Source of the DNA: Sialis fuliginosa
Lineage: Eukaryota; Arthropoda; Insecta; Megaloptera; Sialidae
Direction: 5' to 3'
Length of the DNA: 64,000 nucleotides
NCBI GenBank assembly: GCA_961205875.1
Contig: OY540810.1
Location: 15,624,001 to 15,688,000, forward strand
The notes beneath the pieces were generated by a model that ran no database searches, was not told the origin of the DNA, and worked only from the letters and a program-made list of their open reading frames with translations. Positions within the stretch are counted from its first letter, which is position 1. Each line of letters begins with the position of its first letter. Below are positions 1 through 64,000 of this stretch, piece by piece. The position numbers and the translations under genes are program-made.

Positions 1-268
1 ACAATAAATAATGTATCATTGAAAATGAAAAATAGAAGAATATTGCAAATATAACATATACAGTTAAAAATATCGATCTTAACGATAAATTAATAACGAA
101 TTCAAAATTGCATCAGTTTGCATAGTAGTACAAAATTACTACAATCCAATATATCTAAATCAATAAATTGTCATCATATAGTCCGGAAAAAATTCTATGA
201 ACTAAAAGAACTAGAAGAACGAACTCTCTGTCATGAACTAAAATGTTCAACTCTCATACATAAGTGTA
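1..268. other. AT-rich sequence, no feature seen
   Basis: Plain AT-rich DNA. The short open frame at 118-300 runs into the adjacent dispersed repeat and shows no coding character. Confidence 0.5.
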
Positions 269-558
269 TTGCTTCCTTGCAATATCAAAGAGCTTTGTGA
301 TCGTTTTAGAATGAGACAAAAAAAGTGTTCTCTGATTTTAAAATTTTAAATTGATCTTCCCGTTTCAGGTCAATACAAACACTTTTCCTTCCGTGTCTGT
401 CTGTCTGTATGTGTGTCAATTCCCTGAATCCATACCACACACATGACTCATGAATCACTGAACCGATATTAATGGAACTTGATTGCATGGTTGGGTCTGG
501 CTTGAGGACAGTCCCATTTCAAAATCATCAAAATCGTGTATAAGGGGGAGGGGGTGAC
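269..558 (-). repeat. Dispersed repeat family A, copy 1
   Basis: This is one of three copies in the window of a roughly 290 bp repeat; the others are 3478-3765 (+) and 28855-29175 (-). Shared landmarks are a GACAGACAGACA-like run beside ACGGAACGAAAAGTGTTTG, the phrase GATTTTGATGATTTTGAAAT (diverged here), and a terminal segment reading CTTCNNTATNGCGANGAAG. The open frames at 306-488 and 455-709 are translations of the repeat, and the same peptide pieces recur in the other copies. No internal promoter boxes or poly-A tail were identified, so SINE versus MITE is undecided. Confidence 0.75.
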
Positions 559-560
559 AA

Positions 561-579
561 GTGCGTGTTGCGCACGCAC
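561..579. repeat. GC-rich hairpin
   Basis: GTGCGTG and CACGCAC flank a 5-base loop, giving a perfect 7 bp stem. It stands out from the AT-rich surroundings and sits between repeat A and the next fold-back. Confidence 0.6.
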
Positions 580-583
580 ATGA

Positions 584-838
584 TAGGGTTCCGTAGCCAT
601 TCTTTACTTGGTAAAACGTATCAAGAGCTATTTCATGTTGACGAAAGATGTAATCTCTATAAAAGTGTTCGTATGACGATTTATAAACAAAATTTTGTGC
701 ACTTTTCAATCTTATGAAGAGGGGTCTAAATAAATTTCTAGTATTTTTTTACTGAAAGTACTTTTAATTAAAAGCTATACTCTGGGATTATTTCACGGAC
801 CGAAACTATAATGGTTCCTTGTTTTCTACGGAACTTTA
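584..838. repeat. Short fold-back bounded by GGTTCCGTAG / CTACGGAAC
   Basis: AGGGTTCCGTAG near 585 is answered by CTACGGAAC near 827. This suggests a small MITE of about 250 bp; a related GGAACCCT string occurs near 1467. The interior has no coding frame. Confidence 0.35.
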
Positions 839-1959
839 AAAACACTAATTATGTACTAATTTCTAATTAATCAGGATATATAATATAGTTTCTATAGTTC
901 TTTCCATTTTAAAACGAAATTTCATATAAGTAAATAAGTATCCTAATAAATTATTAAATAGGAGCCTACTTACACCTTATATGACCATTATATCATAAAA
1001 CACATAAAGATAAAATATAATTTATTATAAACTCACTGTTAATAATAATAAAAGCAGTGTATATACGGGTGCACTTTTACGACTCGGTGCATGTACGTAA
1101 CTTTCTCTGGGATATAAACCGTTGTAAAGATATTAGAAGAGGATTGGATTTTCAATAACAAAACAAGTTGTTATTTGTACAAGGAATTCTATGAAAGACT
1201 CGAGAAAGGAAAATCCCCTCCTTGGAAAATAGGTGACAAAATAAACAGAGAAGAATTTTAATGTAATTTAAAGATATAGAGAATAGAGAAGGTTAGACAA
1301 AATAATAGAGAGCTTTTGACATTCTAATATAATTATTACAGAATATATTTAACAATATATCGAAAATTTTATGTTAAACAGTTGTTTTTTGTAGCTCAAG
1401 TTCTTAAAATATTTTTGATGGTATTCTTTAGAAATATTTTAAAATGATTCATAAGTATATAAATACGGAACCCTAAAAAGGATTAAGCAATATTTTTTTA
1501 TTAACATTCTTGTAAATGCACATTTTTGTTACGACTGGTATAAAGATGGAGCCCCGGGTCACTCCATATGCACTCTGCTAATGTAAATGGAACAACTACC
1601 ACCACTGAACAATTCAAATTGTTATCTTGTTCATTCTTCCTCAACTGATGATGTTATCTGACCTTTTTTCTGTAAAAATAACTCTCTAATTTTTCCGTTG
1701 TTTTGTATAATTGTTTCCTACGATGATTTTGTTTTAATTTTAAATATGTTTTGTAGTTTACTTACATTTAAGTATAAATGATATTTGATTTTTTTATAAC
1801 ATGTTATTTTTTTTAATAACAAATCTATAGATAAAATAGAGTTAATTAAATGTTAATTATTTTGTCCAATGTTTTGGTATAAATAATCAATAAATTACAA
1901 TTAAAATTATTAAGGAAATTGGCTACTAAAACCAAAATATTTAAATCGATTTCAAATTT
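839..1959. other. AT-rich sequence, nothing recognised
   Basis: There are no splice-bounded frames, TIRs or tandem arrays of note. A short GC-richer patch near 1545-1580 has no coding frame. Confidence 0.4.
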
Positions 1960-2343
1960 CTACAGGATATTCACAATTATTATAAGATTGCATGGAATGC
2001 TTTTTTGTATTTCCTGTCCCATTTTTATGCAATTAAGATATTTATCGGTAAGCAACACGGTTAACTTTATAATAAAACAATAAATCATAATAATAATAAT
2101 AACAATGTAGGTACTGCTAAGACTTTTGATCTTGTATCTGCACTTGACCCGCTGCTCAAACAGGATGTTGTTCTGTCGCCATAACTTAAAGAATTCATAA
2201 GGCTGGTTGCCCATTGTGCTGCACTTGCTGTATGCCAGACTGAGGATGATGGTGTCTGTTGCACCAAAATTGGATAATGCAATCCAAAAACGAATATTGC
2301 CAATCAGGACAGAATCAGTAGAATAAGGCAAGACATAGGACAT
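1960..2343 (-). pseudogene. Possible decayed coding relic
   Basis: Two overlapping minus-strand frames (1960-2343 and 2085-2303) cover a patch of balanced composition at about 2100-2340, unlike the AT-rich flanks. The longer frame includes the string GNIRFWIALSNFGATD. I do not recognise the protein. The reading frame is embedded in AT-rich sequence on both sides with no convincing splice sites, so this may be a broken retrotransposon or gene fragment, or chance. Confidence 0.2.
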
Positions 2344-2360
2344 CTCGTTGCGTATTTTGA

Positions 2361-2501
2361 GCCACCGTTTATGGTAATAAAGTAAAGAGAGTCGTGAAAT
2401 CCATTGCCAAGAGGATGAACATAAAAATTACCGACAGGAATTTGTTAAAAAGACTTCGTGAGAAATATCCTTGTTACGAAGGAAAGGTTTTTGGTAAATG
2501 A
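2361..2501 (+). pseudogene. 46-codon coding-like fragment with stop
   Basis: The frame lies between an in-frame stop at 2358-2360 and TGA at 2499-2501. It reads through a lysine/arginine-rich segment containing KSIAKRMNIKITDRNLLKR and ending in KYPCYEGKVFGK. The amino-acid mix and lack of low complexity look like the C-terminus of a real protein, perhaps a terminal exon or transposon ORF relic. It ends 32 bp before the 2533 transposon. I do not recognise the family. Confidence 0.3.
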
Positions 2502-2532
2502 TAAACTCTGTTTAATATTTTTGTTTTAATTA

Positions 2533-3453
2533 GAGTAGCACCGACAGAAGTGGGCCACTGTGAGAAGTGGGCCACCCGCTATATTTGTTTTCATAAGTGA
2601 CATATCTGTCAACAGAATTTTTTTGGTTTGTTTTTGACAGAGAAACTCAGTTTGAAGTAGGTTTTTGAAGTGTGAAGACGTTCATTAGTGTTCTCCAGCG
2701 ATTAGTACCAAAAAATATATTTTTTCCTTTTTTCTCGTTTTCAAAGTTATCGTGATTTGCATAAGTTTTTCATCGAATTTAATCAGGTAAATAGCCTTTA
2801 ATTTAGTTTTCGACGTAACCTTAAAAAATTCGAAGAGATTTTAGCATATTGTAGCGTGGTGTTCTCGCCACGTGCTTTCGCGTAAAATTATGCTTGAGGA
2901 CAGAAGTGGGCCACTGCATTGACGTTCTGTTTTGACATTTATTGTTTTTTTATGAACCAATCAAGTGGTTTTATGACTTAATTTGAATGTTTTAGCGATC
3001 ATGCCACCAAAAAAAGATAAACCGACTGGCTATGAACCCATCGACTACGATAAATTGCTTGGTGCTATAAAGCAATTTCACTTTATTTTGTATATTTTTG
3101 AAGCAATATAATAAACAATATCACACATGAAAATTGGTTTTTATAATTTAATTTCTTAAAAAAATTATTAATTTAACATAAAAAAACACAGTGCCTGATC
3201 CTTTTGCTTGTTTTAGATGAAAAAATTGGGCGGCCCACTTCTGTCTGCAAAATCGTGAAATCGCAAATTTCTATTTTTTTACTTAACGATGTAAAACGAT
3301 ATGTTAAAATGAAAATTTTCAAAATCTGTGTTTGCAGACAGTTAGGTTAATCCTTACTCTGCAAATAGACGCAATAAGTGTGGAAAAATATTAATTTTTG
3401 AACATTTTATAGCATGAAAACCAAAGTGTGGCCCACTTCTATCTGTACTACTC
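2533..3453. mobile_element. 921 bp TIR element with TA target duplication
   Basis: The left end reads TA|GAGTAGCACCGACAGAAGTG and the right end is its imperfect inverse, ending ..CTGTACTACTC|TA. It is therefore a cut-and-paste element with a TA duplication, as in the Tc1/mariner/pogo group. The motif AGAAGTGGGCC occurs three times from the left (about 2546, 2564, 2901) and twice inverted from the right (about 3231, 3429), which suggests transposase-binding subterminal repeats. The interior keeps only an ORF start (3001-3111), so this is a non-autonomous deletion derivative. The pogo assignment is inference from the TA target and the peptide. Confidence 0.8.
3001..3111 (+). pseudogene. Truncated transposase start, 36 aa
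   Basis: An ATG opens a 36-codon frame starting MPPKKDKPTGYEPIDYDKLL, and it hits a stop at 3109-3111. The basic start followed by a short helix-like stretch resembles the N-terminus of pogo/psq-type transposases, which begin with a helix-turn-helix DNA-binding domain. The catalytic region is absent. It lies inside the 2533-3453 element, so it is probably the remnant of that element's transposase gene. This rests on a short stretch and is not certain. Confidence 0.4.
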
Positions 3454-3477
3454 TACATATATTATATATTTTGGGAT

Positions 3478-3765
3478 GTTACCCCTTCCCCTTACACACG
3501 ATTTTAATAATTTTGAAATGGGACCATTCTCAAACCAGATCCAACCAACTAACCAAGTTTCATTAAAATCGGTTCAGTGGTTCATGAGTTATGCGTGTGA
3601 CAAGGATTCAGGGGACAGACAGACAGACACGGAACGAAAAGTGTTTGTTTTAACCTGAAACGGAAAGATCAATATAAAATTTTGAAATCGGAGAACAATT
3701 GTTTTTCTTATTTTAAGACGATCACAAAGCTTCTCGTATCTTCAATATGGCGAAGAAGTAAAATA
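3478..3765 (+). repeat. Dispersed repeat family A, copy 2
   Basis: This is the plus-oriented copy of the family at 269-558 and 28855-29175. It contains the same GACAGACAGACACGGAACGA segment and ends at CTTCAATATGGCGAAGAAG. It begins about 25 bp after the 2533-3453 transposon. The frame at 3428-3658 is a translation of the repeat. The CTTCGATATGGCGAAGAAG phrase alone recurs at 23804-23822. Confidence 0.75.
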
Positions 3766-3917
3766 TAAATCTTTTATCAAAATAATGAATCGACAATTCT
3801 GTTAAGATTTTCAAACGCTATGCTGAAATGCCACTCATCATTTTAACACCAAAACAATATAGGATGTAATAAAGGTGAAACAATATTATTATTATCCTTA
3901 ACAGTTCTGCACAATGA

Positions 3918-3962
3918 AACACACACACACAAACACACACTCACACACACACTCACACACGC
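3918..3962. repeat. (CA)n microsatellite, interrupted
   Basis: CA dinucleotides run with interruptions (CACACACACAAACACACACTC..). Confidence 0.85.
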
Positions 3963-4071
3963 ATATATTTATTGCGCCATGAATAAATATACTTAATATA
4001 TCACATTTGAGAAATGGTCGTAATTAAAAATTTTATTACACCTACTGAATTAATAACACGTAAACCATTAA

Positions 4072-4218
4072 CACGTTCAGTGCCATATGCCCGCGCGTTG
4101 GCGCCCAACGCGCAGCTTGGAACCCTTAAAAACCGTGAATCGTTAGTACTGTGGTTATATATTCTTGCAAGGTCGCTTCTCCGAAAGCGACTCGAAGTAA
4201 TGTTTGGTGTTGAACGTG
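4072..4218. mobile_element. piggyBac-like MITE with TTAA duplication
   Basis: TTAA at 4068-4071 is followed by CACGTTCAGTGCC, and the right side reads TGTTGAACGTG before TTAA at 4219-4222. This gives 147 bp with inverted ends CACGTTCA/TGAACGTG and a TTAA target, the signature of piggyBac-type insertion. Inside are a perfect 9 bp-stem palindrome GCGCGTTGG-CGC-CCAACGCGC near 4094 and a second hairpin TCGCTTCTCCGAAAGCGA near 4171. It has no transposase. The overlapping frames at 4001-4273 and 4014-4229 are read-through of the MITE. Confidence 0.75.
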
Positions 4219-4571
4219 TTAAGAACTGAATAACAACAATTGTTCCATACATTAGCTCGGATATTCCAAACACACGTTTAAATATAAATTATATGTGTTT
4301 TATTTAAATAATTTTAATGAAGGAAATCATCTTTTACACATAATTTTTTTTTTTTTTTTTTAAAATGTTCGCAAATTAGCATTTGTTTTGTATGTGTGTG
4401 AATGCACAAGGTCGTAACTCACGGTTGAATTTACAAATTGTTTTAATGTTTAATGTATTTAAATATGTAGGTAGTTTAGTTTATTCAGTATTATGTAAAT
4501 TGCAGTAATAATCGTCTATATAATTTTTATGTAGTAAATACCCGTTTTTATTCAAAAGTTATACCGACTGT

Positions 4572-4740
4572 CTAAAAAGAACGTTACGAATTTTTATTTC
4601 GAAAAATATGCTGCTTAAAAAAAAAGTCTGACAAAAGTTACTCAGTTTAGAGTACCTCCCATAAACTGATTGTAACAGACATTTTTTTTTGTAAGCAGCA
4701 TATTTTCCGAAAAAAAATTCGTGACGTTTTTTTGTGTACC
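4572..4740. mobile_element. Fold-back MITE
   Basis: The left arm has ACGTTACGAATTTTTATTTC and ATATGCTGCTTA; the right arm mirrors these as TAAGCAGCATATTTTCCG and AATTCGTGACGT. The whole is about 170 bp with arms of about 50 bp and no coding capacity. The exact ends and target duplication are unclear. Confidence 0.6.
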
Positions 4741-5700
4741 ATTATATTTTTTATTTTATTAAGGATCTAGAAACAGATTTATTTCTTTTATGATGTAAAC
4801 ACAAACAACAAAAACAGCCTGAGGGGGAGAAAGGGTATTTAGCCACTTGTTACTGAAACTATTTTTTATCTCCAATTTTTTAAATTTTTTGATATGTGTA
4901 TTTTTATGCATGTAATTTGCTAGGACATAATTTAAAAAATATCTGGAAAAGCTAGAAAATGAGAGATGTTATAACGTCTGGTAGTAACGACCCACTATAG
5001 CTATAGAGGACGGTTAAAGTCACTTATATTCACTTCAAGTTGACTAAAACACGTAGAAAAAGTTGTATTTGTTGAAAATTTTGTTTATTTTCAGTTGGTA
5101 TTTGGAAGAAAGAAATTAGTTGGGCAAAAAGTAATTAATAAAAAAGTAATGTTGGAGTATAGTATGTAAAAAACATGTTTTTTGGTGTAGATCGGAGGTC
5201 ATCCAAAAAGGGACAGGGGGTGAATTGCCTAGCGTAATGATATGTGACGAGGAGGGGGAGAGGGTCTGAACAAACGTGACGTTTGAAATACCTATATAAA
5301 TTTGATTCCTATTTTTTTTAAACAATAGAATTTATTGAGGGGGGAGGTTATGAGACGTATTATTAGATAGGGGGTTGAAAAATGTGATGCAGCGTGACAA
5401 AGATGGAGGGAAGGGTCAAAAATGATTGTTTGCGTGACGAATTTCATGGATGACTCCTAGTGTACTGTACATATTACTACCGGGTGTTATTAAGCCCACG
5501 TAATATAACGATAATTTTTCGAACGATAAATATCAAAATATAAAATTTTTATTTCTTTATTTTATAGGTTATCTAATATTCTCAAGGAAAAATAACAAAA
5601 TATATATATTAGCAAATAGTAACAGTCTAGAAATGTATCTTTTTGAAGACAAGATGAAAAGTAATCACACCAATAAACTTTGAATCTCAAATGCATCTCT
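4741..5700. other. AT-rich sequence, no gene
   Basis: There are G-rich patches (about 5210-5260, 5338-5420), but no TIR pair or splice-bounded frame was found. The frame at 5116-5325 has no coding character. Confidence 0.4.
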
Positions 5701-5851
5701 AAGTTATTTTTTTGTGGTAACCATATGTGCTCACAAACTTTTTTGGTAGTTATTATGTCGATTGTTATATATTAAAAATTACAGATAAATTTAAGTAGGT
5801 TAAACTTTTTTGTGGATATTAACCCGGGTAACACCGGGTCCAATGCGCTAG
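5700..5851 (+). mobile_element. Helitron family B, 3' terminal part
   Basis: The terminus reads ..ATTAACCCGGGTAACACCGG.. GTCCAATGCGCTAG followed by T. ACCCGG (5822-5827) and CCGGGT (5834-5839) form a hairpin about eight bases before CTAG, the arrangement at Helitron 3' ends. The same terminus closes the copies ending at 9901 (diverged) and 45823. The 5' limit could not be placed; 5700 is a guess. Confidence 0.65.
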
Positions 5852-6825
5852 TAATTAATATAAATAAATAGATAAACATCGTACGATTGACATATAAATT
5901 AAAAATCTATCCAGTGTATTCCATGTATGTACATTGTACATATATTCTATTAGAACATTAATTCTTGTCTTATGTATAACGTATTTCCGGGTCGATGTAT
6001 TCAAGAAAGCTTTCTAATTTCACGAAATATGGCCTTATTTATCTAGACATGTCAAATTAAAACGGCACTTTGATAGTACATAGAGCAGTCTGTCATTTCA
6101 GACTTAGCGAGTCGCGGATACAACAACACGAACACAACTCGTATTGTGAAGGTTACGTTAGCCCCCCTCCCCCTATTATTTATAAATACATATTAACTTT
6201 CCTAAATCCATTCTGACTATTTTCGCTATGATGTCTGGTGAAATTATATTCATAGGATCAATGGGAAGAAAAACAGATTAAAAATATATATTGGATAAAA
6301 ATTGTAAAGAGTATTCTTATCTGTAATTTCTGTTTTATTCATTTTTATCCCCAAGATTTTATTAAGAAACAAATCGATTTTTTTAATTATCATTTATTCA
6401 TCAAAGTTTGCTAACGTCCATTTTTGACAAAATTTTGATTTTTTGAATTCCTTGTGGAAGATCAGTCTGAACAATGGGTATAATCTTTTGAAAATTTAGT
6501 TACTATATCAAAAAAGTCAGAAGAACTCCTCTATAGTTTCTTAGTAATAAAACTGACTTTGTACAATGATTCATTATCAAAATGTGCCATCTCAAACTAC
6601 ATTAACTATTTATTAAAAATATATATATATACATGTAAATATAAATAAATATTTTTGCACTTTTTAAAATGTTTTACTAAAAAGATGTCAAACATTTCTC
6701 TTACTAATAATTTAGTCCTCAGTACCTCGACCCTTATGTAAATTTATTACCATACTTCTGAAACTTCGTGAGTTGTTTCTTTTTGACGACTCTAACAACT
6801 TTTTTATTTGCGAAAATTCTTAAAA

Positions 6826-7100
6826 ATGGCGAACTGGAAAAACGGTCCAAAATATTTGTCGGACAAAATGATCAATGGATAAAAATAATTATTTAATAAT
6901 AGTACAAATTTCAGGTAGCTGATAATAATCTACAATAACCTCGTTATTTTGACATGTTGGAGGTGACAGACCAGGTTACCCCACTATTTTTGTCAGACAA
7001 TTGTTTTTCGATTTTCTCACCATATTATCCTAATTACAATTCATTGGTCATTTTGCCCGACAAATATTTTGGGCCGTTTTTACTCTTTAAATTTTTTATT
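6826..7100. mobile_element. TIR element with CCAAAATATTTGTCGG arms
   Basis: ACGGTCCAAAATATTTGTCG with GACAAAATGATCAATG at about 6841-6878 is mirrored by CATTGGTCATTTTGCCCGAC and AAATATTTTGGGCCGT at about 7041-7079. It is a non-coding fold-back of roughly 270 bp. The outer ends are fuzzy. Confidence 0.6.
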
Positions 7101-7939
7101 TTTCCGAGTAAGTTTTGATTCTTTAACCCCCATATATGTAACAAAACGTTTATCATACAGACAAAAAAAAACTCAAAAAGAAAATTTGTTATAATATTTC
7201 TCTCTCTTAATCGTTAAATTTAATTTCGTAATTGGGAGGCGTTGTTAAGAGTTCACTTTCTCTCTTTCTCCATCTCTGTCTTTTATTCGACGAGGAGGTG
7301 ATTTTAGATAGCAATATAACACAGAAGAAACAAATGGTGTCGCTGTTTGTTCATCATTTTGTCATCCACAAACGGAACAAAAAAAGACTCTCCATAGGCG
7401 AGAGATAAGCAGCAAAAAACAGAAAAGATATATTAGAAAACAACAGTTTGAACTCTGTGTTCGTTACATAACGGGGTTTCAGCGCGGCCGCTTACGTAAC
7501 TATAATTATAAAATGTTTCTTCGCAGTAAAAATAACAAAAAGCTCACATATGTGTGTTAATAACATGTTTTCCAATTAAAATAATAAAACTATAATTTAT
7601 CTCGCTTAAAACTAAATATCATGTAGGAGAGAGTGGAGTAACTACGAACACTTAAGGGAGAAATCAAGTAAATTAAAACCTGAGTAAGAAATCAAAATAT
7701 GTATTGTTATTGTGTATTATTATATATTGTAAATAATCCATTAGTCCAATATCAATTTTAGTTAAATATAAAAATAAAATTAATATTAAAGACAAAACCC
7801 GACTAGCTTGGAGTATTCATAATAACGTAAAAAAATTATTTCCAAAGTGTTATGACAGTTAGTGCCCAAAAGTTAAGTTGTTTGACCAACAATTTAATCA
7901 AGCATTGGTTCATTCCACGATATTAGTAACAAAAAATTG
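7101..7939. other. Unannotated AT-rich stretch
   Basis: It contains a NotI-type site (GCGGCCGC) near 7485 within a short GC-rich patch and a CTCTCTC-rich run near 7258-7276. No coding frame was seen. Confidence 0.35.
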
Positions 7940-8300
7940 GCGAAGACATACACGGGTGTATGCCATAAGGGTTCCGAAGTACGTGCACTGTTTATGTTAG
8001 ATCCACTTACAGGTGCATTTTAGAGTTAGAAAAAATATAAAATTAGTGTCTTATTCTACTAATTGAGAGCTACATTTTGACACCCCACTTACCTAGATTA
8101 AAAAAAAAATTCTATGACGCCCCTTCCTATTTCTCCAAAAATTGAATTGATATTGTTGAATTTAGTATTTATCGTTGGTAGTTCCACCAAAGCTTCGTTA
8201 TCCAATTTTTTCAGATTTGCTGAGCCAGTAGCTACCGAGTTAGAGGGCGGGGAGCAAAATAAATACTGCTTGGAGCCCCTTGTTGGCTCCATTTTTGAGT
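7940..8300 (+). repeat. Dispersed repeat family C, copy 1
   Basis: It shares an ordered set of landmarks with 25168-25600 (+) and 43290-43760 (-): GACATACACGGGTGTAT, GAGNTCTACATTTTGACACC, ATCGTTGGTAGT, and CAATTTTTTCAGATTT followed by ACCGAGTTAGAGGG. The frames at 8098-8292 and 8114-8332 are translations of it. The class is unknown; no terminal repeats were recognised. Confidence 0.75.
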
Positions 8301-8533
8301 TAAAAAAACGTCATATTAAAATATTTTTTTAGTTTGTTTAATGGGACTTTCTCGTGTATTGTTTAAGAATTTAATACAATTTTGCGGTTCTTCTTGTTGT
8401 TAAGATCGTTTTTTGAAAACAAAACAAATACACACACATACATCATGGTGAAATAATTCCATGAAAAACTCGAATTCGGCAAAAATCAGCCTTACTATTA
8501 TACTTTCTTATACGATTAAATATATTTCATATA

Positions 8534-8664
8534 CAGGATTATTCACGAGTGGCGTGCCAAACTGGAACAGTAGATTGAAGAAGTTATTTTAAGTCAACAT
8601 TTTTATATAAACGTTTTTTCGTGAGGGAGCTACAGCCCGACAAATATTTTACCCAATCATCCTG
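8534..8664. mobile_element. 131 bp MITE, TATA-flanked CAGGAT..ATCCTG
   Basis: ATA|CAGGATTATTCACGAG at the left and ATCATCCTG|TATA at the right give short inverted ends and a TA-type duplication. The interior (GGCGTGCCAAACTGGAACAG, TTTTCGTGAGGGAGCTACAG) matches one arm of the 955 bp fold-back at 39690-40644. It is therefore a deletion derivative of the same family. Confidence 0.65.
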
Positions 8665-8703
8665 TATATGGCCATATCAGAAAGTTAAAATCGGTCAGTT
8701 TTT

Positions 8704-8894
8704 TTAACCCGTTAAGTACATTCATAAAATTGGATTGATGTATATTCCACGCTATGTAAAACAAAGTGGAGTATATAGAGGCTGTATAGAGGAGATCGCG
8801 GCACGCGTAATGTTCCAGGCGCCATTTTTTGCTCGCGACACTTCTTTTGCAATAAAAATATAAAATGTCAGATAGCCACGATGCCCGGTTAAAT
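8704..8894. mobile_element. Possible TTAA-flanked MITE
   Basis: TTAACCCGTTAAGTAC at the left and GCCCGGTTAA at the right share TTAACC as an inverted end, and the interior is GC-richer than its surroundings. A piggyBac-like MITE is possible, but the inverted repeat is very short. Confidence 0.3.
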
Positions 8895-9194
8895 TATTTG
8901 AGCATGAGTGATATACGGAATGTTTTGTGTTGCTGTGTATTGTAAAAAACCCGTTATGGATTTTTCCTTTTTCAGAGAATTATGTTTTTCAAGTTGTGAG
9001 GCCAGGCGCGGATCTATAAGAAAGATCGTAGGGTACACGACCCCATTTTATATCTATTTATTTCTCTTAAGACTACAGCTGCATTTGTCTCGTTTCAGTT
9101 TTTATAACTGATAGTCTCTTCTCGAGCTTGTTTCGTAAACTTGATTGAGAAGGGTGTAATTTTTTTTACAGAATTTTTTTTTTGTTATTTCTAT

Positions 9195-9901
9195 ATATGT
9201 ATGTACCTATAAAAATGAATGTTCGTTTGTGTGAGGCTTATAGACTCCAGAATTACTGAACCAATTTCAATGCGGTTTTCAATAATTTTTCTGTGCATGT
9301 CCGTGGCTAATAAATATTTTATGAAAACCTAAGATTTAACATCAAAAGTCGTGTTTTGTTTACAAAAAAATCTATAAACTTTCAAGAATTTGCGATTTTA
9401 ATATTTTATTTTATTAACTTTGTCACTATGATCACGTCTCTTTCAAATATTTTGTCGAACAATTGGATGATTTTTGACACATGTTAACAATTAAATATTT
9501 TGATATATGTATATTGATTGAAAATTGAAATAAAAGAAACATTTCACTTCCAAGAAAAGAAAAATATTAAAATTGCTTATGATTGTTGCCAACCTATTTT
9601 TTATTTTTTTTATTTTCATACAAATTCTAAGAAGGTACTCGTACCTACTGTTTCCTGCATGGAAGTTTGAAAATATAATTTAACATGATTTTCTCAGTAA
9701 CTACTGAACGGATTTTATTCCGGTTTTCACTAATGGGTAGGTAAGGTTTAGATGTATAATTTGTGGATATTTTGTGTAAATTCAGAAAAAAAAAAACAAT
9801 TAGCAGTAAACCGTGTGTTGTGTATATGTTGGGTGGGCATGTTAAATATTTTAGATTACTATGATTTTATAGATATTAACTCGGATAAAACCAGGTCCTA
9901 G
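9195..9901 (+). mobile_element. Helitron family B, diverged copy
   Basis: It starts around TATAAAAATGAATGTTCGTT with the following ACTGAACCAATTTCAA block, also found in the copy at 45548. It ends in ATTAACTCGGATAAAACCAG then GTCCTAG|T, a decayed version of the family terminus. A second ACTGAACGGATTTTATTCCG block near 9693 suggests two partly overlapping copies. Non-autonomous; no Rep/helicase frame. Confidence 0.55.
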
Positions 9902-11012
9902 TGTATAATAAAAGAATTTTTTAACTAAAATGAATCTTATATAATGTTATTTAATTTAATTACACCCTTCTTAATTGGAGGTTGTTTTTTTACGTATTTT
10001 TGAGTGCTAAAAACAAATTTGGCAATAAAAAGCTAACTGTCTCCCATTTTTTGGTATTGTCAAAGAAATTACAAAAAATGAAAAATCGTTAAAAATTATA
10101 GAAAATTTATAATAATTTTGAGACCCTTCGAAGGCCGTGATAATTTTTTTTTGCCAAATGTAATGACTGACTTACAGATATCAGACATTTCCTTTTTTGT
10201 AACGCTGTACGATCAGTTTTGACCGAGTTATTTCCGATTGAAGCAAAAATCACACTTTTAATATTGATCGCCTATAACTAGGAAACAAACGATTGTAAAA
10301 GATTCCAAGAGTAGATTTGGAAAACTGATAGTATTTTCTTCATAACTGGATTAACTGACAGCGATACAAAAAAAATTGAAGATTTGAAGAATCGTTTTAC
10401 TAATTTCTGATGATAGTCAATAATTTTTGGGGTTCAACAAGCTTTTTTAATGTCAAATTCGTTTTCAACTCCCAAATATATATAAGAAAAATACAGTCCG
10501 GTCAAGAGGTTAAGACCGATTTGTATTTTATAGAGGATGTGATATTGATTTAAAGTTTAATATCAAATAATACATTTTAGCTAATTACTATCTTTTAAAA
10601 CCGACACTTGACGAGAGTTATAAGTAAAATTGATATCATCTTGGTAACCTCTCGTTCGAATTTTAGACGAGTCTCGTATAGACGCAAAGCCCCAAATTAT
10701 ACATTCATATTAAAAAAATAAGAATAAAATGCATCAATAAATTTTTATTTATATCTCAATTATATTCATGTTAACCGTCTCCTCTTGGGAATTTTCTTGA
10801 TCCGCCACTGTGTTTGTGTATATGTGTTGGATGGGGCTAATGTAACGTGGACGATAAGTGTTTTGAAATATGGATTCTCGTTGTTAAGCGAACCGAACTT
10901 GCTGTGTCCATTCTGTCATTTTTTACATGTAAAAAATGTTTAATTATAGAAAAAAGTGTATCATATAAAATATAATTTCTACTACCTACAGTATATATAC
11001 ACTTATAAGATA
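9902..11012. other. AT-rich sequence, no gene
   Basis: No TIR or spliced frame was recognised. The word ending GAGTTATTTCCGATTGAAGC (10227-10246) is GC-richer but isolated. Confidence 0.35.
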
Positions 11013-11060
11013 TATGCGATTCGCCCGCGGCTTCATCCGCGTTGTATCCATCTTTACGAC
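11013..11060 (-). mobile_element. Helitron-type 3' hairpin relic
   Basis: On the minus strand GGATACAACGCGGATGAAGC then CGCGGGCGAAT resembles the terminus at 48514-48547 (ACAACGCGAGCGAAGCCGCG). CTAG has been lost. It is probably the end of a decayed minus-oriented copy extending to higher coordinates. Confidence 0.35.
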
Positions 11061-11785
11061 CATTTGTATGTTTTATATGTTTGTAACTTGGGAACTAAGT
11101 ACATATATGTAGAAAAAATTATATAATAACAACAAAGGCATCAAAAATAATATTGTCCTCGAATTAGGCATAATAAGTCCATATGGAGGGATTGGTGATA
11201 ATTTAAGAAAGTAAAAAAGTTTAACACCCTCAAAATTCCTTCTTATCGGTTGCTTACGTCATAAAAAGAAGACATCCAGATTTTAGGGTATGCGTTGATG
11301 AGTAAATTAATTTTAGGTTTTTAATCTTTTTAATGATTGGTAAAAAAAATTTTCTCAATATGATTCATTTAAGGATTTGCATATAAAGTTAGTTTAGTCA
11401 AGCTAATGTTTCGACAGATGTTATTGTGTACATCTTCTGCATTTTTGGGGGAATGTCCCGTAAAAAAACCTTAACAATTATACACTATTATACAGTAATC
11501 GCACGGAAAAAAATAATTTGCAAAAAATAACATATGGTTTTAAAAAGAAGTAAAATAATCAAGGAAAATTGTCATATAGCCCTGTAAATTGATGGATAAA
11601 CTGCAAATATTACAACCTAAAATTATGTTATTACAGTTTATACATAATATAATATTCAAAGTGACCAAGAACAAAATTAGTTAGCAAAAAATACTAAATT
11701 ATTATTGAAAATATCCTATGGGCGACAGTTAAAAATTACGGGGCAAACAGTAAAAACATGTTTAGTAACACGTTGCCTAGCAATG

Positions 11786-11818
11786 TATATAAATAAACGC
11801 AAGTTAACTCTCGTCAGT
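11786..11818 (+). promoter_or_regulatory. TATA box plus initiator
   Basis: TATATAAATAAA starts at 11786 and TCAGT (the arthropod initiator) lies at 11814-11818, which places the presumed +1 A at 11816, 30 bases from the TATA start. This is canonical spacing. It is followed at once by a short leader ending in ATG|GTAAGT. In AT-rich DNA a TATA string alone means little; the spacing to TCAGT and the strong donor make it worth naming. Confidence 0.45.
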
Positions 11819-11861
11819 ACTGTGTTTTCAGTTTGCTTCTATAAGTAGAAAAACCAAACTA

Positions 11862-12229
11862 ATGGTAAGTTACAATACAATTAAAAAATTTATGTTAAAA
11901 TATACATAAAATATACATATGTATTTAGTTACAGATTCCTCACCACCAGTGCAACTATATATACAAGCAGTGAGGAGAGGGTGTGCGTATGTATCTGAGA
12001 GAGATTGATGTGACCATACTGTCCATTGCTGAATAAAGATGTGAAAGTATACATTATATTATATTCAATAATTTTATTGATTCATTGTTGTTGTTGTTGT
12101 CATTATTGTTTGGTCATAATCAATAATTACAGGTTTTCGCTTACTGTTCGAGATAGACAGGATAAAACTGTAATTATTATCGAAAATCCAATGAATTCTT
12201 ATACAAAATTACATACATTTTTTCTATAA
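11862..12229 (+). CDS. Candidate three-exon small peptide gene, 44 aa
   Basis: The model has a leader plus exon 1 at 11816-11864, ending at the start codon ATG (11862-11864) against GTAAGT. Exon 2 is 11935-11969 after TTACAG, with donor GTGAGG. Exon 3 is 12133-12229 after ATTACAG, with TAA at 12227-12229. The introns are 70 and 163 nt, usual for insects. The frame stays open across both joins and predicts 44 residues, starting MIPHHQCNYIYK and containing TVRDRQDKTVIIIENP. No signal peptide or known domain is visible. AATAAA follows the stop at 12231-12236. Without the second splice the frame stops at TGA (11971-11973), giving 13 codons. I do not recognise the product, and chance assembly of splice-like signals cannot be excluded. 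Confidence 0.3.
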
Positions 12230-12230
12230 A

Positions 12231-12236
12231 AATAAA
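12231..12236 (+). terminator. AATAAA polyadenylation signal
   Basis: AATAAA sits two bases after the stop of the 44-residue model. Another lies at about 12032, just beyond exon 2. Such hexamers are common in AT-rich DNA. Confidence 0.3.
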
Positions 12237-13204
12237 CAATATTCAAATTTTCAAATTTTCTATAACAATAATCGTAAACAAATCTTTCAAAAAGCAATTT
12301 GAAGCTTGTACTTCCTACTTTTTAATGTTTTCTCTCGATTTAAATTCAATTGATTTTTAGTAAAACTGCATAACATTTTCGTCAAGCTCTCATTCGATGG
12401 AAAAATCGTTGAATGTCAATTTGTTTTTTATATGACTTTTTTCTATCAGCTGAAAGCTTAACAAAATTTATTTTTATGTTTCGATTCAACTTTCAAAAAA
12501 AACTTCAAAATGTTTTTTTAATTTTTTTTAAATCGAATTCGATTTGAATTATGCCATTTTTTTACAGAACAAAAATCCCTCAAAATTTTAAACGAGTATA
12601 TTCTTAAACACTTGTAGCAATCATTTTGTTTAATTAATAGGTAGGTATATCTCTATTTCCGCTACACTATTATCACATCCTACTTAATAATTTCAATTCT
12701 AAATATTTACAATAGAACGGTTTATTATTTCATTATTGAACCAACACACACTTGCCATATAAACAATAAATATTAATACATAGTCATTACAGAGCATTCA
12801 TTTAATAACAATTAGCGGGACCACACAACGCCATCTAGTAATGCCGGTACTAACTACCCCAATGTATGTATTCGTATAAAACCTCACATCAAACAAATGA
12901 CACATGGTGAAACTGTTACACAAGAACCTACTCTAAAGAATAATCTCATTTCCCAGGTGTGCCCGCATACCAGAAAGCCAGAAAAATAATACTTAACACG
13001 TCCACCGCCGAAAGAACACCATTCTACTACGATCAAGCGCGTAACGGTCCTGCCATTTTTTTAGATATTTTGGTTTTAACCTCACATTTCTCGGACCGCT
13101 GGATTTTTATTCGAACACGTCATACCTGAAAGACCTTTTATTGATCAATCAAAATTTTACCCTAATCGGATGAATATTTAAAAAGATATTGCGTTTTGAA
13201 ATTC
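12237..13204. other. AT-rich spacer
   Basis: A GC-richer block at about 12805-13050 includes CAACGCCATCTAGTAATGCC and a stop-bounded frame of about 60 codons at 12955-13127 that I do not accept as coding. No TIRs were seen. Confidence 0.35.
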
Positions 13205-13460
13205 AGACGTGTGATCATCCGCAAGGTAGGATTGGTTGATACGCATTAGAACAGGTGATACAAGTGAGCTGTTTGAGTTAAAGCACGCTTAATTAATTAC
13301 TTTAAAAGCCTGCTTAATCCCTATTCGTCACCAACTTAGCTTTCATTAGTCAGCTTGACACGCCGCCATGCGGCCGAATCTGGAACTTGCACAAACTCTG
13401 GTTCGTAGCTTGCGTGAGCGAAGCATTTCTTGATTGTGTTTTAAGAATAGTGGTGATTTA
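13205..13460. promoter_or_regulatory. Apparently single-copy, GC-richer block
   Basis: The block has no similarity to the repeat families here and is less AT-rich. It includes CTTAATTAATTACTT, a homeodomain-type core, then CTTTCATTAGTCAGCTTGAC and GCCGCCATGCGGCCG. It has no open frame. A conserved regulatory element is possible; this is inference from composition alone. Confidence 0.2.
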
Positions 13461-13786
13461 TCTAACGCTGATTACTGTTGCTTTTTATGGTACGGTAGGT
13501 TGTAGTTAAAAATAGACGTGGATATCGTTTTTTAAATTAAATTAGGATGAAATTTATGTACCTACTTGATAATTTTTGTTTATCAATTAAACTTTCAGAT
13601 ATATTTTTATCCAATCAGTTTTGACGTAGAATTAATAATCGTAAAGCTATAAACAAAACACCAGTATATGACTAATATAGACCATTTTATTAAAAAATGA
13701 GTTTTAACCCTCAATCATCATACACCTAAATAAAGCATCATAAAAAGTTAAGCTAATATTAATCGATTTTGTACATATAACCGATC
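13461..13786. other. AT-rich spacer
   Basis: Nothing recognised. Confidence 0.35.
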
Positions 13787-14035
13787 TTCAATATTTCGCC
13801 GCCTATCACAGATAAAGACAAATATTTTCCCCAAAAATAATTCAAATCGGTGCATTTTTACAATAGTTATCGTTAACGAAAGAAAATATTACATCCAGAC
13901 ACACGCACAGCCGCCAAGCGGAAAACAACATTTCTTTAAGTTTTAAAGTTAGTACAATCAGAATCGGCTTTTATCTGAGACACAATTTTTCAATGATATT
14001 ACAATACTTCCATTACTTTCAGAACATGTAAGTAA
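13787..14035 (+). repeat. Dispersed repeat family D, copy 1
   Basis: Landmarks are AATAATTCAAATCGGTGCAT, AGTTATCGTTAACGAAAGAA, ACACACGCACAGCCGCC and a terminal ACAATACTTCCATTACTTTC..AGAACATG. Copies occur at 26262-26523, 27225-27415 and, as a reversed stub, 53157-53196. In intact copies the end folds as ACTTCCAT..ATGGAAGT. Confidence 0.75.
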
Positions 14036-14069
14036 AATGATATGCAGATTATCTAATTGTGATTTGTGA

Positions 14070-14815
14070 ACTTAGAGCCTATGCACACGACGTTTTTATA
14101 CAAGCAGACGACGCGCGTTTAACGAAACTAAAACGCGATACATTAGCAGCGTGTATACTAGGGTGTTTTTTTAATTTTTTTGGTCTCGCAGGCCTATGTT
14201 TAAGCTTTGGATCAAAAGTTAACTGTCCCAAAATTTCAGACTCATAGATCAAACTTATGGACGGCGCAAACCGAGTCTTTTTCCCATTTGATTAACATGG
14301 GAAAAATAACTTTTTTACTTATGCGTGAATATCTCGTTGAAAAATTTATGTATTTTAATTTCTTACAGCAGCATATCATAGAGAATCAAATTTCTTACAA
14401 AAAAGATCCCAAGTGCTCAATTCATAGATCCGCTATTTTTAAAGATATGTTCATTTAAACATTTTCATAAAAAGTAAAATCCAATTTTTATGATAATTTT
14501 TGAACAAACATTTTTTTAAATTTATTGGATTTATGAATTGAACACTTAATTCTCTACAAAATAATCCCTTGAGATATTTTCAAAAAAACATTTTTCAGTA
14601 ATTTTTCCCATGTTAATCAAATGGGACAAAGACGTCACAGGTTTGATCTGTGAGTCTGAAATTTTGGGACAGTTAACTTTTGATCCAAAGCTAAAACATA
14701 GGCCTGCGGGACCGAAAAAAAAGACCCTAGTGTATATGTTTGCACACAAACTTTTCAGCAGTGTTAACGGGCGTTCTTGTATAAAAAAAAAAAACGCCGT
14801 GGGATTAGGCCCTTA
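14070..14815. mobile_element. Fold-back element, family G (~745 bp)
   Basis: The left arm (GAGCCTATGCACACGACG, then TTTATACAAG, GGTCTCGCAGGCCTATGTTT, ACTGTCCCAAAATTTCAGAC, CCATTTGATTAACATGGG) is mirrored in reverse order to about 14815. Arms are about 230 bp around an AT-rich centre. The frames at 14059-14247 and 14546-14749 are the same peptide read from the two arms. A third arm segment lies at 15745-15815. No transposase. Confidence 0.75.
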
Positions 14816-15177
14816 TGGTTCCAAATTACAAAGAGTATTGTAGAATTATATCCAAATATGGATACAATCAAACACGTATCAGATTAAAAAATTAATCATG
14901 AAGTCTTTTTGACTTCTGAATCAGCCAATGAAGACTAAAGTCTTTAAATTATAATGAACTTGATTTATCTTTTTTTTTTTTGCTTTTTACATCAATTCGC
15001 GTAAATTATTTATTACTCCGCTATCTTTCTTAAAACTAAATGTAAAATATCCTAAGGCAAACGACTTCCACTTTTAAAATGAGTATTCATTTGTTACCAA
15101 ATGAAATACCATTAAATTTACCCAAAAAAATTATGTAACACATAACATTTTATACTTAACAAATAAAATATATGGAT
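14816..15177. other. AT-rich spacer
   Basis: AAGTCTTTTTGACTTC and AAGTCTTTAAATT near 14898-14945 form a weak internal repeat. No gene. Confidence 0.35.
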
Positions 15178-15317
15178 CTTGGATTTTGGGTGTAAGCCGC
15201 GTCGATTTGGTCATATTATCGGCCAACGTTTCGTCACACATTGCAGTGTACATCTTCAGGACTCTTCTAAAATTGCTTTTAGAAGAGTCCACCCAGAAGC
15301 CAAGATCCATATCAAGA
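15178..15317 (-). repeat. Family H hairpin repeat, possible Penelope-type end
   Basis: GGATCTTGGATT (15178) and GCCAAGATCC near 15310 bracket the unit. At its centre GGACTCTTCTAAAA-TTGC-TTTTAGAAGAGTCC (15259-15290) is a perfect 14 bp stem. On the minus strand the order CTGAAGA .. GACGAAAC .. GTTGG is reminiscent of sequences in the terminal repeats of Penelope-like elements, some of which carry hammerhead ribozymes. A second copy lies at 26995-27150. Confidence 0.45.
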
Positions 15318-15339
15318 TGACCGCGAAAGCCTCAAGACT

Positions 15340-15625
15340 TAAATAAAATATATGTTTAAAAATTGAGTTAAAAACTTAGTCACTACCTATGATATAATTG
15401 AAACACGTGTAACTCTAAACTTTCACAATTTTGGTAACTAGGGGATTTGTATTCCATATGTAAATGCAATGAACACTGATGAATATAAAAATCGATTTTA
15501 AAAATATTCTTCATTCAAAAATATCTCCGAAAAAAATTCATGTCAAAATATTAAAAATTGATGGAGATATACTACCTAGTAAGTAAAAAATTCTAATTTT
15601 TAATAAATAAATCACGTTTTTTTCG
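15340..15625 (+). repeat. Split repeat, first part (family K)
   Basis: This segment (landmarks CACTACCTATGATATAATTG, GAAACACGTGTAA, CATTCAAAAATATCTCCGAA, TTCATGTCAAAATATT) matches 18640-18912 in the same orientation. Its continuation in the other copy appears here only at 16898-17045, so about 1.25 kb of other DNA separates the two parts. Confidence 0.7.
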
Positions 15626-15639
15626 AAACGACTTTTTTC

Positions 15640-15980
15640 AAACTAGTCCAAGTGAAAACTCGAACACGTTCGTTTTTTTATTTTTTTAAGGGGGAACGTA
15701 TGAGTAGACGGCGGAAAAAAAAGACTCGATTTGCGCCGTTCACAGGTTTGATCTATGATTCTGAAATTTTAGGACAATTAATTTTTGATCCAAAGCTAAA
15801 ACATAGAGGCCAATGGGACCGAAAAAATAAAAATAAAAAATAAATAAAAAAACACCCTAATATGTACCTACTTTAGAGTTTAGAATAAATTATGAAGTCG
15901 AACAAATAGTTTTTGAGATAATAATTCCCGAAATTCACCTATTTTTTCCGCCGTCTACTTATATGTTCTTCCTTAACAAA
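15640..15980. mobile_element. Small TIR element containing a family G arm
   Basis: GGGGGAACGTATGAGTAGAC then GGCGGAAAAAA at about 15690-15720 is mirrored by TTTTTTCCGCCGTCTACTTA then TATGTTCTTCC at about 15943-15972. Between them is GTTCACAGGTTTGATCTATG and TTTGATCCAAAGCTAAAACA, the arm of family G. Either G and this element are relatives or one inserted in the other. Confidence 0.6.
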
Positions 15981-16439
15981 AGTTTTCGTACTCGCAGTGG
16001 CTAAGTCTTAATGTAGCCGTTTTTTTTAAATTTTGTAAATTACCTTTTTTAAACAAAAAAATATCAAAAAAAAATTTTTTTTTAATTTAAAGTGCCGTCA
16101 TTTTGTCAAAAACCAATTTAAAAAAAAAACTCAACTTTATCGATAGCTATGCTCTCCAGATTAAGAAAATTATTATGCGAATACATTTTTTTTTGGACCA
16201 CCATAATATATTTTGTAGTTTGGTAATTTTTAACTTTTAAAAAAAAAGTGTAATATTAATATCATATCTTCCACTGAATCTTAAAATAATTAATTAAATA
16301 ATTTTTTTTTAAATGCAAAAATCAGCAATCATAGTGATGTTTTCTCTTAAAACTATCTTGTTTTTAGTTAGACAAACAAACCAAATCAAACGACCAAGTT
16401 AAGCAAAGTAAAAATAAATAAAATATTCATTAAAGCATG
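15981..16439. other. AT-rich, homopolymer-rich spacer
   Basis: Runs of A and T dominate. No coding frame or TIR. Confidence 0.4.
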
Positions 16440-16870
16440 AACGAGACAGTTCAACATGACCGAATTACAATTGAATTAATCCCAGCATACACGCAAATCA
16501 AAACATTAATTCTCAAAGTCACCCTTAATAGTTGGGAACACATTTCGTAGCAGGCCTGAAACTGAAAGAAGGGGGGGTAAACATTGTGTCGTACTAAAAC
16601 AACAAAAGACAAGCCAAAGCAGAATGACACATTGTACGAATTCCGCCGTTTATCTGAAGGCCGATGATATTTTGCACAGAGTTAAGATATCCAGTGTGCG
16701 ATGGCTGTTTGAAACTCTTCGGCGCGAACTCATCCGGACGAACGATAAAAGTTTATGTGGGGCAAACTGTGTAATGAGATGTTAGTCATGGTGTCACTTG
16801 TCTCGTCTGTCAAATAGATACGTATCAATCATAGAAGATATGGGATGTATGTTAGAAAAGCACTCACGTA
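16440..16870. promoter_or_regulatory. Apparently single-copy, GC-richer block
   Basis: This is about 430 bp of complex sequence with no match to local repeats and no frame. It includes GAATTACAATTGAATTAATC, CACCCTTAATAGTTGGGAAC and GCGATGGCTGTTTGAAACTC. Composition suggests constraint, as in a distal regulatory element. This is inference only. Confidence 0.2.
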
Positions 16871-16897
16871 TTAAAAATGTATTCTTTTCTACATAGA

Positions 16898-17045
16898 AAA
16901 TAAAGTCCCTGGTCGGCACAAGACTTTTTTTATACATCATGAATTCATGATATAGAAGAAATTACATAAGTAAACACTTTCTGTTAAGAAATTTAATAGA
17001 AACTACATTACGTTAATTGTTGATTTTGTTAATATTTGAGATATA
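16898..17045 (+). repeat. Split repeat, second part (family K)
   Basis: CCTGGTCGGCACAAGACTTT through ACATTACGTTAATTGTTG matches 18949-19085, where it directly follows the first part. Confidence 0.7.
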
Positions 17046-18639
17046 TTTTAATTCTAAAAAAAGTAAATGAAACCAAACATTAAAAAAGAGAAAAAAATAA
17101 ATAAATATTAAAAATAATAATAATAATAATAAAAAATAACAATAAAGTATAAAAACTGTCTAAAAAGTTCAAGAGGAGCTAGAAGACAAAAATAATTTAT
17201 AAAACAAAAAAAAAATATTTTAATTCCATTCTGTGTGTATTCAATACGTGTAATTCCGTTAAAATCTTTTCATAATCACTTATACTTTCTTATACAGTAC
17301 ATTTTATGTATGAACAAAAAAGTAATAAAAAAATGGTTAAAACTGAGATTTTTGAAATAACAAATGTTTATTTTTTTCTATAAAATACGAATATGTAAAA
17401 AATAAATAGGTTGATATTTGAAAAAATATAGTTATCCTCAAAATGAACTTAAATCCTTTACTGAAGATCAAAAATTCTGCCTCCATTGATTTTTCTTCTC
17501 TTAACCCTGAAACTTTTGTACCAAACATTTTTCCTGAAAACCTTAATTTTCGAGATATTTGCTTGTTTCAATTTAAATAGACTACCTGGTATATTGTCGG
17601 ACGAAAATTATAAATTATCTGTCTTTAACAATATTTCGAAAACGATATTTTCTCTTGCATCATATAAACTTTTTTATGTGCATAGATTGAGTGAATACCT
17701 ATTTTTTTATTTTTTAAGGAAGTGTTCTAGCCAAGAAATTTGAAAATATCGATTTTCGTTTGCATTTTATGAATGAATAAGGTTTCCCAAAATTGACGAA
17801 GTTTGAAGGAAATGTATAGCATTGAATAGCCAGGTATATGTAAACTTTGAACGCGTTTTTCTCGAAACTATGCTTATGAAATTGGCTTCCTTAATATCTC
17901 AGGATCACTTAACCGATTGACTTCAAGGCTGTATACCTTCAGTACACATGTCATTACCAATGGTAGCATAATTAAGTAAAACAAATTTTTATTTTTAAAA
18001 ATGCCACCATATAGTTGTATTGGCATTGTTCAAGAGAACTGTCAGATAGGTTTGAAACCTCATTTGAAAGTGCTTGCTAGCTAGTAAATTTTGCTAGTGC
18101 GTTTATAATACCGGAGATAAGTAAGCCTTTACATGACACAAGACTAAGAAAAGCCTCGTCAGCCCTTAAAAGAAAAATCTCCACAATTTAAACAGACACC
18201 CAACTATACAATACCGTGATACCACTGTACATTATTCCATTGACGATTGAATGCAAACTAGGGCAAGTTTAAAATGAACGAAAGTGATGGAACGTCAAAG
18301 TATAACAACAAATTAATCATAGGGGTAGCAGATCGTCGATGCCAAAGTACATCCCCGACACACACCCACCCACCCCCACTCGCGCGCAGTTGTTGATGAT
18401 GGATGTGAGGAAGACAGAATTATTGTTATGTATGTATTTATATTGTATATATTCCACTAACTACTGACATTTTTTTACGAATTTAGCCAAATAATTGATT
18501 GTGTAATTGTGTAATATTATGTTTAAAGGATACCGTACTATTCCTATATAAACTGAGTCCACAAAAGAAGATTTAAAAAATTCACTTTTTTCACAAATAG
18601 GACTTTCCAAGAATTTTTACTCGGAAACCATGTTACAAT
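17046..18639. other. AT-rich spacer with minor repeats
   Basis: Holds an (AAT)n run at about 17113-17137, a block at 18030-18115 that recurs near 31147-31230 (CATTTGAAAGTGCTTG.. TTTATAATACCGGA), and a C-rich run CACCCACCCACCCCCACTCG near 18364. The frames at 17337-17528 and 17486-17743 overlap in opposite directions and look like chance. Confidence 0.4.
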
Positions 18640-19085
18640 AAAATATAATGTTTAAAAATTTAGTTAAAATCTGAAGTCACTACCTGTGATGCCATTGAAA
18701 CACGTGTAAGTCTAAACTTTTGCAGTTTTTATGACTAGAGGATTTGTATTTCATATGTTATTGCAATGACTTAAAGGGAAACCACTATGATGGGTAAAAA
18801 AATCGATTTAAAAAATATTTCATTCAAAAATATCTCCAAAAAAATTCATGTCAAAATATTAAAAATTGACGACCTAGTGAGTAAAAAAATTTAATTTTTA
18901 ATAAATAACTATGTATTTTACAATACTGCGTTAAAAAATAAACTACCCTGGTCGGCACAAGACTTTTTTATACATCGCGATACAGAAGAAATTACATAAG
19001 TTAAGATTTTCTGCTAAGAAATTGAATATGTAAAAACTACATTACATTAATTGTTATTTTTGTTAATGTTTGAGATATAATTTAT
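18640..19085 (+). repeat. Family K, uninterrupted copy
   Basis: About 445 bp in which both parts of the split repeat are nearly contiguous. Only about 35 bp (18913-18948) lies between them. It shows the original order and so dates the intervening 1.25 kb in the other copy as later insertions. Confidence 0.7.
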
Positions 19086-20178
19086 TTCTATTTTGTGATT
19101 TTATTTCAAACGTTTTTAATATAAATCGTTACAATAATTTTTCTATTTATATTTTGTATACCTATATTATGTAATGACTTCTTATATTATAGCTAACAAT
19201 ATACATATATGCATGTTCATTTACATATTAAAAGTGTTAAATCATTCTACAAGTGCTATAATGATTAACTATTATGTATATTAATTAACATACATATACA
19301 TATGAATACAAACAGTTAATATTCATTAGAATCTATTACAAATGGGAATATGCACTTAAAATAGGAAATAGTTACATGTAATATACTATGTAAATAATAT
19401 ACAATTATTGAAATATTAACTACCAACTGAATTGCATTCGCTTTTTATCAACAGTCATGTAATTTATAAAATCTATAACGATTTTTACTATTAATCTCAA
19501 GTAATCTTTTTACGTACAGATTAGAGCGAATTTTTATTTTAATAGAAGAATAGTTTGCCTACTTTTTAAAATTTAAAATATTTTTAAATTTTTTCCTCCT
19601 TTCGTTAAGGGAGTCTTCTACAAATCACGCCGTTTTTGGTTCTGTTTTTTGAGGATGAGTCGTAGGAAAATCAATGATGTGAATTAGATGCGGTTTTCTG
19701 GGTTTACGATATTTTTTCTTATACTTTTAACAGGTTTTTTCAAATTTTTATTATTTGTGGTTTGACCCCTGTTCGACCAAGAAAGCACCCCTTCGGAAAA
19801 TTTCATATCAAACGGTTGGCACGATTCAGCTAATGCAAGTCATTTAAAACAAAAAATCGAAAAACACGAGGAGTTCCGAAAATTAAAAAATTTCATAGAA
19901 TAGTCGACATTTAAATTTTTTGAGATATCATGTCAACCAGTTGCAAAATCACAACTTTTGGAAAATCGCATTTAAAGATGTTCATGAAAATCTGAAAGTC
20001 TTAAAGCAAGTTTAGACGCTCTCGGACATCCCGAACTATTGAGTATTTCGTTAAATCCTTTCAAGGGTATATTCCTGACATGTTCTACATTAGAAAAATG
20101 CAAATAAAATGATTTTTTGAAACCACATTTGTAGAAGAACTCATTAAGGCAAAAATTAAAAAAACATCCCTTCATTAA
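19086..20178. other. AT-rich spacer
   Basis: ATG/CAT-rich tracts near 19200-19310. The frame at 19972-20175 (-) shows no coding character. Confidence 0.4.
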
Positions 20179-20263
20179 AAGAAGACACGGAACAAGAGGT
20201 TTAAGGAAAGAGAGAGGAGGTTAACCTCTCCCCTTCCCTAAACCTCTTGTTCCATTTCTTCTA
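20179..20263. repeat. Near-perfect 85 bp palindrome
   Basis: GGAACAAGAGGTTTAAGGAA (20189) is answered by CTTCCCTAAACCTCTTGTTC (ending about 20252), with an inner AGGAGGTTAACCTCTCC palindrome. The arms extend outwards as AAGAAGA/TCTTCT. It could form a cruciform or a long RNA hairpin. Confidence 0.8.
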
Positions 20264-20298
20264 GAAATATGAAGAAAATATCAATGTCACTGAAATTA

Positions 20299-21022
20299 TC
20301 TATATATAACGTGTCTCTGTCTGTCTGTGTGTCTGTCTGTTCGTTAGTGCGCTTATCACTCGAGAACCACTTATCCGATTTACGTGTTTTTATTTTTAAT
20401 TCATAGGTATGTTCTCTGACCAGGTTATAGGCTATATTTTGTTACGATAGGTAACATAACAACTAAGCAATGACGATAAATCAAGTCGTAAAAAAATTTG
20501 AATGGTTTATTCAATATTGAACAAAATAATGTATTAAAGAATTGTGTAGAATCAAAAGATCTACAATAAAGTCCGCGGTACCATATGTCTAACTTTTATA
20601 TTTAAGCCACAATGACTACTTTTATGTTATAAAGAAAATTTAAAATATTTGGGTTCTGTTTACGTGGACTTATGACCTACAAAACATTAATCCTTATCGA
20701 AATAAATGATTTCATCGTCATAATTACTTAATGTAGATATAATTTTCCCATTACAGCATTCAATTTGGTCATATAGTTTAGAAAATATCGAAATATATAT
20801 ACGGGAACATATTATTCGCGCGATTGCGACCCGTGTCGCGGCGTGAGGTGAGGAAGGAGGGGGCATGCCGAGTAGACGCAAGGCAGAGGGAATAATCACA
20901 GCCGGTATTCTCTTGATTGTCAATTGTTATTTTGTTTTCAATAATTTTTCAACTATATATTTTTTAAATCCTAAACAATAATTCCGTAGTCCACGCGAGC
21001 GAAGCCGCGTGGGCCCAGCTAG
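20299..21022 (+). mobile_element. Helitron family A, non-autonomous, 724 bp
   Basis: The 5' end is A|TCTATATATAACGTG and the 3' end is CCACGCG-AGCGAAGC-CGCGTGG, then GCCCAGCTAG|T. TC start, a GC-rich hairpin just before CTAG, no inverted ends and insertion between A and T match the Helitron rolling-circle signature. It aligns over most of its length with 58624-59496 and with the reversed copy 32308-32900. There is no Rep/helicase frame; the frame at 20687-20923 is a read-through. Confidence 0.85.
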
Positions 21023-21039
21023 TATTTTATAATGAGCAC

Positions 21040-21445
21040 TCCATTAACGATCATTACAAAAGTTACATAATAGTAAGCATCGGGTCAAATAAGTTATGAC
21101 GCCCATAGAGGATATAAATATATATGGATATCTATCGATGACGAGTCGTGAACAGTCAATCCTTTGTTTGTCATAGATAGTCATAACAACGAATCCTTTA
21201 TCAAAACAGGACGCAGCCTACATGACCGGACGCACGAGCAGCAAAACAGACCATATTTAGAATTGTAATAAAGATAAGAATTAGTATAAATACGTTTGTA
21301 AGATCTTTGTATAAACACATTTGCTTTGTATATTAAACAGTAAACATATATAGTATTTGTCAATTGTAATTATTTTTAAAAACTCTGTTTCCTGGAACCC
21401 AAACATAACTAATATGATAATGTTATAACAGGTGCAGGTTATTAA
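21040..21445 (+). other. Possible solo LTR-like sequence
   Basis: A TATA-like ATATAAATATATATGG at 21113, a GACGAGTCGTGAACAGTC segment about 25-40 bases on, and AATAAAG at about 21269 give a promoter/polyadenylation order like an LTR. No TG..CA ends or target duplication could be fixed and no gag/pol is present. The frame at 21181-21363 (-) is probably incidental. Confidence 0.25.
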
Positions 21446-21697
21446 TAAATAAATTCATTAGTTATGAACTGTCTGAAGTTATATCTAATCATAACTAGTG
21501 GTTGTGCTGTGAAGCCTGCAGGGCTTCGATACTACCTCTGTGTTTTGTGTACCTCTATTATATCCAGTTTTAAACATGGAATTGTCAGATATCACATGAA
21601 GATATTCTGCCGCAAAATATGTTCATTATTATTACACTAGAACAGAAGGGTAGTTACCGTAACAAAAATAGTTAAATCGAACTCAAAATACAGGATA

Positions 21698-21757
21698 TTG
21701 CACACCCCAAGCAGGTTCTGCTTGGAATTGCACACCCCAAGCAGGCTCTGCTTGGAA
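21698..21757. repeat. Tandem duplication of a 30 bp hairpin unit
   Basis: Two units of TTGCACACCCCAAGCAGG plus TTCTGCTTGGAA differ at one position. Each contains the stem CCAAGCAG/CTGCTTGG. A related CACCCCAAGCACGC occurs near 39565 with a similar downstream tail. Confidence 0.8.
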
Positions 21758-22840
21758 GTGTGTTCTACACTCGTCCTAAAAAAAAAATCGTGTGAAAATT
21801 ATTAAAATGAGCATTATATATTAAATTTCTTCAGTAACCCACTTATAAGTTTAATTTTCTGAAAGAGAACATTACAGTCTCCATATTTAATTAGTTTAAT
21901 ATCGATTGGTTTTAATTATCTGTTATAAAAATATAAATAAAGTTCAATTTGTCGATTTCATCCCATTTTTAAGTGACTACAACACACTACAGGTCGCAAA
22001 ACATAATAAATCAACAGCGATCCTTTTGAATTCACTCTATTTACTATAAAAATAGAACCTTATTAAAAGTTAGCTAAATAGGATAACTAGAAGTAAGGAA
22101 ATTTGCATTTAATGTAAAGAATTCATTCATTGTTGGCATTTTTTTTTTATTAGTGTTTGTTGAATATCAATATTATTTGATTAAGAAAAATTATAATTGC
22201 AGGATTAACTTAAGATAAATGTATTATTATTTGTGAAATATTTCATTTCAATTTTTGTATTTAGGAAAATGTTTATACTTTTGTAACAGATCGATTTAAG
22301 AAAATTATAGTTATATATGTATATCAAAATGAAGTTGTCATGAAATAAAATCTTAAATCAAAATGTACTTTTATTTTTGTGAAAATAAACATTTTGTAAA
22401 TATTGTATATTATGCTTAATGGTTTGGACTATTTATTTATTTTATATTTACAATATTAGTTGTCATTATTTTTGGAAACTTAACCCTACCTATTTTTGTT
22501 TTATTCAAACTAATTGATATTTTTCATACCATATTTAATTGAAAAATACAATCTTATCAATTGTTATGTTATTTATGTTTCCATCGACATTTTTTTTTCA
22601 AAATCTCATTTTCTAAATATTTCACATAATATAAAAATGAACAAATTTTTAACTTCCGGTATATAAACATTAATTAAGAGTAGATAGTTGATTTCTCATC
22701 TTACAAACTAAAATACAGAAATATAAAAACGAAAGAGAATATGACGACTTAATGATCAACTATATACAAAAACAATTGCACCATTAAATAAATTCCTGTT
22801 CAAAATATTCCAGCTTTTAGTTTATCAACAACGACTATAG
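21758..22840. other. AT-rich spacer
   Basis: Nothing recognised; very low GC content. Confidence 0.4.
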
Positions 22841-23070
22841 TGACTCGAGGATGATCGTTGCAGGTTTACGGGGTTGGGGGGTTGAGGGGGGGGGGGGGCT
22901 TTCATGTGCACCGACAAAAAGCATTCAGGGGTTTATAGATGGCCCGGAAATCATTTTTCATAGGTGGTTCAGATACGGTCTGGTTTTGTCATCGCGATAT
23001 ATTGATTCCGTACGCCGGTATCGAGTTTCCCTTTCTTGCGGAAAATCGATTCCGAATAGACGTTGTGAAA
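22841..23070. other. GC-richer island with G-run
   Basis: A G-run (about 22884-22898) is followed by complex sequence including ATCGCGATATATTGATTCCG and GTACGCCGGTATCGAG. A 95-codon frame covers it (22851-23138, +), but its start lies in the G-run region and no splice sites support it. A regulatory block or repeat end are alternatives. Confidence 0.25.
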
Positions 23071-24332
23071 AATGTTTATTATTTAAAATATTCTATTTTG
23101 TACATACTGAAATGATGTATAGGTATATTATTATTTAATACAGTAAAATCAGCAATAAAATTCCCTTAATAAGGAAAAATGGGAAGATTATAAAATTCTG
23201 AAATGGTTTTAAAAATATTTAATCTTTAAGAAGCGGTATTTTGGTATCGGAGTACAAGGGTTACAAGAAGGACAGGGCTTATGGGTTAATAAATAATATT
23301 CATTGCAACTTTTTCCTATAACATGTTTTTATTATTTTCACCGTTTCAAAAATAATTCAAAAATTTACAAGAGTGAAAACCGTTTCTATGGTAATTTAGT
23401 AATGTATTAATTATAGTAGAGGTACAAAAACCTTAAGTTTAAAATTTTTATATTTGTAAGTTTTTAAATCCGAACTTCGTATTTTTCAAAATTAAATTCT
23501 AAATATAATATATTTTCCAGTAAAAGTATTTTTGTTTCTGTGTATAAGTTGCATCCTTCATTTCTGAAACCACATGAAACTATTGGATTTAGCTCGATAT
23601 ATGGAGATAAGGGTAAATGTGGGTCATTGATATTGGTATGACCCAGTTTTTCAGTAAAGTTAAAAATATCAGCCTTCTTTTCAATAAATAATTAGGCGAA
23701 TGTATAATCTCAAGATGTATTTCAATTTTTCAATTGTTAAACAATTTGTTTTATATATTTTTTATAAATTAATATAAAAAAAAAAATATAATTATAAAGT
23801 TTCTTCGATATGGCGAAGAAGCAAAAATGTTTATAAATATGTTATTTTCTATTAATTTATGTCCTATTCATTTTTTAAATGTACTTTTTGAAATGTATAC
23901 TCTAATTACAGAATGATACATTATAGAAAAGGATAAACATGATATTATTTATTTATAATTTAATATATACTATATCTGATACGCGTGTACAAAATGTACC
24001 TACATGTATTACAAAATGAGAAACAAAATAAATGTTCTATTTCATAACGAAAAATGTAAACTTAAAGATCCTAATTTGTAAAATTAAGCATATATGTACT
24101 TGTACATATACACTGGCCAAATCTGCATATTTTTTTATAGATATAATTAATTTTTATTCATTTTTTCGGATTTTTTTAGATAAAATAAATTTTGTACATT
24201 ATTAAATTATCGAAACGGTTGATAGCAGAGAAACCTGTTTTAAATAAAAGTTGTAGAACATACCATTACCTAATATTGATGTCCTTATAATTTTTTCGAT
24301 ACAAATAACCATTTTCTAGATATTCATTTCGG
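23071..24332. other. AT-rich spacer
   Basis: Includes the isolated repeat A end CTTCGATATGGCGAAGAAG at 23804. No gene. Confidence 0.4.
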
Positions 24333-24334
24333 TA

Positions 24335-24558
24335 CACGGGTAGAAAAGTTGACTTATTGTTAGACCAAGAAAACCTTCTTTTATGTATAACGAAAACAAT
24401 ATTTTCTTAGTCCTGAAAATTATTGTTTCTCTTTAAAGCAGTGTTATCGGACAAAAACAATATACTTGGATTAAGAAAATATTTTTATATTAAGAAAATA
24501 TTGTTTTCATTATATATAAAACAAGATTCTCTTGACCCAAGTCACTTTTCTACCTGTG
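24335..24558. mobile_element. 224 bp MITE with TA duplication
   Basis: TA|CACGGGTAGAAAAGTTGAC at the left and GTCACTTTTCTACCTGTG|TA at the right give inverted ends of about 19 bp. The interior has further inverse pairs (ACGAAAACAATATTTTCTTA / AAGAAAATATTGTTTTCATT). Non-coding; Tc1/mariner-type target. Confidence 0.75.
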
Positions 24559-24639
24559 TACAATGTATAAAATAAAAATCTTAGAGAGGTCACAACAATG
24601 CTTTATTATTATTTTAATCGAACGTTAAAATAAAAACAT

Positions 24640-24960
24640 CCACACCTCTGTGAAGAAAACAAAGTATGTACTGCTCTCACGTCAACTGACCCGACCATTC
24701 TCTGTCTACGTCAACGCCCATCCCCTTTAACCGTCCAATGTATACGCGCCACAAACTGATGTAAATATTGATACACCGGGTCGCTTTGATATTCACGGCG
24801 GGTAAAATTTTACAGCTCTCAATTTGTGTATTTGTGTGAAAAAAGCAAATTGGTGGAAAAAGGAATCAAGTGATTTTACTTAAAGTATATATATTTGGGT
24901 CCCTTTTTCTTGAATAATATTTCGTAATTTGATTTCCGGATATCCGCCCACGGACAAGTA
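24640..24960. promoter_or_regulatory. Apparently single-copy, GC-richer block
   Basis: Complex sequence without frames or repeats, including CTCACGTCAACTGACCCGAC, ACTGATGTAAATATTGATAC (forkhead-like core) and CACCGGGTCGCTTTGAT. Candidate regulatory DNA on composition alone. Confidence 0.2.
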
Positions 24961-25167
24961 TGCACGATAATGTTCAAGACACTTTAAGGTAAAGATAAAA
25001 GAATCAGAAGCGTGATAATTTATTTATAGTTGACGATTTTAATACGATATATTAATATTGTATGTATGTATTTGAAAACGGTCTTATAACTGTATGATGT
25101 TGAATCTTCTCAATATTTAAATTTATTTTAATTATTTTTTAAACAGCGTGAACTAGAAATATTTCGG

Positions 25168-25600
25168 GCAAGACATACACGGGTGTATACCATAAGAGTT
25201 CCGAGTACGTAATACGTGAACTGTTTGTAACCACAGATGTATTTTTGAGTTAGAAAATAATATAAAAATATGGTCATATTCTACTAAATGAGATCTACAT
25301 TTTGACACCCCACATGCCTAAATATGAAAATAAAACAAAAAATTTTATGACGTCCTTTCCTATTATTCCAAAATTTTAAATTATATTGTTGACTTTAGTA
25401 TTTAGATATCGTTGGTAGTCCCATCAAAGCCTCGTTACCAATTTTTTCAGATTTTTTGAGCCAGTAGTTACCGAGTTAGAGGGAGGGCGGACAAAATAAA
25501 ATACTGCTTTTAGCCCCCTAAAGGCGCCATTTTTGAGTTAGAATAAAAATATCGCCATATTCTACTAATTGAGATCTACATTTCGAAGCCCCACATTTTT
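25168..25600 (+). repeat. Dispersed repeat family C, copy 2
   Basis: Same landmark order as 7940-8300. The GAGATCTACATTT module appears twice (about 25290 and 25570), about 280 bp apart, as in the reversed copy at 43290-43760. This suggests the unit is itself tandem or was longer originally. Confidence 0.75.
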
Positions 25601-26261
25601 AAGTTACTATTTAATAAATTTAAATTAAAGTACCCACACAATACCCACAAATATTTAGGGATCAGTACCCAAAAATAGTCAAGTTGAGAGTACAAGACCT
25701 AAATATTTTTTTGTGGACCTGAGTAATTTAGATACTATATAAGTTTTAAGATAACAGAATTAAATATCGGTATGGAGAACCATACATGACTTCCATGTTC
25801 TTTCTATCTTGTTAAATAATTTTTAAATATACATTTTTTTTAAATATTTTATTTATATAACCTACTACTATGAATATACATATCGTAATACATTAAAAAA
25901 CATAAATACTTACAACGGTTATAGCTCTTTTTGCCATTTGTATATAAATATTAGTTTTCTAATGTCAAAAACATAATTCACATTCGTAAAAAAACTAATT
26001 TGACAATTTGAATTTAGTTGCATTTGTTTCCAAGGCAACATGAATTAATGACATAATATTAGTATTTAAAATTCAAATTTTAAGTGTGTTTTCCATCCCT
26101 TTAATGGCTGTTTAGGCACGTACAAATAATAAATGTCCCTTAGATTCAATTGAACTGCAAATGTACCAAATCTCATCAAAATTAGTGAGATAATCCTCGC
26201 AATATTCACTTTTTAGACGAAAAAAGTTACAAAATTTCGAATATTTCCAAAACCCCTAATC
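25601..26261. other. AT-rich spacer
   Basis: ACCCACACAATACCCACAAA near 25632 is a small internal repeat. Nothing else recognised. Confidence 0.35.
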
Positions 26262-26523
26262 CGATTAGCACCAAAATCAATAGGTCTGGAGTACTTACTG
26301 AGACAAACATTTTCCCCAAAAATAATTCAGATCGGTGCATTTTACAGTAGTTATCGTGAACGAAAGAAAATTCTACATCCACACAGACACACGCGCAGCC
26401 GTCATGCGGAAATTAACTTTTTTTTAAGTTTTGAAGTTAGTACAATCAGAATTTGTCATTTTCTCGGATATGATTTTTCGATGGTATTACAATACTTCCA
26501 TTTCTTTCAGAACATGGAAGTGA
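26262..26523 (+). repeat. Dispersed repeat family D, copy 2
   Basis: Most complete copy: GGTCTGGAGTACTTACTGAG, CAGATCGGTGCATTTTACAG, CACACGCGCAGCCGTCATG, and the end TACTTCCATTTCTTTCAGAA CATGGAAGT forming the family hairpin. Confidence 0.75.
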
Positions 26524-26763
26524 AAGTGGATTAGAAACGACTCAATCGTTTCTAAAATTAATAATATTAAACTACATAAAAAATATGAACATAAGAAAAA
26601 ACCAACTAAAACCGAGTAAAATAACACCCGATCTCAACAAAAACAATTTTAAAGTATCTAGAAACAATTGTACGTTTATAAGAAATGGTATACAATAAAT
26701 ACAACACAAAATTACACCGAACTTTATACAAAATACAAACACGTCGAATGTGGAATTGAACAC

Positions 26764-26793
26764 TACATACATACATACATACATACATACATG
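26764..26793. repeat. (ACAT)n microsatellite
   Basis: About seven tetranucleotide units. The long frames crossing it (26572-26814, 26606-27016) owe their His/Tyr or Met/Tyr repeats to this array. Confidence 0.9.
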
Positions 26794-26994
26794 CATGAAT
26801 GCAAACATGAACAACGCCGAGCGCGACCAGTATGTAGATATTCAGTTTACAAATATACACAGTAGATGAAATTTCATTCAATAAGCAAGAAGAGTATCCT
26901 TCACTTGAAGACATGCTAACATTGTTGATAAACGATGACTTGTATGCTTGACAGTGGCGTAACGAATTAAAAATATATATTATACAAGTGGATC

Positions 26995-27150
26995 TTGGAT
27001 TCTGGGTATAAGCCACATCCGTTTAATCATTATATTGCAGTGGATATCTTCAGGACTCTATTGAAAGATTATTACATATGTCCACTGCAATTTGCGATGA
27101 AATGTTGGCAGATAGAACGACCAAAACAACGCGATTCCAAGTTCTATATA
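26995..27150 (+). repeat. Family H hairpin repeat, copy 2
   Basis: Starts GGATCTTGGATTCTGGG and carries ATTGCAGTGGATATCTTCAG, mirrored by ATGTCCACTGCAATTTGCG. It relates to 15178-15317 but has a less perfect central stem. Confidence 0.5.
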
Positions 27151-27224
27151 TAATTATAATTCATCCAGAAATAAAATACCAATATTAAATATAGCGAGTC
27201 TCGTTTCGAATTTTACAACTGACT

Positions 27225-27415
27225 AATAGGTCTGAAGTACTCACTGAGACAAACATATTCCCAAAAAATAATAATTCAAATCAGTGCATTTTTACAGTAG
27301 TTATCGTGAACGAAAGAAAAGTCTACAACTACATAGACACACGCACAGCCGCCGTCTGGACACGATTTTTCGACGGTATTACAATACTTCCATTTCCTTC
27401 GGAACATGGAAGTAC
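27225..27415 (+). repeat. Dispersed repeat family D, copy 3
   Basis: GGTCTGAAGTACTCACTGAG to CTTCGGAACATGGAAGT, with an internal deletion relative to copy 2 after ACGCACAGCCGCC. Confidence 0.75.
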
Positions 27416-28039
27416 AAATAAATTACTGCATGATTTTTTTCAAATGTGAGATTTTATAAATGTAGAAATATCCATTTTGAACTTCCCTAAATAAATTCTG
27501 ACTATTTTCTCCATGTCAGCAAACACTGTAACTCAAAAACGACAAAACAAAGAATGGTAAAATTTTATAATAATTTTGATAAATATGCCTGGGATAAAAA
27601 ATTCTATTTTTAAAAACAATCTTACATCCAAAAACAGATGTACATTAAAAAAAATATTTTAGGTAAAATTTGTGAATGTCCCTTTCATTTTTCCATAACT
27701 CCAACGATTTAACAAAACAAATATTTTTATATGTACCTATATATTTTCAATTTAAAAAATTTAAGGATGGTGTGATTTATGTACAATTAATTATATAATA
27801 TTTTTGATGAATTAGCACTTCCATTCCCCTAAAAAATATTTTAAATTATATCTTTAGTTTTTTTTTAAATTACATATGAAACGGTTCATAATAGAAAGAA
27901 TGTCTATACTTTATATCCCATTTATTTTTTTCTATCTCTTATCAATTAGCTAGAAATATTTATTTTATATAATTTAATAGACGTACACTGTATTCATATA
28001 AGAAAGTCCTATTGCAGCTTTTTCAAAAACCATACAGTT
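27416..28039. other. AT-rich spacer
   Basis: Nothing recognised. Confidence 0.4.
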
Positions 28040-28330
28040 ACGCCTCTGCGATGGCTAAATGTAAGCGATGGGCAGGGGGTATAACAGCAGTAGATGCATG
28101 CATATTTTCTTTAAATGGTTAAAGCGATGGAGCGCTCGGCGTATCCCGACGGGGTTCTCCGGATGGGCTGAGATGAACAGGTAAATGCATGGTTATCAAC
28201 AAACAGGTACATTACCTGTCAGACATTCAATTGAAACGGCTTCTCTTCCGTTATTACTTTATCCATCTGCTTGTCTGCGATGCCGGTAATGATCCCATAT
28301 TGGAGGTCACAGTGTATGGAATATATATAA
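28040..28330. promoter_or_regulatory. Apparently single-copy, GC-richer block
   Basis: Complex and non-repetitive: ATGGAGCGCTCGGCGTATCC, GGATGGGCTGAGATGAAC, CCTGTCAGACATTCAATTG, CTGCTTGTCTGCGATGCC. It has no open frame on either strand. Regulatory DNA is a possibility. Confidence 0.2.
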
Positions 28331-28854
28331 AAATGCATCCATAACAAAAAACATCAATCACGTATAGAAATTGTGTGTTTGTATAAAGAAAGAACTATAG
28401 GTACTTACCTACCTACTCCAGACTTCAAAATTTCATATATTACTCGATTTTTATGAACATTTATATAATTGATAAAAAAATTCTGTAGTTGTTTTGTATT
28501 TTTATTTTAATAGAAGAATATTTTACCTGAAATTCATTTGTTATATACAGGGTGTCCCATAAACATACCGACAAATTTTCAGGAGTTGTCGAGGACATTA
28601 AAATAATCGTTTTTTGTTAATAACCTCATGTCCACAAAAGTGTCGTTTTAGTAGTGGAGTAATAGAAAAGAACCCGCACAAAAGCAATGAATTTTGCCTT
28701 TTGTTTGAAATTTTTTGTGGAAATGATAGATAATGCAAAGAATAAAATAGGTTTGAATTAGTCAATGAATACAAAGGAATTTGTTGACATATTTTAGTTA
28801 GGCACTTTTTTATAAAATTAATAAATGTTATAAAAAAAATTATAAAAAAATATT

Positions 28855-29175
28855 TCTTATTGCTTCCTCGCAATATCGAAGATACGAGAAGCTATGTGAT
28901 CGTTTCAGATTGAGACAAAAAAAAAGTTCTCCAATTTCAAAATTTTAAATTTATTTATCCGTTTCACGTCAAGACAAACACTTTTCGTTCCGTGTCTGTC
29001 TGTCTGTCCGTGTGTCCGTCCGTCCGTCCGTCTGTCCCCTGAATCCTTGTCACACGCATAACTCATGAACCACTGAACCGATATTATTGAAACTTGGTCG
29101 GATGGTTGGGTTTGGTTTGAGGACGGTCCCATTTCAAAATCATCAAAATCGTGTGTAAGGGGGAGGGGTGACACC
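28855..29175 (-). repeat. Dispersed repeat family A, copy 3 (nested)
   Basis: Begins with TATTGCTTCCTCGCAATATC then GAAGATACGAGAAGC and runs to GTGTGTAAGGGGGAGGGGTG. It includes an expanded GTCTGTCTGTCCGTGTG array. The frame at 28905-29174 is a translation of it. Confidence 0.75.
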
Positions 29176-29380
29176 CCAAAATATTTATTTTTTCAAGATA
29201 TCTCAAGAACGACACATGTTACGAGAAAATTTTATAGAATATTTTTTGTAGAGAATTAAATTTCCTATAATATGGGTCTACTACGTTTGTTGTAAAATAT
29301 TCCCTTACAAAGATTTATCTAAATTAATTTTAAAAATTCGTGTTTTGTTTTTCTAAATTGATATTTGATTGGATATATTA

Positions 29381-29460
29381 AGTGTCATTTTGACGTTTTA
29401 AATGTCACTTTGGCGTTTTAAATGTCACTTTGACGTTTTAAATGTCATTTTGACATTTGC
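29381..29460. repeat. 20 bp tandem array, four units
   Basis: Four successive 20-mers of the form ARTGTCAYTTTGRCGTTTTA, the last diverged at its end. Confidence 0.9.
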
Positions 29461-29814
29461 ATAAATTTAGATTTAGATTGAAATTGTCAAAAAATTAAAA
29501 ATACCTATATGAAAAAATATTCAGGTGCGTTTTAAGAAAAAATTCGAACTAAAATTTTTTAGTAAAATTTGTATAAAAATTAAATGGTTAACCAATGCCA
29601 GGCAATTTATCTGAACACTATCGGTTTTAGTGAATTTAGCACGAGGAAGCACTGTGCATTTACTTGGCAGATGTTTTTTTCCTTTTGATCCTTTAGGACA
29701 GGAGATAAACTTTAAAATAGAATGTTTGGGTGCGCCCTGGAGAAATTATGGATTTTCGTAGGTTGTGCCCAATATAACTTTTGATCAGCATACTTTGAAC
29801 TGTCATTTTCTCAA

Positions 29815-30058
29815 CCCAAGTAGGAAATTACAAAGGGACCACGGTTGGCCCAGGCTTGCGCCAATGCTAACCAACACTGGGCCAAGATACAAATGAAAAC
29901 TTCGTTTTAGACTCGGTCCAGGCTTGTTGACCAAGACAAGAATAGGTGACACGAAGCTCGGTATCTAAAGGTTGGCCTAAACTGGGACCAATATTGAAAA
30001 AACAACACTGGCAACCCAATATTGGACCCACCGTCAAGGCTGACATTTCCTACATGGG
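29815..30058. mobile_element. Nested MITE with CCCANGTAGGAAAT ends
   Basis: CCCAAGTAGGAAATTACA at the left and ACATTTCCTACATGGG at the right are inverted. The GC-rich interior has its own inverse pairs (AACCAACACTGGGCC / GGCAACCCAATATTGG). The frames at 29907-30095 and 29946-30134 are products of this element. Confidence 0.65.
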
Positions 30059-30194
30059 AAGTTACAAAAAATTTCAACCAAAAGGCAAAATCCATTGCTT
30101 TTGTGCTGGGTCCTTTCTTTTGCTCTACTGCTAAAACGGCTTGCTTTAATATTTTAATGTTTTCAACAACTCCTGAAAAATACGGGACAGCCTG

Positions 30195-32307
30195 TATATA
30201 GTTGCGTTCTAAATTAATTTTTAAGAAGGTAGATGGTCCGAACTTTGTAGTTACGCTCCTGATGTATCATCAACAATATTTCAATAATGGATATAAACGA
30301 TGCTTTACCCCCTCACCCACATCCACACATAGACTACAATGAAATGAATGAGTACCAGGATGTATGTATTCACGTTATGCAGAATTTATATTATATATGT
30401 ATCATAGGTGCAGCAAATTTCAAATGCATACACACAGATATATAGATACCCCATGCAAAAACACATGCTTCTTGAATTGATTTATTGTGTAAGAGTGTCT
30501 TTTAGATTTCCATATTCATGAAAAGCTTTTCTTATGCAAACAGCCAGATTATAAAATATTTATATTTCTATTGTACACGTATTACAAAGGAGGAAATATG
30601 TGCGAAATTTCTTGGCAAACATTCATATATTTATTTATGTTTATATATGTACTAATTCGTGAAGAAAATCAAAAAGAAAATCATCAATATTGAGAAAAAC
30701 ATCTGCCAAAATGTTTGAATTCAGCAAAGGGAGTTTATTAACGGAGAATTTTAATAAACTACTGTCCAGTATTATAAAGGAGCTAACAAAAGGCTACATT
30801 CGGGCGTAACCATGAGAACTGTGTCATTGATTCAATTTAGATTAGCAAATTAGCTACAAATTTAGTTCCCAAAAATAAAACAGCCAAATATATGCAAAGG
30901 CCGATTTTGCATGCTTACCCGGCTATAGCCTTTATAAACTAACAAGCACTTTCAACGGGGTATTAATTATGTGATACTATCTATGGATTTGTTTTAGAAT
31001 CAGTAATACTTTGACTTATAATAACATGTTGGTGACTCCAACCGCACGAGATAATTTTCATAATATCACCACTGTTTTAATACCATAGGTGTTTACTAAC
31101 CGCACGTGCGAGAAACTTGTCAAATACTTCTTGATACATCAAGGGAATTGTCATATAGATTTGATACCCCATTTGAAAGCGCTTGTTAGCTAACAAATTT
31201 TGTTAGCTGCTTTATAACACCGGACATAAATAAATTGAATTTTGAAATTGGGTGAAGTGGGGTAAATGGAACTCCAGGATAAAAGTAATAACGGTCTATT
31301 ATTTTTTTCTGTGTAATCGAAGCAGTTTGCCATATCTTAAAGGCTTTTAATATTATATTTACTATATACCTACTAACCAGGTCATATCTCATAAGTTCCT
31401 ATTTGATTTCAATAAAATTGTGAATGCTATTTCTAATACCCCTAGTGCTCTTGAATATAATTCACTAGGAAATGGTACTCCAATATATTTATTTATTTGT
31501 TTGTTTATGTTTGTTTTGATGATGTATATGAGGTTTTCTATACTATAATTGGCCGATGTGCAAATAAATTATTAGAATAATTATTATTATTGACATATTA
31601 GCGTCGAATCACTGTGGTAAATGTAATACACTATCATTAGTAAGAGTTAAGTTACAGTTTACTTAAATCAAAAAATAGAATAAAATTGTCTATGTAAATA
31701 ATGAAAGTTTAATGTTAATGTAACATAGAGTAGATGTGTTCCTTTTATTTTTAAGGACCGGAAACAAATAAGTACTCTTGTCATTTTTTTCTGATGAAAA
31801 TAGTTAATTATCAAAAATGTATATTATATAAATATTATTTAATATGTATTGTTTACTTTTGGAATGAGTTCATTTCACAAAATAAATATTTACTGCTAAA
31901 ATAACGTTTTAAAGAATACAATATTCAAATATTAATAAAATCTAAAAACATACTCATCCTCATAATGTTTAATAATGTTGAAATTGTACCGTACATATTA
32001 AGGCCAGAACAGTACTTCGAACAAAAAGTGCACGAGGCGTTAGCTGGTACCTCGTGAGGCCCTTATCATATCTATCTTTTTAGATATTATTTTTCGTATT
32101 GAAGAAAAATGGGTTTCGGTTAAAATTATTATTATTATAGTAGCTTGAGTCAACAAAGAATTGATAATAGTGTACCTTAATACCATTAATGTTATTTACT
32201 ACTATATGGGATAGACTTATTGCAGAATTAGATCAACGAACTAAAATAAAAAAACTTATCATCCGAAGGCTGAGGAAATGGAAGTATCAACTGATTTTTA
32301 TAGAAAA
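30195..32307. other. AT-rich spacer
   Basis: The block near 31147-31230 recurs near 18030-18115. TGCATGCTTACCCGGCTATA at about 30908 recurs near 62162. No gene or complete element was recognised. Confidence 0.35.
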
Positions 32308-32900
32308 CTAGCTGTGTGTGATTTTTGAAAAATATAGTTGAATTAATTTAGTACAAACACGATTAGTTATCAACAACACCTAAATTACCTAACAAAAACG
32401 AATTAGAACAAAAAGTACAAATAATTTTTGTTCTGTTTAAGTCTAAAAGTTCATTATTGAAAACAAAATAAACAATTGACGATCAAAAGACAACGGCCGA
32501 GCCGAGCGAATAGTTCCCTCTGCCCCGCTACAACGCGGCATTTCTTTAGTTCGCGCGTTATTAATAATATGTTATCGTAAGTATATAAATTTATTTCAAG
32601 ATATTTCTTAAACTATACGACCAAACTGAATGCTGTAAAAAAATTAAAAATTTTCTTTGTAACATAAAAGCAGTGGGTTTAGCCAGCGTATTACAAAAGA
32701 GCTGGTGGCGAACTTTTTTGCGAGTTGATTTACTATTATCGTCACTGCTTATTGTTTATGTTACCTAACGTTATAAAATATATCCTATAAACTGGTCAGA
32801 GAGAACGTGAATTAAAAAAAAAAAACAAAAAAAAAACGTAAATCGGATAAGTAGTTCTCGAGTTATAAGTGCACTAACGGACAGATCAGACAGACAGAGA
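32308..32900 (-). mobile_element. Helitron family A, reversed copy
   Basis: Read on the minus strand it begins near A|TCTCTGTCTGTCTG, passes CGAGAACTACTTATCCGATT and TTGTCAATTGTT-like sequence, and ends at CTAG (32308-32311) followed by T. The terminal GC hairpin is gone and the sequence before CTAG differs, so the 3' end is decayed or replaced. Confidence 0.7.
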
Positions 32901-33472
32901 TATCACAGAAATCCGCTTCCACGAAAGATTTTCGTACGACTGTACAAAGGAACTGTTTGATGCACTTCAAGGAGAAAATGATACAGATATACGTATCAAA
33001 AATTAGATTAATATTAATAAAATTTTATTTTCAGGTATAATAGTAATATAATATAAGTTAATATATCGTTACTATAGTTAATATAATGAATAGCGTCCTA
33101 TGGCGAGTTCAGTGACCGCCAACATAATACATATATTTGACGTAATGTATTTATTTATTAATTTAAATAAAAATACAGCCCTCTTAAAAGGACTGTTTAG
33201 AAAACAGACAGACGTGAAAAGTACAAATTTACAAACTACAGATCTGTAAATTTTGATTTTTTCAAAATTCTCGAGAAAATTAGTCGTAACTTTTAAACGG
33301 GTGGTTGGATATGGTTTTAGTTGACAGATTTAAACTGAGCGTTTCAAAATTTATATAATGACATTTATAATACTTGAGAATTCGACAAACAATTTTGGTC
33401 AAAATTCGATGTTTTTTTCGATCTTCAGCAAAAAAACTTTTTTTTTAATTTAAAAGTATTATACATGTCATT
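32901..33472. other. AT-rich spacer
   Basis: No TIR partner was found. AAAAATTCTCGAGAAAATTAG-like short inverted words only. Confidence 0.3.
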
Positions 33473-33820
33473 TAGTCCAGTAACTTTATACATCACCGCA
33501 TGCGTTAAATCCGGTAGTTCTGATTTTTTGCAGACTTGTTTACGATGTTGGCCTAATGAATAATCCAAGTTTGTGACCTCGAGCGCCGAACGCAACTTTG
33601 TCAAAAATCGAAAAAACCGCGAAAAAATCGTTATTTTTTCAAATTTTGGCGATTATAACCCTAAAGGACTAGTTTTTGAAAAAACTTTTTTAGAACTTTT
33701 TTAAAGTAGATTAAATTTGCTACAATATGACACTAGAATTGTCTCTGTAGACCCAATAGTTTCCGAGATTAAGCCTTTCAAAGTTTATCATTTTTTTCGA
33801 ACTTCGCAATTTTTTGCAAT
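33473..33820. repeat. Left terminal inverted repeat
   Basis: 348 bp. It pairs with 35417-35775 over essentially its whole length with only scattered differences and small indels; the largest mismatch is near the outer end (about 33490-33500). Confidence 0.85.
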
Positions 33821-34016
33821 TCTGTCGTTCTGAATGAATTTTGACCCTGATTATACTATCGAAGCCCTGTACTTTTATGATGGGATGTTAAAAAAGAAAA
33901 TGAACGATGATGTTTAAGCTAAGTTACAAATAATGAAGTAAAAAAGATAAGTAAAACAAAAGTTAATAAGTTTATTTGTTAGGAAATTGAGTAATATTCA
34001 AAATCAAAAAATTAAA

Positions 34017-34318
34017 TTAATTTAGCCCTCTTGAAAGGTCCCGGTTGAGGTTCGTCCGTATCTGGACGTATTGGGATGGCATATCCCCATCAGGGGATGG
34101 TGATGAATTGTCGACGTCTTGTGCCCACAAGTCATCCTCCATTTCGACATCGGACAGATCGTCGCCTTCTGGGATATCTACTTCTGCAACATCAGGTATA
34201 TTGTCACAAGGTGTTGTGGGGCTGCATCTCTGGTCATCATTTTGGGGTTGAGGCCTTGTGGTGTGGATATCCACCCCCAGGAGAGAGGGTTCAGTGTGAC
34301 TCTCAACCACGCCTGTAC
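34017..34318 (-). pseudogene. 3' part of XPG-like transposon gene, frameshifted
   Basis: Exon b opens at 34318 after AAAG with VQAWLRVTLNPLSWGW, the segment that follows HSLRTY in relatives of this protein. The frame stops at about 34180 after APQHLVTIYLMLQK. In another frame 34017-34337 continues with a very acidic tail (DIPEGDDLSDVEMEDDLW). Related proteins, as I recall them, have a cysteine-rich segment before an acidic end. Here the cysteines are nearly all gone and the frame changes, so the gene is probably inactivated. Plus-strand frames over the same DNA are shadows. Confidence 0.6.
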
Positions 34319-34389
34319 CTTTAAGAAGATTGTACATGAGAATAGAAAATGATGAATGATATGTAACTGATGCAAGGACAAATTTTTAC

Positions 34390-34953
34390 CTGATGGTATG
34401 TCCGCAAGGAGTGAAATCGAGCAGAGTCTCGTGTAGGAAGTAACCTGGCTAGATTGAAGCTGGTTTTCGTCGCAGCCCTGGTGAATAGTTGGTACCGCAG
34501 CTCGTCAAAGTTATGGGTGTTGGAGTTGCCTCCGTATAGAGCAATTATGACTCGCTCTCCTGCTGCTGCTATCTCGTCAGGTGTAGAGTTGGTGTCGAGA
34601 AAAATCGCAGCTTGCTTTTCAACGTCCGGATTTTTTTCGACTATGGACATCATTTGCATCTTCCCTAAGCCAAAGAAGCAGGATGTCGAGTCACAACCAC
34701 TAAAGGCATGGATGAAGAGGAAAAGCTCTGGTTTCAAAGAGGATTTTGAAGAAGCGATGCTGGAATACATGACATCTGATGCTTTGCCTCTTCCACATTT
34801 ATTGTAAAAAATTTCACGTTGGTTTGAGATCGCAGTAAGGATGATCAGCAAGTCAATGTCCTCACCAACGACTACCACTATATCATAGGTAGAGGCAGCA
34901 GTTACAGCTGTAGTGTTGATGAGCCTATCAGCATCTTCCTCTGCTTGGAGTAC
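34390..34953 (-). pseudogene. XPG/FEN-like nuclease domain of a transposon ORF
   Basis: The frame reads from 34953 down to a CAG|GTAAAA donor at 34390, followed by a 71 bp intron and the exon at 34318. In order it contains VLQAEEDADRL, VVVVGEDIDLLIILT, FLFIHAFSGCDSTSCFFGLG and HSLRTYHQ. The order acidic E-x-D-A-D, D-x-D-L-L, G-C-D and G-x-G-K parallels the internal region of FEN1/Exo1/XPG nucleases, where these acids bind metal and the glycine-rich turn contacts DNA. The link to that superfamily is inference. An in-frame TAA lies just upstream (34954-34956), so the N-terminal half is missing. Without the splice the frame runs to 34321. Confidence 0.7.
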
Positions 34954-35123
34954 TTAGGCATGAAATTTTGGCTTTATAGTTCATCACCATACCATATAAT
35001 ATTTTAAATGTTCTGTTGTATTATAACTATTTAATAATAATAATAATAATAAATAGTGTATGCCAATAATAATAAATTAAATTCTAAGTTTATCTAAGAA
35101 GACAAAAATTAAAACTTTACCAG

Positions 35124-35268
35124 TTTATTTAATCTTAATCTAATATTACGTGACGACGATGTTGACATGTTTTCATTATCAGAGATAATTGTGAACGACT
35201 CACTAGAAGAGATCCTGGAAGATCCTGAAATGATCAACTCTATATTTAATGCTGTCTCTGTAACCACG
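35124..35268 (+). pseudogene. Possible opposite-strand exon in the long-TIR element
   Basis: After TTTACCAG an open stretch includes RDDDVDMFSLSEIIVNDSLE and EILEDPEMINSIFNAVSVTT, then a GTAAGG donor at 35269. The acidic, helix-like composition and flanking splice signals suggest an exon, perhaps the start of a second gene (an ATG lies at 35167). If unspliced it stops at TAG (35275-35277). The rest of such a gene is not visible before the right inverted repeat. I do not recognise the sequence. Confidence 0.35.
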
Positions 35269-35416
35269 GTAAGGTAGCAAAATAGATAAGATGGCGGAGC
35301 ACTGGGGACCAGTTGCTAGGTTCCGATTCGTGACTTCACACGAGCAATACTAGCACACTCCGTCGGAGGTAATTGGAACTTCATCCCGCTAGAGTTATTC
35401 GAGTGACGTCTAAAAT

Positions 35417-35775
35417 ATTGCAAAAAATTGCGAAGTTCGAAAAAAATGATAAACTTTGAAAGGCTTAATCTCGGAAACTATTGGGTCTACAAAGACAATT
35501 CTAGTGTCATATTGTAGCAAATTTAGTCTACTTTAAAAAAGTTCTAAAAAAAATTTTTCAAAAACTAGTCCGTTAGGGTTATAATCGCCAAAATTTGAAA
35601 AAATAACGATTTTTTCGCGGTTTTTTCGATTTTTGACAAAGTTGCGTTCGGCGCTCGAGGTCACAAACTTGGATTATTCATTAGGCCAACATCATAAACA
35701 AGTCTGCAAAAAATCAGAACTACCGGATTTAACGCATACTACCCCATACATTCAGGCGACAAAGTTACTGGACTA
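35417..35775. repeat. Right terminal inverted repeat
   Basis: 359 bp, the inverse of 33473-33820. It contains a short insertion relative to the left arm near its outer end (TACCCCATACATTCAGGCGA). Confidence 0.85.
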
Positions 35776-36842
35776 ATTATCATATGCGAGAAAAAAAAAT
35801 TAAAATTATTGAAAAACAAATATCAAACTTTTTTTTAATAAAAATAAAAAGCGAATCAAGTATCCCATACTCGATTTTATTATTTTTATACCTCAATCCT
35901 ACCCTGTACCATGTTGTACTATAAACACACCCAAATAATATTTGCATTCGAAAATTTCTATGTAGTAAAATGACAATAATGTTACTACCAGTTTTCTTTA
36001 TAGATCCTCTACGACCGGTGCTGTTGCTAGAGACTTTCATTTAAAAAGTAACGAAGAACGGAACTTCAGATAACTGAAGATGTTTGATAGTTACCGTTAC
36101 TACAAGAAAGGAGCGTTTACTATCATAATCCGGCTTGCATTAACGGAAAGACGACGACGTACAAAAATGATACCCTAGGTAATCGTATATATACCGTTAA
36201 GTAAGAACTTTCACGGGATTATATAATACTTGTTGTTACCCTCCGTGATAAATGTAAGTACATACTATTTAAATCTGAAACTGATTTTATGTATATAATT
36301 TATGCCGTTATTATCCGTTTTCGGTTGTAAGATCGTTTTCAAAAAGGTTTTCTACCGAGACGAATATTTTTTGTTTATACTTACATAATTTTATTATTAA
36401 TGGTAATTTACATAATTTTAAAACTACAACGGGTATTCAAAGCGTAATTATGTAATTATAAACAAAAAATTTGTATGACTGCTTCATTTAATAGGGTAGG
36501 TATTAATTTAGATTTTATAAATGGAAAACTATAAGACCTAGGACAAATTTTGTATAGTGAATTTGTAGGTAACAATATGACGCAATGAAATAATAATAAA
36601 AATACCACATATTATAGGTACTTTGGGAAAAAAATGTCATTTTCATAAAAAAATTTAAAAAAATAACTTTGATGAGCAATAACTCTAAACTGGAAACACG
36701 GCTTACAATAACGATAATATTGAAAAATATGTTAATTAATTACCTATGAAACTGATTCATTGTGATTGCTCTAGTTACGTTACTTTGGAAGTTATGAGAT
36801 AATCTTTGTTTATAAGTACTACTCTGAAAGAAGTTATTAAAC
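35776..36842. other. AT-rich spacer
   Basis: No recognised elements. The frame at 35780-36040 is in low-complexity DNA. Confidence 0.35.
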
Positions 36843-36960
36843 ACCCTGTAACTCAGAAGGTGTTAAAGATAGACCCTCTTCCCGTACATTTTTTTACTTA
36901 TAATGAGGCAGGGAATCAGCTTTTAAAATATATGTATCCCAAACCGGACCACCTGTGTAT
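36843..36960. repeat. Possible decayed CACCCTGTA-type MITE
   Basis: ACACCCTGTAACTCAGAAGG and, near 36938, ATCCCAAACCGGACCACC then TGTGTATAT resemble MITE ends of the CACCCTG/TATA kind seen elsewhere here, but they do not form a clear inverted pair. The frame at 36806-37000 reads through it. Confidence 0.3.
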
Positions 36961-37499
36961 ATATTTCATATACATATCATATGGCCGTATAAGAATGTAA
37001 AAATATCGGTATTAAAAAAGTGGTGATATGTATAAAAATATCTTCTACAGTTTGGGTTACAAATTTAAGTACAACCGTTCTAAATCTCATTCCAAGTAAA
37101 AATGCACTGGATTTCGTAGCTAGTATACACGCGCCCGCACGAGGTACGTACTGTTTTAGTACCCATATGAACGTATCATTAATAAATATAATCCCTGCCA
37201 TTATATAGCAATTTGTTATCAATTTAGAACATTAAAGACAAATCTAACTAAAGAAGCACTACTCTCCTTTTATTATGCGCAGGTCTACTACAGAATAAAA
37301 TATGACCCGATTTTCTGGGGTACTTCACAACACGCCCTACAAATACATATTTATTTTAAAACAAAAAAATCATACGAGTTATTGCAATTATTATTATCTT
37401 ATTGTTACCGTTATGCATTTTAGAGACAATAATGTGTGTCAAAGAAAATTTTTAATTATTGAAACGTAACAATTTGTATCATCAATACAATATTCGTAA
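36961..37499. other. AT-rich spacer
   Basis: GC-richer patch at about 37105-37145 (GTATACACGCGCCCGCACG). The two opposite frames at 36977-37222 and 37020-37208 shadow each other and neither convinces. Confidence 0.35.
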
Positions 37500-37862
37500 G
37501 GGCAATGACATTTGTCTGCAATCACATAACCTTACTATATTTGAAAAAGGACCATTCCACATTGCTTCTAAACTGTTTAATAAGCTTTCAAAGGAAATAA
37601 AAGAAATTTCAAAACAATAATAAATTTAAATATACTCGTACATTAAAAACATATCTCTTAAAAAAGAAATCAACTCAATCGATGGGTTTTTCGTCTAAAC
37701 ATAAGATTTCTTTGTATCTTATATACATGTATGTAATTTTTTTTATTTTGATTTTAGTATTTATATTTTATACAACTTGGATCTATGTTTTTATTATTAT
37801 TATTTTAATATTGTTCATAGCTTGTAAGGCTCACGGACAATAAAGATTTATTATTATTATTA
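37500..37862 (+). pseudogene. 3' end of a non-LTR retrotransposon (LINE)
   Basis: One frame reads NDICLQSHNLTIFEKGPFHI followed by ASKLFNKLSKEIKEISK. After a frame change it continues FKYTRTLKTYLLKK. This is the usual C-terminus after the reverse transcriptase of jockey/RTE-like LINEs (..YNxLPxEIK.. FKxxLKxYL). It then gives a short 3' UTR with GGCTCACGGACAATAAAGAT and a (TTA)n tail at 37851-37862. The copy is 5'-truncated and frameshifted, as expected for a dead LINE insertion. The plus orientation is set by the tail. Confidence 0.65.
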
Positions 37863-39560
37863 AATGTTATACTATATTTTTATGAATAAAAAATATACTT
37901 AGAAATCAATTTAAAAAGTGTTGAAAAAAATATCTAGATGAATACGACTTAACATTTAACTCCGTGATGGCTTGGACAAACCCTATCAAAAGAAGGTTAG
38001 TTTCTGCACGGTTTATATAATATTTTATATTTCATAGCCGACAATGTTTTGGCTCAAGTTCCGCCCATACGAAATGAGTTCGAGGATAAAATATTCCATC
38101 ATACCAAGAAACCACGGGATCTGAGGGGAGCCCGCGGGGTGGGTGTGAGGCTGCCATGTATTGGACTTGCGAAAAGGGTTATCATATGTTATATTCACTA
38201 CAAAAGATTCTCTTATCTCGATCTATGGTCCCGTTTCTATCTGATTTTGGATTTTAATACGAAAATAAATGGCTGGTCGTTTTAATGTACAATAAACTTT
38301 CATACTTAATGCTTGATCGTTTACATCTTCTGGCCGGATAAATGTCTTTTTGTTGTAATTTACGGTCGAAAAGATGGAAGAATAAGAAAATGTTTTATAT
38401 TTATATTTTTAGATATATTTCGATAAGAGAGCAGTTTTTTTTCTACTTGCTTTTAACAAGATTATGTAAATATTTCGTTTATTATTTTGTTTGAAATTTA
38501 AATGGAAATGAAAAATAAAATATGTTTATTTCTGTATTTTTTATTTAAATGTATAAGTTATTAATGTATGTAGAAGTGGAATATTTAATGAAGATTTAAC
38601 ATATTTTGCTAATATTTTAACATTAAAAAAAAACTTTTACTTGATTTCTTTCTTTAAATTATGCCATCAGAAAATAAAAAAAATGTTGCGTTAGTAAATA
38701 AACGAATATAACATAGAGTTGCATGTCGAGACGATATTGGTTTAAATTTGTACGAGATTGAGACGATACCACTTGAATTTTAACTAGATGAGATCGAGAT
38801 AAAGCTGAAATTTCGAGAGCCTTGGTTTAAAAGGATTACGCAGGTCAGTTTATAAAAGTTATGTTGACAAATTATAGTGAAATCGAATTCGTTCTCGAAT
38901 TGTTCCATCATGTCTTGTTTTTGAAATATTATAGCCTAAATATGTAAAAATATTGACCTTATTTTACTAAAGTCAAATTCAAGATTGCAATACCGAAGTC
39001 GTTTAGGGGGGGGGGACACGAACAAATAAAAAAAAAGTTTTCCGCCCCAGGCCACAAATTTCCTTAGTCCGCCACTGTTGAAACGAGCCGAAGGTACGAA
39101 AGTCTCATCTCGTATCGTTTGTAGTCCTAATAAAATAAAAACAATCAAATAATGGGTAAGTATTTAGCCTAAAAATACAAAAATCAAGTAAAAGAAATTA
39201 CAATTTTTTTACATAACATAGAATTTCAAATATGATCGATCATATTATATATGAAAAAGCATCAAATATTTATTTATGTCTTGAAAATTGATGGAAAACT
39301 CTGGCGGGAACCAAGAAAAATTGCAGCATAAATTTATACATACATACGTATAGGATATTGAGAAAAATAAGTTCATTTTGTACAAACAATGGAATATTCG
39401 AGTTTGTATCATCGTTGTTATCATATTGAAAAATATTATAAATTGAAAACGAATGTTTTTATATACGACGGGATTTTAATAGAATTTTATGAATTCTACA
39501 TGAATATACTTTTTCAAACCATATATACTGTACAGTACAACCACCCTAAACGTACATATA
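37863..39560. other. AT-rich spacer with scattered GC patches
   Basis: GC-richer block at about 38045-38290, crossed by a 78-codon frame I do not accept. GAGACGATA/GAGATTGAGACG words at 38728-38770 resemble 61440-61600. A G-run sits at 39006-39013. No complete element. Confidence 0.35.
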
Positions 39561-39562
39561 TT

Positions 39563-39685
39563 GTACACCCCAAGCACGCTTACATTTGGTAGTTTGTTCT
39601 ATTCTCAGTCTAAAATGTGTTTGCATAAAAATTTAAGTTGATAAAAATAACATTGTTTCTTAAATTCCTTCAGCATTTGCGTATA
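39563..39685 (+). repeat. Relative of the 21698-21840 repeat
   Basis: CACCCCAAGCACGC, then AGTTTGTTCTATTCTCAGTC and TTAAATTCCTTCAGC parallel the order at 21729-21835 (CACCCCAAGCAGGC, GTGTTCTACACTCGTCC, TTAAATTTCTTCAG). This suggests a dispersed family whose ends I cannot place. Confidence 0.45.
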
Positions 39686-39689
39686 CACA

Positions 39690-40644
39690 CAGGGTGATTC
39701 AGCACTGTTGTGCCAAACTTGAACTGTACATTGAGAAAAATATTTTAAGCAAAAAACTTTATATGAACATGCGTCCGGAAATTTTTCGTGAGAGGACTAC
39801 AGCCCTCCAAAGAATTTATTCAAAATTAGTTTTTATTTAATATCTTGAGAACCCATTGTGATACACTAATGAAATTTGATACAAGGTTTAGTATTAACAA
39901 GTGTTATCGTTATCCAGTATCAAGCAATAGTAATTTTGACCAGAGTTGTGTTTATTGTTCTTTAACTTTTCCTGAGCTAGACGTTTTAATAAGATTATGT
40001 AACACAAAATACACAAAAATATACATATGTAGCTCATTTATCATAGGATAAACCGTTTACGAGAAATATCGATGCAAAAGAAAGCATGCAGAATTTTACT
40101 TGTGAATTTTTGGAGGTATATGTATAACAAATTTTTGTCTTATTTTTTATTGTAGAACAAGAATATAAATTTATTTTTTGTAATTTGAAGCATCCGTATT
40201 AAGTAAAATTCTGCATGCTTTCTTTTGCATCGATATTTCTCGTAAACGGTTTATCCTATGATAATTGAACTATGTATATTTTTGTGTATTTTGTGTCAAA
40301 GAGTCTTATTCAAATGTTTAACTCAGGAAAAAATTAAAGAACAAAAAAATACTAGATAAAAATCGATGGGCCTACTGGCCCCAGACAACCCTGGTCTAAA
40401 TTATAATTCGTTAATACTGGAAATCGATAACACTTATTAATACTAAACCCTGTACCAAATTTAATAAATTTATCACTATGAGTTCTCAAGATATTAAATA
40501 AAAACCAATTTTGAATAAAATCTTTGGAGGGCTGTAGCTCCCTTACGAAAAATTTCCGGACACATGTTTATATAATATTTTTTACTTAAAATACATTTCT
40601 TAATTTATTGTTTAAGTTTGGCACGACAGTGCTGAATCACCCTG
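39690..40644. mobile_element. 955 bp fold-back element, almost fully palindromic
   Basis: CAGGGTGATTCAGCACTGTT starts the left arm and its inverse ACAGTGCTGAATCACCCTG ends the right. The arms pair through AGCCCTCCAAAG/CTTTGGAGGGCT, ATCTTGAGAACCC/AGTTCTCAAGAT and on to an inner pair GCATGCAGAATTTTACTT/AAGTAAAATTCTGCATGC at 40087 and 40201. Only about 100 bp at the centre is unpaired, plus an extra stretch near 40360-40410 in the right arm. It is non-coding. Fragments of its arm occur at 8534-8664, 45200-45540 and 50909-51250. Confidence 0.85.
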
Positions 40645-43019
40645 GAATATAACTATTTTATAGCTAAATTGAATAACTATAGAAGTAGAAAAATTTATTA
40701 TTTTTTTGCTTTAATCGCAAATAACTAATTTATCAAAATTATGAAGTCACTTTTCTACCAAAACTAATATTTTAAATAACACTGACGTGATGAAAAGTAA
40801 AAATATTTTATAGACACCTATAAAAATTTTAGTTTATACACGCAGAATACATTTTTCGTTTTGTTCATTAAGAAATTAATTACAAAATATAAATAACCCT
40901 TTAAAAATTGAACATGATTTATTCCAAATTATCAAAATGCACGCAAAATTGGCTGCTTAGGTTATATTATTTTCATACTTATTTTAATTGAAAGATATTA
41001 ATTAATAATGTAAGTAAATTTTCAGGTATATTTAAAAATAAACCTGATAAATCTTAAATATGCAATATACCTAATTTTGATCAAAGTAAAAATATATATT
41101 TTCTCATATTTTTTAGTTTTTACTTTTTTATACTTTCATATACATGTATAAAATAAATAAAAACAACTTGTTTGTTCAAATTTAGGATCAATATTCGTCT
41201 GGGAAAAAACCTTCCTATTTTGAAAACTATAACCGAAAACGGATGTCTACCTATTCAATTGCCAATTAAAAAAATTCAAATTCTTTTTTAAACGGTGCAA
41301 ATAATAAAATTAGAAAAAATATGTATTATATATAGAAGTTGTAAATGTAGATAACGTTATTTTAATAATGTCTATTTTATTTATGTCTAATTATTGTATT
41401 ATATCTTTATAACCAGAAAGATTTGATTTATGTAATAATTTACAGATACACTGTTTATCAGAAGTTCTGTGGCACACATGCCAGCTTTTTTAGTTAAAAT
41501 GAATACGCAACTTTAATTTTTAATTAATTATCAAACAATTCCAGTGAATACATGTTGTTTATCATATTAAGACAGTTAACTAGTCTGTCTTTTGTGCATT
41601 CAAAAACTTGTAAGTAAATTATAAACTAGGATGTTCACAACAATATGCAACTAATTCAAAAGCTTTGATGTATCGTAATAAATAATTAACAGTATTTTAT
41701 AAATTTTTATTGTTTAAGCCAGCGGTTGTCAAACAAATTATCAATAGCTCGTATGAGCAATACATATGTTCTAATTTATTTTAATGATGAAAATTAAAAA
41801 AGTATCAAAATTAAAAAAAAGGGGGTTGAATTTCAGAAAATGAAAGGCTCCATTCAGGTGTTTGGGCGTTGACGAGTCAGCACGCAAGACTTTTTCATAA
41901 TATATTTTTAAATAGATAATTGTTTGTAGTTCACCAGTAATTAAAATTACAAAAGTAACTCCCACAAGTTAGGAGACCACTGATTTAGTGTTTTATCTTG
42001 TAATATATCAAATAATTTGCAATTTTTTCAACGTGGTATTAATTCTGTAAGAATTAGAACAATGGTAATTGAATACACTAAAACACAGTCGGTAAGTCAG
42101 ACAACTGATTTAATATTGTTATATTTTAATTACCATACACGCGTTAAAACTTTAAAAAAATGAACAAATGTCATGAAACTGTCATATAAGTTTGTAGCCC
42201 GTTGAAAATGCGTATTAACTAACAAATTTGCCCGGATAAGGGGGGGGGGGGGATAACACCCATACAAAGAGTTTTCAGACAAAAATTCATATAGGTACAT
42301 TTTTTTGTTTAACTGTTTCTGAAATACCCCATCAAATGTTTTTCATATTATTATTAATAATTATTTCTCGTCACGTTTAACGAGTTGCCTGTAATTACCA
42401 TTTGCGTGAAAATATAAACAAATGTAATGTGTACCCAAGTATACTGCATTATTACAATTTTAACGTAAAACCTAATACCGTTGTAAATTTAACGTATAAT
42501 AAAAATAGAATGTTACACATACATGACGTAGAGCAAAAAAAAGTAGCCGGATAAAAGTAATTTGAAATACCGATGTGGTTTAAACATCACGGAAGAATAT
42601 CCAACGTAGAAAATGCAAATAAAATGAAATTATTCAAAATAGAATTGTTTTTTAATGACACCGTACTTTCAGAATATAATTTCGCTGTTTCCTGACATAT
42701 TTTAACACTAGTTTACTCTAATGTCGACAGGGCTGGCATATAAAATAAAAGTAAAATCATAAAGAGAAAAAAAGTGAAATGTGTTTGTTCGAGGTAATTT
42801 CAAAAACTACTAAACCTTCCTACACCAACATGTTCATTTAAATCCTAGTCATACTATTGGGTACATATCATCACTCTATCGCTTAAAATAGCTGAGCAGT
42901 GGATATATGAGCTGCATAAGCCAAAAAACTATAAGAGATACATCAAAATTATGTAAGGAAGTTTTATAGAGTTCAATTAGATCTAGATAAAAATCTGCGA
43001 AACTGTATATTTAACTTCA
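40645..43019. other. AT-rich spacer
   Basis: Contains a G-run at 42241-42252 and a partial copy (42168-42235) of the 18030/31147 block. No gene; the frame at 41771-41965 is not convincing. Confidence 0.4.
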
Positions 43020-43289
43020 ATATTTAAGTCACTGTAGATGTTTTTAGGGTTCCGAAAAAAACCTAATAATCTCACTTTGTCCGATCTTTTCAGTCAAAGC
43101 AAAATATCTCGTAAACTATACAAGCTAGAAACTTGAACATGTAAAATGATGCCCTCTAGTAAAAGATGTACACATTTTTTGAAAAAAAAATCAGGGGGGG
43201 GGCTTAGGAGTTAAAGCTATGCAAAAAAAAATTTATACCAAGGCATGTGGCACGTCAAAATGTATAACCAAACCAGTGAAATTTGACTG

Positions 43290-43760
43290 TCCTAGTTTTT
43301 TCTAAATCAAAAATGGCGCCTACATGGGGCTTTAAAATAAATTCGTGGTGTGGGGATATCAAAATGTAGATCTCAATCAGTAGAACTTGGCCCTATTTTT
43401 TATTTATTTCTTCTAACTCAAGCTAACTCAAGCTCGGTTTTTTTAAGCCAGTATTTACTGGCTTAAAAAATCTGAAAAAATTGGTATCGAGGTTTTGGCG
43501 TCACTACCAACTAAAATACTAAAGTCAACAGTATCATTTAAAATTTTTGAGAAATAGGGAGGGGCGTTATAGACTTTTTTATTTTTTATTTTCATATTTA
43601 AGCATGTGGGGTGTCAAAATGTAGATCTCAATTAGTAGAATATAACCCTATTTTCATATTTTTTTCTAACTCAAAAATGCACCTATGGATCCAAACAGCA
43701 CGTAGTACGTACTTCGGAATCCTTATGGCATATACCCGTGTATGTCTTGACCGATTTTTT
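43290..43760 (-). repeat. Dispersed repeat family C, reversed copy
   Basis: Ends at its 5' side with CATATACCCGTGTATGTCTT. It holds two GATCTCAATNAGTAGAA modules (about 43368 and 43624), as in 25168-25600. The frame at 43611-43823 crosses its edge. Confidence 0.75.
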
Positions 43761-44594
43761 TATATAAAACGCGGGCGGTGTCATGCGCATTGTATGTATC
43801 TTCAACTCACATTATCACTGTAACGGTATAAACTACAAAAAATTGGTTTTCAGATTAAAAAAGTACATTTATTACGGATTATTTTAATATCCGAAATATT
43901 GATTTAGGTAATAACAAAATACGAGTTAAAATGTAAAGTTAAAATCTAGACAAGCCACATTATATACGCGGTCGAAGTGTAAGAACTATCAATAGAATAT
44001 AAAACCAAAAATAAAAAGGCTTCAAACTGATGCCTATTTTACTACAAAAAGTTAAATTCAATTCAAAATAAATCTATATGTACTTTTAAATTAAATTATT
44101 CTTGATTTGATACAATTTGGAATGTTTTCAAGTTAGTCACTTTTTAACAACCCTGTATATTATTCAAATGCACAGTAAGTACGACGTTTTGTCTTAAAGA
44201 TTTATTATGTAACTGATTTTTATATAAATGACTGTGATGTATGTGTAAATTTTTGAATATTAAATTAAATGTAAATTACGCGTATATTAAATACGCTATA
44301 ATACATTTAAAAAGTTTGTTTTTCATTTTAATGTTATATGGATGTGGTACTTTGTGATGAATAGAACGTAAATAAACAAAAACATACTTATTATTTATGA
44401 GTATGTTTATTAAGGTAATAAAAAACTAAAAATAGACAAATGGATACTTTCAGTCTCTAAATATATAGGTAAGGGCAAGATTCATTAATAACGTAGGGAT
44501 AATTTTTGAAATTTTAGACCCTCTCTCTCCCTTTGTAAGGATTCGTAAATATTAGATGACTCTCTGTCTTTCCTTATTAAGGTTTTTAATAATA
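43761..44594. other. AT-rich spacer
   Basis: Nothing recognised. Confidence 0.4.
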
Positions 44595-44925
44595 TACGGT
44601 ACTGGCACCAGTTATGGTCGCTATAAGAGCAAGGTTTACTGTTTTTGTGATTCACGGGCTTCTTTTTTGTAATTCTCAATTACTCATGTTACTAATAAAA
44701 CAAGTAACTCTTTAATTAATCAATTTAATTACCGTCCGCAAATATAGTTTTTTTTTTTAAATTATAGCCTTTTATTTTGTTTATGTTTTTCTCCAGTAAT
44801 GGATAAAGTAAAACCAGTAATGAACACCCAGTGATGGACACTTGCTAATGATTACAAAATGATAAGTACTACGACACAAAAGATATAAAAGAAAGAATCG
44901 TCAAATTACAAACAATGTAAAGCAG
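44595..44925 (+). repeat. Direct repeat J, copy 1
   Basis: GGTACTGGCACCA, TATAAGAGCAAGGTTTACTG, CCAGTAATGGATAAAGTAAA, GTGATGGACACTTGCTAATG and AGTACTACGACACAAAAGAT recur in the same order at 46480-46740. This copy has about 60 bp extra in the middle. Confidence 0.8.
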
Positions 44926-45199
44926 TTGCTATGATAATACAATAATTAATAAATACATTATACTAATAAATTAGTTAAATGTCCACCATTTTGACACCTA
45001 TTGCCCGATTGTCATCAAATCACGCTGTAAGACTGTTAAATGTATATAGATTAATATTCAGAAATAGGAGTAATAAAATATAAGTAATTAATTAAACATC
45101 AACAAATATTTCTAATTTAAAAATAGCCATTACTGGGGTAATATCCAAGACTGTTGCCAGTACCTTATTTTCATATACGAAATCACAATTGCAAGAACC

Positions 45200-45540
45200 T
45201 AAACTGGTTTCAATCAATTAAGTAAAATTCTGCAATACTTTCTTTTTCTCGATATTTCTCGAAAACGGTTGATCCTATGGTAAATGGACAAATTATGTTT
45301 TTGTGTATAGAGTGTCATATAATCTTCAATTAGAGCCCGACTCAGGAAAAAATTAAAGAACAAAAGAATACTTGATAAAAATCACTGGAAATCGTTAACA
45401 CTTATTAATAATACATCTGTTATCTAATTTCATAACTGTATCATAATGGGCTCTCTAGATACTAAATAAACAATAATTTTTGGTAAAATTTTTGGAAGGC
45501 TGCAGCTTCCTCACGAAAAATTTCTGGAAACATTTTTTAT
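45200..45540 (-). repeat. Arm fragment of the 39690 fold-back family
   Basis: AAGTAAAATTCTGCAATACT, TCGATATTTCTCGAAAACGG and TTGGAAGGCTGCAGCTTCC match the right arm of 39690-40644 in order. The terminal CACCCTG is missing. Confidence 0.65.
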
Positions 45541-45547
45541 ACTAGTT

Positions 45548-45823
45548 ATAAATGTATAAAAATGAATGTTCGTTTGTATGAAGCTTATATACTCGAGAAT
45601 TACTGAACCGATTTCAATTCGGTTTTCACCAATAGATAGATAATTTTTATGTACATGTTCATGGTAATTCATATTTTATGAAAACCTAAGATTTAACATA
45701 AAAAAAAAAACTAAAAAAATCTTTATCAAGTCGTGTTTTGTTTCCATGATGTCACATCATATTGAATATTTCACTATGATTTTGTTGATATTAACCCGGG
45801 TAACACCGGGTCCAATACGCTAG
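45548..45823 (+). mobile_element. Helitron family B, short copy
   Basis: Starts near TATAAATGTATAAAAATGAA and includes GAGAATTACTGAACCGATTT. It ends TTAACCCGGGTAACACCGGG then TCCAATACGCTAG|T, the intact family terminus with hairpin and CTAG. It lies directly after the fold-back fragment. Confidence 0.7.
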
Positions 45824-46331
45824 TTTAAAATAAAAACAAGAATTTATTTTTATTTACTTTCCGACTTCAAATTCATACAAGACACACTAAAAATGCCGAC
45901 ATATGTATATATTGCAATAAAATTTCAGAATGTGTACATATGTAAGTTAAAACTCCATAGGGGACTTCCGGGTATTCAGAGAAAATCAACATATGCGTTA
46001 ATATAAAAATAAATAAACATCGTTTTAAAATGGACTCGTGTTTTAGGTTATACAAGGTACTCCCTGAAGATAACATATTTATTCATTTGAACGTTTTTAG
46101 TGAGCCGAAAGTCTACAAGATACACAGCAAACATGGGTCTGTTGTACGCAACAGAACACAGATAAACAAATGTATTACCATAGGCGACTCGTCGCCAAAA
46201 ATAATAAGTTTCATTTTATTAGCCACCGCTTTCTTGGTTTAATTTATTTTGCATATCTTCCAAGAAAATTTAACATTGGCTGGATTATAATTTTTTAGCA
46301 GTCTTTGGGCAAACATAAGTATATTTAATTG
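45824..46331. other. Spacer with one unconvincing frame
   Basis: A 70-codon frame at 46030-46242 (+) is somewhat less AT-rich than its flanks (CATAGGCGACTCGTCGCC). There are no clear splice sites and no recognised domain. Confidence 0.3.
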
Positions 46332-46438
46332 GTGCATTTTGAAATTCTGCTTCGAAATTAACTGAGTTGAAAGAAAACACTTTTGACTAATTTAAAATTT
46401 ATTGGTTAGTTTCGAAGCGGCATTTCAAAATGCACCAA
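46332..46438. mobile_element. Hairpin MITE, 107 bp
   Basis: TTGGTGCATTTTGAAATTCT and GCTTCGAAATTAAC are mirrored by GTTAGTTTCGAAGC and GGCATTTCAAAATGCACCAA. Arms are about 36 bp. Confidence 0.75.
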
Positions 46439-46479
46439 CACACGTCCTAAAAAATATTCTAATATTAGAATTTTATAAG

Positions 46480-46740
46480 GTACTGGCACCAATCTTGGCT
46501 TTTATAAGAGCAAGATTTACTGTTTTGTGATTGACGGGTATCCTTTTTGTAATTCTCATGAATTTAATTACCAAATATAGTTTTTTTTTTTATTATAGCC
46601 TTTTATTTAGTTTATGTTTTTTTCACCAGTAATGGATAAAGTAAAAATAGTAATGAACACACAGTGATGGACACTTGCTAATGATTACAAAATGAAGTAC
46701 TACGACACAAAAGATATAAAAGAAAACATCGTCAAATCTG
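46480..46740 (+). repeat. Direct repeat J, copy 2
   Basis: See 44595-44925. The copies lie about 1.9 kb apart in the same orientation. Local duplication or a dispersed element are both possible. Confidence 0.8.
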
Positions 46741-47017
46741 AAACAATTTATATATACATATATCCTGAAAATTGCTTGAAAAAATTTAAGAGTTACGACT
46801 AATACAGACATAAATACCGGAAAGGGATGTTTACTGATGTCTATTTTTTTATTTTTAAAATTATTTTTGAAACGGTGTGAATTAGAGAAAAATTGTCAAG
46901 TTAAAAATTATAGATAGGTACTTATTATTATCTATAATTTATGTTCTATTCATTTTTTCGGAAAAACAAATTTTTCATTGGTATTCAAACGGTTCATAAC
47001 AGAGATGAAATATCTGC

Positions 47018-47130
47018 CATGAGAGTCATTGGACTTTCTTATACGTACTACAGAGATTGAACAGTGTACGTGTTTGCCATAGGTACCATGGGACTTTCTT
47101 ATATACTGAGTGAACAGTGTAAGTGATTCT
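47018..47130 (+). repeat. Imperfect tandem duplication of ~60 bp
   Basis: CATTGGACTTTCTTATACGT..GAACAGTGTACGTG is followed by CATGGGACTTTCTTATATAC..GAACAGTGTAAGTG. Confidence 0.6.
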
Positions 47131-47156
47131 AATTAATTATGTTGAGATTCGTACTA

Positions 47157-47175
47157 CCCCCCCCCCCCCCCCCCC
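47157..47175. repeat. C19 homopolymer run
   Basis: Nineteen cytosines in AT-rich DNA. Comparable C or G runs lie at 48739-48752 and 49069-49081. Confidence 0.85.
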
Positions 47176-47214
47176 AGAAAAAAAATTGGTTCTGACGCCA
47201 CTAATTCGTTGGCT

Positions 47215-47515
47215 TGTTCCAAATTGATGCATTTTTCACAGCCAAATCGCTCGCCTAATAAGTAAATTTTAATAACCCTTCTGGATCAGATTTATTTAAT
47301 AAACGCCGCCACTGGATTATTTCATACACATACAACAACAAAAAGTGTCTGTGAAAAGAAAATGTAGCCAGATTTCTTTTACCTAGAGAAAAATTGGATT
47401 CATTTGAAAAACCCGCGGTAAAAATTCTCGGTTTATTTGCATTATGTGCGTACCAGTATTTACTGTACAAATAGACCATTTGCTTTGGTGGGTTCGTTCT
47501 TTGTTGTTTCATTCT
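47215..47515. promoter_or_regulatory. Apparently single-copy, GC-richer block
   Basis: Includes TTTAATAAACGCCGCCACTG, AACCCGCGGTAAAAATTCTC and CATTATGTGCGTACCAGTAT. The minus frame 47255-47512 covers it without splice support. Candidate regulatory DNA; inference only. Confidence 0.2.
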
Positions 47516-48513
47516 CTAAAAGCTTATTTGTATTATTTTTAAAAAGTTGTCACCGATATACTATGTATTTAGACGAAATTATAACAAAAAGTTGAATTTA
47601 ACTGACAATGAATCACAGTATTATTTATTAATAGTTTTAATATTATTACCAGTTGATAGAACCCGATGTTACCTAGTATTTTAAAAATATGAATTATTCA
47701 CTCATGGCCGAAACAATACTTCATTTTTATTTTTACTATATGGGCATTTTTTCTGACTTGATGAAATGCTTAAATTTGTGTATAGTTAATTTAAAAAAAA
47801 ATAAAAAAAAACGTACAAAATGATGCAAAAAGGTTTGTTTAAGATGGTTGGTGCAATAGAGCATTCTTAAAATTAATTAATGATTTTTGAATATGTTATT
47901 TTTTAGTAATTAATAGACAAAATATCCAAAAAACCAATTCTGACGTATAGCTAGTGAGATAAATTTTTCAAAAATTACTTTTTTAACACGCAGATAAAGA
48001 GGTTATACCCTAAAACCTATCGGAAAACCTTACTTGATCGAATAAATAAATACCTTCTGCTGAAGATTAAATGATAAAAAACTTTTTTCAAGAAAATTTA
48101 TTTTTTTAGTAATTTCATTTTATAACCGAGAAAATGATTAAAATTTTGAAGAAAAATAATTATTAAATTTTGATATATTATCTTCAAAACTATTTACTAT
48201 ATACTAAGGTAAATTAGGGCAAAATAATATTCAAATTTCAAATTTAAAAAATTATATTTTTATAGGTAATGAATAAATATAAAAATAAATAATAATTTAA
48301 TATTTCATCCCCTGTCACGTATAGAGGGTTGTAATTACTGTCATTTGACCCGATGGGAAAAATACTTCGAGGAAGGGGGTTTTAGGTGGACTCTATCTCG
48401 CATAGGAGCCTAGATATTTACGATTTTGTAGGTATCTATATAAAATGAATGAAAAACAAAAAATAAAAATATGTCTACAAATATTATTTGTATTGCCAAC
48501 ATAAAAAAATTAT
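47516..48513. other. AT-rich spacer leading into a Helitron end
   Basis: The part after about 48310 probably belongs to the Helitron ending at 48547, but its 5' end is not visible. Confidence 0.35.
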
Positions 48514-48547
48514 ACAACGCGAGCGAAGCCGCGGGCAAGTTCGCTAG
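48514..48547 (+). mobile_element. Helitron-type 3' terminus
   Basis: CGCGAGCGAAGCCGCG, then GGCAAGTTCGCTAG|T. The CGCG/CGCG hairpin and the CTAG-T end are diagnostic. It differs from families A and B after the hairpin, so it is a third family; a minus-strand relic lies at 11013-11060. Confidence 0.6.
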
Positions 48548-49872
48548 TGTATTATAACATAACTCGAAATATTATCACACTATTAATCAAATTAGACATT
48601 CTATGGTAGAATCATTTGGTTAATAAAATATTATTAAATTATTTCTCTATAACATAGTTATTAATAGCTTTTTGTTACAGCTAATGTATTTTTGAATTTC
48701 ATTAAAAAAACTTTTAAATCAAATAAACATTCACACACACCCCCCCCCCCCCTTCCGCTCTCTCTAAACATGTGAGTGGAATCCACTCTTACAAGAATAC
48801 CATACATGCTTGAAGATTGAAAAACTACATACAGTAAATATTGTTTTTCTCGACATTGATATTTATGTTGTTTCAGGTTTATATTTCAACACAAAATGGC
48901 CCGGAGACAGGTTGTTTTAATGAAAAAGTATGCTATTATTTGTGGATAAATTATAAATATACATACAACATACGTATACTATACACTCGTATACATAAAT
49001 GTATGTATTCTAAAATAAAAAAAATATACAACACTGTAGAACACGCAAAGGTGTGTGTGTATGTATTTGGGGGGGGGGGGGAGTGTTTATATTGCTATGT
49101 ATCATACCCCTACCCCTCCCCCTGGCCAGTAACATTTCTTTCCTCGGAGTAATGGTGAAAAACATGCAGTAAATTGTAGAAAATTTCTCGTTTCAGCAAA
49201 TACGTATTAGCGGTTTAGTAAGTTTACCCTAAAAATTGTTTTTTTTTGTAATGAAATGTTTGACAGAAGATATGATGATTTCTTTGTGGTTAGTATTAAA
49301 AAATAGTACTTTTTTATTTTGTTTATTTTTTCAATTTTGCAAATGTTAACGACGTGTAATTTATATGCGTCTTGTCAATTTCTTGCCATAGTTGGGAATT
49401 GAATACATTGATTAAAACTGAATTGAAGATAATGAAATGGTTTAATCGATTTGTACTTACACAACATATATAAATGCAAAGTAATCTATACTACTGTTTT
49501 ACAAATGGTAAACATCTCGCAAAAGTAGCAGTGACGTAATCAAGATTTTTATGGAGGGGGGCATTGACATATAATATATTTTACATATACATATGTAATA
49601 TGTATATTACATATTATGATAGTATTATTATCTGGCTGGTCCCTCATTGGTTACGAGTAAAACACTGATAAGCAGCTATTTCATTATTGAATATAGCAAC
49701 TGCTGTCGGTTTTACTCTTTATAAGATATCTAACACGTAGGTTGTGAAACCGATTTTAAATAAACATACCTTCTTCAGAAATCATATATGTTTTAAGTTT
49801 ATTTCTTCTTCTTTAATATTTTCGCATAAAAATGTCCGTTCCTTAAAAATTAAACATATAAAAAAAACTCAC
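48548..49872. other. Spacer, probably intron downstream of the 49873 exon
   Basis: Holds C-rich and G-rich runs (48739, 49069), a palindromic CATATGTAATATGTATATTA region near 49588-49615, and AT-rich DNA. No further coding exon of the minus-strand gene was recognised. Confidence 0.4.
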
Positions 49873-50745
49873 CATTTCCCAAAGGTGCTGAAGATACTTT
49901 CTCTTCCCCAGCTGGAGCAGTATCCATCCCATCATTTTCCACCCCCATCGGCTCTGGAGTTTCCGGTACCAATTGTACATCTTCATCCGGTTGCTCGTCA
50001 GTCTTTTGCTGGAATACGATATGATTTGTCGCAGTCTTACTTTGATTATCATCACTAGCGTTGCCACCATTAGCCGAATACAGAATAATAGGACCTGTAT
50101 TATCCAATCTTTTCACAGATTGCAACAGTATATGTTGCTGGCCTGAAATCTGAATGATTTGTCCAAAATTCCTTGGACTACGTTCATTATTAACCCGCAT
50201 GTTCTCATCGTGTAATAGGATCTGGTTTTGCTGATCGGATATCTGAATGATTTCTCCAAATACCTGACCAGGATTTCTCTCATCGCTACTTCTATTATCG
50301 CACTGCTGCAGTATGATTTGGGAGGAATTATTTGGAAACACGTGGCCACTCCTGTTGTTAGATATCTGAAATATCTGACCGATGCTTTCATTAGACCTAC
50401 GTTCTTCATTTTGAAGGATCTGCGCTTGAGATGAATTTCTCAACTGGTGTTGCCCTGACTGTAATATCACTTGATCTTGCTGATTCGATCTAGCAGCTCT
50501 CAACAAAATTATGTTATTCCCGTTGAGTTCGTTTGGTTGTGAAAGGGAAGCAAGAACGGGTAATTCGTTTAAGTTTGTACTTGAGAGAGCTCGTACGATT
50601 GTACCGTTTGCATCTATAAAAGCTGGCGTTGTGCTGGTGCTAGTATTAGTGTTAGTGTCTATTTTGCTCTCGGTAGAAACAGTCGCTAGCTGTTGACTTC
50701 CGGTGTTAGACTGGTTGGGTGATGTATTGCTATCATTCGCTGGAC
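49873..50745 (-). CDS. Large internal exon of a Gln/Asn/Ser-rich nuclear protein
   Basis: On the minus strand TTTGTTTCAG precedes 50745 and GTGAGT follows 49873. The 873 nt between them are open: two leading bases, 290 codons and one trailing base, so both introns are phase 1 and skipping the exon would keep the frame. The protein is Ser/Thr/Asn-rich first (about residues 1-50), then PAFIDANGTIVRAL and a Gln-rich region. There GQIFQIS, GEIIQIS and GQIIQIS recur at about residues 123, 164 and 195, each near an acidic/Arg stretch such as SDERNP or NNERSP. The end is acidic (PETPEPMGVENDGMD). This resembles the activation regions of transcription factors such as the Sp family, but no DNA-binding domain is here and I cannot name the gene. 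Plus-strand frames over it are shadows. Confidence 0.75.
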
Positions 50746-50908
50746 CTGAAACAAATAATTTGATTTAATCTTCATGTTTCTTATTTAAAGTATTCAATTC
50801 ATTTTAGAAGAAATATTTTATTTACAAACATATTATGATATAATATGAACAATTGTGTAGTTCAAATGTTCCGAAACTTTATAAAATAATATTTTTTTTT
50901 TATAAATT
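50746..50908. other. Start of upstream intron (minus-strand gene)
   Basis: AT-rich sequence next to the 3' splice site at 50746-50748 (CAG on the minus strand). The acceptor tract is short, TTATTTGTTT. Confidence 0.5.
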
Positions 50909-51250
50909 ATTTACAACGAATGTAAAAAAATTAACAGTAGATTGAGGATGTACTTTAAGCAAAAAACCTTATATAAATATGTGTTCGAAAATTATTCATG
51001 AGGGAGCAATAGCTTCTCAAAATTTGTTAGTTTTTTATTTAATATGTGGAGAACCCATTGTGACTTTGTTATCAAATTTGATAATGGATTTAGTATTAAT
51101 AAGGGTAATCAATTTTCAGTTTCAACCAATAATTATCTAGCCCGGGGGTGTTGGGGTATTTAACGAACAAAAAAATACGAGATAAAAATTTAAGAGCCCA
51201 GATAGCCCATATACCTCTGGGCTAAAAATATTGGTTGATAAAATCGATAA
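50909..51250 (+). repeat. Arm fragment of the 39690 fold-back family
   Basis: TTTACAACGAATGTAAAAAA, AAGCAAAAAACCTTATATAA, TTCATGAGGGAGCAATAGC and GGAGAACCCATTGTGAC follow the order of the left arm of 39690-40644. The start matches the element at 57855. Confidence 0.6.
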
Positions 51251-52683
51251 GTAGTCTGATAGTCAAATTTTAAAAAAAGTGTCGCTCATTTTCTTGGCTT
51301 ATTACATTAATAAAAAGATATATCTACTGGCGTCACTTCACATGGTAATACCAGACAAATATTTGTCATATTTGTACAATTATACCAACGTGTAGACTAT
51401 AGATGGTCATATTGGCTTAGTTTGCAATGTCAAATATCAATCCATCGAAAGTCGGTTTTTGATCGCGCATCAAAGGGTTTCAATACGCAAATATCTGTCT
51501 TTACCCTCCACACCTGGCTTCTTTATCAATTCTTATAAATATAAAACATAATCGTTATTTTAATTTTTGGTTTCTAATAGGGTGACCCTTTTTTAAGAAG
51601 GCAGTGCGGGCGAAATTTTTCGGGTGGGGTGGGGTAAATAATTTTTTTTGAGGGTTACTAGGAAGATTTTTTTAGAAGGGGTGCTAGGTAATTTATTTGG
51701 GGGGGGGGGGTATTTTTTATTTTTTTTCTGCTGCGCATCGTTTCAAAAATAATTAAAGAACAGGAAAGAGAAAAGAAAGGAGGTGCACATCTATAGTATA
51801 CAAGAACCTTAAGTTCAAATTCTCATCGTTTTGGCTGTAGAGCAATCACAAACAGACACACACACAGACAGACGTCATTGATTTCTGAAATCTCGACTTC
51901 AAATTTTTTCATAATTACTATACTATACAGTACATTTTTTATGTACTTTTAGGTATAAAAAGTAAAAAGGTTGACATTGATCCTTATTAAATTCTAATAC
52001 CGGAGCTATACAAATATTTCTTATATAGATTAAAATATTCAGACATTGTCAATAAATAAAAAGTAACATTACACCATCCGTGCAATTTAAACTGCGACAA
52101 GAACATCAGAAACGACTGTAATCGCAAATAAGAATTTCAGTTGAAACATAAGACATGTTTGTACCTGACTATCATGCAATTGAAAAATAAATTACCTGTA
52201 TTTTAAAGATATTCTCGTATAATGTGAACAAATGTAATGCATTGTTGAGGTAGTAGTGTATAGAATGATATTAAACTTTTTTTTACATTTTACATATTTG
52301 CGTAGTAAGTTAACAGAATTGGCTTTCCACTGGATAACAAAAAAAAACTTACGTGGTTTTTTTTGCACAAAATAACTTTAAAAACCTCCTGTTTTTTTTA
52401 AAGTTATTTTTTAAGGGTATCTATATTTAAAATAAATATTTTGTTTTATAAGGAAATAATTGTAAAACAATTATTCTAGACGTATATATTTTATTTATAA
52501 TTATAATAATAGTACCTATACAGGCTATGATTTTAAAAATTTAAAACACACAATTAGAACTATATGTACATATCGAGTATTTTAGGATGGATAATTTTAG
52601 AACAATAAAAGAAAACTTTGATGATTCCTACAAAATGGTCTTTGTTATATTTTTTGAATTGTTTCTCAAGAAATAGCCCACAT
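51251..52683. other. AT-rich spacer
   Basis: Contains a G-run at 51700-51710 and a CACACACACAGACAGACG segment near 51856 shared in style with 54032. No gene. Confidence 0.4.
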
Positions 52684-53128
52684 TGGTCGTGTTCAGCCGA
52701 ACTAAGTCCTGAGTAAACTTAGTAAGTTAGTTAGAGTAAGAGAAAGTTTGCCCTAACCGTCTAAGTACAGTGTGTTTTCCGCCTGGACACACTTACTACT
52801 TTGTGATAGTTATAAGACTCATAACCTATATATTTATGCTCTATCTTGTATGTTGATGACATTATTTATTATTGTAATTACACTCGTCCATTTTGTAAAG
52901 TTCAATTTTACACAAAAAAAAAATTTTTGACTCACAAATCGTATTATTTTTCCTTTATTACTTATTTCTTGTTGATAACGTTTACGTGAGTATACTAAGT
53001 AAAATGGCGGCGAGAAAAAAGTTCCTTAGTATCTTAGTATCCGTAAAGTGTCCAGGCCGAAAACTTAGCTTAGTGCACTTACTAACTTACTAAGTTTACT
53101 CAGGACTTAGTTCGGCTGAACACGACCA
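52684..53128. mobile_element. 445 bp TIR element with ~47 bp arms
   Basis: TGGTCGTGTTCAGCCGAACT then AAGTCCTGAGTAAACTTAGT at the left is mirrored almost perfectly at the right, ending GGCTGAACACGACCA. A second inner pair is GTGTGTTTTCCGCCTGGACA / GTGTCCAGGCCGAAAACTTA. There is no transposase. The target duplication is not evident. The near-identity of the arms suggests a fairly recent insertion. Confidence 0.8.
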
Positions 53129-53156
53129 TTTTTGAATAAAGGATTTAAATATTTTT

Positions 53157-53196
53157 TACTTCCATGTTCTGAAAGAAATGGAAGTATTGTAATAAT
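53157..53196 (-). repeat. Family D terminal stub, reversed
   Basis: ACTTCCATGTTCTGAAAGAA then ATGGAAGTATTGTAAT is the 3' hairpin end of family D alone. Confidence 0.7.
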
Positions 53197-54480
53197 GAAC
53201 TCACTATGTTTATTTGTTAAGGAAATATGGTCAATCAATCATTTTAGTTTTGATCTGTTAAATTATGAATTACGACCTATAGAATGCTCACATATATGTA
53301 TGTACTTATAATGCACGGAGACTCAATTTAACGATGGCATATCTCCGGTTCTATTAGTGGCAGAGAGTTCAAACTGAGCTCATTTTATTCGTAATATAGT
53401 CTAGTATAAATTAAGTTTTATGAATTTTTTTCATTAGAATCGTTAAAAAAATTGAAGTCGCGTCAAGCTGAGTTATTAACTATTCAATTTATTTGTTAAT
53501 TTATCAATTTTAATTTGTTAATAATAGGGGGAGGGGGTCTCGACGGTCTTGGGGCATTTGACAGTCTTAAAGTTAATTGGCATTTTCGGTAATTTTTGAA
53601 CATTTTTTAGAGGGAGAGAGTATTTGCAAAAAATATAGATTATAAATTATTTTTATATTTTTTCCATTTATTGAAGTAAAATTTTTTAAAAAATATACAT
53701 ACTTTCTATAAAAAAAACCATTGATTTCCAAAAGAGGTAGTCGAATATTACAAAAATCATAATAAATAAACGGACCCCTTAAAAAATATAATATAATATA
53801 ATAAATTTACTTCACTTTACATATTAAAGTAATATTAAAAAAATAATCTCCACAACTTTTATGTAAATCATTTTTCTCTAATTCGCACTGCTTCAAAAAT
53901 AATTCGAAAAATAAAAAAAAATTCTGTCGAAATAGTGTTTTAAAAATATAGACAAAAATACAAACAAAAATTAATCATAAATATAAAATTTCATCCTTTT
54001 ACGATTTGTTGTATTTGAGTTACAGATCTATAGATAGACAGACACACAGACATCATGACAAAAATAGTCAAAATGAATTCAAGCAAGGTAAAAATGGGTA
54101 AATCCATCAAAATCCGGATTAATAATTCTTACTTTACTATAATATGTATTTCATACTTATGGTCGTATAAGAAAGTAATAAATCGATTTAAATTAATTAA
54201 AAATTCACTTGTGTACTACTTTAATATCAAAAAATCTACGACATAAAGTTTATACATAAGTTTCTAATAAATTTAGCGGTTCTAAAATAAGATTAAAGTA
54301 AATCAAAACTGAAGAATGATCAGAAAATAAATATCCCGTGTGTCTATTCATGTTATTATTAATAACAAAACAATAAAGCACTCGATAAATCTGAGCGTGA
54401 AAGCACACGAGGAAAGATTAAACTTTAAAAATATCGTATATATTTCAATATAAAGAATCGATATGAATCAAACACATTTT
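53197..54480. other. AT-rich spacer
   Basis: No complete element. The frame at 54055-54246 lies in low-complexity DNA. Confidence 0.4.
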
Positions 54481-54493
54481 TCACTTGTTCAAA

Positions 54494-54649
54494 AGAATAG
54501 TTTCCTTGCTTGATGTGCCAGGAGATTCGACCGAGGAAATTCAAAAAGAATTAAAACACAGGGGAGTTCAAATAGATGGTGACAAATGGATTTTTTGTTG
54601 TCAACATCTGTCTATCAAATGCTCTTTAAAACTTCTTGATCTCGGTTAA
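54494..54649 (+). pseudogene. Coding-like fragment of unknown protein
   Basis: A 51-codon stretch ends in TAA at 54647-54649 and reads RIVSLLDVPGDSTEEIQKEL, later GVQIDGDKWIFCCQHLS and KLLDLG. It is not low-complexity and has a natural mix of residues. Upstream the frame is open to a stop at 54464-54466, and a possible 3' splice site (TTCACTTGTTCAAAAG) lies just before it. It may be a terminal exon of a plus-strand gene or a transposon ORF relic. I do not recognise it. Confidence 0.35.
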
Positions 54650-56069
54650 TTATTTAAAAAATGTAATACTTTTCTTATATTGTAAACATATGTGTTGTTA
54701 AAAACGAAAATATATTAATTAAATTATTTAACCCTTAACTGGTATCGTTAATTTCACAAATGTAACTAGTATCGTGGGGTATTAGCGGCCCCCATCGAAG
54801 ATTAGCTTTTGGCAAGCTAGTTTCAATAATGCGGCTAGATAACACATAAATTGTAAATAATACACTCATTTAATGTAATCATCAACTAGCTTTTATTACC
54901 ATTGTAATTATCTTCTACGACACATCACAATAAAGTTACCTACAAAAACTCTAAAAAATTAACTACAGGAAAGTTTTTAACTCAAATATTGTTTCTTTTT
55001 TATCTAATATGAACTAATTTAAAAAAAATTGTTTATATATATGCCTCTAATTAACAATTTATATATAATTTCAACTGGTATCGTGAGGTCGGCCGACCCC
55101 AAACACGCACGTACCTCCGTTCCTGAAGGAGCTTAAACGTCGAACGTCTGGCACACGCCGCGAGTCGCGACGTAATGAGATTTCTTAAAATGGTGGGTGT
55201 GCACGATTTTTAGATTTTAAACAACAAAACATCTTCTGTGTATTTAAGTGAGTATTATTTTACACAATTTATGTTTATTATATATTGCGCAATAACACTT
55301 TGCGATTTGGGTATTGTATTAACATAATCGTTTTAAATACACAGACACAAAAAATAACACTGAGCAACAAAAAAGTACTTTTGTTTTGCTGCTGAGATTT
55401 GAATAAGCGATCCTGAAGGATGCTGAAACCAAATCCATTTCCAAATTTCTTTAGCTCATGTTCTCGAGATATCCTAGCTAAGAATTACGATATTCGACAT
55501 ATTTATAAATAAATATAATACCAAGCAGGAAATTTTTCTGCAATAACAAATAGTACAGTGACGTATTGATAGTTCTGAATATGATGAACAAAATAATAAA
55601 ACTTACATTATTATTAATACTTATATTTTCTGTCAATACCTTTTTAATCAAACACAGAAAATAATCTACTATTCCTTTTCGGATGCTACAAAATTGAACA
55701 CATATAGCCCATACCCATTTTTAGCACCGGATACTATTTAAAACAAGCTCGACATGTACATATATACATTCATACATTATATCAATGTACATTTATATAT
55801 ACATATACATAATTTAGAATTACTCTACAATACAAATGCAATAATACGAAACAGAAAATATATGGCCGGACATTCACTAGACTGAGACAGAAACAAATGG
55901 TGTGGGTGTATATGTGTAAGAGCATGTGTGTGTGTGTGATAATCACAATGTTCAAGAGCGTAATCACGCGAAATACAAAGGCTCTGCACAATATTCTCTA
56001 TTGTATCGCGTGAATTGTAATTGAATTTCTTTTACAACGGTGCAGCGCGCACATGCTTGTATGTATATA
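54650..56069. other. Spacer with GC-rich patches and a (GT)n run
   Basis: TTAACCCTTAACTGGTATCG at 54729 and TCAACTGGTATCGTGAGG near 55071 repeat an ACTGGTATCGT word around GC-rich patches (54775-54800, 55085-55170), possibly a TTAA-type MITE. (GT)n lies at about 55927-55938. No gene. Confidence 0.35.
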
Positions 56070-56821
56070 CAGGTTGCGCCAAAAGTATGGAAACCCCTGA
56101 AAATTTCGCAGAATAAGCGGGGAAAAAAATGAAAATACCATATCCGACGTATTTTTTGACGGGGAATCCAATGGTGACCTTGAATTTGACCTTGAACATA
56201 ACCTCTAAGCTACAGCGAATCAAAAATCGATTTTTTAAATAGTACCCCCTTTTTTTATTGCAGATTCGAAAAGAGCGGAAAATTTTACGTTAGAATATGT
56301 ATTTTATTTTTTTTCAAGGTCATTTTAAGGGCACTACAGACTCAAATAAAACAAGAATTTACCTAAAATTAAGCTCAAGTAAGTGAAAATTTCGCAGAAT
56401 AAACGGAAAAAAAATATGAAAATACCATATCCGACGTATTTTTTGACGGGGAATCCAATGGTGACTTTGAATTTGACCTTGAACACAACCTCTAAGTTAC
56501 AGCGAACCAAAAACCGATTTTTTTAAATGGGACCCCCTTTTTTATTGCAGATTCGAAAAGATTTGAAAAAAATAAAAAAAATACATATTCTAACGTAAAA
56601 TTTTCCGCTCTTTTCGAATATGCAATAAAAAAAGGGGGTACTATTTAAAAAATCGATTTTTGGTTCGCTGTAGCTTAGAGGTTATGTTCAAGGTCAAATT
56701 CAAGGTCACCATTGGATTCCCCGTCAAAAAATACGTCGGATATGGTATTTTCATTATTTTTTTTCCCGCTTAAATTATTCTGCGAAATTTTCAGGGGTTT
56801 CCATACTTTTGGCGCACCCTG
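56070..56821. mobile_element. 752 bp fold-back with duplicated left arm
   Basis: TATA|CAGGTTGCGCCAAAAGTATG at the left and CATACTTTTGGCGCACCCTG|TATATA at the right pair over arms of more than 200 bp (landmarks CCATATCCGACGTATTTTTT, GGGGAATCCAATGGTGAC, ACAGCGAATCAAAAATCGAT). Most of the left arm occurs again in direct orientation at about 56389-56560. A single element thus carries two left arms and one right arm. The frames at 56032-56223 and 56712-57056 are the same arm read in both directions. Confidence 0.85.
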
Positions 56822-57085
56822 TATATATGTAGGTGTGTGTGTATGGGTGGGTGGGTGGATGTGTGTGTGTGTACTGTATCGGTCATTTCAGAAGTCTTTG
56901 AGTATCTTTAATCTTTCCAATAAATTTTTGAGAGGGCGTATTTGGACAGAAGTTGGTTTCGAGATATCAATGTTTTTAATTTGCACGTATCTGTCATTTT
57001 TTATACGTTTCTTTAATTTTGCGTTTGACTGGTTAATTAGATACAATTTCCAATAAAATACGAAAAAATATTGTTTTATTTATAT

Positions 57086-57250
57086 ACCGGGTGCCCCATT
57101 TTAATGTCCCCAGGCAAATATCTGAAAAAATTTTGAGACAAAAGTTGTAGCTTTTTAAGGGACACATTTATTATTGCTATGTGTTTTTATAATTTATGGG
57201 GTTTTATGGGAGTTTTACGGGGAAACTCTTTTTTTCAAATGATAACCTGT
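57086..57250 (+). repeat. Half of a CCGGGTGCCCCATTTT-type MITE
   Basis: TATATACCGGGTGCCCCATT followed by TTTTAAGGGACACATTTATT resembles the ends of the CAGGGTG/TATA elements. No inverse partner was found within about 700 bp. Confidence 0.4.
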
Positions 57251-57854
57251 ATTTTTTATTGCAGATTCGTAATCTATAGAAAATAATACGTAGCTTTTGT
57301 TGGAAACATTTTTTTTAGAATACAGTTTCTGGATTTTAATAGCCATTAGCTATATTTTTTATAATGTTGTAAACTTTATTTTGAATGAAACTGCATAAGT
57401 TTGAATCTCAATATTTTTAAAATTTTCAATTGATTCAAATCACTATTTAAAAGTTTAGAACATGATCATAATTAAAACATTATTTTTGTTTATCTATTTT
57501 AAATAATATTAATCAATCAGAATTTAAAACACAAAAAAGTTTAAACTATTTTAAAATTGAAAAATACTTTTGGATCATCATGTATATACATATAAACATG
57601 AACATACGTGCGTGTATGTATTTATTTTGATATTTGTGCTGATTTCGTCTAGTTACATGATCATTAGTCGATTGATTTTGCAATTAATATATACAGATAT
57701 GGGCGCGGGAAGGTGGTGGTGCAGGGGGTCAATTCTTATTGAAAATATTTCACGGAATTGAAAGATTAGCCGCACGATGTTTTATTGTAATTAAAAAATA
57801 GAGAATCAATCATTTTCAGTTTAAAGTAATGGATATTGATTAATTTTAATTATA

Positions 57855-58053
57855 CAGGATGATTTTTTACAACGAATGTAAAAATAAATAACAGTTGATC
57901 GATAATGTTATTTTAAGCAAAAAAACTTCTTATTATACAGGTTGAATTACTTTACTAACAATGGATCCAGAATGTTATTTTAAGCAAAAATTTTTAATAT
58001 GTCATTATATAAAAAAAAATTAAATTTTTTAATTTTCGTTGTAAATCACCCTG
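57855..58053. mobile_element. 199 bp MITE, TATA-flanked CAGGATG..CACCCTG
   Basis: TATA|CAGGATGATTTTTTACAACG at the left and CGTTGTAAATCACCCTG|TATG at the right. AAGCAAAAAAACTTCTTATT and a repeated GAATGTTATTTTAAGCAAAA inside relate it to the 39690 and 50909 family. Confidence 0.75.
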
Positions 58054-58623
58054 TATGCATAGTTATATAGTACAACCTCTTTTATACGCGGCATTATAAA
58101 GAATTTGCTTGACGGTAAAAGGAAATTAGCTTCCAGCTTACGCTATCTGCTAGGTATTAAATATAAATACAACACACTTACAGATATAGCGATTGAAATC
58201 GTATATATGATAACCTTAACGCATGCGCGATAAGTATAATCAGCGACCTTAAATAAGTGCTGCCAAGTGTACCTCATAAAATGCATAGCATTTACATTAT
58301 TATACATTTATTACCGCTGCTTTAAAATATCGAGCAATTTCATAAGAATTTGACACCTAGTAGATAACGTTACCTGGAAGCTAATTTGCATTTGCACTCA
58401 AACAAATTCTTTATAATACCGGGCATTAAAGTATAGAATTTTGATGACTCAACCCCTACAGTTGAAGGTTATGTATATTTAACTTTAAGTTTTGTTTGTA
58501 ACTGTCATGTAAGTTTAAATGTTTTTAAATGAAAATATTACACACAAACCAAAAATAGTTAAACTTTAAACAATTGTATAGTTTAACTTAAGCAATAGGG
58601 GGTAGAGGGTAAACATACTTTTA
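58054..58623. other. Spacer, partly inverted
   Basis: TTATAAAGAATTTGCTTGACG..GAAATTAGCTTCCAG at 58093-58137 is mirrored by CCTGGAAGCTAATTTGCATT..CAAATTCTTTATAATACC at 58373-58421. That outlines a further fold-back of about 330 bp (58090-58425). Confidence 0.5.
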
Positions 58624-59496
58624 TCCTTAATATATATAAAGCTCAACGTCTCTCTGTCTGTCTGTCCGTTAGTTACCTTATCACTCGAGAACCACTTATC
58701 CGATTTACGTGTTTTTTTTTTAATTCATAGGTACGTTCTCTGGCCAGGTTATAGGCTATATTTTTTTACGTTAGGTATCATAACAACTAAGCAGTGACGA
58801 TAATAGTAAATCAAGTCGGAAAAATTTTTGCCGTCGGCGTGCTGTTTTGTAATACGCTGCCTAAACCGTTCAATATAGAACAAAATAATGTATTAAAGAA
58901 TTGTGCAGAATCAAAAGTTCTACAATTAAGTCCGCGACACCATATGTCTAACTTTTATATTTAAGCCACAATTACTGCTTTTATGTTACTAAGAAAACAT
59001 AAAACATTTGGGTTCTGTTTACGTGGACTTATGACATGCAAAACATTCATCCTTATCGAAATAAATGATTTCATCGTCATAAGTACTTAATGTAGATATA
59101 ATTTGCCATTTACAGCATCCAATTTGGTCGTATAGTTTAGAAAATATCGATATATATGTTATACGGGAAAATATTATTCGTGCGATGGTGACCCGTGTAT
59201 GGCGATGGAACGTACCAACTAGAAGCGCATGGCTGAGGGAAGGGAACAGGCCGGTATTCTTTTGATTGTCAATTGTTTATTTTGTTTTCAATAATTAACT
59301 TTTAAATTTAAATAGAACAAAAATTATTTATACTTTTTGTTCTGATTCGTTTTTGTTAGGTAGGTAATTTAAGTGTTATTTGGTTTTTATTACATTAATA
59401 ACTAATCGTGTTTGTAATTAATTCAACTATATATTTTTTAAATCCTAAACAATAATTCCGTAGTCCACGCGAGCGAAGCCGCGTGGGCCCAGCTAG
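58624..59496 (+). mobile_element. Helitron family A, longest copy, 873 bp
   Basis: Begins A|TCCTTAATATATATAAAG and ends with the hairpin CCACGCG-AGCGAAGC-CGCGTGG, then GCCCAGCTAG|T, identical to the end at 21022. It has about 90 bp near 59295-59430 that is absent from 20299-21022 but present in the reversed copy, which shows that 20299-21022 is the deletion form. Non-autonomous. Confidence 0.85.
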
Positions 59497-59779
59497 TATA
59501 ATATATATTATGAAGATAAAATTACCATAAATTATATGGATTACATTTTATTTTTATTTGTATGTTTCGCAATAAATTAATATATTTAACGTAAATAGCA
59601 ATTCGAAATTAATATTTAGTGACAGTTATGAATTTATGTGTATACATGTGTCAAATTTTATTCCTATCGAATACAAATAATTTGTTGCTACACTCTCGTA
59701 CGTTACGAACGTATAGTCCTGAGATATTTTGTATAAATGAAATATTAAACTTTTGACTTGTGTTTAATCATCTAATGTA
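59497..59779. other. AT-rich spacer
   Basis: Nothing recognised. Confidence 0.4.
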
Positions 59780-60323
59780 CGGTCAACTGGGGTAAAAGTG
59801 AAACAAAATGCAAATCTTTCATGTTTTTTGACAGTTAACGATACAAATTCATACTTTAATTTTTTCTACTAGATTTGAACTGTACGATACAACACGGACT
59901 TTAAAAATGAAAAAAGTGTGTTTCATTTTTAACCTCTAATTTGGGAAAAAGTGAAACAGGTAAAGGAAAAAGTGAAACAGGTCACTAATGGAAAATATTT
60001 CTCGAAAAATTAAAAGAAAACCTACAAAGGCAACTTTGATTTATCTTCTTTGTGGCATGTCAATGTGAAATTGCAACTTTAATTAATATCTGAGCTATAC
60101 AGAAAGTTATGTGCAAAGAATTAAAATTTAATTCACACGTTTTGAAATCGACTAACAGGGAAATCTGTAGGGGTGACACATCACTTATTAGGTCGCTTTA
60201 ACAAACCTTTAATGATGATGTCAGTTTTTACAATTCTCCTATAAACAAATTAGTTTTTTAGTTGCAAGCTTGATTCACTTTTATCCGATTTTTTTGGTAT
60301 TTCATATTTACCCCGCTTGACCC
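59780..60323. mobile_element. 544 bp TIR element with TA duplication
   Basis: TA|CGGTCAACTGGGGTAAAAGT at the left and TTTACCCCGCTTGACCC|TA at the right. GGAAAAAGTGAAACAGGT occurs twice in tandem at about 59944-59980, and AAAGTGAAAC also occurs at the left end. This resembles the subterminal repeat arrangement of the 2533-3453 element. No coding frame; probably a Tc1/mariner/pogo-type non-autonomous element. Confidence 0.7.
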
Positions 60324-60859
60324 TACTAAAAAATCATTCAAAAGACTAATTAGTCCACTTTCCAAACAATCAAAAACTACGTAGATTGTCAATTTTTATG
60401 CTTCATCTGTTTAAGGGTTGAAGAACAACGTGGGGTAGATTCCCCCCTTAACTTCCAACACCTCTACAGGATAATAATTTACAATCCTTAATTTCTGATA
60501 GGGGAACAAAATACTGAAGTCGACTATATCTACAAAACCTATAAAAAAAAAACTTAACTTGTTTATACCACTGACTTCATGGTTTGTGGGGTATAGGGTT
60601 AAAACTCATTTTTTTATAAATAGGACAATACAAGTTATCTATAGGCGTAGTATTTATTGCTTACGATTATTAATTCCGGATAAATAAGCTTTCAAAGTGT
60701 AACATATATCGTGGCATTCACCCAAAGTTATTGCGTCAAAAAAGAAATAATTTAAATCTGGTATTCCTCGCAGGTGAAGCGACAGATAGTTTTTTATAAA
60801 ATTAACATTAGAACCAAACAATAAATATGTAGATCTATTTGAAGGACTAATCGAATAAA
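60324..60859. other. AT-rich spacer
   Basis: Nothing recognised. Confidence 0.4.
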
Positions 60860-61290
60860 GGATTTCTACCCAATAAATTAGGATAACGTTACAAGGACTG
60901 GATTTTTAATTTAACATTGGATTTCCTCGATTCATTCTTTGAGTCACAGCATTCCTGTTACTTAATCTGCAATAAAATCACTTCACAACGACACCATCCA
61001 TCTAGAAGGTAGTTATAGGTAATTTCACTAAAACTATAACCGATTTGCTGAGATCCATTGCCCACTTCCTGTATAAAAATAGCGCAACCGGTAACGGAGT
61101 ATAGTACCTACAGAAGCCATCAATCTTGAAGCAATATGTTCTAGAAACAATCCTACAGGATCACATAGGAGGATGCATTAAAACTGCACGAATGGATACG
61201 AAGAAAGCAATTTCAAAATGCTATTTGATTACCTATTGAAGTTATGTTGACATTCCGGTGAAATTATATGCTATTTGAGAATGGTCGGGG
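60860..61290. promoter_or_regulatory. Apparently single-copy complex block
   Basis: About 430 bp without repeats or frames, for example CGACACCATCCATCTAGAAG, GCGCAACCGGTAACGGAG, CCTACAGGATCACATAGGAG and CATTCCGGTGAAATTATATG. It may be conserved non-coding DNA; inference from composition. Confidence 0.2.
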
Positions 61291-62739
61291 TTGGCTATGC
61301 ACATTTCACAAACTCGACATCATTTTTATTTGCTTGAGATAATAATTGCTTACTGCATCAAAAACCAAATCGATTAGTTTTACGGTACAAAAATGATATT
61401 AATTAATTGCTTTATAAACAGAATATAGTCGGAAATAACTAGAACATCAGGGCTGTATGCTGAGACGAGATAGATTCAATGTTTCAAGAGACGAGATAAA
61501 CGAGACTGTCACTTGGAAAATTCGATGCCGATACGAGGTTACAGTTCCAAAAATCGAGACGAGATAACACTAACCTAACTCTAGTCTCGTCTCGTCTTAA
61601 TTTTAGTCACATACTAAATCTATAGACAATAGAACTCCAATTTTTGCAAAAACCATTAAATAAAAATGGCTAAAAATTTCAGAAAATATTACTGTCATGT
61701 AACAAATTAAAACCTTCTATAAAAGAGTTTGAATTAATTTTTTTGTCAAATTAATAGTTTTCGATTTATTTGAAAAACAAAAATATAATTTTTATTTTCA
61801 AAATGACGCTTACTTTTAAGAATTTTGAAAAAATATATTTTATATAATAGTATATATAGATGTAAAAAATAAATAAAATGGAGGTGCGCCAATAAATTAT
61901 CTTAATTAAAAAAAAATTTTTTTGCCAAACATTTTTTTGAAGGCAGATACTAAGTTTATATTTTTTTCATAAATCACTAATTTTTTTCAAATGAATCGAT
62001 AAGACCAATCAAAAGTTATGAATGTTTATTTAAATTATTGAAAAAAAATGTTTTCTCAAAAATCATTAAATAAAAATGGTTGAAATTTTCAGAAAAAATT
62101 ACTTTTTTGTAACCAATCATAACCTCTAAATTTCGTTAGAAAAGACACGGGGGTACTTTTTGCATGCTTACTCGGCTATACCCTTTTGTTCTATATAATT
62201 TTGAAATCTTTTTTTAAAGCCCTTTAATTTGATACCCATTATGATAGTTTTTAGTGACTTTTTTCATTTATAATCTATAACGATATGGTGTCTCACGGCT
62301 ACTATTTTGAACTTTCCGAAAAATTCCGTAACTTACGTTACGCGGACAATCAAAGCGAACCCAATGAAATCTCATTTGTTGAAACCGGTCAAGTAATTTA
62401 AGCTCTGCGAGGGAATAGACGAACTTACATACATATATATGTACATACTACCAAAATCCTAACCTTTACCGTAGTCGGGTAAAAATCGCCCTTACTCGCA
62501 ATTTATAACATTCAATAAATCTATAATAACACACTTTGATTTCTTTTATAAATTAATCCATTATGTGGACAAAAAAATCTTCATAAAGGCACAAATTAAA
62601 TTTCCCACTACGAAAAACAAGTAAATAAGTACCAAAAATAAAATAATTCTAAAGATTTTTTTCTCATAGTGACGAAACATTACATACATTGTGACAGGCT
62701 TTTTATAAGAGGCTTTTAATAGTACAGGCAATACATACA
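61291..62739. other. Spacer with GAGACGAGA-rich and direct-repeat segments
   Basis: 61456-61600 is dense in GAGACGAGA and its inverse TCTCGTCTCGTC. AACCATTAAATAAAAATGGC at 61650 recurs as AATCATTAAATAAAAATGGT at 62061 with similar following sequence. TGCATGCTTACTCGGCTATA at 62162 matches 30908. No gene. Confidence 0.4.
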
Positions 62740-62890
62740 CATTCAGGATCTAATATATTGGCATCGACAACAGACGAGCGAATGGCTGCTTACCAGATAG
62801 AAAGGTTTTCACAGAAATGCTGACTTGCCGCCAGAGACGGAGTTGTAACATTCAGTGACTCTCTCTAGAGGTATGTACTTTTTGATATCT
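62740..62890. promoter_or_regulatory. Apparently single-copy, GC-richer block
   Basis: TTGGCATCGACAACAGACGA, GCGAATGGCTGCTTACCAG and GCTGACTTGCCGCCAGAGAC in AT-rich surroundings, without a frame. Possible regulatory DNA. Confidence 0.2.
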
Positions 62891-64000
62891 TGTTAACAGC
62901 ATACGTTTCAAATGTTAAACAGTTATTTAAATAAAGATCATTATTTATTTGTTGGTAACAATTTGAAAACGATATTATTTTAGTATTCTCTAACGAAATC
63001 GGAAAAAATTATGAAATACATACTGTGTCTGTTTGTCAGTCTATCTGTCACAGTTTGATTACGAAAGCCGAGATTTAGCATAATTATAATAAATGATGGA
63101 CCAATAAATAGATCTGATAGTTTGGGGTAGAATAATGACTCTTTTATGGGATGTTTTTGAATGCTGCAAAATTTACTAAGGTATTTTTGGCGCTTATTAA
63201 AGGGGGTTAAGTTAAAAAAAATTCTTCAATCCCAACGAGTTGGGTATCTAATTAAAGCTGACAATTCAACAGACTGAAATATTTAAACGTTTTGTTATTT
63301 ATAAAAATTTCAAAAATATCGTAAAAATATTCGAAAACTAAAGAGGAAAAAAATCTGGAAAAATTGCGAATACGTATAATGATGCATTTATTGTTTGTTT
63401 AAAAAACTATCCAAAATTATAATCTAGTACATAGAAAATATATTGTGTTGTCACTTTTTCGATAGTATTTAAACTTCTACTAAAATAACACTGTTGATAT
63501 AAATTAGTTCTTAACTTGGCTAAAATGTTAAGACTTCAAATCTGTAAATTTTGTGTATGTATAAATGTATATATTTATGTATAGGGTCATTCAAAATAAA
63601 ATAATCTAATAAATTGAAAAACTATACGGTACAAGATATTAGTACGTAAAACACAACAAAATCGGTTGTAAGTGATTGTTTTTAATAGGTACGTCTTTTC
63701 AAGATTTGTCTTTTATATTGTATACATTTTGTCCTTCGAGCCGGATGCATAAATTGTGTTTTTGTCAAGATGACCTTCACATAAATGTTAAAAATTTACA
63801 TTTAATAAGTATGTTATTTTTTAATATGTTAATGAATTTCTTGGTTTTTGGTTTAAAGTTACGAATACTTTAATTATTAAATAGCTCTATAATTTCATTA
63901 ATTTAAACTATATTTTTTATGTTTTAAAGATATTTAGTTGGTAATTCCACGTGAGCCCGTTGGTACAAATACACAAACTATTCAGTTAGCCGTAGCCGGC
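62891..64000. other. AT-rich spacer
   Basis: ATAGGGTCATTCAAAATAAA at about 63582 may be one end of a MITE whose other end is missing. The last bases (CAGTTAGCCGTAGCCGGC) are GC-richer and cut by the window edge. No gene; the frame at 63676-63873 is unsupported. Confidence 0.4.

Follow-up and report, generated by a model that had tools for sequence, protein, structure and literature searches.

The window, by which we mean the whole 64,000-nucleotide stretch of Sialis fuliginosa contig OY540810.1 that was analyzed, contains a transposon of 2303 bp at positions 33473–35775. It is flanked by ATT on both sides, read from the flanks as a target-site duplication with a left copy at 33470–33472 and a right copy at 35776–35778, neither assigned to a strand. 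The element starts TAGTCCAGT and finishes ACTGGACTA, and its outermost letters are TAGTCCAGTAAC...GTTACTGGACTA. Its inverted arms are about 350 bp long. The left terminal inverted repeat (33473–33820, plus strand) consists of an outer TAGTCCAGTAACTTT and a 321-nt core from 33500, and the right one occupies 35417–35775 on the minus strand. The core at 33500–33820 matches that at 35417–35737 in 315 of 321 positions. Outside the core, the 15 bp TAGTCCAGTAACTTT are common to both outermost ends, while the spacer between them and the core is unlike on the two sides and differs in length. An earlier sequence-only reading had placed two repeats of this size, with matching ends, at exactly these coordinates.

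The 5' part of the element (34954–35416, minus strand) contains an open frame at 35109–35315 with no significant Pfam match, and among the matches listed for the transposase part described below, none falls within 34954–35416. Rfam and tRNA searches across the window returned nothing, nor did Pfam for three other open reading frames in the window. A short imperfect palindrome with 40-nt arms (78%) and ends AATGACAT/ATGTCATT lies at 33357–33472 and terminates precisely at the point where the transposon is inserted; it is perhaps a small inverted-repeat element that was used as a target. Elsewhere in the window, 75-nt inverted repeats at 28644–28718 and 30064–30138 are 88% complementary and 1345 nt apart, and are possibly another terminal-inverted-repeat element.

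The Leftover of a Nuclease-like Gene

Between the arms lies what is left of a gene for an XPG-like nuclease. An exon at 34390–34953 on the minus strand encodes the C-terminal half, with the motifs EEDADRL, GEDIDLL, GCDSTS and GLGK; position 34953 is the start of the open frame and not a mapped 5' exon boundary. It is followed on the same strand by a 71-nt GT...AG intron (34319–34389) and a second exon (34178–34318), which was aligned to the protein of L062, a complete relative in the same genome. Support for the intron comes from the joined reading ...RTYHQ|VQAWLRVTLNPLSWGW, which aligns with the uninterrupted L062 protein ...RVYYQIQTWLGKDLEPQEWGW. The two exons give a reading of 234 residues that halts at 34178 because a deletion of 109 bp, with its junction at about 34208/34209 (no strand assigned), shifts the frame. 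The spliced minus-strand frame proposed previously is thus upheld as to its splicing but not as to its extent. In longer copies, the site of the junction is occupied by a cysteine-rich tail, ISCGCTKGCGNACSCRKAGLKCSSVCRHCSGASC. The 109 bp are present in L020, L023, L024, L031 and L053 and absent in the window copy, L012 and L016, where their loss eliminates the tail and puts the gene out of frame. Among longer copies that keep the tail, it is in frame in L020, L053 and L061 and not in L019. Beyond the junction, a remnant of the 3' end of the gene (34017–34208, minus strand) encodes an acidic C-terminus that is out of frame after the deletion; L020 and L061 are among the copies that read its residues in frame.

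Alignment with relatives in the same genome shows that the window exon covers the second half of the nuclease-like domain and then the region before the cysteine-rich tail. Identity to L062, L063, L066 and L067 is 36–42%, with the acids of DAD, ExDxL and GCD in common. The frame begins in the middle of the domain, and the half that carries IDGG and VFDGY is missing. The sequence-only reading had reported motifs in the order found in FEN1, Exo1 and XPG; those of the second half are present, but nothing in the frame corresponds to the motifs of the first two FEN catalytic aspartates. A working FEN/XPG enzyme needs the complete set of metal-binding acids from both halves, and the window exon lacks that set. 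Judged by its sequence, the window copy is without a working nuclease.

Copies and Mobility in the Genome

The genome searched for copies was the species' own 392-Mb assembly of 20 contigs. The earlier reading had proposed such a search with the 348-bp arm, and the arm proved to be multi-copy rather than single-copy, with 98–100% identity in the best 40 of 166 candidates. A 39-base pattern taken from the left end matched the genome 80 times at three mismatches or fewer, 60 of them exactly, and its reversed control matched nowhere. The repetition of the arm is far above chance.

Target-site duplications were read from 31 distinct insertions in which the two ends could be read along with 30 nt of flank; copies with less flank were excluded. 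Of the 31, 29 carry an exact duplication of 3 bp whose sequence varies (the script printed every insertion in both orientations, hence 58/62), and none carries one of 4 bp. The two insertions without a 3-bp match are L045 and L046. By length, nine of the 31 fall at 2303–2305 bp, 16 at 2400–2430 bp and the other six at 1573–2360 bp. It is clear that this is a mobile element. Outside the genome, no relatives were found in viral contigs, genome contigs or phages. L055 and L056 carry a longer version of the window transposon, which measures 2865 bp and has additional internal sequence following the exon, and the exons of L054 and L057 are similar to those of these two.

A Complete Relative with a Putative Transposase

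The most informative relative is the element at L062:657–6573 (C1:32995456–33001372). It is 5917 bp long, has the ends TAGCCCAGT and is flanked by a duplication of TAT. L062 and the window element share the end motif TAG(T/C)CCAGT and the 3-bp length of the duplication. A single uninterrupted open reading frame of 1551 aa encodes, in order, cysteine motifs recognized by eye, a region of 667 aa containing candidate catalytic acids, a full set of nuclease motifs (IDGG, VFDGY, DDAD, GEDIDLL and GCD) and a cysteine tail. IDGG and VFDGY are invariant in L062, L063, L066 and L067. The acids in the 667-aa region, also read by eye, are D495 and D661 (P0001 numbering) together with a conserved glutamate in IEQ(S/T)LM, and we regard this transposase part as a putative DDE transposase. 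The sequence-only reading had also advised looking for copies longer than 4 kb with an intact frame. The relative L062 is 5.9 kb long with an open frame, but within the window family itself the genome search recovered no autonomous copy.

Searching the genome with the transposase part, for which 66 of 74 candidates were scored, gave 11 places at 100% identity among the matches listed, each in a 1551-aa open frame and together spread over eight contigs. L062 is the one of the 11 that was fetched; another, C14:4314804, differs in its nuclease part. Identity over 667 aa at 11 places suggests recent activity.

The nuclease search gave 118 matches. Ten of these are second pieces of listed copies and were omitted, leaving 68 of the window family, defined by at least 88% identity, and 40 that are divergent. 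Among the matches listed, the transposase part is found within 6 kb of 26 of the 40 divergent nuclease matches and of none of the 68 window-family matches, the nearest being 28 kb away. The proposal that this protein family is mobile is borne out by the former figure and by L062, which carries both parts in one frame. At C14:5899332, whose identity to the window family is 42%, matches to the transposase part do adjoin. Since the search detected a transposase part beside a relative this distant, a window-family transposase beside the copies should have been seen. Longer window-family copies are therefore unlikely to exist, a judgment from the lack of transposase-part matches rather than from measured lengths. 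A more distant family is represented by L064 and L065 (C10:1153973 and C9:1231412), which are 94% identical to each other. Their nuclease motifs are EEAD, SDDTDVL and GQGK, with GCDTVS in L064 versus GCNTIS in L065, and neither has a listed transposase-part match within 50 kb.

Comparison with FEN/XPG Nucleases

Three profiles of the exon family were used in the comparison with known proteins. Profile A1, built from seven sequences, placed Exonuclease 1 first, with four of five hits and a best E value of 0.039, in an alignment that passes through VFDG, EDxDLL and SGCD. A3, a trimmed version of A1, again placed Exonuclease 1 first, with five of six hits, a best E value of 0.014 and the next different protein at 0.92. 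We take the Exonuclease 1 in these matches to be the human protein. With A2, in which four sequences were kept and the distant members omitted, Exonuclease 1 was not recovered, and spermidine synthase was the sole match.

Pfam found no match to the window exon or the L062 protein, and its XPG models were significant for no member tested. Individual members of A1 gave weak matches to ten Pfam families. Four of these families (XPG_N, NYN, NYN_YacP and PIN_4), which are all PIN-like, were each matched by one of seven members at E values of 0.035–0.16, XPG_N being the one at 0.16. The rest look unrelated, except for a CXC domain at E 5.1, which is compatible with the tail. The PDB search with the window exon returned an antibody chain at E 0.68 as its sole match, and with the L062 protein it returned nothing. 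PHROGs gave the A1 members weak hits without function. A single-sequence structure model of the window exon had a pLDDT of 35.5 and carries no confidence. Against a host XPG-like protein, a profile comparison gave a probability of 0.3% and E 0.19, which is not significant, with the GCD region paired with GSD. Pfam XPG_I finds four host places in the genome, all at other loci, and no transposon.

Of the view that the element carries an XPG/FEN-like nuclease, what stands is a weak but specific resemblance to Exonuclease 1 across the exon family; against it, profile A2 is negative, the Pfam XPG models are not significant, and the window holds the C-terminal half only. The acidic motifs of L062 are nonetheless collinear with those of FEN1, Exonuclease 1 and XPG, and Exonuclease 1 supplies the best of the weak profile hits. 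Unlike those proteins, the domain here falls below Pfam thresholds and is fused to a transposase-like protein, and the window copy keeps its second half only. It is likely, from these motif and profile comparisons, that the transposon nuclease is a remote relative of the FEN/XPG nucleases.

Placement among Known Transposons

The nuclease of AcademX elements is of the XPG type, and Academ proteins carry a Cys8 finger. In an excerpt of PMC10045372, AcademX is given, after Kojima 2020, as a lineage of the Academ superfamily with duplications of 3 or 4 bp, and AcademH has duplications of 9 or 10 bp; these lengths are linked there to the encoded nuclease of AcademX versus the helicase of AcademH. 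Excerpts of other papers give 3-bp duplications for Academ in an insect survey (PMC5199201), its presence in all arthropods investigated (PMC6327564) and a mean length of 5565 bp in bivalves (PMC10294476). A 2013 paper, as excerpted, attributes a RecQ helicase rather than a nuclease to Academ (PMC3627910).

The duplications observed here are of the AcademX length (3 bp in 29 of 31 insertions and TAT at L062) and not the 9 or 10 bp of AcademH, and the 5917 bp of L062 are near the Academ mean. Pfam matched no helicase in the L062 protein and gave no significant model for its transposase part. The elements resemble AcademX in the likely nuclease of the complete relative, in their 3-bp duplications and in having a complete relative of about 5.9 kb with inverted repeats; the window copy differs in having no transposase part, half the nuclease and no cysteine tail. 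AcademH belongs to the same proposed superfamily, but it has a helicase along with its longer duplications according to the PMC10045372 excerpt. The lineage is thus likely to be AcademX of the Academ superfamily, as identified by published descriptions and not by sequence. Because the comparison involved no Academ sequence, this label is likely rather than demonstrated. The sequence-only reading had assigned the element to a poorly described transposon group, which does not agree with the AcademX nuclease and 3- or 4-bp duplications already reported in the excerpt of PMC10045372.

Proposed Origin and Mobilization of the Window Element

Substitutions in the leftover exon were tallied as variants among 34 distinct copies, each counted once, and comprise 50 non-synonymous, 18 synonymous and 3 stop changes. 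The neutral expectation is 0.71/0.26/0.03 for these classes with transitions weighted 2, and the ratio of non-synonymous to synonymous changes relative to expectation is 0.89–1.15 across the weightings tried. The substitutions appear neutral, with no sign of selection. The exon is free of stops and frameshifts in 31 of the 34 copies, which were drawn from the best protein and arm match lists and are biased towards intact ones, and it is more likely that this reflects youth than constraint.

No transposase part lies nearby, half of the nuclease is missing, and the pattern of substitution is neutral; therefore, we interpret the window element as a non-autonomous deletion derivative that is moved in trans. 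In full, with a probability of roughly 0.78, it is an internally deleted DNA transposon whose master, likely of the AcademX lineage, encoded a protein with a putative DDE transposase and an XPG-like nuclease. Judged by the complete relatives, the missing master would encode one large protein, beginning with N-terminal cysteine motifs and continuing with the putative DDE transposase, the XPG/FEN-like nuclease and a cysteine-rich tail. Its transposase, acting in trans, would cut at the ends and insert the element with a 3-bp stagger. The source may be a master now lost from the assembly or a relative with a similar TAG(T/C)CCAGT tip. Our best guess for the nuclease in the complete relatives is a role in processing ends or flaps as the element moves. 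Copies devoid of the transposase part have amplified recently.

It is improbable that the complete elements form a superfamily separate from Academ, in which a DDE-type transposase and an XPG-like nuclease were combined independently. The want of a significant Pfam model for the transposase part would fit that account, as would an Academ membership argued from described duplication length, element length and nuclease. However, both lengths agree with the published figures, and the elements probably encode a nuclease. A bolder view would make the relatives a superfamily or deep lineage in which end processing and the 3-bp stagger are both due to the fused nuclease, while derivatives that have neither activity are efficiently mobilized in trans. 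We find this no less doubtful; the window element is probably an unremarkable addition to a transposon kind that is already known.

There is little chance that the short frame encodes something functional, such as a truncated nuclease with a regulatory or auxiliary role in transposition. Its intactness in most copies and the in-frame cysteine tail of several longer ones could be seen as signs of use, but non-synonymous, synonymous and stop variants occur at neutral proportions, the half with IDGG and VFDGY is absent, and the most uniform subfamily, which includes the window copy, has amplified despite losing the tail by frameshift. Least credible of all is the suggestion, also raised in the sequence-only reading, that the arms of a fold-back element enclose a captured fragment of a host XPG/FEN gene: a partial nuclease domain with an intron does sit between long arms, but the relatives are transposon-borne or adjoin the transposase part (26 of 40 matches), the four host XPG_I places are elsewhere, and the same domain is integral to full-length L062 with its matching end motif and duplication length.

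As a non-autonomous deletion derivative, the window element gives a place to an XPG-like frame that is odd in isolation, as the relic of a transposon protein. The chief value of the observation is that it points to more complete relatives. No direct test of the role of the nuclease domain in transposition was found in the literature searched, as far as the excerpts of it extend. The 11 places where the 1551-aa frame is open, perhaps recently active, would permit such a test.
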